From assembly GCF_037975245.1 (NCBI RefSeq), contig NC_092570.1:992501-1056500 (forward strand): a DNA stretch of 64,000 nucleotides. The letters are read 5' to 3'. Both the position numbers and the translations under genes were made by a program. Source of the stretch: Apostichopus japonicus (Eukaryota; Echinodermata; Holothuroidea; Aspidochirotida; Stichopodidae). Below the pieces are notes generated by a model that made no database searches, was not told the origin of the DNA, and was given only the letters and a program-made list of their open reading frames with translations. Position 1 is the first letter of the stretch; every line of letters begins with the position of its first letter. Positions 1-64,000 of the stretch are shown one piece after another.

Positions 1-279
1 ATGAACAACAGTGTACGTTGAGAAATTTCCCAGTAATCCATTGGGGTGTATCGAAGTGTTGCTGCTATAGACCTACCTATTAAAAGTGTTTTTACGTTTC
101 CAAATGTCTAAACTATTGGTGACCCCAATTTTCCTTTTGTCTGGGTCACTGATCTAAAATATATAGCGGTTGTATTGACACGCCTTACCTAATCAAAAGG
201 GGATATTTCTGGGAAAACATATTGCATACAGTTTGTGTATAAATGTCGACGTAATGAAATCGGACAGCCCAAGTCAGAA

Positions 280-307
280 CAGGGAGTGGTTCCATAACAA
301 CTCCCTG
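280..307. repeat. 28-bp hairpin motif, copy 1
   Basis: The arms CAGGGAGTGGTT and AACAACTCCCTG surround the loop CCAT, with one mismatch between arms. The same 28-bp motif recurs at 54012-54039. Confidence 0.8.
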
Positions 308-2159
308 TGGTCAGAGGTGGTATATGCAGCATATCACAACTTCATTTTGACAAAGCAATGCAACGTGTAAACAAAGACAGCCGATCGTACGATCACTTTA
401 CAGAAGCATAACGAAAATGTAACCGGAAATCGAAGGAATGTGCGCAAAATAAAGTACATAGTATATAGGTATACTGAAACGCCTTTGTCTGTATAGGCCT
501 ACATTGCATTAATCTATACAGGCGTACATTCATAAAGTGATTATCTCGCGACGGCCTCATTCCCGGTTGTTGTGACGTACAAAACGTTTTCTTTGTCATA
601 TCCGTATAATGTATACTAGTATACGACTTGGTCGACTTGAGCTTCGCGAATTTCAATTTTCTTCTCGTTTTACGACCTCGCTAAACTGTCGCTGGACGTT
701 TTCAAGTCTATTTAGGCAAACATGCCATTTCTCCGGGTCAAAATACATTCACGTGTACGATGTGCGTACCCCCCCCCCACCCCCCACCACACCCGTTGCC
801 ACAACTGACTACTCTTTCCCTCTCTCCTATCACCGTCCAACCGTCAAAAATTTACAAGTACAGTCAGTGGCGGTTCACTGACAGGTCTGTGGCTTACAAG
901 TTGGAGGGGGGGGGGGGAGGTGGAGAGGGCAAGGGGTCGGAATTTGACATATACATTTTAAGATAAAATCCTAATTTTCGAGTTACACCGACCGGATGTT
1001 GTGTTGCAGTGTTTCTCTCACCAATAACAATGCATACAAAACTTCGGAAGTATTCGGTCTCTCATAGGAAGTCTTCGTTTTCAATAATCGGTCTTCGGTA
1101 TAACACTATATCGTATTGCTTACCATAATAAATATTCATGACTTATCTTTAAACCGGTTATTCCCTCGGTAACCTCGTCAATAAACAAGGGCAGCCGTTC
1201 ATACTGAGTATGTCCTCTTTGATATACTAGGTCAATAATAATGAAAATTCTCAAGTACAGGAACCTTGTTCAGACATGCATGTGTACCTTTCAAATATAG
1301 AAGCGTATTTACTGCCCATACACCGCCGACTACATATAGGCCTATGCCTCCTACGGAGCAGTTGAAGTTCCATCGCTGATATCGTATATTATAACGGATA
1401 TCCCGAAGCTGGCAGTAAATTGAAAAAATAATAATATATTGAAGAGAACAATATTCCACACACAGTTAGCTGAAAAGCCCTTCTCAATATGTTCTCCCTA
1501 ACTCGAGTAATGTATGGTTCACTGAATCAGGGAAACGAAATCAAAACTGTTTTTGGCTGACTGACTGAACCTTCAATTCGACTCGAGGAATTATTCAATT
1601 ATCGTCCAGGAAGTAGAACACAGTGGATGGTCTGTTTTGTCATCAGGATCAATGTTCATCAACAGTATTACGGTACTTAGGATATTTTTTATTATTAATT
1701 CCGTATTTGATTAGCTGTCAATATTTGCATGTATATTATCAGTATTTCAGCAAAATGCGATTTTTTGTTGTTGATTTTTATCTGTCGATAAGTGATAACA
1801 ATATTATCGTGAAAAACAAAAGCCATTTTCAGCTGAATTGCCCTGATTATGACATCATTCATAGGCTCTTGCCAAATTCATATAAAAAAATATTTCAATT
1901 CCTGCCGACAGGAATGCATTTAACAAAATTCATAATCACTTTATTATACTTATCTAAGTTTTCAACTTTGTCACGACAAATGGAAAACTTGGAACTTTAT
2001 TGATCGTGTTAATGAACAGATGACAAAAATCACTGTTTATACACTCTTCATTCTAAAGATTGAGAATTTACCCTTTAACCGGTAAATTCAATCTTATCAC
2101 AGTCGTGCACTGCCACTTAGTGTTGTTCCTATAGAAGAGCTTACAAAATGCTTATCCCC

Positions 2160-2486
2160 GAGTTCATCCCCTACCTAACCCCTTCTCCTACCTAACCCCT
2201 TCTCCTATCAAACCCCTTCTCCTACCAAACCCCTTCTCCTACTTAACCCCTTCCCCAACCTAACCCCTTCCCCTACCTAACCCTTTCCCCTACCTAACCC
2301 CTTCCCGTACCTAACCCCTTCCCCAACCTAACCCCTCCCCCTACTTAACCCCTTCACCTATACCTTACCCCTTCCTACCTAATCCCTTTCACCTAACAAA
2401 CCCCTTCCAACCTAACCTTCCTAACCCCTTCCTACCTCACCCCTTCCCCCTAACTAACCCCTTCCCCTTCCTAACCCCTTCCCCTA
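2160..2486 (+). repeat. C-rich minisatellite, TAACCCC-containing 16-18 bp units
   Basis: Degenerate head-to-tail units of the form CTAACCCCTTCCCCTAC fill this stretch with near-total strand asymmetry: C-rich on plus, G-rich on minus. The minus strand repeats GGGGTTAGG, which resembles but is not a TTAGGG telomere array. The G runs could form quadruplexes. Confidence 0.9.
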
Positions 2487-3452
2487 TAATTGCGAACTAA
2501 CTGATAAGTTTAAACAGCTCTTAGTCTAAAACTGATTATTTAGGGTATATGCTTTCGTTAGTATTCTCAATGCATTGGCAACACTCTTGTACATACGCGT
2601 ACAACTTTATGGTTTCTCAATGCATTGACAACACTTTTGTATACGCCTAAAACTTTATGGTTTCGAGTCAACAAAGCATTCCATACAAACAATAGTTAAA
2701 ACCAGAAAACGAAAACGTTTAGTGGTGCCGAGGCCCAAACATATTCATAGTGTGGTAAGCCATACATGTTAATATTTATGAACCAAACTGAAGAGGATAA
2801 TATATTGACTAATGCGGCAATATGCAAACCAAGGTACCGCGAATCAGTTATCATGTTGACAAAGTCTATTTATTGACATAGTAAAAAAAAAAACAGATAC
2901 ATGCATGAATATTAATGAGTTGAAATTTTATGATATCATAATCATGTGTCTATACTTACATTGTATTATCCAAGTACAAGTTTTAAGCTAATTAGACATA
3001 CGATTTTAGAGATATCTGTTTAAGAATTTGTATGTTCACTGATTAATATTCATGATATGACAAAACAACAACACGGTTGATTATTTGCATGTCGTGTGAC
3101 AAATCTAATATGCAAAGAATGAAAACATTTAGAACATTTGGTTCTTGTCTTGTGTTAAAAAGCATTTTGCACCATTTGAGATAACCTTGAAGCTCGGAGA
3201 GTGAAAACTGATAAGGGCCTGCTTGGGTGTGCTTAAAGCAAGACTATCAACTGTTTGAAGCATATTTCATTGCCTATATGACTGTATGTTTGTTGAAGAC
3301 CTATATATCCCCTTCAAAAAACTAAACTAAACTGAACTCGACCAAACTATGTTCACCAAAAGAAAACCATATGGCATTGCGGAAATCACATTGCATTAAT
3401 TGTAGCTTAATGTTTAAAAGGTTTTCAGACTTTGACAAATGTTGAACTCATG

Positions 3453-3465
3453 TGACCTTTGACCC
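3453..3465 (-). promoter_or_regulatory. DR1-type hexamer pair
   Basis: Reverse complement GGGTCAAAGGTCA is two nuclear-receptor half-sites with one base between them. It lies in a dispersed repeat, so function is unproven. Confidence 0.4.
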
Positions 3466-3598
3466 CTACCAATTTCAATATCGTTCTTGCACTCACTTAG
3501 CTGGATCTATACATACTAAGTATGAAGTTCAAAACATGTTTTCTTGCGTTATTGTGTTTACAATATTTACAGACTTTGACGTTAATGTTGACCGCAAG

Positions 3599-3611
3599 TG
3601 ACCTTTGACCT
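3599..3611 (-). promoter_or_regulatory. Perfect DR1 (AGGTCA A AGGTCA)
   Basis: Reverse complement AGGTCAAAGGTCA is an exact DR1, the consensus for RXR- or HNF4-type receptors. It lies within dispersed family A. Binding is not shown. Confidence 0.45.
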
Positions 3612-4138
3612 CCACCAATTTCAATCGGGTTCTTATACTCACCAAACTGGATCTGTATACCATGACCAGACTTTGACCTATGTTGACCCGAAATTGCACA
3701 TCACAGAAAGGATTGGGTTCTTGTACTCAATAAGACGCCTCCACATACCAAGTATAAAGTTAATCCACCATGAACGATTTGAGTAACGGTGTTTACAAGC
3801 GAGTGCCACAGACACACATAAATACACACGCACACTTGTACACAAATATACACACACACCCTCAACATCGCATAGTTTTCTTTTACCTCCGACAAGGAAT
3901 CAAATAGAATATACCCAATTATAACAATCTTCCAGTCATTGCTTCTTTGGTATTGTGTTTTGATGACCACAATGCGCGTCCGTAGGTTTATGATTGCTTC
4001 CGATTGCTACAGTTGTTATTAATATATTAGCTTTGGATACCGTTAAAATTGTTCCGTCCGTTTTAGAGTCATTCAACTTAATGTGAAGGACTCAAATATT
4101 GGGTATAACGGAAGATATGACTCAATACCAAAGAAAGG

Positions 4139-4622
4139 TACGGTATACCGCCAGTGGCAGTGCAGGGAAAGAAAGGGCGGTATACCGCCAGTGGCAGTGC
4201 AGGGAAAGAAAGGGCGGTATACCGCCAGTGGCAGTGCAGGGAAAGAAAGGGCGGTATACCGCCAGTGGCAGTGCAGGGAAAGAAAGGGCGGTATACCGCC
4301 AGTGGCAGTGCAGGGAAAGAAAGGGCGGTATACCGCCAGTGGCAGTGCAGGGAAAGAAAGGGCGGTATACCGCCAGTGGCAGTGCAGGGAATGAAAGGGC
4401 GGTATACCGCCAGTGGCAGTGCAAGGAAAGAAAGGGCGGTATACCGCCAGTGGCAGTGCAGGGAAAGAAAGGGCGGTATACCGCCAGTGGCAGTGCAGGG
4501 AAAGAAAGGGCGGTATACCGCCACTGGCAGTGCAGGGAATGAAAGGGCGGTATACCGCCAGTGGCAGTGCAAGGAAAGAAAGGGCGGTATACCGCCAGTG
4601 GCAGTGCAGGGAAAGAGAGAGA
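4139..4622 (+). repeat. 37-bp satellite array, 13 copies
   Basis: Units of 37 bp start at 4141 and every 37 bases to 4585. Each contains the 14-bp palindrome GGCGGTATACCGCC and AGTGGCAGTGCAGGGAAAG. Copies are almost identical. A GAATG variant followed by a GCAAGG variant occurs twice, 148 bp (four units) apart, so a block of four was duplicated. Because 37 is not a multiple of 3 and the unit lacks stops, long frames open on both strands; they are artefacts. Confidence 0.97.
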
Positions 4623-5202
4623 GGAAGTACCGCAGTAAAACACATTGCAACATACTCATCTATAACTATGTCAGTTCATTGGTATTAATTATTGCTTAAT
4701 TATCGATTGTTGTTTATATACGCTATATACGACTGGGAAAAATACTATACGTAAATTAAAAAAGAATCGAAACCTAATCGATAAGTATGAGCGAGAGATG
4801 TAGATATAAGTTGTTATTGTATGAGATTATTTAGACAATTGTCTGCGAGATAAGAAGAAAATAAGCTGCTAGAAGTAAACAAAGATCCTTATAAAGATCC
4901 TCGATAAGGCAGTGGAGATAGGAAAATGTGTGTCAGCGAGGAACGAAGCAAAGGGTGGCGCACAGAGTCGGTTGATCTGGCATGGCAAATAAATGAAAAA
5001 TGTTTCAGGTCAGAAAATACATAGGCCTATTGATACAGTGTTAGATTTACGGACTTTAATTTTTTTTATGATGGAAGTACGCTTCATTCGTCACTCTGCT
5101 AAGATAACCTTCCAAAACCCACTCACCGACATCTCTTTCCGGCAAATTTCGTGTTCCGTCCCAATGTGTATGTCGAAGTATTTATAAACCATCAGACTAG
5201 AG

Positions 5203-5400
<198 letters not shown>

Positions 5401-6299
5401 GGAATACCACTGTTTACCACCACAGAACATATGTGGAATGTAACCGACGTAAAAGATACGGTACTCACGCTTCGTTTGGTAAAGCAGTAAGCCTGCCTGG
5501 AGTAACTAGGATCGGCCTTGTATAATTGTGTGTGTTTGTGCCTTCACTGCGACAGACACGCGGAAATTCGGTTCAGAGACTGAAGGAACTGTTGTGTAAT
5601 CCTACAGTTGATCAGATGTCAGCGAAAACCTACAAGGAGAAAACAGCAAATGCGATAATATAATGAGGTTTCCGACGAATTCAAATGTAGCTATTATAAA
5701 TTCTTATCAATATTTATAGTCATGTTGGGTTACGGCACAATGCAAATGAAGAACTAAAATGAGACGGAAAAAAGGGGGTGAGGGGGGGGGGGGAGAACCA
5801 GCAGGGAGTGATTAGATCACGAACTTTGGGAAATGCGAACTGTTATAATAATCATTCACGCCATTGTAATACTGCATCCACTCACACAACAACATTTTAT
5901 GTCGCCGAGACATCTGTAATTGGTCGTGGTTATCACATAGGATTGGATATTCAATTCGGATAGTAAAAAACAATATTTATTTATAGATTCAACTCATTAC
6001 GTTGCTTTAAGTTTGAGTAGAGCGATTCCATTCTTCTTGACGCTCAGGTAATTGACTCGTGTATATAGCTGTGTGTTATCTCTCTGGGAAACACACACTT
6101 TACAAAATAATTGTTGACTATCTGTTGACATATAGTAACACACAGTACACAACACTATCGTGGCCATTTTATTCGAACGTCTGTATAATCATAACCCGTG
6201 ACACTGCCAATTAGACAATTGGAAACAAGACACAAGAGGTATGACACACAGACACACGTACACACCCACGTATGGTAGGCCCTTTGGGACAAATATACC

Positions 6300-6560
6300 A
6301 TACTATATATACGCGTTTATAATTAACACGTGTATATATACGCGAATTAATACGCGTATATACGATACTGATTGGCTAATAATATATACGCATATATATA
6401 TTCGAATTAACACGTGTATATATTCGAATTAATATGCGTATACATTCGATTTAATACCACCATATATAAATCGGCATTCTGATTGGCTAATAATATATAA
6501 GAGTATATATTCGAATTAATATGCGTATATATTCGAATCAATATGCGTATATGATCGATG
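6300..6560. repeat. AT-rich minisatellite with palindromic TTCGAA and ACGCGT/ACGTGT units
   Basis: Units of about 22 bp such as GTATATATTCGAATTAATATGC recur. A 21-bp block containing GATTGGCTAATAATATA is present twice (about 6370 and 6480). Confidence 0.8.
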
Positions 6561-6629
6561 GGTTACGGCAGAATGTCAAAATTCGGGCTGGATAATGGCA
6601 TGAATAGGTTGCGGACCGCTGATTTAACC

Positions 6630-6731
6630 TATACCAGCGACTTCGTATAGCACGAACCGATCATAGACAATATCTTAATTGTCTGAACTCAGACATCGGC
6701 TTACACGATTTGCGGCACCTACTCGCTCCCT
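6630..6731 (+). repeat. 100-bp direct repeat, copy 1
   Basis: Runs from TATACCAGCGACTTCGTATA to GCACCTACTCGCTCCCT and matches 7140-7235 closely, with one extra block of about 6 bases around GTCTGAACTCAG. Confidence 0.9.
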
Positions 6732-7139
6732 TCCAGAAAACACAAAAGCTTCGGCAAAATCAAATTTGCATCGTATACTACCGCAAGACAAACAAAGGAA
6801 CAGCGTGGGTTAAAAATGTATGAAATATCACAAAACAAAATCCCGTGTAGTCTTCAAAAAAAAAAAAAAACTATAGACGGTATAAAATCTGCAAATGATG
6901 GCATAGAATTTCTCAAGGTTTAAATCCAATAATATATTTCATGGTACCCGCATCATCGCATTACATACTGAGAAATGGTTGGAAAAGTTGTAACGTGGAA
7001 TGAAGAAAAAAGGAATATGAAATCTCTCCATACCGTTCCTATATATAGGTTCGGAGATATAAATATACGCTAATATACGTCCTGTTCAAACTGACAACAT
7101 TAAACTATACACAACACTGTAACAAACACACCACTCAAC

Positions 7140-7235
7140 TTATACCAGCGACTTCGTATAGCACAAACCGATCAAAGACAATATCTTAATTCCCTGACAT
7201 CGGCTTACACGATTTGCGGCACCTACTCGCTCCCT
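7140..7235 (+). repeat. 100-bp direct repeat, copy 2
   Basis: Same orientation as 6630-6731, about 510 bp downstream. The ends do not show the TG..CA expected of a long terminal repeat. Confidence 0.9.
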
Positions 7236-7502
7236 ACTCAACTTAAACCCAGAATAGTTTGAACGTACAGAGGGGCATATATTAAAGTAAATATGGTTTA
7301 GATTTTTTCTTAATATCTAACACTTTTAACAGATCATCATATTTAGTAAATCCTGCAGTGCGAGTGCAATCCAAAATTAGAAGAGATGAATGGAATTGAG
7401 TCAAATCAAGGAAGTTCCTTGTAGATCCCTTCTTGGTCCAATGGATACACCTAGAGAGATAAATTACGCACTATAGATGTACAAACAGATTCCGTTCACA
7501 TG

Positions 7503-7570
7503 TAGACGGCACGTGTTCACGTGTAGCCGTTTCAGTGTAGCCTTGTAGCCATGTAGCCGTTCACTATAGC
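7503..7570 (+). repeat. Short TGTAGCC repeat
   Basis: GTGTAGCC, TGTAGCC and TATAGCC recur six times at irregular 8-18 base spacing, with ACGTGTTCACGTGT at the start. Confidence 0.6.
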
Positions 7571-8183
7571 CTTGTGTTTACTGTGACCATTACTGGATTG
7601 TCTAGCATATTTGAAAGGTTCTGATAAAACATACTCATCAAACTCCCATAATTATGTATGAATATGCATGATATACATCATTAGAATGCATCACACAATT
7701 TTATGTCATTTTTGGCGTTCCATCCATTTGCACATATTTATGCTATGTCATCGATGACACAATGCTATAGTAATCAATAACATTCACACAATTTTTTCAT
7801 CAACCAATAACCAACATACTGTCCATATTATAACCTATTACATATATGGTTTGTTTTGAAACGTTTTACATGGCGGAAGACGTTTACAAAAATTAATTGC
7901 CTTATAAACTGTCGTCATTCGCGCCATTTTCTTTCTCTGTCTCGTACATTTATTTTTTCCAGATTGAGAGTAGAAAATGCTTATAGCCTAGTTTCCACAG
8001 CGGTTTCCGGATTTTGCGACCACTTATTTCAGTCATGCATAATGTCACGCAATGTGGAAACTGTATAAACGTAAGGTAATTTAAGGCGATGAATCACTTT
8101 ACAAAATACATGCACGTTTTGCAGGAACATTAAAGGATCACCAAATAAACCGACTATTTGTCATTTAAAGTCATTTGTGTACA

Positions 8184-8262
<79 letters not shown>
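8184..8262. repeat. TA microsatellite
   Basis: About 39 uninterrupted TA units. Confidence 0.97.
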
Positions 8263-8264
<2 letters not shown>

Positions 8265-8440
8265 CCGGTATCCAAAAAGATTGTTCCGAGAATAGCATTA
8301 AAAATAATTGAGACTACAAATTGACGATATTATATACTTAAAAGACTTAAGGAGATTTTCTGTGGCAGGAATTAATCAGTCATTGAGAAAAGTCTAGGTT
8401 TTATCATGACAGGGCGTTGCACATCTTGTACACAACTTCT

Positions 8441-8542
8441 ATGGAACGCCCGCCACCTCGGACACTTCGTCTTTTAAACCTTTTCGATCGTTTCAAGTCT
8501 CAACTTAAAATCCATCTTTTTAACACGTATTTTAGTGTCTGA
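8441..8542 (+). pseudogene. C-terminal tail of a LINE (non-LTR retrotransposon) reverse transcriptase ORF
   Basis: Read from 8441, the frame gives MERPPPRTLRLLNLFDRFKS, then QLKIHLFNTYFSV and TGA at 8540-8542. The FKSQLKIHLFNTYF ending is the familiar last block of L2/CR1/Rex-type LINE ORF2 proteins (LW-N-LP ... FK-LK-HLF). Nothing upstream continues the protein, as expected for a heavily 5'-truncated insertion. Family recognition is from motif memory only. Confidence 0.6.
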
Positions 8543-8629
8543 TCTTGTATTTCTTTGTCTTAACCTTGTCTTGTATTAGTTTCATAACTTCCATTATCAT
8601 AACTCATACATGGAAAATGAAATATCTCA

Positions 8630-8698
8630 AGCTGCTAGTTCATCCATACATCTAATTCTACACGCTGCTAGTTCATCCATACGTCTAATTCTACACGT
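8630..8698 (+). repeat. 35-bp tandem duplication
   Basis: GCTGCTAGTTCATCCATAC followed by TCTAATTCTACAC occurs twice head to tail with one base change, just after the LINE tail. It may be part of that element's 3' end. Confidence 0.85.
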
Positions 8699-8699
8699 C

Positions 8700-11600
8700 C
8701 TGTTACCTTTTTGACCAGAGCAACCTCGTCCTTATTCCAAGAAATATTTTCATATCACGGATGGTCTGCATGTGACGTCATCATGATATATGCATGTTCT
8801 CGGCCATTAGGAGCTCTTTCCTTTCGACGACATATAATTATTTAATTTGATTTTGCCTTGAAATGTGATATTTTCAGTATGTGGAATGTTTGCAATTAAT
8901 GTACTCAGTCAATTCAAGCTTTGATTAAATACAATTTTCTGTTTTACAGGAGAACTCTTTCTTCGTAATTAGGTCAATTAGTTGTACATTATATAAAGCA
9001 GGAAAACAAAGACATGTTTGTTTCGTTGCCATGGTAATGTAGATAATGTTGCTGATGTAAGAGGTAGCTTGTGTATATTGGCTTAGTCTCACTCCGCATT
9101 TAAAAGAATAGTCCAGGACAAAATTTCTTTTTGATATGTTAAAGAGGAACAAAATCTAAGCATTCTTGTGAAATTTGCATTCAATTTCTATGTACCGCTT
9201 TTTGAGATATTGACAGTTGAAGTTATCTGATATTCCACCAAAAGTGAACTTGAAGCAAACAGGTGTGATGTCTATTGATTTGACCTTGGATTGGATAGGG
9301 TTCCTAGCCTTTGCCTAAAGGGATAAAATACCAATACCCATGGTGCATTCACAATATGGATGCATCCAATTGTGGAGTGTAAAACTAGACGTAAATTTTA
9401 CAACAAAACATAGAGATTTGATTGGCGCATGATCTGTGGGCGGGGCTTCCCAAATTTTGAGTGAAGTTTGCAGAATATACGGACTCGTTAAAAAAAATCT
9501 GGCGAATTTTATTCAGCTCAAAATGTTTAACGACAAATAACCCAATAGAAACAATGATTATTACTAGTATGAAATAAAATTGCATAGAACGGTGTTATTT
9601 TCACTGAGATTTTAGGGCAGTAAGCTGGAAAAGGTCGAAGTTAAAATTTGGCAAACACACATTGAGACTTTAATTCATTGTTTATAAATTTGAATACCCT
9701 AAATTCCTAAAACAAAACCTGTTTTTTGTTCAATTTTCATGCAAGCTTTCTTGGACGATATTGAACATCATCTGATAGTGACAAAGTTTTAGTTCAACGT
9801 CTAAAACATGTTGTTTGAGGGCATTAGAAATGTTTCCGGTGAGTTTTGTGTTGCATCGGAGGGGCATGCATAACGGTCTGTATGTTAGACTAGGTAGTCC
9901 AGTCGCTTCAATTGTGACGTAGAATATAAATCCAGCATATTTTTTGAACGGGTTGCCTATAGTTATCGTTATGTTGCTGTTGTTGTTATGAACACATATA
10001 TAGATGGCGTTGAAGATAATACTGATAAGTGAAGGGTACGCTGAAAGGTATACACAAACTGTGAACGGGAAAGACAATATTTTACACTTTACAAAAACAT
10101 CGTAAACCAGTTCCTTATTCTTTTCTCTCTTTTTTCTTTCTCTCTTGATTTCCTTTGGTTGTTTTATTTCGGGACGAAGAATCATACAAATATGTATAAT
10201 GGGATCATACTAAATATACAAACCATACCATCAGAATTATTGACAAAGCCCACCGCCCACGATCGCTTTGAACGCCCACGCATATTTGAACAAATAAATA
10301 GATTAACGTGTACGGGGGATTTATACTTCGGGAGTTCTTATAAAGGATACAGGATTGTAAAAGAAAAACGTGTCATTTATCCAACAACCTTAGGCTTGTG
10401 ACTCTTAAAGTTTACAATGTCGTTACAGAATGAGAGGGAGGAAGACAAAACAACTGGGGAAAGAAGAAGAAGAAGAATGAAAAGAAGAAGAAGATGAAGA
10501 TGGCAAAAAACAAAAAAAAAATCTAGTTAAAGCAAAGGTGTTTGACCTGTATTATTCAAATGAACTGGTTGTTTACAAAACCTAAAGCTCTAAGTGCACA
10601 CTTAACTTTTCTTTCAATTTTAACTTTAAAACGTTAAAGGAAGTTTGATCTTTATATGTTATGGTCCAAGAAAAAAGTAAAATTTGAGTACATGCGATGT
10701 TTCTTCTAATATTCCGTTATTTATAATAATCACCTTTTAAGATATATACTCAATCTTTCGAATACCATTCAACTACATTGACGATAAGGTCGGTCGGCTC
10801 CTTAGTATACATGCAAGGCCTAAATGTTAGTGTTGCAACCATTGTTTTATAAATTCAAATAAAATCCACCAAAACATATCCTTTTAGCTTGATTTAATTA
10901 AACCATGGAAATTCTACTATACTCTGACTAAAATAATCCAGCTTCCTTGACTGACATCGAACACTTGATACATCCTTGACCAATTTGTCCTGCATGTATT
11001 ATAAACATGTCCTACGAGACTATAAAGCTCTGATCTCTCCCTCATTGCTCATTGAGGGTTCGGTTGCACTTGAAGAAGTAACCTATGCTAATGACCTGTT
11101 TATTAGACTATTTAGTCCGGTCACTTTAAACAATGAACCTCAGTTGTTATGAAGGGTAATTCTCTCTGAAGTAAACAGTTTTATAGAAATACAACCAGGA
11201 CGGCTTTTTTGTTTTGTCTTTTTGAACGGTTTACAACATATCAAAAAGTTTGTGCCTGTAAATTTCATTGAAAAAAAAACAGTTTTCCCCACTGAGCTTA
11301 GTTAGCTATTCTTTGTTTGGCTGAGTTATGATTCAACCATAACCGGAGAGACTTCAGCACAAAAAATACATCTTTAAGCTATTTTCTCTTGAATAATGTC
11401 ACGCTCAAGTTACACCACGTTTCCTTACTGCTAATTTATATTTTGCGTTGATCTACACTTAAAGGGATAGATAGGTCGTTATCGTTCACCGGCTTTATAG
11501 TGACACATGTATATAGCCGACGTGTTGTTTATGTGACAATGGAATGTGTATCACACTGTAAAATATTATATAGTGAAAATAGATCCTGTCATGTTTGGGT

Positions 11601-13828
11601 TAGCTTATTTATAATGTACTTGCAAGATCTCTTGCGACACTGCATATAAGAAAAAATCGTTTCAAGTGGCAATTGGTGGCATGTTGCCATATGGTGCCAA
11701 CTTGCGGGTACGGTAATTTTTGCCCTTTGTATTTCTGGTTACCATGGCAATTTTCAGGAAGAAAGCCTCAAATGACATGTTTATAATGAGTGACGAATTT
11801 GACAAGGACAAATGATGTAAAATACTAATGTCTTAGAATGGATGCTTTCTGTTGTTTTAATGACTTCAAGTTAGAGGAACATGTTTTGGTGGAGTTATGA
11901 TAATTAAACATAAACAAACAAACAAAGTCGTCATCAATTTAGCCTTAAAGGAGCATTCCACAGATTTAACATAAAGCCTATCTTAAAGGTGAATTTCTTG
12001 AAAACAGGAAGGGCTAAACAGACACATCACACATAACTAGCATTCAAATTGTCCTTTTTATTGGACTATCAGCATATCAATCCAAAAGAAATTCTGCCTA
12101 AAATCAACCTAGAGGCTAGAAATACCTTCAAGTTAAGCGTTGCCATGATTACTTCCACAATAAGATATGGAGTGGCTTCTGTTGTCACTGTTATTGTTGG
12201 TTATTGTTGATCTTGGGTTTTGTTACTCCATTGTAAGGAACTTCGTTTAATTAAAACAGTTGACTTTGTTTGCATGCATGGACGGTAACGGTGCACACAT
12301 CCGCCACGACTTTACACACTGAAAGATAAGTACGGTATGCACTCCATATAAGGTTCCTTATATTTACTGTAGTTCACGGGGCTGATATTCACCACATCTA
12401 ATGAATAAGAATGACTGATTACCATTCACGTACAAACGTACAAACCTTTGCAATTTATATGTTATGCCTTCGACATGTTCGTAGCAGATATATTCATTGG
12501 CAAAGGGCAGTGTGTTCCATTATCTATGTCACGTTGAATTGAAATACTTCGGCTTATGCGTGGCGTTCGTGCGGTAACATGATACAATTTACTATACGAG
12601 TGCGCATGCGGGTTAATATTGTGTATGTGTTATAAAACACAATTGAGGGTATACCATTATACTCTTGAGAATTTGCAAAGTATTCACGTATTGCCTTATA
12701 AACAATTTATAGGACGTAAACCTGACATTACATTGTAACATACGACGATATGCTCGTATATATACATCCGCAACATCAAGGGTAATAGACGTTTCACTCT
12801 CCTTACCTCTTGAAATGTAATCAGGTGTTGTCATAGTTTGGACAGTTTTGTCCTCATTTATGCAAAGTCGTTCACCTGATCAAAGAAGTGAACTCATCTA
12901 TATCTAGGACTATAGCTAAGAGGAGTATATGTCATCCTAGAAACGTCAAACGTTGTTTGTTTCGAATTCATAGTTCACTTTCTATACGTACTTACGCCGA
13001 GTCATGCCTCATGCCATACAGATGGAAAGAGTTGGAATTGTTTCAATTTTACTTTTTGAAATTTGAAGTGCGACGTGCAAACATTGAAAGGCGTGGATTA
13101 AAGCATCATTTGAGCCATTCGTCAACTGTTGTACGACTTTTCAATCGAGCACAGCTGCGATATCGTAGCAGTGTATATGAACAACATGTACAGCTACATA
13201 GGGGTTTGTGCATGGTGTGGGCATAATCTGATCTTATAAAAGTATTCCACATCTTGCCAAAAATCAAGGACTAAAAAGATATCCTGATCGTGTCACTACG
13301 TCAAATAGTTTCCAGAAATCGTGGAATACAAAAAATAAACCGATAACATTCTCCACGGGAAAACATTTTTGGAATATTTTGTTGTTGCTACCAATCTATG
13401 TCATCGGGCTATCTTTGGAGAGCTTTATCACTGACTTAATTTCAGACCGTTGTAAAACACTCAGCTATTTTCAGCATACCGATAGTATCACAACACGAAA
13501 AGGAAACACATCTGTCGTACAGGGGAGCTCACTTTTCTTTTCCGATTTCCGAAGCTAAGTAGCTTCCCTGGGAGTTTTGTAGGCTTGCTGCCAAGTTGCC
13601 AAGATAATAATCCGGAATCCTCCAATAACAGAATGTCACTCGGATTCGTTATGCTGGCTATTGTACTTAATAGCCAGGAAGGCTATACTACGGCGTACCA
13701 TGGTACTGGGAATGCAGCTCTTGTTGGTTTACGAACACATGCATGAGTACATAGGCTATATATAGACAAACGCCTACAGTGGAATTACGACCTTCCTTAC
13801 CGGTTTCGAACCTCTGGACATACAATCA
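8700..13828. other. Non-coding stretch, no gene recognised
   Basis: Mostly unique AT-rich DNA with a small GAA/AAG microsatellite at about 10462-10500. The longest open frame is 151 codons at 9730-10185 on the minus strand. It has no recognisable domain; its C-terminal third looks somewhat protein-like but has no supporting splice context. The 112-codon plus frame at 12888-13226 is likewise unrecognised. Confidence 0.6.
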
Positions 13829-13900
13829 GCGTCCATAGCCTAGTGGTTAGGGTGTCCGCATATTAAGCGGGAGGCCTGGGTTCGAATCCCGGTGGAGGCT
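13829..13900 (+). tRNA. tRNA-like gene, anticodon ATT by position; probable SINE head or pseudogene
   Basis: A 72-nt cloverleaf can be drawn. The acceptor GCGTCCA/TGGAGGC has one G-G mismatch at pair 3. The D arm contains TAGCCTAGTGGTTAG, the anticodon stem is TCCGC/GCGGG with loop ATATTAA, and the T arm is CTGGG-TTCGAAT-CCCGG. A and B boxes are near consensus and a TTTT terminator follows at 13924-13927. The anticodon position reads ATT, unusual for Asn (normally GTT), and the D arm resembles tRNA-Glu-type sequences. A tRNA-derived repeat is therefore as likely as a working gene. Confidence 0.55.
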
Positions 13901-13948
13901 GGAAGTGTTTGCACTGTTCTTGATTTTCCAACTCATTACGATTTCAAA

Positions 13949-14029
13949 AGAGACCGTAATGAGAGAAACAAAGAGCATTATGAAAGCACGTGTGTAAGTA
14001 AATGGAAAATGACGTTGTTTATATACATA

Positions 14030-14081
<52 letters not shown>

Positions 14082-14152
14082 AACAACGTCATTTTCGATT
14101 TACTTACACACGTGCTTTCATATTGCTCTTTGTTTCTCACATAACGGTCTCT
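13949..14152. repeat. Long inverted repeat with TA-repeat loop
   Basis: The left arm (from AGAGACCG at 13949 through AACAAAGAGCAT, GAAAGCACGTGTGTAAGTAA and AATGACGTTGTTTATATA) is mirrored by the right arm ending CGGTCTCT at 14152. The arms are about 75-90 bases with few mismatches and enclose a TA dinucleotide tract (about 14030-14080). Transcribed, it would fold into one long hairpin. It begins about 50 bp after the tRNA-like gene. Confidence 0.9.
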
Positions 14153-15009
14153 ATTAATGTCAAGATTGAATTTGGCTTAAGTATCATTGAACCCGGAATA
14201 ACAATAACATAACTCGTACAGAAACGTGAAGCCTGCAGTGTCAGCCTGATTTAATGAATAGCACGATGAGTTTTCAACTTTCGATTCCATTATACCGTAG
14301 AGATTTTATTACGAACACGTTATATTATACCAATCATTAAACAAATTATTGTGATACCGATGTACTTTGTTTAACGACTTATGCATGTCAATGTATTGAA
14401 AGTTATAAATAGAAGCAGTACCATAACCAAATATATGTAATGATGGTCCGTGAGAAATGAGACCGAAAGAGACATATTAGTTAGCCATATAACAATGAAA
14501 ATATAACCATTAACATGGCGCCAATTGAAATGCAATTTCGAATGTGTCTCTACAATGATATTGTAGCCTATGATAAACAGTATTGAACAGACATAGAGAG
14601 ATAAATTAGTGTAGGGTAAAGTTGACCACATTTTATTATTTCCTCTTAAAACAAGAATCCAGTTTAGCTGATATATAAAGGGCGCAAGCACTACTTTTGT
14701 CCTGCTGAGGTGGGGGGGGGGGGGTTCTCATATGGAGGGTGCTTAGGTTCTCAATGGTGTTATATTTTGAAACTTTTGATACACTGTTGAATCAATTTTC
14801 GACTGTTTAAGTGGCACCGTCGATGCATCTTATATGCTTATGTTATGTTTTTAATGTTTTAATTACTTAAGCTTTTTAATTGAGATTTTGTCAATCTTTC
14901 CGCGGACATGTAACTTCCCGTACAGTGTAAGACATTTTATAAACTTCTATCACTTACTTAATGTATACACCGATGAGCTTGCTTGTTTTACGCAGATATT
15001 TTAGAAAAG

Positions 15010-15440
15010 AACACCATTACAGCTGTGTGTGTGAGGGAGTGGGTGTACATGTAGGCCTCACAACTGGTGACATGGGACAAAGGAAATTCCTGTCACCAGT
15101 TGTCGAACAATAGAGAACAATAGTCATCGGTTGTCCAGACAAAGGGATTTAATAAAGGGAAATTCCATCGGTTGTAGCTAATATAATAGAAAACTAGTTT
15201 GTGTATCTGTGTATATGTGTGTGACGGCTAGCTTGTAAACACGATATCTCAAAAACCACAAGTTAAATTAATGTCATATTTGGTAGGTAGATGCACCATG
15301 ATGTGTAAATGTATACCCGAGTGTCAACAACCAAAAGTTGAATCAATTGCATACTTAGTAGGTGATGCCCTATGACGTGTATATGTGCCCTATCGTTTTT
15401 CGTTCTCATATATATTAATGAGTGGGCGGGGCTTGACATG
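15010..15440 (-). repeat. Dispersed repeat family B, copy 1 (inverted)
   Basis: Reverse complement of much of 19520-19925. Shared blocks include GGGCGGGGCTTGACAT, CCTATGACGTGTATATGTGC, GCTAGCTTGTAAACACGATA and ACAACTGGTGACATGGGACA. Confidence 0.85.
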
Positions 15441-16339
15441 CGTGCGTGGGTGTGTGTGTGAGGTGTGTCTTTGATACGCACGTTAAGACATGAGGTATAA
15501 ATCAAATACGTACCAGTGCATAACGTGTACTATAGTACAGTTTTTGTTTCGTAGTCACCATAGCACCATAGTTTAAACATTGCGGTTCAATGGGTTTACG
15601 ATAGAAAGATTATTTTCATTTAAGCTGACTTCTATTTTACCCGAAAAAGTCAACAAGCTGAGACAATTTAATTGTTTGTAAATTCTCCCTCTTTCTCTCT
15701 CACTGTTTTTCTATAATATATTATAATTATATATATTTCTTTAATTCCTGCTTTGTCTTTTCCGTTTGTCATTTGTTTAACAGTCTTTTGTCAAACTCGT
15801 CACAGGCGTCGTGACGTAGCTGCACGTTAATCGATTTTGTTGATAGGATCTAGGTTTATACAAATTACTGAAACTGTGGTTAACTCGTCGTCCAATCCTG
15901 TTTGCCTAGGGGTGACGAATGAGGTCAGATTATATGTAGAAAGATCCCGGAGATTTCATTTGTCAAATAATCTCCTTTCGTAACGAATCGTTTTAAAGAA
16001 TACGGTCGGCATATGAAAGACAGAGCACAAATTGATCGTGGTTAAAACATACCGCACAATATCTAACCAATTCATTTTCATGTACGGTATTACCGGACAT
16101 GTCTAGTGTTTGATAAATGGTGAGGTTATAACGAACGTGAATCTTTTCATTCATTAAAGGGATATCCCGTGCATAAATCCATTGCTTAGTTCAATAATTG
16201 CCGGATATATCTTTTTCAACTTTTGGTCAAACACCACATCCACATGGCACCTTCGATGGCAGAGATATGCTTTTTTTCATAATTAGGTAGTGTCATTGCC
16301 ATTGCATCGGGCAACAACAGAGTAAAATAATGTCACTTT

Positions 16340-16640
16340 AATGTACATTAATAAATGTCAATTTAAATCGATATCTAACAGTTTATTAAATTGAAATATA
16401 CCGATTTATTTCACTTAGGGTCATTTGAAATTGACATCTACCCGTTTTCTAATACGTTTCATATACCAATTTAAATTAACATATACCGATGTAAATTAAC
16501 TATATATATACCGATTTAAATTAAAATATTATTCCTAAATAAACTGGTAGCCTATATATCTCAATTTAAAGTAATATAAGTCGATTCAATTTGACATAGG
16601 CCTATACCGATTTAATTTGGTGTATATGTTGATTTCCATT
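16340..16640 (+). repeat. Degenerate AT-rich minisatellite
   Basis: Blocks of the type ATATACCGATTTAAATTAAC recur about ten times at 20-35 base spacing. Confidence 0.7.
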
Positions 16641-18867
16641 GATCTGATACAAAATGGCCCGCCATAGTTCTCTGCTCTGAGCAATCTACGTTATACTCAC
16701 ATATAATAATTAGCCTACTACCAATATGTGCGGTTATAACGTGTGTTGACTGAAATGAACCAATTGAATTGAGTATAATAATAACCGCCAGTATTACCGT
16801 TCTTACTAAAATCATACGCGTTGTATACTGTAAACATCATATGTGTACTACGAACCAACATGAATTTAATTAATGTGTTTTCGAAGCGGGCTTCGTATTT
16901 TGATATCATGTAATCCTAGATTTTTATATATAGTGATACTATACTTTCATTGGTCTAAAGGGGTTTTCCCTACGTTCGTAATAAAGTTGTATTTGTCTTT
17001 TTGTCAGTGTTTTATATTTATTTATTTATATCGGAGTGTTTATTTATATATGGGCGCTTTAATTCGATATTACAATTACATACTGTCACAACGGATGATA
17101 GAACCGTATATACGTCAGCAATATTTTTTTAAAGTTATTAATAAACCAGTCCAAATTGTAATTGATATCGCTACAAAGCGGAGGTTTGCATCAGCTCAGA
17201 ACAACACCCAGCCCCCCCCCCCTCAGCCCACAATATTTGCTTGACTGTTAGTACATTGTTAGATACCAACGTCATACATATAGTAATGATATGTTAAACT
17301 AAGTAATTTTCCGATTTATCAAATGATATGAGAGCATATTAGCCACCCCATACAAAGCATGATACCTACACACGGTAGCACCCTATTCAGATTATGTAGC
17401 CTAACCGATAGGCTATAGCATATCCATTCGCACACATCGGGGGGGGGGGGGGTGGGGGGTGCTTGAATCGTGACATCGTAAGAAATCTTCGCAATTTCGG
17501 AGGGTTTAGGTATAATTACCGTAACATTTTTTGTACCCGCATGGTAGTTACCATGGAAACTGATGTCATCGATATGCAAACGTCAGTGCATGCATGTGGA
17601 GAGTGTAGGTATCATGTGTGCAATTTAATTCAGGTCGAATACTGCAAACATACAATTATTTCCCTTTAATGTTTATCAAGTTAGATCATCATACTTCAGT
17701 TTTCCCAAAACAGCCAATATGATTAGACACATGAACGGCAGGCATAGGTTGATAAACATATTATTATAGTGGCTCTCAGAGACTGCCGAGAATTGTAAAC
17801 TTAGATTCAGTCTTGAATCCCTCGATACAAAGAGACACCTTCCAATATAGGCTAATTGGTGTCGGATTTGTATGTGCAGGATCCGCACGAGTAATTGTGA
17901 AGGATCGCGTACATAGTGTATCCAGGAGAAAACAGAACTGGGCTAATATTTACATGTACTGCTAAACCACCTCTAATAATATTTGAATAAAACAATACTT
18001 CAATTGTTTCGAGGATCACAAAAGAGAATTATCTAGAATATGTGGTACTTGGGGGAAATGTAAGCCGACATATATATACTAACGACCAGTTACGATGAGG
18101 GGGGGGGGGGTGTGGGGAGAGGTGGGGTGGGCAGGGGACGACAAGGAGCGTGAAAGTGTCCCACAAATGACTTGGGGCCGGGCGTCAATGAAGGGGGGCG
18201 GGTTTGTGTGATCAGGTCAGGTCCTCCGCTCATTAGAAAAAATTCTTGGCAAGCCAATGTACCCTGAATTTATGAAGACCTTCGCAAAGGATCACCAAAT
18301 AGGGCGGGGTACAGTGACGTTATTGTCTCCCGGGGGCCCAAACCAGGTAGTTGAGGAATTTAGATTCAATTCTCAACATTTCGTCGTCCAAAAAAGGCTG
18401 GAAACTAAAATAAAATGTATTATACTATAGTTTAACTTGACCTATGAAGTACGGTAGTCATATACATTGCTATTCGGTTTGTGGGACATGACATAAATCT
18501 ACATATCAAATCAACTCCGCTATAGGTATATCTGGTATTAAATTTGAAGAGGTTAAAGACTTTGGTAAATTGCCGATTACACTTGATGAGGGGAGTTTAA
18601 CTTTAAACCACTTTAACGACAATAACATTGTATAGCCTTTGTGACTGCTCCGCGCAGTGTCGCATCCGTGTGTCATATCGTATGTGCATATGACGTTTTA
18701 TTTCCTGCGAAAGGAAACACATACTTTTGCACAAAGTTCAGAAGTTGATTACTTTTCTCTACGTATTCTCGAGATGTTTAGTCGTCTCCCCCTCTGCGGA
18801 AATAAATTCACTAGGGAACCTTTATATACATTAGTATTACAAGATATGCTATGCGGCAGCTCAATAA

Positions 18868-19035
18868 CTATGGAACGCAAAAAGGGCCACGATATATGAC
18901 GTTGTGCCTAAAATATACGTCGTCGTACTGAAAAATATTTGTCGCTGTACCTAAAATATATACATCGCTGTATCTCTTAAATATACGTTATGGTACCTAA
19001 AGTAGAAGTCGCTGTACTGAAAGTATATGTCGATG
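18868..19035 (+). repeat. Related terminus plus degenerate 20-25 bp tandem repeat
   Basis: The start TATGGAACGCAAAAAGGGCC matches the terminus of the 25.2-kb foldback element. It is followed by repeats of the form CGTCGCTGTACCTAAAATATA, about seven degenerate units to about 19035. The layout (shared end, then short tandem units in subterminal position) is the same as in the 25.2-kb element, but the unit sequence differs. No matching right end was found. Confidence 0.55.
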
Positions 19036-19089
19036 CTGTTAGCAGAAATGGTGGTGTATTGCTAAGGCCCTTATCTAAGGTGCTCGTGT

Positions 19090-19925
19090 TCAAATAAGGA
19101 AGATTTGTAGCAGTGTCTGGAAGCAACACCAATGTCATAGTAAACCGCGCGGCAGGCTTTACACGTCGCCATACCGTACGTGTTTATCGTAACAACATCA
19201 CCATACCAGTATGAACCAAATGTTACGCAAAGCCCCGCCCATTAATTGATATTCATGAGAACCAAGAACAATAGGGCACATCTACTCATCATATGGCATC
19301 TATCTACCAAGTATGGCATTGATTCAACTTGTGTTTGTTGAGATTTCGTCTTTACAAGCTGTGTTCGACGATTTTCCATTAAGCCCCAGACACTCATGAA
19401 TATTAATGAAGAAAATATTGTTGTTTGCAAAGAACACGTACTTACTATGTAGTTATACATCACCATGCCAAGTATGAACTAAATCGGACATGCGATGAGG
19501 AGATATTGACATTTGAAGAAGTTTATGTCAAGCCCCGCCCACTCATTAATATAGATGAGGACGAAAAACAACAGGGCACATATACACGTCATAGGGCATC
19601 ACTTACTAAGTATGAAATTGATTCACCTTTGGTTGTTGACACTCGGATAAATTTACACATCATGGGGTATTCCTACCTACCAAATATGACATTAATTCAA
19701 CTAATTGTGGTTGTTGAGATATCGTGTTTACAAGCTAGCAGTGACACACATATACCCAGACACACGCAAACTTATTTTCTATTTTATTAGCTACAACCGA
19801 TTCCATCCGTCTGCCTGGACAAACGATGAATATTGTTCCCTATTGTTTGACAACTGGTGGCAGGTATTTCTGTTGTCCCATGTCACCAGTTGTAAGGCCT
19901 AGACATGTACACACACACGCACGAA
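19090..19925 (+). repeat. Dispersed repeat family B, copy 2
   Basis: The longer copy, in opposite orientation to 15010-15440. It is built from related sub-units with AAGCCCCGCCCA, ATTCATGAG/AATATAGATGAGG and GTTGTTGAGATATCGTG blocks. The open frames inside are incidental. Confidence 0.8.
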
Positions 19926-21009
19926 TGCCTTCGATATCGTAACCAAACATGGTTACTGGCGCAACCCTTGCACCTAGACCTAATTATATAGACCTTAGTT
20001 ATAATCTTAATATGCCGCAGTATGCACCATATCATGTCTCAAAATTAACGCCTCCTTTACACCTTTCTAAACTACTGGATCCACCCCCCCCCCGCCCCTT
20101 GATGTACGCCTTGATGGACTGTGTATACTCGTGTTTGTGTGTGTTCGTAGCACATTGCCATTACTCCCCACACAAAAACACACACACGCATATACGCATA
20201 CAGTTGACCATGTAATCATAGGGGAACGGTTTGCTGCTGAGATGTCATAACTTATCACCCGGCGATGTCATTATGTGTCGATGTATATAAAGCTATTACT
20301 CAGTTACAGCGTATTGAACAAAGTACGTGCTTGCTTTCGTTTCCTATAACCGAACTCGGTCTTACAGATATAGCTTATGTGTGTTATACTGCTACAGTCA
20401 TTCCTTCACGTCTTTAACATTCCTCCTGGGGTATAAATACGGTTTCTTTTGAAGTCAGTATAAGATTCATTCCAAAATTCTCCCTGCTGGGCTCATAACT
20501 CTTTCACTTTTCTCCCCATTGATCTCCCTATTCCCTAGACGAGCTTTGACGGTGAAAAATAAACACGCCCTACCCATACACACAAACACAAATGTATGCC
20601 TACCTACCTGCCAACCTACCCCCCCCCACCCACACTATCACTATTATGTATGTACGTGTGTGTGTATGTATGTATGTATACGAGAAGATGTAGACCGATC
20701 CTACGATTAAATATGTAATGACATTCCTTATCCAGTACCTTTCTTTTTCAAATTAAGGCTTTTTAGTTTTTTCGATACTTCGCTTTTAGAAGTACTTAAT
20801 CTACACTCGATAGCGAAACAAATTGGTAAAAGGATAATTAATAAGTTATTAATTAATCGTGACATCTTATATCGTAAAATAAACACACATGTCCATGTCA
20901 CGTAGAGCAAAGTAATATTTATAGCATATGGTCTGAGTTAAGAGGATTTTAAAACAAACTATATCTTTTACATAAACAACTGGCATTAGTTGCTCTTATC
21001 AAATTATGT

Positions 21010-21295
21010 GTGTTTTTTGGGGGAAAATTACCTTTTGACCCCACAGTGAACAACAAACTTCTTGTACTCAAACGGTGGATCCACATATCAACTATGAAGT
21101 TCGTCCAAGCGTTACTTTTGCAGTTACTGTGATTACAAAGTTTTCAGGCTTTGACCTATGTTGAAATACAAACACCAGCATACACATAACCCCCCCCCCC
21201 CCCCATCCTCGCCCTCGCACACACACACACAAACATTGATCATCACCACCGCATAAATTCCTTGTACCTTCGGCAAAGAATCAACGAATAGAAAG
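21010..21295 (+). repeat. Dispersed repeat family A, copy 2
   Basis: Shares CTTGTACTCAAACG, TATGAAGTTC, TTTGACCTATGTTGA and the CCTTCGGCAAAGAATCAA ending with 3410-3905. It carries a 15-base C homopolymer (21190-21204) where copy 1 has a CA tract. Confidence 0.7.
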
Positions 21296-21779
21296 GTAAA
21301 ACTGCTCTCCTCAAATCAAATGTGTCACAGTTACGAGAAAGACCGTATCATGTTGCTTTCCAAAGTGAGCCGTGACTACGAGTCTCTCGACTTGTTCATA
21401 GGTATAAGAAGAAGTGGGTATGATATCACTGTTAACAAACGGCTATATATTCACGGCTGTATCACGCGGTTGTACATCCTCCGTGTGTTTTGTGTTAACT
21501 CGTGTTTCTAACCGCCTCGTGTCCATTTATAATATTTGTCATCGTGACATATGTTATAATTATAGTCCTTGTTTAAAAGATTTACATGGGCTTTGGATAC
21601 ATCGAGTGTGCTATTCTTTTAGTCAATTTACTGGTGGGTGGGTGTACGTTTAATATCATTTCTAGCCGTTCTGGGTTTTTTTTTTCTTCCCCGATACTTG
21701 TCAACGCGACGCACTGGGGACAGGAATCCGGGGCGACCGCACCGGCCTAGTTACGTCACTGGTAATAATGTATATATGT

Positions 21780-21850
21780 GATCTTCCCGCAAGCAGGAAC
21801 TCGCGAAAGAAGCCATGGAGGCTTATAGACTCGCAAGCTGACCGAAGCCA
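21780..21850 (-). repeat. 5'-truncated second copy of the 32.4-kb SINE tail
   Basis: This 71-bp stretch matches 32267-32340 closely: CGCAAGCAGGAACTCG, then AAGAAGCCAT, GGCTTAT and CGCAAGCTGACCGAAG in the same order and spacing. It lacks the tRNA head, as expected of a 5'-truncated insertion in minus orientation. Confidence 0.75.
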
Positions 21851-22730
21851 ATATAATGTAATAAGTATCGAAATAGTATAGCAACTAAGAAAGGACACGT
21901 AACGACATGTACTCAGTCCTGCAATGTACTTGCAGCCTGAAACGAGCTTAAAAACGCATGCAGTAGGGAGGGTGTGAAGCTGACGGAAGACCCGGTTATA
22001 TTGGGAGCTTTTCACAAATATGTGAAAAAAAATTTGCGGTTATTTACTGATCGAATTCACTGCCTTTTGTTGTTGCAAAACCCCAAAGAAAAACGACCTT
22101 TACGGCAAACTGGTTTAACAATGAACAGTAGAAGCATGAGAGTACAAAGTAATTGATTGATAGAGGCTTTCAATTAAGCCCGACTAGACCAGATACTCTT
22201 TCAAAAGTGCAACTTTCCGACGTAAAAAAATCAACAAACGTGACAGAAGATATCGGTGAGACGCCTATAACAACCGATCGCTTTTGATGAAGTTTATTTG
22301 GATCATGTAACATTTATTTCTACGCGTAAATGAGTACGGTATTAGAGTACAGATCAATCGATAAAGTGTCAGTTTGTCCGGAGTTTTTGCATATATTTAT
22401 CCTATTATGCTTTAATCAAATAATGGTCCAATCAGACAAGCTTACGTGTCGACTCATTTTTGGCACAAATCAATTTCCTGTTTCGAGATTTCGGAAATAA
22501 GAAGAGATATTAAAACAGCAATTCATCAACAGAAGAATTGATGATTTTGTAGTTGGTTTGTTTTGATTGTAGACTTAGGTTACACTCTCTATAGGTCTAA
22601 CTGCAGTAACACTGGGGTCAACAGTGCTTTACAAAAATTCCCAAACAATTTTGCCAGATCGGAGAAATATTTTTTAACTTCATGTTACGAGTATATATTT
22701 GCGAGCGTTACAACGAAGGTCGTCTTTGCC

Positions 22731-22749
22731 GGGGGGGGGGGGGGGGGGG
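22731..22749 (+). repeat. 19-base G homopolymer
   Basis: The longest of many G or C runs of nine or more bases in the window (for example 17442, 21190, 28217, 29976, 48197, 59998). Confidence 0.95.
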
Positions 22750-23339
22750 TTGTTATAATAACGATTTATAGGTTGCAGAACCAAATGTTAAGTCTGCATG
22801 TTTGTTAAAAAGTGTATAATATTAAGAGCTGTTTCTTTTTCTTTCCTTTTTAATTGTCGTAACAGCCATAAGAATGATTCATGGCAAGATACTCGACCTT
22901 GTGTTAACATGGCGGGGGAACCGTTCTTTACTAACAGAACGTGTTGCTCATAGACCCCCGTGTAGCTCATCAAATCAATTCAAGCCGATACACGCCAAGC
23001 AGTAGTGTTTATATGGATGAATAGCGAGTTAACAGATTCACGAATTATCGCTTTTTCACTTCTACGTTTTACCTCTTCTTACATTTGTGGTTTCTATACA
23101 AATACTTCGCAATGGGTAACTGACCCATTTTTTACACTTCACAGACACAATTAAGGAACTATTAAGCATTGCTTTGTTGTTTTAAGACGTTTTACTTTGT
23201 AATTATAGTGATCCGTCACGACATTACGGGTATAATGCCATTACCACGTACACAAAAAAAAACACATGCTTACTAACATCCTGAATTCGGTGTCTGATAC
23301 GTGAAAGATCCAGCGACTTTTCACATTCTATACATAGGC

Positions 23340-23900
23340 TCTTACATTCCTGTTGTCGTTACTGTTATCGTGTTGCTGTTATCGAGTTGCTGTTGTTATA
23401 ACACTGTTTTCATGTTGTTTATGTCACTGTTGTCGTGCTGGTGTTGTCACCTAACCATAATAGTCGATGACCACTTGCTGCCATGCCTTGTGCTGTTGTT
23501 GTCAGTATTTTTTGTAATCAATGTACGAAATGTAGCTGTTGCCATGATATCGCTGTTGTCACATTGATGTTGTTGAACACTGTTGTCACATTGTTTATCT
23601 TTTGTTGTCATGCTGCTGTTGTCTATTTCCTATTGTCTTTTTCGCATTATTTGCTGATGTTCGAAATGTTGTTAATGTCGTCGATGACGTTGTTGTTGTT
23701 GTTTTGTTGTTGTTTCTATACAGAACCAATATCGTCCCTGACATACCACGTGTGTTGCTGTTCTTATTACAATCGTCGTCGACATTCATGATGTATCAAG
23801 TTGATTTAGTTCTCTTGCTCTTGCTGTTATTACTGTTCGAGGAAAGTGTTTTTCCCGTCGTCGTGGTCTTTGTTATCCGTAACGTTTACTGTATACTCTT
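23340..23900 (+). repeat. GTT/TGT-rich low-complexity tract
   Basis: Imperfect GTTGTCGTTG and TGTTGTCACATTG units give a T/G-rich plus strand with triplet periodicity. Overlapping frames rich in Leu, Val or Cys on plus and Asn/Thr on minus follow from this and are not genes. Confidence 0.85.
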
Positions 23901-24161
23901 GTTGATTTAGTTCTCGTACGGTTCTCTGATCATTGTTGTAGTTTGTTTTTCTTGTTGCTGGGATGTTTTTAATATCTTGTGTATTTAATACTGTGAATCA
24001 ATCTATCTGGCTTAAGTCATGATACTGTAATATTACAACGTGAGGTTCATACAAATTGGCGCCAAAATCACCCTGTCGATACATGTAAAGCCATCTCAAT
24101 CGAAGAATATCATTGACCATATCTCATTAGTATTTACCGGATGTAGCATGATTTTAAATAA

Positions 24162-24192
24162 ACATAAATGAGAGAAATAAACTCATTTATGT
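24162..24192. repeat. Perfect 11-bp stem hairpin
   Basis: ACATAAATGAG and CTCATTTATGT surround a 9-base loop. Confidence 0.7.
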
Positions 24193-24584
24193 CTTAACTT
24201 GTTTCTAATGAGTAAAGGTGATATTAATCATTAATGGAGTTAACCATCTAGCGATCATTTGTCCATGACAAGTGAAATTATCAAAATAACCATTACGGGG
24301 GGATGAGAAACATTTGTACATAGGCCTATATTTACAATGAGAGGAACCTATACAAGGTAAAGTATAATTAAGGTCTTGTTCTTATAAAAGGAAACAGGTG
24401 TTGACCTTCACCGACCCTTAATATTGTGGCGGTCGTATTGTTTACATGCTTATAGGGCGTCACACACACTAGAATGTACAATCAGTCGATTTGCCGAGTA
24501 ATCTATATATCTTTAGTTATCCTATAAGTGACATAGGCCTACTTTAAAACTACATTGCCTGTCTATCATATTTATATTGAATAA

Positions 24585-24662
24585 GGGCAGACAGGCATGT
24601 AGTCAGACAGACAAGGGAGAGTAAGGGTGGATAGGCATGTAGTCAGACAGACAAGGGAGGGT
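24585..24662 (+). repeat. 37-40 bp tandem duplication
   Basis: AGGCATGTAGTCAGACAGAC followed by AAGGGAG occurs twice, about 40 bp apart. Confidence 0.8.
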
Positions 24663-25187
24663 ACCAACGTAGTAAAACATGGAACAAGGTAGACAAACAA
24701 CTTGGTGTGATTATGGACTAAAGGCCTATCAAGCGAACTGTGACATAACTTTTACAAAAACACACATTTGTAATACACCAATTGAGTTTTATATTCCACA
24801 TGTACACTATCGCCCAATCCCCAAGCCCTCAGAACACATGGTCATATCCGATATATGTATATATGACTTTAGGGATGGTATAAGTTATTTATGTATACTA
24901 TGCCTTTTTTTAACCGACATGGGTAATGGGAAATTTTGAAATAAGATCTTTAGTATGGAAGTGATGCCCCCTCCCCCACCCCTGTCCATTACGAGATGTA
25001 TTCACATTGACTTAATGATTTTATAGGTGAGTGACACAATCTATATGCATAAGGCCAAACGCACATCAGTACCTATATAGTTATAAACACAGTTGCATTT
25101 TTATATGTACAGTACTATATGCACGGGGCAGTCCCCTCTCCATGGTTGCGTGTATTTACAGAGAGAGTGAGCACTACCCTAAAGAAC

Positions 25188-25823
25188 TATGGAACGCGAA
25201 AAGGGCAACCATATTTCGCTGTCTAAACTAAAGTTGTTGCTGCTGTTTTATCATGTTGTTGCTCAAACTTACGTTGTTGTCTAAACTTACGTTGTTGTCT
25301 AAACTTACGTTAAACTTAGCAACGAAATAAGTTTTCCCTTTTCGCGTTCCATATACGCAGGGGGTTGGTTCTTGCTGCCTGGGTTTAGGAAAACAGTCCT
25401 GTGGACTTCGCATATACGGGAAGTTACTAGAGGAGCAAAGTGGGCGGGGTCAGCTCATGTAAGTAGCATGGTGGAGAGCGTTGACCGGCTTGTAATTGGG
25501 TCGGGATATGTGTCAATCTTACTGACTATTTCGTAATTGGTCAGTAAATTAACGACGCGTATGTATATACAGCGCAAGTCGAATTTCGCGCGAAATGCCC
25601 ATATTTTTTATATCACGTGATTGGGCAATAACGTTAGTTTAGACAACGGAACCAACTTTAGACAGCAACTTAGGTTAAGACAACAACGTAAGTTTAGGCA
25701 GCAACGAAAGTTTAGACAACAACGTAGTTTAGACAACAACGTATGTTAGAGCAACAACATGATAAAACAGCAGCAACAACTTTAGTTTAGACAGCGAAAT
25801 ATGGTTGCCATTTTCGCGTTCCA
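25188..25823. mobile_element. Foldback element with long terminal inverted repeats and 8-bp flanking repeat
   Basis: The left arm (TATGGAACGCGAAAAGGGCA, then CCATATTTCGCTGTCTAAAC and TTGTTGCTGCTGTTTTATCA) returns inverted at about 25745-25823. The inner halves of both arms are short tandem repeats of the type ACGTTGTTGTCTAAACTT, four or more on each side. TAAAGAAC flanks both ends (25180-25187 and 25824-25831), consistent with an 8-bp target duplication. A third copy of the terminus, CCCTTTTCGCGTTCCATA, sits inside at about 25336-25353, so 25188-25353 alone also has perfect 18-bp inverted ends. No coding sequence was seen in the centre. Confidence 0.8.
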
Positions 25824-26530
25824 TAAAGAACAGCGGTAAGTCCTCGTCTCGGTATAGCCTATGAGGCGATCGGAGTTGACGAGCAGAACAGCGTAATAAT
25901 GCCTCTGTCGTAGTAATACCAACATAAGGCTCATATTATTAGTGTGTATCTTACAAATAACGGTCATGCATGTCACTTAACAAACTTCAGCAGTTTCTCG
26001 TCATATCATGAAAACGAAAAACAAGCCCTCAAGCCAAATTCCGAATTTTACCGAGCATGTTTGGCTTGCGTGATGCTTCGTACCTATCAATAATATAGTT
26101 TTCTTCCATATTACTGATGAAAGTGAATACAGTTTTAGGACTTTGTCTTAAAAGTTCGTTACCAAGCAATAAAGACGTTAACTTCATCATTATATATGTT
26201 CCTGTTCAGTCCCATGGTATCGAGTTCAATCGTCCAATAAGAAACCTTCAGACTGCAAGGGTTAAATATGCATTGAATAAGAGCGCATTTTCTGCATCAT
26301 TTAAAATATCATCCACCAACCACGGATATTTATATTGAACCCGTCTGTGGGTTCACTAGTTTAATCTGTAGTTGATGCAATTACCATTCAATACATTCAG
26401 TCTTATTATCGTAACCAGTTTCTAAATTTTATCATAAAACTGATTAAGCGATTTGGCGGGTAATGGTTTTCCTTGATATTTTTCTTCCGTCGTGCGTATA
26501 TTGAAGTTTCCTGACACGTTTTCACATGTG

Positions 26531-26617
26531 TCTATGACCAATCGGTCTCTTTGTACGTCTGTGTGTGTGTATGTCTGTCTATGACCAATCGGTATCTTTG
26601 TACGTCTGCGTGTGTGT
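26531..26617 (+). repeat. 48-bp tandem duplication with GT tract
   Basis: TCTATGACCAATCGGT, TCTTTGTACGTCTG and a GTGTGT run are present twice with two base changes. Confidence 0.85.
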
Positions 26618-27169
26618 GGGTGTGTGTGTGTGTCTGTTGTAGCGTCGCATGGAAAGTATTAAGTTGCTCTTGGGAATATTGAAATGTAAAGTTTTAATAT
26701 GTTCGCGAATTTCGGAAAGAAATATTAAATTACCAATGTTGAAATAGGCTTATGCAGAATATCGAGTTCACCTTGAGTTCATTTTCAAATTCAATCTTGA
26801 CAATTTGAACACTGAAAATAATGTCGAGTTACTGGTGTGACTGTTGAAACACTGTCAATTAATCACGAGAGTGGCTATATAAGAAATAGAAGTTAACCTT
26901 GTTTGTAAATGATTGTTACAAATTAACCAAATATAGCAAATAAGATCCAATACACACATCCTTTCGGCAACTTATCAATTTTCATCATTCCTATATAGTT
27001 TACACACTGTTTAATATGGATATTTTTGATAAATTTGCCAATTTTATACAAACTACTTTCATATTAAAAATTTAATTTAAACCAGATAAGTTTTGTCATT
27101 TTGCAAAAATTTAAATTTATTATGAATTCCACTCTCATCACATATATAGAACGGTCACTGCAATTATGT

Positions 27170-27459
27170 CAGGGGCGCGATCACGTGTACTTCTTTGGAA
27201 GGAGAAGCCTTAGTCCCAATATAATTAAATCGGGGAACCACCCCATCCCCCTCCCTCACTGGCAGACAGAATATCACTAAGTATTCTAGTGTACCATATA
27301 CATAAATTAAATATGAATGTGCCGTACAACCTAAGCAGCCCTCCATTTTAATTCTCAAAGGGGAGGGGCCACCCCTCATCTAAGACCCTATCCCTTGACG
27401 ACATATATAAGATCTTAGCCACCCCCTCCCCAGTATACAAACATGGTGGTTGCGCCCTG
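27170..27459. mobile_element. Small hAT-like MITE candidate
   Basis: The left end CAGGGGCGCGATCAC and the right end, read in reverse complement as CAGGGCGCAACCAC, form imperfect terminal inverted repeats. The flanks AATTATGT (27162-27169) and AAGTATGC (27460-27467) agree in 6 of 8 positions, as an aged 8-bp target duplication would. The 290-bp interior is non-coding and pyrimidine-rich on one strand. Confidence 0.55.
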
Positions 27460-27950
27460 AAGTATGCATGCTATTGTCATGTCATAATCACTCCATATAT
27501 GATATGCACAAAGTCTTTAATAACAAACCAATTTATAAATTTATGTATCATAAAAAATGTCTACGAGAGGAAATCAGAATAAATATAGTTACACTTTTAG
27601 CTAAGCGTTCGTGCGTTTGAAATTCTCTAAACCTGGGAGTACGTATAAGTAGTTCCGTGTGGCTTATTGTGTTTGTGTGCCCATCACACTGTGAAGAGTC
27701 TGTTATGTAAAGAACAGTGTAGATTTCACATAGGCCAATGTAAGCGTTTCGACTCATTCTTCGTGACGCTAATACGACTACACTACGGCTACTCCTTTAA
27801 TTAACTCAACTTTAAAAAAAAACGTTCTCAATAAATCTTAATCAAAATTTCTTCTCTTAATTTAAGTTAATTATTTACAGAGACATTTAATACGTCTGGC
27901 AATATAGTTAAACAAACTCAGCGACTCTTGATAAGATTTACACTTTATAC

Positions 27951-30900
27951 AGGCACGGATCCAGCCCCCCCCCCCCAAACCCCCTCAAAATGAGAACACA
28001 CACAATGTACAAACAGAAAAACGAATAGTAGTTCAGATTACAACCTTGTGTACAGACCTAATTATAGAATAAATTTATAGCCTATAATTAAGCTGTATTA
28101 TGCCACAGAGACTTCTTTCAAGTCTATGTAAATTTCCTCCTTTTTTATGGAAGGTGGCTTCAACGACCTTAAAACAACATCCCCTCCCCCATGTTTTAAT
28201 ATTCTGCCCCATCCCACCCCCCCCCCCCCACTGGTATTGGGATGAGCTTCAATTTCCATCTCCATGATAGAAAATAAACATTGCAAAAGAAAATAAGGAA
28301 AAACATAAAACGTTGAAGCACATGCGGCTGGATGATGTCACATTTAGACTTGATCAAGTCGTATTGCTTGCATGTGAAGAAACCTATAATCTGTGATATC
28401 TCCCAATTGGAATGAGACTTTTCTAAGCTGTTTGGAGGAGCGGTTCCTGGCAGTGTTCTATATCGAAAGATCAATACTATAGTGATGTTTGGGTTTGTGT
28501 CTCCTGTAATTGGAATCGACGGTTGAGTTATAGTGTACTTGTCAATACTTTAACTGAGGATGTCCTAATATCGGGAGAGTCTCTAAGCAGTACAGACAAT
28601 GCTGAAGAAAGCGTGTCAAGACTCCGTTCACCACTATAGTACCGGAAAATTTAAACACGATCAAAAAAAAAGATTTGTAATAACTTTCAAAAGTAAGCGT
28701 TTTCATACATATCACTCCGCCCCAGACGCATGTATCAGAAATGGGTTAACTATATAACACGTCTCGCTGAGAGGAAATGATTCGAGTGTGCTTGTAAAAG
28801 GTTGATAATGAATGACCATTGTTTAATTTTCTAACAGAGTTGCAGGGTGGCTATGTTGATAACTTTTAAAATCGTTTTAGTAAGGCCGGTCGTGTTTTTA
28901 ATGTTTGCCTTAGTGCAACACATTAATAATATTTACCATATTATAATGCTATCTTTCTCGGCTTGATCACACACTACCGCCTACGTATTGAGTATGTAAT
29001 GAGTTTACCCGACGTGAGAAAAAAAAATCACCGATGTGAAAACAAAACAAAAACCTCCAATTAAATAACACACGACATAATAAACAGGACAAATAAGTTC
29101 AAGCATAACAGACACATCGGGTAGGCAGCATAGCTATAACAGGATATAACTTCATCCTATATATAGTTTGTCTGTGCTACCAATGAGTTCCTGGTCCTAC
29201 ATATATATATAGGCCAACATAGCTCTGCCCAAAGCCTATAAACGGTAAGACAGTCCATGCCCGTACGCATAATTAAGGGTGCTTGGATGCAAACTTGGGC
29301 TATATTTTGCATTTGTGGCATCTGACTCAGTTAGCACGAACGTCCCCTCAGCACGAGAGACCATTCTATATAGTTAGGAATGTGTGGAACTTTGAAAATA
29401 GAAGGGCTGGGTGCGTACGCATGCAGCCGTCACATTCTGCGAGTTTGCTTGCATTATTTACCCACATGTCTGTTTCCTCTCCGCGTACGTTGTAATATAC
29501 AAAAGGATCGACATATATCCGCAAGAAAAGCGGCGAATTGTAAAGGTAGAACCTAAGAGATCATCAAAGACCGGGATGATCCGCAGGAACAACTCAGCAG
29601 AATATAGGCTAAACAACTCACGCTAACTGAACCAGAGAGTGAGAGAGTCATCCGACCGTGTCTTGTGAAGTTTGTTTTGTCTATATGAAGCAGGTGGAAG
29701 CGAAGATAAGTCATCAAACTTGCAAAATAAAATTGAGGAACGGAACCTCGGATAGAATATTTGGACAAGCTAGCTTCAATATAGGCTATCTGAATATATC
29801 CACCGATTAAGGTAAAAAACTAAAATCGCAGACCATAAAAATACCTTCAAATGGTAACAAGGTAATATCCGTTCCACGTACAGCCGCCTATACCTAGAGT
29901 TCATTCCATGATGCGGTTATGCAATTAACCTCGTGTGTTTATATTTCAGTGCGTGTGTATGTAATTGGCAAGGAGGGGGGGGGGGGTCTGGGGTTGGGGC
30001 TTTGCATTTGTTGTATGAAATCATGACACAGTCACGGACGAAAGAAAACGAAAACTTCCTTTTCAGAATCAACGTGAACCTCTCAGGACCGTGCCGTCAA
30101 TAATTCTGTACGTTTGATTTCTGTGTATCCTCCGATCTTTATACAGATTTACGCGAATATAGAACAAACGAGAATGGGTACTGAAGAAGGTAGTTGGCGC
30201 AGAGGCGAGGTAACTACCATCCACCCCATGCCCACTCCCTCACCACTTCCCACCACATTCATCCCCACCCCCATATCTACCCCTTGCCATCTCCCACCCC
30301 TTCCCCCAAATCTTTCAAGCTTTTGTTACCCCGATAGGTGTGGCTTGAAAACATTACATTCAGACATCATTCGAAGTTACATCAAGTGACCAAATCCTAG
30401 TAAAATGAAACAGTCATAGCCTAACAATTGCTAGGATGGGTGGGGTAGTAAGTAAGGGGAAGAAGGCGTATCCGTCCGATGGTTGGTGGGAACCTACAGA
30501 CAACTCTAATGTACATACAAGGATTCCATGAAACTAGGACCCCCCCCCCCCCTATACCCTCGTGTCATACCGCATGCCTTGCCCCGGGTTTATGTTCCTT
30601 AAATGCTTTACCATGCCGTATCAGACCATGTGTTCCAGCTCCCTAATTCAGACTAAATCATAAAGAACCAGTGGCCGGCGATCCACATCGAAACGAATGA
30701 TTAAAAACCTTGATAAATATTCCATTTGAAACAATCATTATTACCTTACCTCTTTCAAGTACCAACCAAACCGATCCGATTTGCATCGAAAAACGAATTA
30801 TTCTTGACCCTTAATGGCTTGAACAGAGAATCTCGTACTTCGTTGAAATCCAAAATGGCTTCCTTGCACACGCCGCGAACGTACTGTTGGAAATCAAATT

Positions 30901-31850
30901 GATCTTTAAAAGAGATCGTACGGACGGACTGTGCACACACACACACGTACGCAAGTTTTACTCTGATTACAATCTAGGATATTATAAGGTACCGGCTAGT
31001 TGAACTCGTCCGCAACTCAAATTCAAGCCTCGTTGAATATCATCGTATGGAAACTATAGAGCTTTACTGAATGATACCGTGTGTGAATTTATCAAATCTG
31101 ATAGCTTCTACGTGTGTAAAATCGAGTAAGGAGAGATCATGGTGGCAATATCCACTTTATAACAAGAGGAAATATATTGCATTGGATTTACGGCGTACGC
31201 GGAGATAGCTTAGTAACAGACTATACGTTCTCACGTTATAGTGCCGTGTGCACTACTACTAGCATATATGTATATATAGAGAGAGAATATCCATGTAGCT
31301 TGTTTCTTTGTCCGTTGTTGAGTGAGCTTGGCATGACAAATTGCATGCATGCCTCCGTCCCGGCGTATTTACATGTATGTAGCAGCTGCTATATATACAT
31401 ATATATGTATATATATATATATATATTTGGCTGAGATGGTGGTTTTCGCTTCTCTATTAAGTTTTCCTGCGGGTTGCCAGTAAATACTAGGATAATTCGT
31501 TGTATGATATATTAATAAGTAACATTATAATCACCCAGCGGCACGTACGTTACTTCTAGATGAGCTAAGCTGCCAGTTTACGACACTTCTCAAGTTCCCG
31601 AGCTCGTATCCCTTGAACAATACCTTACTTTGTGTGGGTGCAATCAAAGCTCCCGGGGTAATTGTAACGATCGAAACTGCAAGTTTAACATGCATGGAAA
31701 GTGAAATTTTATTGATTTTGGGTGTCTTCTGAAAATATGCTAGAAAGATGCTAAATGGTTACGGCCTTTCTTCGAATAAGGACGATGTACCATTTGGGGC
31801 TTTTTTTCACAATACTTGTCTCCTTTTTCCCGATTGTTATCGGTCTACAG
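27951..31850. other. Non-coding stretch with an hAT-like terminus and homopolymers
   Basis: At 27957 the sequence CAGGCACGGATCCAGC plus a 12-base C run resembles an hAT-like end without a visible partner. C or G runs lie at about 28217, 29976 and 30540, and a C-rich pyrimidine stretch at 30220-30310. A TA tract lies at about 31395-31427. No gene was recognised. Confidence 0.5.
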
Positions 31851-31864
31851 TTTGCGGTGTTGTA

Positions 31865-31920
31865 AACCCCCCTCCCCTCCCCCTCCCCTCCCCTCCCCCT
31901 CCTCTCCCCTCCCCTGCCCC
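31865..31920 (+). repeat. Polypyrimidine C-rich tract
   Basis: About 55 bases of CCCCTCC-type repeats with no purine. The minus strand is G-rich and could form quadruplex or triplex DNA. Confidence 0.9.
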
Positions 31921-32266
31921 TTCCATCCATTACCTGGCACAACAAGTGGTGGGGTTGGCATAAAGGTGGGGAACTACCACCATGAAACCTTTATGCATTC
32001 TAAAATGTTACACCTACATTTAGTTTAACGTCGTTTTTATGTCCCAGAGAAGAGATGCTGGGACGTGGCCGAGGTTCGAAACGGCTTTAAACTAGCCTAC
32101 GTATGTAGTCAGAACATAATGGAACCAACAACGGAATTGTTGCTAGCAAACAGAATCATGATACACGAAAGAATAACTTGAAACACAGTAGAAACAATCA
32201 TGACTTAATGTAATTAAGTAATGTCACACGACCGCAAGTAACATAATCATATTTATAGGTGATTTA

Positions 32267-32493
32267 GATCCTCCTGCAAGCAGGAACTCGAGGAAGAAGC
32301 CATCATTGGCTTATCAAAGCCGCAAGCTGACCGAAGTCAGTCTCTTAGATACATATTTTAACGTCCATAATTATGAATGGTCAATTGTCAACAACTCTGC
32401 ATGTAACTGGACAACATACATTAATCTTGGAGTGACTCGAACTCGGGACCTTATGATTGAAAGGCACCGGCGGGCCACTGAGCTAACACTCCC
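32267..32493 (-). mobile_element. tRNA-headed SINE, minus strand
   Basis: On the minus strand a tRNA-like head runs from 32493 to 32428. Its A box is TTAGCTCAGTGG and its B box is GAGTTCGAGTC. Six of seven acceptor pairs form between GGGAGTG and CACTCCA. It is 66 nt, short for a tRNA. Downstream lies a non-tRNA body that ends with GACTTCGGTCAGCTTGCGG and CGAGTTCCTGCTTGCAGGAG. That tail recurs at 21780-21850, which supports a mobile family. No clear target duplication was found. Confidence 0.65.
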
Positions 32494-34499
32494 TTTATGA
32501 ACAGTGTTGTTGCATAAACGTTCAAATCGACCCAGTTACTAGAGCCCATATACAGCCAGGAATTCTGAGTGGGGGGGGGGGGCAAATTCGTTCTTTTTGA
32601 ATTACGAGGCACGACGTTATGCATCGAAGTATAATGCACCCGCATATAGTTTCCTATACGCTTGCAGGTATAGTCCCACACATTACCGTAATAATTTCAG
32701 ATTCAATGCTTAGGCCGATACGACCATGATACGACTAAGCACCATTACCTATATGTAAACCGATACACACGTACCGTACCGGTTAATTTATCTCAAGAGC
32801 ATTCATGCTGTTCAAGTGTTTGCATGCGGACATAGCTTGTATGAATAGAAGTAGGGCTGATGTCATATGAGCCAACCCGCACAACAAACCGATCACGTGG
32901 TCGATTGTCCGCATGCGTATACCAACACACAACTTACGTAGACCAAAACTATCCTACATAATCATGCGGTAGACGTTGTTTACGTTGTAATTAGTAGCCG
33001 ATGCTTTTCCGTGATATATTCATTAACACGACACTCACTGCTATAGCCTAGCAATTTTATCTCAGTTTTCCAAAGTCTGGTATAATCTGCTAGATAGGTC
33101 CAAATCGCAATAAAAAATAAATACAAAATAAGGAATATAAACCTCAGATGTTACAAAAGGAAAAATAAGCCATTGCAATTTAATTTATAGGACTTTTGTT
33201 TGTATTTGAGCCTAACTTGGGCGATTAAAATTCTCGAATTAGAAGCAGCCAACCCTCTGCTTGAATAGCCAAAACACCTACATGTTATCTAAGTTAAATC
33301 AATTTAAACACACTGTGAGTATATATATAGCTGGTTTGATCAAATTGTTATGTGTTATCATCATATAGGACTACACGATATCAACCGTGCCTCGCTCAAT
33401 ATTCTAATATCACTGTGTGTGTGTTTGTGAGGGTGGGTGCTTCTCGTGCCGGTATAGTATAGAGTTTATAAAATAGACTCCGTGCTAATTTTCCATGTAG
33501 GCCTGTATACTGCACTTTCAATTTGTTATTGTCGGGGTTTGGTGTAAAGAGGTGCGTGCGCTTAGTCCATGGCAGGATCGAAAACATCTACGCAAAAATA
33601 ATAACGTAGACATATTTGGATATCCGTTGTCGACAGCAAATCAATCAGTGAAGCTTTTCAAGGTCTCCATGGTAACCAAAGTTGAAGACGTGTATCAGAA
33701 ATGGAGGCGTGTCTTTGAAATCAGACCTTTCCACGCCGCTATACACATAGTAGAAATTCCGATGACATATAGATGAATAGCCCCTCCACACCACACCCTC
33801 CCTTATTACAAACACATACACTCTGCTTCCTTTGACATTTATCTGCTTTGATATATCACTCACATAATATTGACTATTATCCTATATTATTGATCTATGT
33901 CCAAGTCTATTATAAATAAAAATGTTCAAAATATTAAAGAGTGATAGTAGTCTACTTACGTACCTCACCCCTCTCCATTCCTCCCTTTTACATCCCAAAC
34001 ACATTTTCTTTTTATATAAATGACATAAAATTTATCAGCACACAACAACTTAGAGGAGAATCACAGAATGCCGCCAGCAGATCATTGCAGCTTTATAGTT
34101 CAGTACAGATCGTGAATTCATGATTTGCGGTGACTTATGGTCGGTTATTGACTTAACAAAAGGAAATTATCAGGGTTAACTACATGGAAGTTGTAATGTT
34201 TGCTTTTTTTCTACCGCATTTTCTGGCGAAGTTATAAAACGCTTTTAGGTAAAGTATAGTCATTCATATTTCGCGATACAAGAACCTCATGCACGCAAGA
34301 TACGTGACAATCGATATACGGAAAGTTGACACGGTTTGGTGACATAAATATAAATAATAAAAAAAAATGTGCTAATAACTACAAATGTAGCAAATGCTGT
34401 AGTTATTTTGACACACTCATAGAGCGAATCGCTTATACTGTTGGCTATATATCAAATACTCGTTGAATAAATTGTACATACTGTATGTAGACATGCACC

Positions 34500-34770
34500 C
34501 GACCTAAGTATACGTAAGTATACGTAGGAATACGTAGGTATACGTAAGTATACGTAAGAATATACGTTCGTATACGTAAGTACACGTAGGTACACGAAAG
34601 TATACGTAAGTATACGTACGTATACAAAAGTAAACGTAAGTAAACGTAGGTATACGTTAGTATACGCAGGCATACGTAGGTATATGTAAGTAAACGTAAG
34701 TATAGGTAGGTATAGGTAGTTATACGTATAGGTATACGTAGGTATATGTAAGTATACGTAAAGTATCGTA
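34500..34770 (+). repeat. 10-bp minisatellite TATACGTAAG/TATACGTAGG
   Basis: About 26 ten-base units with scattered substitutions. The unit length and lack of stops open Tyr/Leu/Arg-rich frames on the minus strand (34445-35023), which are artefacts. Confidence 0.95.
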
Positions 34771-36039
34771 TCCACAGAGAAGGAGGGTGTATGTGTGTTT
34801 GGGGAGGGAGGGGGGTGGTGGATTGAAACGGTTTCAAACACCTAACCCGATTCCAACAGTTCCATCTGAATGATGGAACAGAAAACAGGTCACGATGCCC
34901 CCGTCGAACCCTTTGACACCCCTCGATATTGGAACGTGTTTCCCCGCCCTTATACTGGTTATGAACAGAGAGTACTGTAGCCTTCTGCGTTTTCAAAGAC
35001 AAATGTTCGTACTGTCCTTCCAACTTCGCGCTCCCCTCCCAGTTTGCCCCTCCTCCCCACTATCATAATATATGACTGCATACAATGCATCGAGAATTCC
35101 CCTCAGATTTGTATCATTTTACACTACTTCCCCCTCCCCCTCTTCCCCCTTCAATTCATACCCATGGAGGTATACACCATCCCTCTCAATACTAAATAGG
35201 CTATATAAATTCCTTTCGCAACATTTCCTATACTCACTGCCATTATATTGAAACCGTACAGTTGAATGAAGAGTCTTTGCCTTCAGATAATATGTAATAT
35301 ATAGTAAGTTACTTTGAACCTCTGATTAAGTTATCTCGGTACATTGCCATTATTTGTAAATATGACAAAGATTAACAATCAATCAATCTTGATTGTTTTA
35401 TCTCTTTTCGGGACCTGGCATGAAAGTCACGCGCTTTTAATAGACGCTCTCCCGAACGTTTGACCTGTCACCGTATCATGAACAGACGATCGGCGGCGGG
35501 GCTTCTCTTCAAAAGTGTTATGTTCCACTGACCGACTGACATAACGTAGCCTACGAATGGGGTGGGGAGGGAGGGGATCTGGCGAATCACAAGGGGTGGG
35601 TGGGGCGTGCGAAAGGGAGGAATCGTGTTGCCGAGGTACCAGATAAAGGTTTTTATTTCTTCGCTCGTCTTCTGTGTCGCATTTTTGCTTGCTCATGTGG
35701 GCGGCCACATTGTGGTAAATTTTCTCTGTTCGGACCGATTTAAACAAAATGGCGTTTGCTACGCAAGGTATAGTTTGCTTGCGTACACTCAGTCCCCGTC
35801 TTATTTACTACATATTTTCTCTTAAACCGTTCTTTGTACATACCACCCATTTCCCTGCCTCTTCCATCCTGCCTCTGCAATTCCTCCTTGTCTCTACTAA
35901 GTTTTTGCTAGTCATCTTCTCGTCAAAATTGCTAGTGATTGTTGAACTTTACTCGTTACCGCCCGCAACATAAGAACACACTATATCGGAGTCGATATCG
36001 CGAGACACGTATAGGCTTGTACTAGACGGTATGAGAATG

Positions 36040-36260
36040 CACCTGCTCATGCTCATGAGAATGCCCATGAAAATTGGAATGCTCATGAGAATGCTAATAA
36101 AAATGCTTATGAGAATGCTCATGAAAATGCTTATGAGAATGCTCATGAAAAATGCTTATGAGAAGGAGCATGAGAATGGAAATGAGTATGAGCATGAGAA
36201 TTTCTCATGAGAATAACAAAGCTCATGCGAATGTTCTTAATGCTCATGAGAATGAGGTTT
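36040..36260 (+). repeat. 12-bp minisatellite ATGCTCATGAGA
   Basis: About 17 units of ATGCTCATGAGA and variants (ATGCTTATGAGA, ATGCTCATGAAA). Periodic frames on both strands result. Confidence 0.95.
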
Positions 36261-38002
36261 TAGGTGTAAATCATTCGGTGTACTATCCTACAACCTGTAC
36301 TTTGGCTAAGTTAGCTATCGAAATGGATGTAAATGAAATATTTTATATTTCTATAGATCTCTCTATAATCCACTATGTAAAGTCACTTGCTAACTAAGAT
36401 TGTGTGGATATTGAACATAAGTATTTGCCATGACGCAAATCATGAATAAAACATGAGATGACGTCAGTGACACGCCATGCGGCAGTGCAGGGACACGTGC
36501 AATTTAAAGCGCGGATTAAGGACGTGCAAGTATTTACGTGGTCGTGTCTATATATTGCCTGCAATAATTGTATCTGTACTTTGTATTTGTACTTATTTTG
36601 TGTGAGTTCGTTCCACACAGTTCCTGTCATATTTAAGACCCGTTTTCCGTTTCGGGCGTATTCAATATAGAACAAATATTTGTATTGCACAAAAGAGAAC
36701 TTGGCATGCTTTTACGAACACACTGATTAACGGAATCTTAAAGCTTTGGACACGTTATATAATGCATACTTCTGCATGGTACTGGTTATCAATTGATAAC
36801 TATACAGAGTAAAAACGGTTAAATGATGAACTATTTCATTTGCTGTGTTTTGATGTTATCAGTTTGACGAGTGCAAGTGAATTGGAATGACGTGGCTTGC
36901 TTGGCATGTCGCGTGTTAGTACCACGCCTTCCGTTACACAGCGCTACGGTCATGAAATGAAACTGCAACCCGCAGCGATTATTATCTAGTTCGCGCAAAA
37001 TGACAGAATTTAGACGACCTTGGAACTGAAATTTCATTACGTGTAAATAGCTCAGTTTTCGGGTAGAGGTAATCAAAACAGTAGAAATATAAACGCACAT
37101 AAAAAAGAGTAAACCGCAGTACACTGATTACATTTAGATTACACCCTCGACAAAGAAAACAAAACAGTACATTTTTAAGGTGTATAGTTAGCGTTTGGTT
37201 AGCGGAATTGTCTATCGTTTAGGTCGTTAAACAACTCCCTGCTTAGACCAAACAATGAGGTAATTACAACGATTGGATACGAATCATACTAACAATGATA
37301 TATATATTATTACCAATCGAGTTTTAATGACACGGAAGGACTACTCCCACCCCCTCCCCCACCATACCCCTATAGGCCTACTTAAGTTACCACCCGTCTG
37401 CCCAATAGATACAAATTCATGCAAATCGTTCATGTAGAGTTGTTGAGCAATCAATAACTTGACATTGATAAACGATTCAATATGATGAGTCCTTTGGTCA
37501 TTTTGACGTCAGAGAAAATCGACCGGCAAATTTCTACCGGAGCGTGGTATTATTGCCGTCAATGGGGTGCAAGGGGAGGGGGTTATTGGAATGACTTTTA
37601 ATATCATATTACGTTGAGTCATGAACCTATAACAACTTTCTAATATCGTACCCGTTGAGAGAGAATAACTATATATAGGTGAGGTTCTAGTTAACCTTGC
37701 ATTCCAGTCGCTTTAACCAACCACTGGCACTCTCTCTTTTTTTTAATTATTATAGGGTAATAACTGAACGCGTGAAAAATGGGTGCTAATAAAACGTAGA
37801 CTGACAAGCACTTATATTTTAAGTGACCGTCATCACTTACAAATATAAATACCAGTAGAGAAATAGATCAATGTTTTATCGCTTGGCACAAAATTATAAC
37901 AGACCACAGACCATATCAAATACTATCAACAAATGCTTGCTTTAAACATACAACGTTCATATAGGTATGTATGTATGGGTGTGCGTGTATGTGTGTGGGT
38001 GG

Positions 38003-38099
38003 TTATGTATGTAAGTACATAAGAAACTTGGTTCGTATTTTAATGTATGTGTATGTGTGTATGTATGTAAGTACATAAGAAACTTGGTTCATAGTTTAA
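38003..38099 (+). repeat. 60-bp tandem duplication
   Basis: TATGTATGTAAGTACATAAG followed by AAACTTGGTTC occurs twice in GT-rich DNA. Confidence 0.85.
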
Positions 38100-38865
38100 T
38101 CACCGTTACTTTGCTGCAAGTATGCGAATATAATAATGCAGGCTATAGTATATGCAGCCACGATCTTGCATGATGTTATACCAAAGCGTCTCTGTTTAGA
38201 ATGAGATTCGTAACGGTAGGGTAATTAGTCACTAATCAGCGATATGTGAAAGGTATAAACGACTTTGAGAGGGTCTTATTGTTATCAAATTGGAATTTTT
38301 GTGTGTAGATTGTTTGTTACATTTCGTAAACATCGCGGCAAAGAGGCGATCCAAGCGCAGCCTGTATATGCTTTATTTCTGAATCACATATTTATTATTA
38401 TTGTATGAAACCTGAAGAGCAAAAACCCTGCACTGAATTTACCGCTAATAAACATGAAAATATTGATACAGATCAGTTATAGATTTAGGGGAAATAAACT
38501 GTTTTTGAACTTATCAGAAAAGTTATTCTGACGCTGGGTTCACCGTTGTGTACAACGCTAACCGCGCAGCATTGTACAACCATGGAGGTAAAAACAGATG
38601 GTAAAACAATAAAATTGGGCTTGGCATAAACGTCTATGGAGCGCCTATAGTGTGCCATTAAGTCCTGAACTCAGCATTATGTTGAATTAAATTGACATAT
38701 GTAAGTGTCTCGTGCTCTCGTTGTGTGCGCTCATTTGTCACATGTTATTTTCTAGTGCTCTGATTGGAAGAAATCCACATATGTCCGTCCATTCCATTTG
38801 TCCGATTTGTCGATTTTTCTTCCGAATTTTGAAAGGTCTTAGAACAATAAATTCGAGAGCTGCAT

Positions 38866-38878
38866 ATAAGTTTGTTTA
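38866..38878. repeat. Left target site duplication of the SINE
   Basis: The 13 bases ATAAGTTTGTTTA match 39248-39260 exactly and border the SINE on its tRNA-head side. Confidence 0.9.
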
Positions 38879-39247
38879 AGAGCGGTGAGGTGGCAGAACG
38901 GGAGAGTACACGTCTGCAGTACCTGAGGTCCCTGGTTCAAACCTCGGTGTCGACACTGACACCAATTTTCACCCCGCTCCTTTCTCGTGGTAGGAAAGTG
39001 GCTACACGTGGAAAGCGGTACTCACGTCCTTCGGAGGGGACGTTAAATTGCGGTCCCGGGAGCAGGACTACACACCCCTGCCTCGTTACTTCAGGGCACT
39101 ATTCGAAAAGAGAAGGCGAGTTTCGCCGGTGTCCTTCCACGCACAAAAACTTGGAACCTCAATAATTTCCGACTAAGGATTTCCTTAGTCTGCTGAAGCA
39201 CCTTCGGGTGGAAGCGTAATACGAGGTGTATCATATCGTATCATATC
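38879..39247 (+). mobile_element. Complete tRNA-derived SINE with target site duplication
   Basis: The tRNA-like head holds an RNA polymerase III A box (TGGCAGAACGGG, 38891-38902) and B box (GGTTCAAACCT, 38934-38944). The body contains TTCGGAGGGGACGTTAAAT and a GC-rich middle unlike the surrounding DNA. The 3' tail is a short repeat of ATCATATC type (39228-39250). The element is flanked by an exact 13-bp direct repeat ATAAGTTTGTTTA at 38866-38878 and 39248-39260. That pattern is the signature of LINE-mediated insertion. The open frame of 97 codons across it is incidental. I cannot name the SINE family from sequence alone. Confidence 0.9.
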
Positions 39248-39260
39248 ATAAGTTTGTTTA
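39248..39260. repeat. Right target site duplication of the SINE
   Basis: The 13 bases ATAAGTTTGTTTA follow the ATCATATC-type tail and match 38866-38878 exactly. Confidence 0.9.
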
Positions 39261-41500
39261 TTTACAGATTCGGTCGATGAGTCAACGACGACAACCAGTT
39301 CGGGAAAATTTGTTATGGATGGGGTACCCTTTTAGTGTCATGCTTCAAATCACTTGTATTGAGGTTGTGTAGAAATACGTTATAAGCTGGAATTGTGTTA
39401 CACACCTGACTATGAACACAGTCACAGTCTCATTGCAACGGGGGATGCATATAATAGTTGAGAGAGGATCAGTCGTTTGGTTGTTCGTGCCCTGCAGATT
39501 CTTTCTTGGGTGACTTTTCTTCAAAACGTGTAAGCTGTGATACCTCAAATACCTTCATGGAGTTTTGAATGATTAAAAGTCACCACCATATATAAGCAAA
39601 CAAAGAAAAAAAGGCTTTGCACGAAGCAGCACTACAGGGGCAATTAAACTACTATGAGAATGCCTCGTTCCAAGCTTTGTTACGACATCCTTTGATTATT
39701 TGTGGAAACGTGCTGGTTTCGAGAGATAAGAACGTTTCGTCGTGAGTTTGCGGCGCTCTGATTATGTGTACTTGTCATCCAATGTAATTGCAGTTTGATT
39801 TGAACAGTGCTCTAATCAGTCTTCACACGATTGATGAGAAACTTTAAACCGATCGAACTTGGGGTGAAAGGGCATATATTATTATCAGCAATATACGTTC
39901 AGAATAGGAGTTTTTATATATATATATATATTATCAAATACTATAACATGATAACTACATTGACATATACCGAGAAAGGGAGGGACGTGCGAATGTTCCT
40001 TCGAAAAAGGTCAACTGCGACGAATAGAACACGGTGTATACGTTATGGTACATTGTATAATTACTCCGAAAAGATCATTCTCAGATTAATAATATTTTTT
40101 TTCTTCAAATTTTCAGAGGGACTAAACAGACGTTGACAGTTGGATGAAGAAAAAAATTGGTCGGTTCATTTTGGTTGCAATTAGTTACCAAGGATTCCAT
40201 TCTAAGCCATTAGCTCATATACGCAGCACAATGACAAGACCGTGTATAATGTTGTTCACTATTTACATGGAGTTACAAAAAGATAACCTTAATTTGATAT
40301 CTGATAGATACTTTAAAACATTCATTCATACTATCGCGTATTTATCCAAGTAACATTACAAGTCCAATTTATGCTTTAAGAAATAACCCTAAAATTTCTT
40401 CGGCTTATCGATCGTTGAAAATAGCTGGACACTCTGTCTACCAAACTGCCAAGTAATGATCAGTAGCAAAACAATATTTGTTGTGATTTCAAATATACAT
40501 ATTATTGAACGTTCTGTTGTTTGCATAAAGTGACAAGATATAATCCTCGGAAATTGAGACTACAATGACAAAACAGTATGGAGAAGTCGACGTGACTTTC
40601 GAGTAGGCCTTAAAGGAGCCTTCTCGGCATTTAACAGTGAGAGCCTTGGAACAAGACATACAGAGATCTGACATGCATGAATCGGTAATTTATGTAAACT
40701 ATAAATCACCCCATAGACCAAAAAGGGTAAGTCATTCAAGTGCGCAGTCGCTCGCCGGACGCGCCTCCATCTTTATGATGATATGTCTTATCGAAAATAA
40801 CACGCATAATCATCATGTCTTTTAACATGAAAGGTACCATTGATATGGAACTAAGAGATTGGGTTGTTTTAGGTCGATGTTATGCGGAGTGTTAGACGAA
40901 CATATAATACCACCCATGGTGAGAGTATATACCCTCTAGGGCACTCTTGTGCGTTTGCCCGATCCCCTGACTATGACACCGGCATCAGCGAAGGCAATTT
41001 ATAATGAATAGTTGATGGCTGGTAGTTATGTCACGTCGCGACCGCTGCTGACACGTACGTTATCACTGGTTCTATGTCAGAAGCTGGATATAGTTCGGGC
41101 AGTTGAAAGGAGTGATCAGTAACGTGTAGGCCTATATGTCATCGTTATTCGAATAAGCAACTGCATGGAAGGAAGTACTATTTAGAAAAGGAAGATATCG
41201 AAGAAAAAAAATCGGGGATTAGTGAAGGGACCATGGGAGACGTTTTGGGAACTGAAGTGAAGTTAGGGGGGGGGAGCCGTAAGGTCAGGGTCGGGAAGAA
41301 AGGAAGTGGGGAATGAGTAAGGAAGGAGTGGGAAAGGGGCGGAGAGGACTATCGGGGATGGAGAGGGGAGGGGCGGCTTCTCAATTGAAGGGTAATTGGA
41401 GGTTGAGGAAGGGATCGGGGAGGCAGGCTAATAGTGAATCTGTTATGACTCCGTAAACTAGTACTCACGGTAATCTAACATATTCACTTGTACTCATCAT
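39261..41500. other. No gene recognised between the SINE and the TIR-bounded segment
   Basis: Unique AT-rich DNA. Frames of 60-101 codons (for example 39831-40136 plus) show no family motif. A purine-rich GGGGAGGG-type stretch lies at about 41265-41430. Confidence 0.5.
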
Positions 41501-43980
41501 CTACACTGTAAAACCCAACACGTCAAGACAACTTGAAAAAGTCGAGGTAACCCGCTGCCTTAACTTTTGTAAGTTCACTCTACTAACCCAGCCACTCCAT
41601 AAGTAAGACTTGACAGTAGTGGTTACAACCAACTCACTGGTTTTACTTTGTTACACTTTATGTTCATCAGTTGTGGCAACAGATATCAGCAAAGTCCAAC
41701 AAATTTAATCTTTATCTTTTTTTGAGAAAAAGCTGGGCAAGTTATGGTAACTAAAACTTTAGAGCTGATACAGCATAGCCTTTCCTCTTAACACTGACAA
41801 GACCAATTCAAGTTTTGCCCACTTTCAATTATCTCTAGAGTTAACTTTGAATATTTAAGTTGACGCTACTTGGTATATTCTAGGCAGCGGGTTACCTCAA
41901 TATAATTGAGTTATGACAACAGACAATTTTAGTAAAGAAAACTATATATTGCTAAGTTAACAACACAACTTTATTTTCAACCTCTGAAGCCAGTAACAAT
42001 GTACTTTAACAAGGAAATAGAAGAAATAAACGCATAAAAAGTGCCTAATACTTTTATCGGTGGAAACAACGCCAAAATGTATCAATAGAGAGATACAGAA
42101 GAACATACTGCAGTCATTCATTTCCATGATTCATTTAAGATAGTAAATACCAATTTCAAGTGCATGTGTTCTTTGGTATGAAATACAGAAGTAAAATTAA
42201 TATGTTATGGCTGCTGGAAATAACCAATGTTGTTAAAAGTCAAGAAGTATGAAGTAACCACTCCTCTCAGCCATTTACAATATGATTGTTTTAGCTAAAG
42301 ACTTTAATTTTGTGGCAAATATTTATATAGGTGAATCATAATTACATCATCATGTAAATAGGCAACGATGCTCAAAACACCAATGTTTCATTAACTAAAG
42401 GAATGCACTTAAAGTTGTCGATAGCAAAGCTATAGTGATGCCACCAATTGTTCTTGCATCTGTTTTTATGACAAAGACTAGTTATGATGATAAGAGCATT
42501 GTTCAATTGTGAAAACCAAGCATAGAACAGGAACTTCATCTTTTTAATGATATGAAAAATTTCTTTTCAGGATATTTTGATCCCTTATATTAAAAATTAC
42601 CATTAAAAACTAGTTCCCATGAAAGCTAAGGATATGTTTGGGGAATCACATACAACCTTTCATCCTAGAAAGGGGTATATGAAATCAAGCCAGGGTTCAG
42701 CAAATAGCCCCTGTTTGGTCCTTTGTACTCAAAAACTTACATTTTAATCATAAGATAAAGCAACTCTGTAAAACTCTTTTAATAATCTGAGAGGAAGCAC
42801 AACAGTCTTTGCTCATGAAAACCTGCATGCAAAGTAAAGTCATCATGAAAAATGTTTGTTTTTTAGATCTTTACAGCAAAGCACTTTATTTTTACCCATT
42901 TGGAACACAAAATACTTTGAAAGAATTCCATTGTCAATCCCTGTCTTTTGCCAGTTTTTGGATTCTTCAAACACTTGTATTACTGTGATTTGAATAGTTT
43001 CATCACAACATAGATATCTGATGCATTTACCTTTATCAGTATATATAATATTAATACTGACTTCCTGTAAATGATTTCACAGTACATCCCTCATTGGGCT
43101 CATTAGGATGAACATGTTTGTAAGTTCAAATTTTGCAAATTATTTCTGAAACATATACTATGATACCAATCACATTGATGCAAGCAAGCTGATAGAAATT
43201 CTCCATAACTAAGCAAGTACAAAGTGATTATTTGACAAACAATGGCTCTGAATAAAAATGAAAATGTAAACTAGAGTTTAAGCCTGATAGAATTTTTTTC
43301 AGACATTTTTGGACCCTTCCAACTCACTAGAGGTGTGGGCTATTATGTCATTTCTCTGCCTGAAGAAAACATCGGCATTTGATAAAATTAACTTTGTTTC
43401 GCTCTTTGATTATTATAATGATTATTATTAGTGCCTATTCACCCAATCAACAATTCTTCATAAGTTGAAATGTAAAAGCAGAGAAACAATTTCCCATGGC
43501 ATCCTGTTCCATATTACAATTTGTTTCACCACATTTTCAAGATTTACCAAGAAACAAGATAATTACCAGTCAAATGGAGTTTTGCAATATCTCTCTGGAC
43601 CCCACATGAACTATTTAAACAATTAAGATGCATGATAACTATGTATGTTTATAATGGAATGTAATGCCACAGGCATGGTTTCAAATTGTTAAGAGGGTTA
43701 TTTAAGTAGCCTGACGGTTTATTTTTTGTTGATAAATTACACTAAAACAGCAATATATTAACTTCTTTAACTAAAGAATATTATTGTTTAAGCTGTCATT
43801 AGCAAAAATATTCAGCAATCCCTTTTTCTTGAATCTATATCCAGGACACAATTTGTACTTACGATGGATCAAATAAACCAATGGTGTTGTTAACATATAC
43901 AGTAGAATGCAAAAATGAAACAAACCAAAATTAAAGTAAATTTCCTCCAAGGTGGTAATAAAAACAGTGTAAGAATTTTG

Positions 43981-44106
43981 ACCAAAGGTGACCATATTTG
44001 AATTTCTGATATATTTGGGGCAAATATAGCATACCTTTATGCTACCAAAGGTGACCATATTTGAATTTCTGGTATATTTGGGGCAAATACAGCATACCTT
44101 TATGCT
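43981..44106 (-). repeat. 63-bp tandem duplication, in frame
   Basis: A 63-bp unit beginning ACCAAAGGTGACCATATTTG occurs at 43981-44043 and again at 44044-44106 with few changes. The period is 21 codons, so the minus-strand frame reads two near-identical peptides (IKVCCICPKYTRNSNMVTFG and a variant). Whether it is translated is unknown. A diverged copy of this sequence lies at 50020-50125 in the opposite orientation. Confidence 0.8.
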
Positions 44107-44296
44107 AGTTTTGCATGTAATATTGTACACACAATGCAAAATGTAACTGTTAAATTGTCACAAGCCTCAAGGTAATTTCTAATAAAAAGTATGTACTCTT
44201 ATTTACTGTATTTTAAGAATTGCTAAAACAAGAATATAGATGAATGAGCTCTTTTATTATCTGATCATACCATACAGAATGTGCTATATAGCCTAC

Positions 44297-46000
44297 CCCT
44301 GTCTCAAAGTGAAACAAGTTCTGAAACTTTTGTCTGGTTGACAATATTTCCACCATTCTGTCAAGGTGTTGGTCTAGTGAAGAAAAGAAAGTGCTTTCCA
44401 GAGCAAGGTTGCTTAACCTCCAAAACTCAGCCTTCAACTGAAAGAATAAAATGAGAAATGTAGAAAACAATATTAAGTTAAGTTTGCCCTATGAAAAGAA
44501 GATGGCTCCCCTTTGCCAGGTAGCAATATTATAGAAAGCCATTTCCAAGGTGAGAGTATAAATGCAACTTGTAAGTGCATTTGTCGATTGTAGTCAACTG
44601 CCAATCGGAATCCTGGGTAAGACATATAATATACAGTTATTAACTAATTTTACCGGTATTTAGTGCAGATATTAGTTACCAAAAACAATAGTAATGGTGA
44701 CTGACATCCATGGGTTAAAAAATACATCAACCGGCTAATTACTGATCAGATCACCCTGCTGCACCATAGACCACATACTTTGTATCTCTTTTTTTTCTGT
44801 ATTTTACCAAAATTTTATACATAAGAAATAAAACATCTCTAACACTAATCACCCACTGTGATTACTTTTACTACTCATTATACACTGCAGCTACTATATC
44901 ATGAAAAATACAAAACAAAATGTCCAATTTTAGTGAAGGAGACAGCACCCCCAATAAGTTAATGAACAATTAAGGAACTTACTTCACTGGGAAGAAATAA
45001 GGCGGGCATCTTCTACCATTTCGTTGACGGCTGGCGCATTTAAGACCAGCTCCTGTCTACGGTATGCATAGGTCCTTATCATCATTTTTTAAATCTTGTC
45101 CATGTCCCTGTTTCTCTTTTGAACTTCTGTGCAAAAGTTTTCTCAATAAGACTCCATACTTGTTGCATCTTCTCCAATTGGAATGTCTGGTAAGTAATTT
45201 ATTTCTGCTCTCTTTGGTTTTTTGTGTTTTGATGAAGACGTTCCAGGGTAGGAGCACTTCCTTGAGATAACGTTTAGTTCCATGCAGTCCAACTTTCTCA
45301 TTTTTGCTCTAAGATTACCCATCTTAAATTTGATGCTGTTAAGCATTTCATCATAGCCAGAGGAACTTCCCTTTTCAGCCAAACAAGGATAGGTCCTCAT
45401 GATTGCTTTTGCTACTTCAGTGTATTCCATGTGTGTTGGATAAGCTTTGTACTCCCAAATGCGGTTAGCAATCGCATCAAGGAACTGACTTTTGTGATCT
45501 TTGCTTAAGTCAAGGTGCTTCTTTCCTTCTGACAGATACTTTCTATTACCGTCTTCAAAAACCAGTTCCAGCTCTGGGCCTACTTTAGGTACCTGAAAGA
45601 CCTCTGGCCAACACCCTTGTCTCAGTTTGGCTTCTACCGACTGTATGTCATCATTTGAACTAACACTCATAGTGTCATGTGAGCTTCCGAACGAACCGAC
45701 AGATGACAGTGAGGGTGTACTACTCCAATAGCACTGATCTTCAGCAATGTCAGTGTATATCACTTGGACAGATGCACATGTCTCTGGTAAATCATTTGCA
45801 TTAGTCAGATTCACCATCTCACCGCCAAAGTCTGGATCAGCATATTGCAAAGTGAAACTGCCTTCAAGGCTTAACTTATCTTTCAAAGTTTCCATAAGGT
45901 TTTCAACAGACTCTGGACGTTGCTCAAGGGACACCTTCTGAATGTCCTTTGGTGACAACACTACCCTCAATTTGTACATAGTATCAATTTCTGATCAATC
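44297..46000 (-). pseudogene. Broken SAMD3-like gene with N-terminal PB1 domain, two exons visible
   Basis: Minus-strand exon 46000-44983 begins after a pyrimidine-rich acceptor (CTTTTCATGCATAG) and the ATG is at 45979. Residues 1-75 read as a PB1 domain (MYKLRVVLSP start, LQYADPDFGGEMVNLTNAND). A Ser-rich linker follows. Residues about 123-235 (CWPEVFQVP, IWEYKAYPTHMEYTEVAKAI, IKFKMGNLRAKMRKL) resemble the region of SAMD3-like proteins that are expanded in fish and invertebrates. The frame meets TGA at 45145-45143 but homologous-looking sequence continues in the same frame: KRNRDMDKI, a second stop TAA, then RTYAYRRQELVLNAPAVNEM. The frame then shifts where two bases seem lost, and MPALFLPSE leads to a strong GTAAGT donor at 44982. 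The next exon, 44437-44297, starts after TTCTTTCAG with LKAEFWRLSNLALESTFFSSLD, which continues the family pattern. The exon is 997 nt; adding 2 nt gives 999, which matches the phase-0 acceptor. Later exons were not found. The family name is from memory of motifs. Confidence 0.75.
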
Positions 46001-47758
46001 CTATGCATGAAAAGAGAACAATGTAAGGGAGTTAGAAGCTGGCTATATCGTTTCGTACACTCCCCTTAGAATTACAGTACTGTACCACATAGTAATATTT
46101 TAGCAGTAAGTGCAACAACCCATTCAGCTGCAGTATACCACATGTACTGCATAAATATGCAGTATGGCAGCTGATCTACTGTACATCTACTCTTAGCTAC
46201 TTGCATGGGTAGATATTTTGCATGTAAATGTCATCCAAGTACTGCATCTTTCAACGTTTAGTAAGGCTCATGCTTTATCACAGACAACTCAACTTAGGGT
46301 AACTCCTATTGTTCTTCATGTACAGTATATCTACAGAGTGTTTCAACACAACCACTTTAGCTTCTCTGATGGTGTAGGAAGTTAGAGGGTAGTAATCTTT
46401 AAGATTACCTGGACAAACTACTTGATCATAGTTTTCAGTCTCTGTCACTTTGTATGCTCCAATGTGGCTTTGAAAATAGATTTATGCAATTTTACTACAA
46501 GCCATCCATTGTTTTTATCAACAATAATAGTTTGTATATTTGCTAGTACAGAATGACCACTATCACTGCCAATCACAACAAACATATCTCTAAATTATAC
46601 CTCATTCAAATTTGCTAATCAGTACCATGTATTAACCACATGAGCTCATGCTGATGAACCGAATGTTTTACTCCTTTGTCTCACACTGCGTAACTGTTAA
46701 TGGTTAGGCCTATCTGTAAAGCTCTATAGCCTAACCTAATGCACAGCCTACGTTCAACGTGAAATGGAGCTTATAAATTTTTAGGCTAGGCTGTTGAAAT
46801 ATTTTGAATATTTCTAATCCAATTCAATCACGCATATAATTTCATGCTGCAAGTTTTAAACTTTGACTAATTTTAACAACATATTTCAGATTCAGTCGAA
46901 TCTTTGCGAATATCATTACTGTATTGAGCATTAATCATTCCAAATACGAACCGTAAATCATCCAAGACTTGGAAAAGCTGGCCCCTGACGTATGTTATCT
47001 ACTTAGTCGATATACGCGCGCGAGCGATCACTTACCGGTAATTTTGTTGCAAATACGCATAGTCTTCTCTTTCCAGTCGTTTTCATGTAGAAATGTTTTG
47101 ATACTCGACCATCACAAGTTGAAACAACGATATCTTCATACGTTGATCTACGTTTCCGCATAAAACTTACGTAAATCATGTTGTAACGCTTATTTTAACA
47201 TTATTGAGTCATCTTGACTGTCATAACCCTTGTTCAGAAAGCTCATCTACCGGTTGGGTTTTACAGTGTAGCATATTGTTTTGGTACTCGCCGAAAAGGA
47301 TTGTACCCGTACTCAAGCCCTTTTGGATAGGCCTACGTATAGACTGTAGACATGGCCGGACGGATTAACTTCGTTCACGGTTTTGAAATTAGCACAGGAA
47401 TCTAAAAGTAGGTAGGCTATGTTTGTGATGACATAATATTACACATTCATTTATGGAAATAACCTCCAAGTTACAAAACTCCCATAAAAAAAAAGATTAC
47501 CGGTTTATATAAGGGTTTTTTTTTTCCTGATGTTTGTCAAAATTTTGAGTTTCCCCAGGCCGCTTTGCCAAATTGGGCGTCTCTCCCTGCATGAGGTTCC
47601 CTTCCCCATGCATGGGAAAGGCAAATTTGTGGATCATGTTAGCTATAACGATAGGATTTTCAACGCAGTTTTGATCTGACAATACAATACGTTAAGTAAC
47701 CTATAACCTATATCTTCATTTAATTTTTAATAAACAAAGGACAAAACTACCCCTATTT

Positions 47759-47790
47759 GCTGTTGTTGTTGTTGTTGTTGTTGTTGTTAT
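47759..47790 (+). repeat. TTG trinucleotide microsatellite
   Basis: About ten TTG/GTT units. Confidence 0.9.
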
Positions 47791-49459
47791 TCACTGCGGA
47801 TTCGTGTGGTTCATATCATCTTATCTCCAATTACCGTTCCCTATCATAGGCCTACGTCGTGCTTGTCAAACTCAAACCGATGCATGCCTTTTATACTACC
47901 TACGGTAGTATTTAGCCTTTGAACTTTGCTTGCAATATAAACTTGCACAGCATTTTGCCATTAATAGTCCTCTACTGCAGTAACTTTTCAGATCGTTGCT
48001 CACGTGCGGACTACTATAGTATAACAATAGGTAAAAATTCGCATATTCAGCAAAAACCCGAAGTTGAACCCGGAACATTGGGGTCGACAATAATAAGCAG
48101 CGTATGTTTTTGTTATTTATAACAGTTATCATAACTGATATTACAATGTATTAATTACAGAGACGGATCTAGCTTTTCTCGGAAGAAGCGAGGGGTGGGG
48201 GGGGGGGGTGTGAGACGAAACGATAAGCGAAACGTCGATAAACAGTACGGTAAACTACCCGCCACTCCATTATGTACCTTGTTTTGAACAAAATACTGTT
48301 TGGAGCTATGTTTTAGTGCCACAAGGATGTCAGAATAGTTGGCACTGGCCCCTTCACTGTACCCGCCACTTGCATTATCGTTAGTAGTCACGTAATACAA
48401 CTTAGGGGGGGGGGATATTGTTGGGTGAGATTGGATTTTTTTTGGGGGGGTTAGGGGCCAAGGCTAGATGCAAATGCCGGGTGCTACCAAATCCAACATA
48501 TTAAATTTTCAACGGTAAACGCTGCATTACAAATTTAAATATTGCCAGCGTACGTGTGTTATAAAATGTAAGCCAATTGTGAAAGGGAATCCGGGAGTTT
48601 TGTGAAAGAGAATCCGGTTGTTTTGTGAAAAGGGGGAAACGTGGCACCCAAACTCCCACATCCCAACCCATCCTCCACCTCCATGGCAACGGCACCGCTC
48701 TTGATACGAAAATCTAGAAAGGACCTCTTGTATTATTATATTGCAATCTTGTATTTTGCATAATACTTGGCTGGTTTTGTAAATTGTATAGGCCAAGCGC
48801 AAATTCCACATTGCTTTAGTCATCACAAATGAAAACGTCCTTCACGGTGTGACGGTCTGATGCAGAATAACATCTCGATCAACCAAAGTCAGAGAACCTA
48901 GTGTTGAGTGGTTTGTGACGTCATATGGTCAATGTTGTAGACTATACACATTGAACGTGTTTTCCTTCCGTCTCTTTCATTTGGTCTCGAAAAAACGAGA
49001 ACACATAGAAATATGATCTGCTCAAAAGTAGCCTAAAAGATGCAGACCACGATACTAAATCTTCCTCTTTTTCAGTAAACAACTTGCACATGATAACCAA
49101 CTATTTATTTGTGTGTGTGGGAATGGGGGCGGGGGGGGGGGTGGGAGGCCTTCAACGAGTAACAGGGCTATTTTCACTCCTGTTTAAATCCTGGATTCGC
49201 CGATGAAAGGGACAGCTTCTACTGCTTAAAATAGACGTACGTGACTTACAACCGTACAGGTAAATTACAGCTCATTTCTGCCAATGGGAATACCATGTTA
49301 GATATACTGTTCTCTATAGCTCGAAGATATATGATTTCTAACTTCGTTTTGAGCTCATATCGACATTGGCCTCTTCCCGGTAGAGACATATAAAGACCTC
49401 TCTCCAACACCCCTCCCCCTCTATCTCATTCACTTGTCTTTTATCTGCTGTAGAGACCC

Positions 49460-49785
49460 CAACTATGGCACGCTATAATGGAAAAGTTTCTTGCGATTAC
49501 GTAATCCACCTGCCTTGGTCGTAAAATTACCTCTTTTACCAATCAGTCTGCAACTCCTGCCACAAATTTGATCTTGCATGAGGATATATAGTGTGAATGC
49601 TGTATGATTAACTACACTGTAGACATGAACATATTATCACACAGTGTTTACACAAAGAGCCTAATGGTGTTAAGAAGCTATGCAGGCTAATTGTTGCGCC
49701 TGAGGTCGATATACCACAGTGGCAGGTCGATTACGTAATCACAAAACTTTCCTAGCTGTAGGGTGCTATAATTGGAGCCAATAAA
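49460..49785. mobile_element. Degenerate inverted-repeat element (MITE-like)
   Basis: The left arm (CCAACTATGGCACGCTATAA, then AAAAGTTTCTTGCGATTACG and TAATCCACCTGCC) is matched in inverted orientation by the right arm (GGCAGGTCGATTACGTAATC to GGGTGCTATAATTGG), about 55 bases with perhaps three quarters identity. The palindrome GATTACGTAATC is conserved exactly in both arms (about 49496 and 49730). A further end-like stretch AGCGTGCTATAAATCGGGGC occurs near 50228. Confidence 0.55.
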
Positions 49786-50019
49786 GCAGATCTTTAAGGA
49801 CACCAATCGAAACAGACACAAATTCCGATTATTCGGTATGTTAGTACACTTCCTGACCGCCTAGTCCATCACACGAAGCAAAACTCACTCAGAAAGAGAA
49901 ACGTCCCTCTCGAAAAAGGCCACTCACATCGACAGCCCTATACCAAACGCATACCCTCTCCAAACTATGTAACTTTACAAACCCGTAACCCAGTTATAAA
50001 CGCCTAGTTGTTAACGGTA

Positions 50020-50125
50020 TGCTGCTGTTTTGGCCCCAAATATGCTAGATATTCAAATATGGTCACCTTTGGTCAAAATTCTTAAACTGTTTTTATTACA
50101 ACCTTTGAGGAAATTTTCCTCACTG
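50020..50125 (+). repeat. Inverted dispersed copy of the 43.9-44.05 kb repeat
   Basis: The plus strand here, from GGTATGCTGCTG through TTCAAATATGGTCACCTTTG to ACCTTTGAGGAAATTT, matches the reverse complement of 43,930-44,040 with a few substitutions and one small insertion. This is a second, separate copy of sequence found inside the TIR-bounded segment, about 3 kb outside its right end. Confidence 0.75.
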
Positions 50126-53100
50126 GAACATTCAGTCATCTTGTGTGTTCTTAAAAGTGTCTGAGAACAATTTGGAGAGTAAAGACCTCCAGGACTAAGT
50201 ACTTTTTAAACCTTCTAGCAGTCACAGCGTGCTATAAATCGGGGCCTATACTGACTACCTTTAAATCCCTCTTAAAGTTCCTCTGAACTGGCGTGAATGG
50301 TAAGTCCTGCAGGATAAAGCTATAAAATGGTCATTTTAATACATTTTTAACATTCAAACTTAACCATGATATACAGACTATGCACTTTATCGACGATGTA
50401 TCTTACTCCTTGCGAGTGTCACCCCCGGTGGTGAATATTAGAATAGTTTACGCACTATATCAGCTGAAAAAAAGGCGAAATCGTGCTTTGTTGAACTAGT
50501 TAGTTGTTTACTCCTTTCATATACCTCTTCATGATATTTTAATCATATTAAATATTCACGAAGAGATCTACATCTTTCCTGCATTCCGATTACACCTCAA
50601 TAATGTGCGACGTAGTCACGTTGCTACACGCGTTCCGAAAATTAGGAAATGCCAACTTCCAAAACCGCTCAGACAAAAGATATACACAAACTGTTATGTC
50701 CTTTGTAACCTTCGGTTATTTGTCTCTGGCACAGTGCCAATAAATTGCCGGGCGCGGCAAGAAGTGGCGGGAAGGAATGACGTACATATCAACTGACCTG
50801 GGAAATGTTATTGTTAAAGGGAATTGTGTAAACGGAATTTTGCATCCCTGGAAGTGCTCTCATGGACCAACGTTGACCTGATTCCGGGACAACAAATGGC
50901 TGCTTTCCGAAAATATTCTTTCTATATCGCAATACAGTAATACAGTACAGACATAACAACAGTACAGAGACGTAGGGTGTTCTGTGTAGGATTCAATATC
51001 ATTCCAAACAATAATAACTGTGTTATTCAATTCGCTTCGTAACAGCTTGGCACGAAAATAATTCAGAATGTCGTTGACACCTCGTGAACGTTTGGCACCA
51101 ATGCTGTTGTGTTGTAGCCTGAGTTTTTAGCCTTTTGTGTGAGGTAGTCACTGTAGGGAACCATCATTGGAAAAGAGATATTTAACTGGAAATAGGATTG
51201 CATCGCAATATGGAGGACCATTGTCAACATTGAATGAAAGTGTTTCATTTACATCAAAGTGCCATTAAAACTTGTATCTACGATTCAGTTTCAACGGTAC
51301 ACCAAGACTGCTGGCTACCGTATATGCTCTTGAACTCAGCCTACAAACAGCTGAACCAAAAGCTCTTAAACGTTTTCTTATTCATTCATAATTATTATGT
51401 CATAATTTAAACCGGAAGATGATTTATCTCGACCCTGACCAGACCGATACAATGTCCTATACTGATGACGTGACAACATGAAAGTAAAACCAGATGGTTA
51501 TACACCAGCTTCCATCAAAATTGGTCAGAAAGTGAAACATTGAACACCAGCGTTTACTTTACTGAGTATATTATTAACTCCGGAGATGGCTTACATGTCT
51601 CGTTCGACAAGCTCTTCAATGGCGGATCCATTTCTTGGAAGAGTGGCCCGTGACGGACAGCTTATCGTTAATTGCCGAAACTACACCGCAATGGTGTATT
51701 TAAAAACATCGGCAAAAATTAAGCGAGAAAGGTTGTCATTTTTTCCCCAGTATCTGTTTGTTTGAAAAAATGTGTTTGAAAAATATGTTTGTAGAGGAAC
51801 GGCTGTCCCCCCCCCCCACCCACACCCCAGCCCCTCTGGGACCCGCCCAGTCGCATGTTTTGCAACATGAACATGTAAGAAATATGGGTAATAAGTAGAA
51901 GTAAACGGTTTAGACTACATGTGGGTATTTTCTGCCGAAAAATATTACAGAAACCTTAAAAATTCACAGGTTTTCAATCCCCCTTCCCCATCCCACTCAA
52001 GAAAAAACCTCGAATAAACATTTCAGAGGCACATATTTAAGGATTTTACCACTCAATTGTATTCTATTACATTTGTGGCATTGGTAAATTCTGAAAACTC
52101 CTCTTTTATCATACACCCCCCTTCCCCTTCCCCTCCCAATGTATACAGCTCTTCTCTTTTTTCTACTTCATTCGTTTCCCCTTTGCCCGAATACCCGGTA
52201 CCAGACAAACACGGAAGAAATTGCACTGCTGTTATCATACTATCAAGGTTGTCTACCACCAGTTCAGTTAAAACCGTGGATTCCTAAAAATAAAATTGAC
52301 ATCCCTTGATTTGATGACGTCATTGGGACAACATCCGAAATGAAAAAAAAACCGGTTGAAAGTAATTGACTTTGATGGATAGATCTTGTACCGAAGCCAA
52401 GAGAGGACACTGAGTGAGTTAGCGAGCCCATACATAAAGTCATCTCATGGTGAATTGGCTACTCGTAAGTAATGTGTTAAATGATGTTAGACTTAACGAA
52501 CGAATACAACAGCATGCTTACGAACGAGGAGAAGCAGAACTTTCCTCCGCATGAATGGACGACTAGGAGTACAAGACTGAGCGAAATATTGCCAAAATGT
52601 CTACATGAGTATACGGGGTACAAATCCATAAAGTCTGCTTGCTGGCAGCACATCGACCGCTGAATGGTTCCCATCCATTTTAAGCGCTATCAATGAAATT
52701 GATTTAGTAGGCCAGAAATGCCCGCGTAGCAATGTGCATAGAAAGTGAGAATTGCCACAATATTTGTTAGCAGCTGCGTTGTGACACAAATAATGTAGGC
52801 TATGCATAGGCTTTCTGCGAGCGTTCGGAAACATGTATATGAGAAGGTTGTCACACGTCTATAGATTATAACTTTGTCCCTAGAGCGGATAGAGGTCATA
52901 CTAATGAGATGTAGGTTCACAAAATGAGGGCAAAAACGTGAACAAGAAAGAAATCCAGTATCTATTTAAACTCACTTCAAAGGCCAAACACCGAGGAACA
53001 CGGTTTGTTGTACAAAATACGGGTATAGATGATGCGGGTTTTCTCTGTGATAGCATCTCATCTAATAGTTCTTAACTGGGCCTCTGTCTCTCATTGGCAC

Positions 53101-53990
53101 GTATTCATGTAAGAGGGATTCGAGGTAAATGTTCACTAAACAGCCGATTGTCATGCTATAGTTGGGCTGTAATATTTTAAAAAAAAATGAATATTATAAT
53201 TGTTATCATAATATATCATTTTTACCACGTATATGTGAATCGGTGCAGCAAACTTTTAATTATAACATAGCACGGTGGAGAGCGGTGTTATGCATAATCA
53301 TCATATACGGTCTAATTTACGCGGGAAACCAAATAGATTCTTGTCTCTTGTTTTTTGCCTTATAGTGTCAATAATAGTGCAAGTATATTATCGTAGCTGG
53401 TTACACATAATAATCAGCACGTAAATAATCGTGCTCCCCTGGGGAGGCCGGAAGAGGGGGAACACGAAAATGTGGGGGGGGGGGCTATTTTCAGTATTTG
53501 TTCTAACTTCTATGAAATTGTTACACCGGTGTAGTTTTGAGACATTATATCTCTTCCTGACGGCAATGTAATACGTAACGGACATATTTTATTAAATGGA
53601 CAGTGGGTAAATTACTAACCGCTCGGTAAGCTCCCCACCAAGAAACATTTTTTTTTCTTTTTCGAAAGTGATCTTAGTCAGGTTATCCATATAATTCATC
53701 ACGATCGTTAGCTATTCTTAAGATTTCTCTCAACGGGCATGGGGTGGGCTAGTTGGAAGGGGCAAATAGTGAGGTTTGAGGAGGTTTGGTCAGGCAGGGA
53801 CTCGCTCTCTACTGGCCCTATGTACGGGAAGATAAGCGAAACCGGGAGTACTTCATGAGTAAACCCTTTAAGGAAAGTTGCAGTGATGGTCTTCCCACCT
53901 ATCTTCACCCCTCCCCCTACCGCCCCCCCCCCGTTCTTCATATTATTGTCGATGCGTCTAGAGTTGACTGAAGTCTGGCGTAAACAAGTA
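50126..53990. other. No supported gene; one protein-like open stretch
   Basis: On the plus strand 51473-51652 reads open without an ATG at its start and contains YFTEYIINSGDGLHVSFDKL, then FNGGSISWKSGP and stop. It looks protein-like, but no splice sites or family could be assigned. The 60-codon frame at 52481-52663 is similarly unassigned. Confidence 0.35.
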
Positions 53991-54011
53991 TTTGGTTTCA
54001 ATAACTCTGAT

Positions 54012-54039
54012 CAGGGAGTTGTTCCATAACAACCCCCTG
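54012..54039. repeat. 28-bp hairpin motif, copy 2
   Basis: The arms CAGGGAGTTGTT and AACAACCCCCTG surround the loop CCAT. It differs from the copy at 280-307 at two positions, each of which disturbs pairing in only one copy. Confidence 0.8.
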
Positions 54040-54989
54040 CTCTGATAGATAATAAAAAAAAACACTAAGCTTGAAAATCCGATCAGAGTATTTCCGTTCT
54101 CAAATTCTCTCGAAAAGCGTTAGTCTAAAAATAACCAAAATAAACAACAGAGGAAACAATTTCCAATTACGAGTTAAACGTGTTTACAACAATGGTACGG
54201 AGAATTATAGACGGGGGGGGGGTCACTCTCGAGGGGGAGGGGTCATGCGGAAGTAATAGGCGCTATATCAAAAAGAGTTCACGACAACATTCGTGTTAGC
54301 GAGGAAGGTATGGAGCTTCCATATGGTCTATCAAGTGAGTATACACACACATTATCAAAGTAACCAGGGAGACGTTCTAATATTACATACAGAGGTCACC
54401 ACTGATCCGGAGTTATCGTTAATTCTGAAAGAGTTGGCATTACGAACTTGGTACCATGCCAGAATTTGATCATGGTTTCAACTCGAATTACAACATTTTT
54501 TTTTAAATCGAGGGCCTTAGTTTGAACTCTTAGTCTAATGTTTTATGACATGAACCCGTTGATCTGATACGGCACTTTATTTCCCGTTTGACTATAACTT
54601 TGCTGTAGAGTGTAATATATCAGAGACATCGAACGTTTACACAGTGCTTACAAAAGGTTGCGATACCTCTGAGTGGCAGCATTCCGAATTGACTGTTTGC
54701 GATATATAAATCTTTGGCACAGACCAGGGTTGAATACGGAATCGACTGAAATGCCCGATGTAAACTATTCGGGACCATTTCTAGGCAGTGATGTGCACAG
54801 GACTTTGAAGATGGGGAAATTTAAATCCCCCCACCGAGTGATTATGGTAGGGGATGAACTTTTATGGAAGGGGAAGGGGCGGATTAAGGAAGTTAGGAGG
54901 GGGTTGCACGGGGGCCTTGACACCGACACATATGTAGGGGAGGAGTCCTCTCCCTCCCCACCCCGACACCAAAAGAAAATATAAATGTT

Positions 54990-55330
54990 ATATTTAGATC
55001 ATAACTTAGGTGTATATTAGTGTAGCCCTAAACGCAAGATTGTGTTGATACGTAATAATAAACTCCAAAATTCCCCGACTGATTTATTTACTACCGGTAG
55101 TGAACTGAATCTGTATAGGTCAGATGCGAATGAAGTTGTTTATAAAGGAGGGGTGCTGCCGTGGGGTCATTGAATTCCCGTATATGGGGGTCTAGGAGTT
55201 CTCCCCTTCCCCTCCCTCAAAACAATAAAAAGTCAAATCATATGGTTCCTTCTGAGACATATTTAGACTAATAAATTAGGTCTATAAGCAGCCTCATACA
55301 CAAGGTTTTGCTTATAAACACTTTGTGTGA
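54990..55330 (+). repeat. Dispersed repeat family C, two diverged copies
   Basis: Blocks ACATATTTAGACT, ATTAGGTCTATAA and an ACACAAGGTTTTGCT-like ending occur at about 55255-55320, more diverged at about 54988-55050, and again at 60190-60250. G-rich stretches precede each copy. Confidence 0.55.
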
Positions 55331-55994
55331 GGTCGATTTATCAAGGAGAGGGTACGCCCGTATAGTAGTGGTCCAATTCTTCCCCGGTTTAATGGAAAGG
55401 AAACCGACCGACGATCCGACATGGGGAAGGGGAGAGGCATGGGCCCCTTTTGTGCTCATCACTCTTTCTATGTTCAATCTAGACTGTGCCGAGTAAGGTC
55501 TAGCACGAAGTATTAATACTAATATAACAAATGTTAAGCCTCATTGGGTGATACTTATCAATGAAATTTGTATTTCCAATGTTACGTATATTGGTATTTC
55601 CTATCACGAAATGGATGTTCTTCCTCAAGCTACAATGGTTCAAATTTATTATTAATTTATTTACTTTAAGCTAAGGTACGCCTTTGAGATTTATGTTACA
55701 GTTAACGGATCATACTTCAGGCCACATCAAATCATGTAAAGTAGATTAATTTAAGATACTTACTCATAAACCAGCTGTCGTTAACCTATACTTGTCTTCT
55801 GTACAAGGAGAGTAATTTGCTCATGATCAGAAAGATTCAATCCTGCTGTATACAGAGCTACCTAATTTATTACTATTGTCATTTCCCAAGTTGCCATACC
55901 AGTGTTTTCAAATATTTCATCGCTACTCCGTGTAATAGAACTGATAATACTGCCTCACCTTATGGCAGTTCCCTTATTCTTCTTCTGTTGAAAC

Positions 55995-57507
55995 CAGGGA
56001 CGTAGCCAGGGGGGAGCAGGGGGAGCGACCGCTCCCCCCCTTTCAGTGTCGATTTTTTTTTTTAAACTGTCGTTTTTTAGCATGGTATTTTGTCAGTGCT
56101 CTTTTGATCTTGAATACTCGTCAGCTCCGTTAACTTGATTGTAATCGTAGTAACATTCACGCCTACTGATTCAACTACTTACTTAGTTTGGCAGATGCAT
56201 TTAGATAAATTTAGCTTATAGCTAATTACAAGCCTACAGTTGGCCACTGCGTAATAAAATACATGTTGCCTACCTAACCGCACTCTATGGAATGTCACGA
56301 ACTGTAACGTCGACAACGTCGTTCTATGAGTCGTCCTAAGTTGTTGCACGAACAGCATGTTATGTAGCTAAGCTAGCAATCGTACGTGGTACGCACTTCC
56401 TATAATAAGTATTACACTGATAATACACTGCGGTAACGATATTTGTTTTTAGGCCACTGCATATCTGGCTATATTACAAAATATGAAAGTTTATATTGTC
56501 CATCAGTTAAGTTCGTCAAATGTATTAAAGCCCAGACATTGGACAATAAAGAAGAATCATCCTACTGGAAAAATTGTAAAAGAGCACTATGTTTGTCTTT
56601 CTGATATATTATGCAAAAGAATATGTAAAGGAATTCAAACAGGAAACAAAATCTGCTGATAATGATATCATATGATCAGGGGCGTAGCCAGTATGTGGCA
56701 CTGTTGGCCCGGGCCTACATTTTTTTTGGCCAAGTTATCTTTTTTTTTAAAAACACCCATAATTCAAATCGATAAGCTTGCTGGACGAGTTTAAGAGTCT
56801 ATAGACAGGAAAAACTATTGAAATGAACGTAGCAAGAATATGGCTAAATTAGGTGACCTATTCTTCTGTCATCTAGGCTGTCATTTCTATCGCGTGCCGT
56901 TTCATTCAACACTCTACCCGCCGAAAAAGACAGTAGGATCCGATCTTGTCAGTTTTTTAACATGTAGTTAAGAACCCGTTTACGCAATTAATATTTCAGT
57001 TGAGAAAACAGTTGAGAAATTTGCATCAGATGGCAATCGTCGGATAGCTCTCGCCTTCTCTTATTAGGCTTCTTAAACATTTACTAGCTACAGTTGTATC
57101 AAAGACAACTACTGGCTATAGTTGTATCAAAGACATTTCTGGCCTATCTTTGTATCTACAAGTATCAGAAGTTAAAAAGTAAGACTACTCTGTACATGTA
57201 CCTTGCTAATATTAATACATTATGTAGTATTGAACTACGTACTATTTTAACTCGTTTGTTTTTGGGGTTTAAAAGTGATATTGAATGAGGTGTCTCAAGT
57301 TAGCAAGAGGCCAGGGAACCAGAATGAACACTCGGGAAGGGCCGCTTCCGGCCATCTGGGGGGTTTGTAAAACCAAAAATTTTCTTGTACGCTCCGCGCC
57401 AACCGATGGTGGCGCTCCGCTCAGATAGTCGTGCCTACAACATTGAAAATCTATATCAATCGCAAAAAGTGCTCCCCCCCCCTTTCAAATTCCTGGCTAC
57501 GTCGCTG
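55995..57507. mobile_element. Non-autonomous hAT-like transposon, 1.5 kb
   Basis: The termini are CAGGGACGTAGCCAGG on the left and its inverted counterpart CCTGGCTACGTCGCTG on the right, one mismatch in 16. An exact 8-bp direct repeat GTTGAAAC flanks the element (55987-55994 and 57508-57515), the size typical of hAT insertions. G/C homopolymers sit just inside both ends. No transposase is recognisable, and the longest plus-strand frame (57094-57288) has no known motif. A second hAT-style left end, CAGGGGCGTAGCCAG, begins at about 56680 and suggests a nested insertion. Confidence 0.85.
56680..56740. mobile_element. Orphan hAT-like terminus nested in the 55.99-kb element
   Basis: CAGGGGCGTAGCCAG followed by a GGCCCGGGCC palindrome and a T-rich run looks like another hAT-like end. 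No inverted partner with a matching target duplication was found, so it may be a truncated nested copy. Confidence 0.4.
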
Positions 57508-57592
57508 GTTGAAACTGATCAGTTACGTAATTCTTTTCAAAGGAAACAAGAACTTGGTAGAGCTACATGTAAGGTTCTCACATTCCTGTCCG

Positions 57593-57672
57593 TCTCATGT
57601 TAATCTGTTCCTTCTCATGTTAATCTGTTCTTTCTCATGTTAATCTGTTACTTCTCATGTTAATCTCTTCTT
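57593..57672 (+). repeat. 20-bp tandem repeat, four copies
   Basis: TCTCATGTTAATCTGTTCCT units start at 57593, 57613, 57633 and 57653, with one or two changes each, about 85 bp after the hAT-like element. Confidence 0.95.
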
Positions 57673-59588
57673 TCTTTCTTGTTCAGTTGCGTTCTTCGCT
57701 CATCTCTATCTATATTAATATGGTCACGTTCAAATCAAATTATAGCCTTAAATTTAGAGGGCAGTAATCACTTTATCAGAAACAGAAATTTCGTGAACCG
57801 AGGCCAAGATAGGCAGCGATCCCATCATGCCTGCAATTCCTGGATTGTTTGGGGTCGTTTGCAAATCTTGTACAGGTTCGAGGTGGGAGGGGGGTCAGAA
57901 AATTAGCATAACAGGGGGCAGCCGAGTGCCTGCAGGGTGGGCCCTATAGGTTTGTGTACCACTGCTGTAAACTGATATATAAAATGTGATTTTTTTGCAA
58001 TGTACATGATACATGTACGTAATAAAGCAGTAACATAAATATCAACGTCAACCACTCATCAGTTGATACATTATGGACATATCCCTCAAGGTATGACCAT
58101 GTAATATAATTGTGTGTCTTTTCAGTGGCGTTCCGTAGTAGATATACAAGAAGGTGTGTTTGATCACAGCATATTTGTCAGTACAGGTCCCGCGCAGTAG
58201 AGGGTGTCGGGCTAAGAGACGGAACAGAATCAGTAATGACTTAAATGTAAACGCAATGTGATTATTGAAAGCTACATGTTTGACCTTAGCTTCTTCGATA
58301 TTCTGACCACGCCAGTCACACCTATCTGCGGTGGATGCAGGGTGTTAAAAAAGAAGGGGCAAGGTGCAAGGTTGTTTCCCTTTTTATGTGGGGTTGAAAA
58401 ATGAGTCAGGGTGGAGGGGGGGGGGTTAACATCCAACACCCGCTGTGGTTACAACTGTTCGGCTCCTTCTAATTGGAAAGTTACAAACGATTGGAGTCAT
58501 TTGAACTGTATGCATAGTTTCATCGAGAAAGTAGCTTCGAGCGTACTATACCGTATAAGTAACAATTTGCTTTGTTCAGACACTTAACATTAACTGTCTA
58601 GTGTTGTGCCACGTGGGTTGCAACAGCCTGGCTAGAAGGGGTTAAGGTAGCTATGAACCCGGACCTGGATCAATTAGGGTCTCGGGAAAATGACATAAAG
58701 AATGATGTCTTCTTACTTGCTTATTATGCTTTAAAAAGGGGGCGTGATGCCACAACTGCATGGCGCTCCACGACAGTGTACAAGAATGTTGCGAATTCAA
58801 TGTCACATACCCATATGCCTTCATTTCTTCATTCATGGCTTCTTTCAACGGATCGTATTAAACATGCTCACATTATTACATGCTGCAGGGACATAAACCT
58901 CTTGAAATTAGCGTTCCAACCGAGATTTATATGGGTATTTTTTCTTTCTTCCTTCCTTATGGATAACCCATGAACAGATGAATAGATTTGAGAAAAGCGG
59001 TTGAAATAATTGCTCATTTCTTTCCCAAGTAAAAGGAAATTTTCGGTTTTCATAGATAATACTTTCATAAATAATACAATGCGAGATGAAATAAATATGA
59101 TACCGAAATCCACTCGGTTGGCCCCTTTTTTCTTACAGAGATAGTGTTCGGGCAATGTTTACGAAGTTTTAGAAACCAAACGAATCAGTAATTATTCTTT
59201 CATAAATGTTCAGAGAGACAAACAATATAGACGCTTGTCCAAGTTTGATCAATGATATTCTCATTTTGTATCGCTCTACTGCTTGGTTGGTTTGGTAATA
59301 TTTCCGGAAAATGAAGATTAAGTTGAAACAGCTGTTTAGAAGCATAATTGTCACGTGATAGCTTGAAAATAGAGCATCGACAGCTGCTGTAAGATGCTTT
59401 ATTTCAACTTCTGCCCTTTGTTCCACAATTCCAGAAAGATATCGCTAAAATGAAACAATACTTAATTCAGTATGATTTACGTCCCAATTTTCGTGTTTTA
59501 CGGACGCTAAAAACCCTGCACGTGCTTCTATATATGTAAGGAAAATATGTTATCTGTGTCACAGTTAGTCTGTATAGGCCACCCACAA

Positions 59589-59601
59589 AGGTCAAAGGTC
59601 A
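59589..59601 (+). promoter_or_regulatory. Perfect DR1 (AGGTCA A AGGTCA)
   Basis: AGGTCAAAGGTCA appears on the plus strand in non-repetitive-looking DNA about 2.9 kb beyond the 3' end of the FReD gene. Motif only. Confidence 0.4.
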
Positions 59602-60189
59602 ATTCATATTAGGAAAAAGTGTCTGTTAACACTCTTTATCATTATCGATATAAGAAAACTACACAAAAAAGAACTTGCGTATAAACTTCCACAGTGTCAT
59701 ACAGCTGTTTTCAAGAACTTTCTCAGATTCTTAGTAATAACATGAACACGAAATTATTTATTTAAGGAGCCAAAAAAGAAACATGAAATGAGTCTGTAAT
59801 AAGAATAAAAAAATATAAATAATCACAAAAATGACAACTTTAAAGGTATTTTTGCATGCATAGTGTATTGTTTTTAAGTTACCGTGTTATACAATAAGAC
59901 CAATCATAAGGAGTAAACCATGATTTTATATTAATGGCATCATCCGTTTTGCTGCATGATCCTGGAGCGTATGGCTAGACTCCTTATTATGCGGAGCGGG
60001 GGGGGGGGGGGACGCTTTCAAGGTGGAAGTGAGACAGAGTTTTTTATTCTTAAGAAAAGATTGTGACATTTTTCCTTTTTGTGATGTTATAGTGTGGGGG
60101 AAGAATTTTTTTTTGGGGGGGGAGTGCATGGAACTATTATTGACAGACCTACAAATGTCAAAATTTAGACGTCAAAATGGGGTATTCAG

Positions 60190-60250
60190 AAGCATATTTA
60201 GACTGTATATTAGGTCTATAATAACGGTCTTAACACAGGGTTGCTCTAAT
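60190..60250 (+). repeat. Dispersed repeat family C, third copy
   Basis: GCATATTTAGACTG, TATTAGGTCTATAA and ACACAGGGTTGCTCT match the copy at about 55255-55320. Confidence 0.6.
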
Positions 60251-61602
60251 TAATACTTTTGGATTGAGAAGTTCACGGATCCAATTTTTTTTCTCATCTT
60301 CAGGTTTTGATTTCTGCTTACATATTAAAATGCAGCTTGTTATTACATTATCAAACATGTAAAAGCTATAATCAACCTGACTAAGATATTCACGAAATTA
60401 GTTTTCTTTTCTTTTTCTTTCTTTCCTTTCGGGAGGGGCGGGGCATTGAGATGAAATCTCTAGAATGCTGTTAAGCGATCGCTCCTATTTGTTCTTGGTT
60501 GTATGTTCCCCTATCATGCGCGGCCCATATTCACCGGTCCCCGGGGAAAGGAACTCCCACCATAAGCGGAAAAATAGAAAATCCTTAGAATATTGGCTAT
60601 CTACTCGATACCAACGTGAAAGCTGCATCAATGCATGCGGGTTATCTCAAATTCCTTTTGACATTATGTCATCGAGACAGCTGTTAAAATGGAGAGAAGG
60701 ATTGAACATATAGCTATGCATAATATTGAATAATGTGTATTAAAAAGAAACGTTTATTTTCATACAATAAGCTCACTTTATCACTAAAAGAAAGCAAAGA
60801 CATTTACAAGCAAATTTTATGCAAATAAGAGAATTGATACAGAAAAAAAAATGTTTATTTTGTTTAATTTTTGCTTCCACTTGAGGAAATTCCATAACAA
60901 GAACAAAAAAGGAAAGTTTAAATTTATACGTTAGTTCTCAAAGGTTCCAGTCTAGGAATTTAAAATACATTTGTGTAGGCTGTTAAGTTTGAGATGATAT
61001 GTTGCAAAGTAATGAGCTGCATAAATAACCAATAAAAACTAACTTAATTCATATAAATATACATTTTGATAACTCTTCTGACAAACCAATCGTAATTATA
61101 GTCTTTAATTATATTTATTTCAATCTTTAAAAGATAAGTTGTCGCAATCGTTATTAGAAACTTTATTTTTTAAATATTTCTGAAAATAATAGTATAAAAT
61201 GATAATAAAATAGAGTTTATTGCTCTCTGTTATGTTCCTTAGACAAAACCTTGTATAATCCTAAAACCGTGATTGGAGTTTGCATTGGTTTGCTGCTCCT
61301 TAAAACGTTCAATCACAGACATACCTGTAACTATAACTATACCAACCATCAAACTTCGCAGAAACCGCCCGGTTTACTACCGTAGAACCTTGCGACTTTA
61401 AATCCATTAATTTAATATTATGTTCAGGCAAATGATAACAAAAAATGGATTGCGAACATAATGCACAAGTTCGCACCTTATAAATATCTTTGCTTTTTTT
61501 TTTTTTTTTGAGTTCATGTTATTTTTAATTGCCGTGCAGCTGCTTGGGTCGTTCACTATAGACAACTACCCATGTGTGACTGTAAATCGTCCTCATAACG
61601 AG

Positions 61603-61680
61603 ACATGCAAATCTATTAATGTCCTCATACAGAAACATGCAAATCTATAAATGTCGTCATAAAGAGACATGCAAATCTTT
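61603..61680 (+). repeat. Three short repeats each with an octamer ATGCAAAT
   Basis: GAGACATGCAAATCT, GAAACATGCAAATCT and GAGACATGCAAATCT lie about 31-35 bases apart, separated by ATGTCCTCAT-like sequence. ATGCAAAT is the classical POU/Oct binding octamer. Confidence 0.8.
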
Positions 61681-61808
61681 TCCATAAAAGTAAATATTAT
61701 ATCATGCGACTGGTTATCCATGGCACTGACAAATTTACGTGTTATAGTTCGTAATTCTATATATATTCTTAGGCAAACCACTTTGTCTACTGTCAAAGGG
61801 TAGTTGAA

Positions 61809-62190
61809 CAACTATCCATGTACTTTCGTGTAGCGTATCATAGGCATCCATTAAAACTCATGCGAATAGATAACATTGAGCTAAATATTAGTTTACATTG
61901 TTACGTAACTATGTCGTCATCTAGCAAATGTAATTGTACAACTATCCATTTACGATCGTGTAACGTATCATATGTCCTCGTAAATACGCATGCGAGTCGG
62001 TTATATAGAACATTATGGTTTACATTATCAAACAACTATGTCGCCCACGTACAAATATAGTAATGCAACTATCCATTTAAGTAACGCATCCTAGTTCCTC
62101 ACAAAGAATCATGCAAAATGTTGAAAACAATTACATTGAACTTAATAATGGGTTTTCATTATTACATAACTATATTGTATGTCGTTCAGT
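61809..62190 (+). repeat. Degenerate tandem repeat of about 128 bp, three copies
   Basis: Copies begin with CAACTATCCAT at 61809, 61939 and 62066. Each carries GTAACGTATCAT, CATGCGA or CATGCAA, an AACATTGA block, TTTACATTRTTA-like sequence and AACTATGTCG. The array lies 300-700 bp past the stop of the FReD gene. Confidence 0.75.
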
Positions 62191-62488
62191 ATACAATAAG
62201 ACTATTGCCTTGTTATATCAGTATTCAACCAGCTGTTCGTTTTTCATGGTACGGAAACCCATTCGGTCCATCTGGCCACTTACACACATATCACTAGCAT
62301 CACGTAACGTCTCTTAAAAATATATATAGTCCCTTGTCTTCCTTCATCTAAAACAGTCTCTCATATAACAACAATACATTATCCGCAAAGGAAAGACAAA
62401 CTGACTGACATTTGCTAGAATGCTATTAGTCCTACTTATATATTTCTCGGTTTCACCATGTTTGTTCTTTGTTTGCTGCCTTAATTGT

Positions 62489-64000
62489 TCACGCGTAATC
62501 TGACCTGGACGTCGGTCTGATCATCATTCTAAAATCCTTCAATGAGTACGTGAAGAGATGTCTTGACCAAGTACCCCACGTGACAATTGCACCATTCAAT
62601 CCTGTACCATCGGCGAAAGGAATCCATCTTCCATTGGGATTCATCCTGTTACAATTTTTGAACCAGAAACCAGACTGTCGAAGAACAGCACATTCGCCTG
62701 GACTTTTGTCGTTATCCCTATCCTGAAATTATCATAGAAAATGCACCTCATTAAACAAACGAAAACGTATGGTTGACTCAGTTTTAAGCATAATATATAC
62801 TTACACAAATACGTTTGATATCATAGATACTTACACAAATACGTTTGATATCATTGATATCATAGCGAGTATTCGATAGAATAACCTCCAATGCTCCGGA
62901 GAAGACCGGACTTTACCAGGGTTACTACAATGATTAGACACCGTGCGAGCAAATTTCGATACTCTTGCAAGTGTCCTAAATAGGGTCCAATACACACAAG
63001 GTAATACAGCTTATGGGTAAATTGTCTGTCCTCTTGTGGAACGTTTGTCCACCGAAAATGGAATTATATTTGCATCTTGATAAATAGACAATTGTGCTAA
63101 TCTGAACTTATTCATACGTTTAGTAACTTCCTATAAGCTACTACATTCGAATGTAAGGGTTACCAATGTCTTTGAAATAAAGAAAAACAGTTTCGCAAGA
63201 TGCGAATTAGTTGACCAATCTCGAGATTAACGGCGACCACGGAACCAAATATCCTTGCAGAGACCAAATCAGTTTGCCCTGTATATAATGTCATTCGAGT
63301 GATCTTAATCTCAAATGTCACTAGCCCTATATATCCCATCTTTAAATCTGGCTTATAGAAAGTAAAAACTAAATTTAAAAACAAAGTAATGTAGTTCAAT
63401 TCATTTTTGTACTTACAAGTGTAGAGAACATTGATCCATTGTGATAAGAAAATGCATTTCCTCTGTTTCCATCTGTGAATTTACCCAGACTTAACCTAAA
63501 ATTATCCTCTTCTGGTCCAACGTAGAAACTGTCGTAATCAGCAAAACCAGTTTTGCCTTCCCAGTCAGTAAACTCTGAAATTTAAGAAAGCAATAATTGG
63601 ACGTATAGATCACTACTAAAAGTGCGACTATCCTTCAACAAAAAAAGGGTAAACGAAACACGAATAGAAATTTTTACTGTCGATCACTTATTTTTTAATG
63701 AAATTTACCACGAAATGTACAAATAATTCACGTGGTGAATAAAGGTAGGCGATAGCGAACCTTTGCGTCTCTGTGAGCCATTTTTATTGGATAGAAAGGT
63801 ACACCTTGATAAGAAAGAAAGAAGTTTTTATGTTAGAAATCCAATATGCTTTCATTGGTTACCTACCGACTCTTATTTCATAATGGAATCTTCTTGTTAT
63901 CGCATGTAACATCCTGTTACCAATCCAGAAGGAATCATCCAAGTACCCGAAACCATGGGCATAATGGTTCCAGTTGCGGTAAAAGTTAGCAGAGCCGTTC
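62489..64000 (-). CDS. Fibrinogen-related domain (FReD) lectin-like protein, three C-terminal exons, 5' end off the window
   Basis: Three exons join in phase on the minus strand: 64000-63867 (partial), 63574-63417 and 62722-62489, stop TGA at 62491-62489. Introns open with GTAGGT and GTAAGT and close with TTTCAG. The joined frame gives 174 residues. Seen in order: NFYRNWNHYAHGFG, an FxxFWIGN-like stretch, FTDWEGKTGFADYDSFYVGP, FSTLDRDND (the calcium-site type motif of these domains), GECAVLRQSGFWFKNCNRMN with the two cysteines that normally form the last disulfide, then PNGRW, YSLKDFRMMIRP and a short tail. A complete domain is about 220 residues, so roughly the first quarter plus any signal peptide or collagen-like or coiled-coil region lies beyond the right edge. 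Known members (ficolins, tachylectins, FREPs, sea cucumber fibrinogen-like protein A) are secreted and bind acetylated glycans in innate immunity. Odd: the usual Cys-His of the acetyl-binding site is Cys-Asn here, and the usual aromatic pair is Trp-Phe. No stops or frameshifts were seen. Confidence 0.93.
62723..63416 (-). other. Intron of the FReD gene with a 30-bp tandem duplication
   Basis: The intron lies between the two 3' exons of the FReD gene. It holds a direct duplication: 28 bases beginning ATACTTACACAAATACG at 62797 recur at 62827, a period of 30 bp. An open frame of 79 codons at 63160-63399 on the minus strand is intronic and shows no family resemblance. Confidence 0.8.

Follow-up and report, generated by a model that had tools for sequence, protein, structure and literature searches.

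A probable EnSpm/CACTA-type transposon derivative carrying a SAMD3-like gene in Apostichopus japonicus

Introduction

The CMCT clade of transposons is characterised by CA..TG ends, target site duplications of 2-5 bp and a described order of transposase motifs (PMC12730594, in the portion available). The element reported here agrees with that clade in its CA..TG termini, its 2-bp duplication and a D-D-E transposase frame with C(2)C and H(3)H. With plant EnSpm/CACTA elements such as maize Spm, which encodes TNPD and TNPA, it shares CACT-type ends and a D-D-E transposase frame that includes C(2)C and H(3)H; in both, there is also a second protein, and some copies are internally deleted and non-autonomous. 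In contrast, the plant elements show a 3-bp duplication, CACTA ends, dense subterminal repeat arrays and a TNPA-like second protein, whereas our element shows a 2-bp TA-like duplication, CACTG ends, no such arrays, a predicted PB1-like second protein and profile matches below cut-off. TNPA of plant CACTA elements helps excision; for specific families, the accessible part of PMC4158355 credits the ORF2 protein with a supporting role in excision and transposition.

Among animal elements, the TRC group (SmTRC1, Spongebob) resembles ours in host, in 2-bp duplications and in a CACTA-related transposase, and its second product has been proposed to act in a TNPA-like manner (PMC1636069 and PMC4298943, each as far as available). 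However, TRC ends begin with CCC rather than CACTG, and the SmTRC1 product PrA is given as lacking detectable relatives in the same part of PMC1636069, whereas the SAMD3-like second gene considered here is conserved across element families. The available text of PMC12730594 further describes ESTA, an EnSpm-like element with TA duplications and a CMCT-type transposase, which differs in being fungal and carrying TET/JBP; our comparison with it is by description alone. The same text describes IS3EU elements with extra genes (fungal TET/JBP, alpha-kinase), which likewise carry conserved added genes in a fixed order, yet make 6-bp rather than 2-bp duplications.

SAMD3-like genes are multicopy in fish and marine invertebrates. 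We analysed a 64,000-nt stretch of Apostichopus japonicus DNA (the window; NC_092570.1, 992,501 to 1,056,500), in which a first-pass annotation had noted inverted ends around a gene that we take to be SAMD3-like. We consider it very probable that this locus is a non-autonomous deletion derivative of a two-gene EnSpm/CACTA-type cut-and-paste transposon, its ends presumably moved in trans.

Results

The whole element spans 41504..47268 of the window (5,765 bp) and is an internally deleted, short-form copy. Alignment establishes the short copies as deletion forms of two long copies of 11.2 and 11.3 kb, which were read except for their right-most ~0.9 kb. Both long copies contain a 905-codon stop-free frame. 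Counting from the first codon that was read in it, we located by eye D354, D446, C468/C471, H680/H684 and E704; C(2)C and H(3)H stand between the second D and the E. This motif arrangement is indicative of an EnSpm/CACTA-like transposase with putative catalytic function. DUF4218 matched the H-H-E stretch with an E value of 0.0058 and 16.9 bits, under the cut-off of 27, and Transposase_21 reached 27.5 bits against a cut-off of 28.6 in two related 877-codon frames only. Genome matches above the cut-offs (16 for DUF4218 and 15 for Transposase_21) all lie outside the 93 transposase places scored below.

The first-pass annotation had recognised no transposase and suggested a new type of DNA transposon. 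The window copy does retain pieces of the gene. One is a C-terminal remnant on the minus strand (46278..46594), comprising the last ~90 codons, one base short and out of frame, which aligns with the terminus of the long-copy transposase. The other, on the same strand, is a probable first exon of 48 codons (47036..47179), running from ATG to a GTAAGT donor and predicted from the window. The middle has been deleted, with an approximate scar at 46592..46595, where the long-form alignment ends at long position ~7850. Because the long copies apparently encode an EnSpm/CACTA-like transposase with D-D-E, C(2)C and H(3)H, a new transposon type is not supported. A separate CMC-like superfamily, neighbouring EnSpm/CACTA but not part of it, would accord with profile matches that all fall below threshold, with CACTG ends that have 2-bp TA-like duplications and no plant-style subterminal repeats, and with the different second gene. 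We nonetheless regard it as unlikely, given that the motif order, the CA..TG ends and duplications of 2-5 bp fit the CMCT clade (PMC12730594, portion available), and that 2-bp duplications have precedents among animal CACTA elements (PMC1636069 and PMC4298943, likewise in part).

The second gene lies on the minus strand. Its exon 1 (44983..45979) starts with the ATG at 45979, has 278 open codons down to 45146 and is followed by a GTAAGT donor after 44983; exon 2 (44357..44437, from its acceptor) is the same exon as in the long copies. A spliced PB1/SAMD3-like gene, as first annotated, is borne out as to its place between the arms, and its N-terminus models as PB1-like, but the window copy is broken by a TGA at 45143-45145, a later TAA and a frameshift. 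In the long copy L026, exon 1 is open for 341 codons. While a model of the 278-residue product was poor (pLDDT 41.8) and was left unused, the first 80 residues modelled alone gave a beta-grasp with pLDDT 81.2. Foldseek returned the Raf Ras-binding domain as the best match to this model (E 7.7e-4), followed by the PB1 domains of p40/p67phox, PKC iota, Par6 and NBR1 (TM to query 0.62-0.70), with ubiquitins also among the matches. Structure model and Foldseek together are compatible with a PB1-like fold for the N-terminal domain (45740..45979, minus strand). The Pfam scan detected no PB1 match, nor any SAM domain in the parts scanned.

We scored the position of SAMD3-like pieces at 93 transposase places. 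Such a piece lies downstream and on the same strand at 49 of them, many of the C-terminal matches being weak when taken singly (E up to 3.5), and in none of the other three positions (upstream or on the other strand; 0/93), with shifted controls giving 0-2; 44 places showed no SAMD3-like piece. Many of the linked transposase places are only ~32-37% identical to the one considered here, and wherever both parts were detected (24/24 places) the gene order is fixed. Since many diverged element families have the gene at this same position, a one-off capture of a host gene, which the first-pass annotation had kept as an alternative, is disfavoured. The annotation's suggestion that carriage by a transposon explains multicopy SAMD3-like genes holds for this genome, in view of the genome-wide copies and this linkage.

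Substitution counts bear on the same question. Between subfamilies exon 1 is constrained, with 10 synonymous against 4 non-synonymous differences separating the short consensus from a long copy. When the SAMD3-like gene is compared between the two long copies, 1 synonymous and 3 non-synonymous differences are seen, and one long copy carries a TAG in it. Within 18 short copies, exon 1 has 21 synonymous and 43 non-synonymous singletons (ratio 0.53) and 6 synonymous and 13 non-synonymous shared changes (0.56). The transposase remnant, compared across 22 copies, has 8 and 34 singletons (1.15) and 2 and 7 shared changes (0.95). The lower ratios in exon 1 are suggestive, and only suggestive, of continued use of exon 1 by the short form. 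In L011 and L021, a stop at codon 250 of exon 1 stands behind a one-base loss.

A Pack-CACTA origin, in which a host SAMD3-like gene was picked up as accidental cargo and does nothing for the transposon, would sit well with two observations: the gene is broken in the window copy and in the 18 short copies compared, and short copies have spread without the SAMD3-like C-terminus. It is hard to square, however, with a gene that keeps its place and strand behind such divergent transposases, its fixed order and the constraint on exon 1, and we hold it to be improbable. On this evidence we do not take the SAMD3-like gene for an accidental passenger.

The ends of the element were originally described as exact 19-bp inverted repeats flanked by CAT. 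The two 19-nt arms (41501-41519 and 47253-47271) are indeed identical, and their pattern, with up to three mismatches allowed, occurs at these two places only in the window, against 0.02 in shuffles. The end proper is however 16 nt, with the left copy CACTGTAAAACCCAAC at 41504..41519 on the plus strand and its exact partner at 47253..47268 on the minus strand. The adjoining TA at 41502..41503 and at 47269..47270 is the target site duplication, as seen from direct 2-bp repeats outside CACTG...CAGTG in other copies; it appears inverted because TA is a palindrome, and the outer C/G of the 19-nt arms is a chance match. All 16 copies in which both ends were read have CACTG...CAGTG termini and a perfect 2-bp duplication (13 TA, 1 AA, 1 TT and 1 TG). 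CAT does adjoin both arms, but since the duplication is exactly 2 bp in 16/16 copies, as also in the empty counterparts described below, this is coincidental.

Our first guess from the TA-CACTG ends was IS3EU, which was dropped on the variable direct 2-bp duplications in other copies. An IS3EU/GingerRoot element, with TA..TA termini (PMC10045372, available part) and 6-bp duplications, would account for the TA beside the ends, yet has next to no probability: the dinucleotide varies (AA, TT, TG) and is directly repeated, which makes it a duplication and not an end, no 6-bp duplication is present, and C(2)C and H(3)H lie between D and E in the transposase.

In the host genome the left end occurs at 27 places with at least 95% identity. 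Exact end matches number 54, with none for the reversed control, and pairing them by hand gave 24 elements and 6 single ends, so that the same ends are paired elsewhere as well; in further copies fetched, the element interior was present in 20/20. Three insertions have an empty counterpart, each in a related repeat, and these show a duplication of 2 bp, not of CAT. With paired ends, 2-bp duplications and empty counterparts, the stretch is a mobile DNA transposon, in agreement with its first reading as a distinct insertion. Two independent MITE ends around an ordinary host gene, a reading open from the window sequence alone, are refuted by the 24 hand-counted pairs genome-wide, the shared interior, the duplications and the empty counterparts, and keep a negligible likelihood.

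The element interior is AT-richer overall than both flanks. Its sole detected tandem array, a 63-bp duplication at 43981-44107, falls in a second internal deletion region (43930..44107), where 3.3 kb including the SAMD3-like C-terminal exon were lost. A block of ~440 bp (approximate limits 42148..42586) is present in the aligned short copies and absent from both long copies. Near the left end, an exact 17-nt inverted pair comprises GAGGTAACCCGCTGCCT at 41544..41560 (plus strand) and its partner at 41882..41898 (minus strand); beyond this pair, no subterminal repeats were detected, repeated words being no more frequent than in shuffles.

Discussion

Under the two-gene EnSpm/CACTA-type reading, a full element of ~11.2 kb would carry, from its right end inward, the transposase and then the SAMD3-like gene on the same strand, with splicing of the element genes presumed. 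The transposase of the long copies would recognise the CACTG...CAGTG ends and excise the element, which would insert at TA-like dinucleotides and copy 2 bp. Short copies keep both ends and would be moved in trans. The SAMD3-like protein may aid transposition, much as TNPA helps TNPD in plant Spm, perhaps by driving assembly of the transposase complex through its PB1 domain; we give a helper role about an even chance. It is possible, though we rather doubt it, that a large animal CACTA lineage uses the SAMD3-like PB1 protein as an obligate assembly factor, that the SAMD3-like genes of fish and marine invertebrates are mostly transposon genes, and that single-copy SAMD3 is perhaps a domesticated descendant. 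If so, many annotated SAMD3-like genes would be transposon genes.

Our main reading makes a puzzling multicopy "host gene" family a candidate for the second gene of transposons, and genome annotations would be corrected accordingly. Animal CACTA elements would also gain a candidate for a conserved partner protein, where the second product proposed for SmTRC1 has no detectable relatives (PMC1636069, part available), and a direct test becomes possible of whether a PB1-like protein helps a transposase to move CACTG-starting ends.

Searches beyond the host yielded no usable relatives. Viral contigs held no usable relative of the SAMD3-like exon, the end sequence, a transposase peptide or the transposase, and none of 12 pattern matches to the transposase query in prokaryote genomes was a relative. 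PDB sequence searches gave 9 matches for the SAMD3-like exon, all with E of at least 1.3 and none a relative, and no match for the transposase; NCBIfam gave no relative. In the literature searched, SAMD3 and EnSpm were nowhere found together, Repbase, which possibly describes such families, lying outside the search. Titles and abstract openings on SAMD3 and transposition contained nothing on a SAMD3-carrying transposon, and SAMD3 was absent among the matches listed for EnSpm/CACTA/CMC-EnSpm. The combination of PB1 domain, DNA transposon and terminal inverted repeat did lead, in the portions of text available, to the MUGB (MUSTANG) genes.

Long copies encode a transposase upstream of a SAMD3-like gene

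The two long copies of the element fetched from the host genome measure 11,290 bp (contig C19) and 11,170 bp (contig C17) between end matches and share 99.4% identity across the 8.9 kb for which both were read. The first-pass annotation had recognised no transposase, which no longer holds: upstream of the gene that we take to be SAMD3-like, and on its strand, the long copies contain a stop-free frame of 905 codons with D-D-E motifs, and the window copy keeps a remnant of it. In the C17 transposase frame (886 residues read, beginning missing, numbered from the first codon read), we located a C2H2-like motif at residue 70, D354 (MDEFEV), D446 (SSDNLG), C(2)C at 468-471 (CRAC), H(3)H at 680-684 (HFIEH) and E704 (RFEAKH).

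Profile support for the transposase assignment is partial. DUF4218 matched the H-H-E stretch of the long-copy transposase with an E value of 0.0058 (16.9 bits, cut-off 27), and among 93 related transposase places scored out of 370 candidates, two 877-codon frames reached 27.5 bits with Transposase_21 (cut-off 28.6). The host-genome matches above the cut-offs, 16 for DUF4218 and 15 for Transposase_21, all lie outside the 93 places. Judged from sequence, we file the element as EnSpm/CACTA-like, neither plant-type CACTA nor TRC; that it forms a separate superfamily beside EnSpm seems to us rather unlikely.

The element is a mobile unit with a 2-bp target duplication

The window element (41504-47268) belongs to a family of closely similar copies. 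Searching the host genome (671.6 Mb, 35 contigs; the window is contig 10, 992501-1056500) with its left 200 bp yielded 34 places: the window, 26 at 95-99% identity and seven less similar (one at 86%, an 81-bp piece at 93%, and five at 76-80% whose likeness is confined to the end region). The 26 close matches start at query bases 46-54, the element end itself. We fetched 20 of these 26, including roughly 1 kb of outer flank and extending 8-9 kb inward, and the element was present in all 20. Both ends were readable in 15 fetched copies and the window copy; these 16 share 96.2-99.6% pairwise identity (mean 97.6%). The window copy has its nearest relative in L011 (99.3%) and, in a tree built from the first 2.4 kb, clusters with L011 and L021.

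The 19-bp inverted ends described earlier are exact and unique within the window (0.02 matches expected in shuffles), but the arms had been run through the target duplication, since TA is a palindrome. The direct repeat is not the CAT proposed before but a dinucleotide outside CACTG...CAGTG, found in all 16 copies (TA in 13; AA, TT and TG in one each). Unoccupied counterparts, as sought at the outset, were found in related repeats for three insertions, with a single TA rather than CAT. At the L009 site, one neighbouring satellite unit is continuous with a single TA, and three other units read AA. L014 has its counterpart in a repeat copy lying ~1.3 kb from the same insertion (in L007, with ~80% identity across 216 columns), and L021 in window 19470-19576 (~73% across 113 columns). 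L009 (1-988 and right flank) lies inside a satellite array whose ~0.27-kb units differ by a 9-bp sub-repeat.

The exact 16-nt end matched the host genome 54 times (26 forward, 28 reverse) and its reversed control not once. Paired by hand, these matches form 24 pairs across the genome and six single ends, which refutes two independent ends and bears out the expectation that the ends recur together.

The window copy is a deletion derivative. Alignment to the long form shows two deletions in it, one covering long-form positions ~2036-5319 and a large one that starts at ~7850 and runs rightwards. Both long copies, for their part, lack a ~440-bp block (window 42148-42586) that the aligned short copies contain; it was either gained by the short lineage or lost from the long lineage. 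The last ~90 transposase codons persist at 46278-46594, one base out of frame. A probable first exon (47036-47179, near the right end) is predicted from ATG to a GTAAGT donor, the long copies having been read short of the right-most ~0.9 kb. A further-deleted form, missing about 580 bp inside SAMD3-like exon 1 of the short form, has itself been amplified, with at least six copies (L010, L013, L018, L019, L022 and L023), so deletion derivatives are still being mobilised.

A Gypsy-like LTR retrotransposon of ~6 kb, containing a single long open frame, splits L024 (C19:2314400-2326305), and L022 (C7:3648897-3658521) is broken by a 4.4-kb insertion with inverted ACTCTTAA-like ends. Window 4130-4616 is occupied by 13 tandem copies of a 37-bp unit (97% matches).

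The SAMD3-like gene is linked to the transposase

Genome searches gave 78 matches for the window exon, 123 for the 341-aa body (the exon 1 product) and 104 for the C-terminal exon. We counted these parts within 15 kb downstream on the same strand at the 93 transposase places; body matches excluded short copies of the window's family and included the two long copies. The C-terminal exon was found at 42 places, the body at 31 and either part at 49, and neither was found upstream or on the opposite strand at any of the 93. Shifted controls (50, 100, 200 and 500 kb, and 50-200 kb in the other direction) gave 0-2 per position. Wherever both parts occur (24 of 24), the transposase comes first, then the body and last the C-terminus. 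Taken singly, many of the C-terminal matches are weak (E up to 3.5); they carry weight because of their fixed position. Copies within one family are not independent; grouping by hand by frame length and identity gives at least 10 families. At 44 of the 93 places no partner SAMD3-like piece was found. Independently of the transposase matches, comparing positions by eye placed a C-terminal exon match on the expected strand, ~1.8-2.4 kb into the element, at four of the seven less similar left-end places (two on C16, one each on C15 and C12); it is absent at the other three (C19, the other C15 and C2).

The encoded protein has been constrained

The spliced gene previously noted between the ends stands, with exon 1 (44983-45979, minus strand) followed by exon 2 through putative splicing. 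Of the long copies, L026 has 341 open codons in exon 1, and L027 carries a single TAG there. The C-terminal exon (110 codons) falls within the 3.3-kb segment that short copies lack. In all 18 short copies compared, codon 278 is followed directly by a TGA, with decay from there on; exon 1 (window 45146-45979) is open to this common TGA in most of them. The ratio for singleton changes is 0.53 in exon 1 of these 18 copies versus 1.15 in the transposase remnant of 22 copies, which is suggestive of a truncated PB1-like protein that the short form may still produce.

Between the short-form consensus and L026, exon 1 shows 10 synonymous changes (172 sites) and 4 non-synonymous ones (659 sites). The value of pN/pS is 0.19 when the 17 short copies are compared with L026 and 0.47 when they are compared with one another; between the two long copies there are 1 synonymous and 3 non-synonymous changes. 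In the lineage from which the copies arose, the protein was under constraint, an argument that its gene is of use to the element.

The first 80 residues, modelled alone, gave a pLDDT of 81.2. The top Foldseek match was the Raf Ras-binding domain (E 7.7e-4), followed by PB1 domains of p40/p67phox, PKC iota, Par6 and NBR1; a Pfam search gave no PB1 match. With the Raf domain ranking first and ubiquitins matching as well, a PB1 domain is plausible from the model, not proven.

TNPA of maize Spm is a precedent for a helper protein. Here, the transposase would act on the CACTG ends, short copies would move in trans, and the PB1-like protein might aid assembly. The nearest precedents for the second protein are TNPA (PMC4158355) and PrA of SmTRC1 (PMC1636069). 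None of the papers searched names SAMD3 together with EnSpm, and a Repbase entry with this second protein may already exist.

Related transposase families

A related family of 868-872 codons, listed at 17 places (for example, C12:33592791-33594125, C7:7128741-7130075 and C9:35533006-35534340), has SAMD3-like parts ~4-7.4 kb downstream. Exactly one in-frame TAG occurs at 16 of the 17 places and two at the other, the explanation being read-through, a small intron or the spread of a dead master. A distinct group of DUF4218 proteins above the Pfam cut-off (16 places, including C17:24933675, C23:1024495 and C4:21350906), many with frames of 699-701 codons, probably represents ordinary CACTA-type elements of the same genome.
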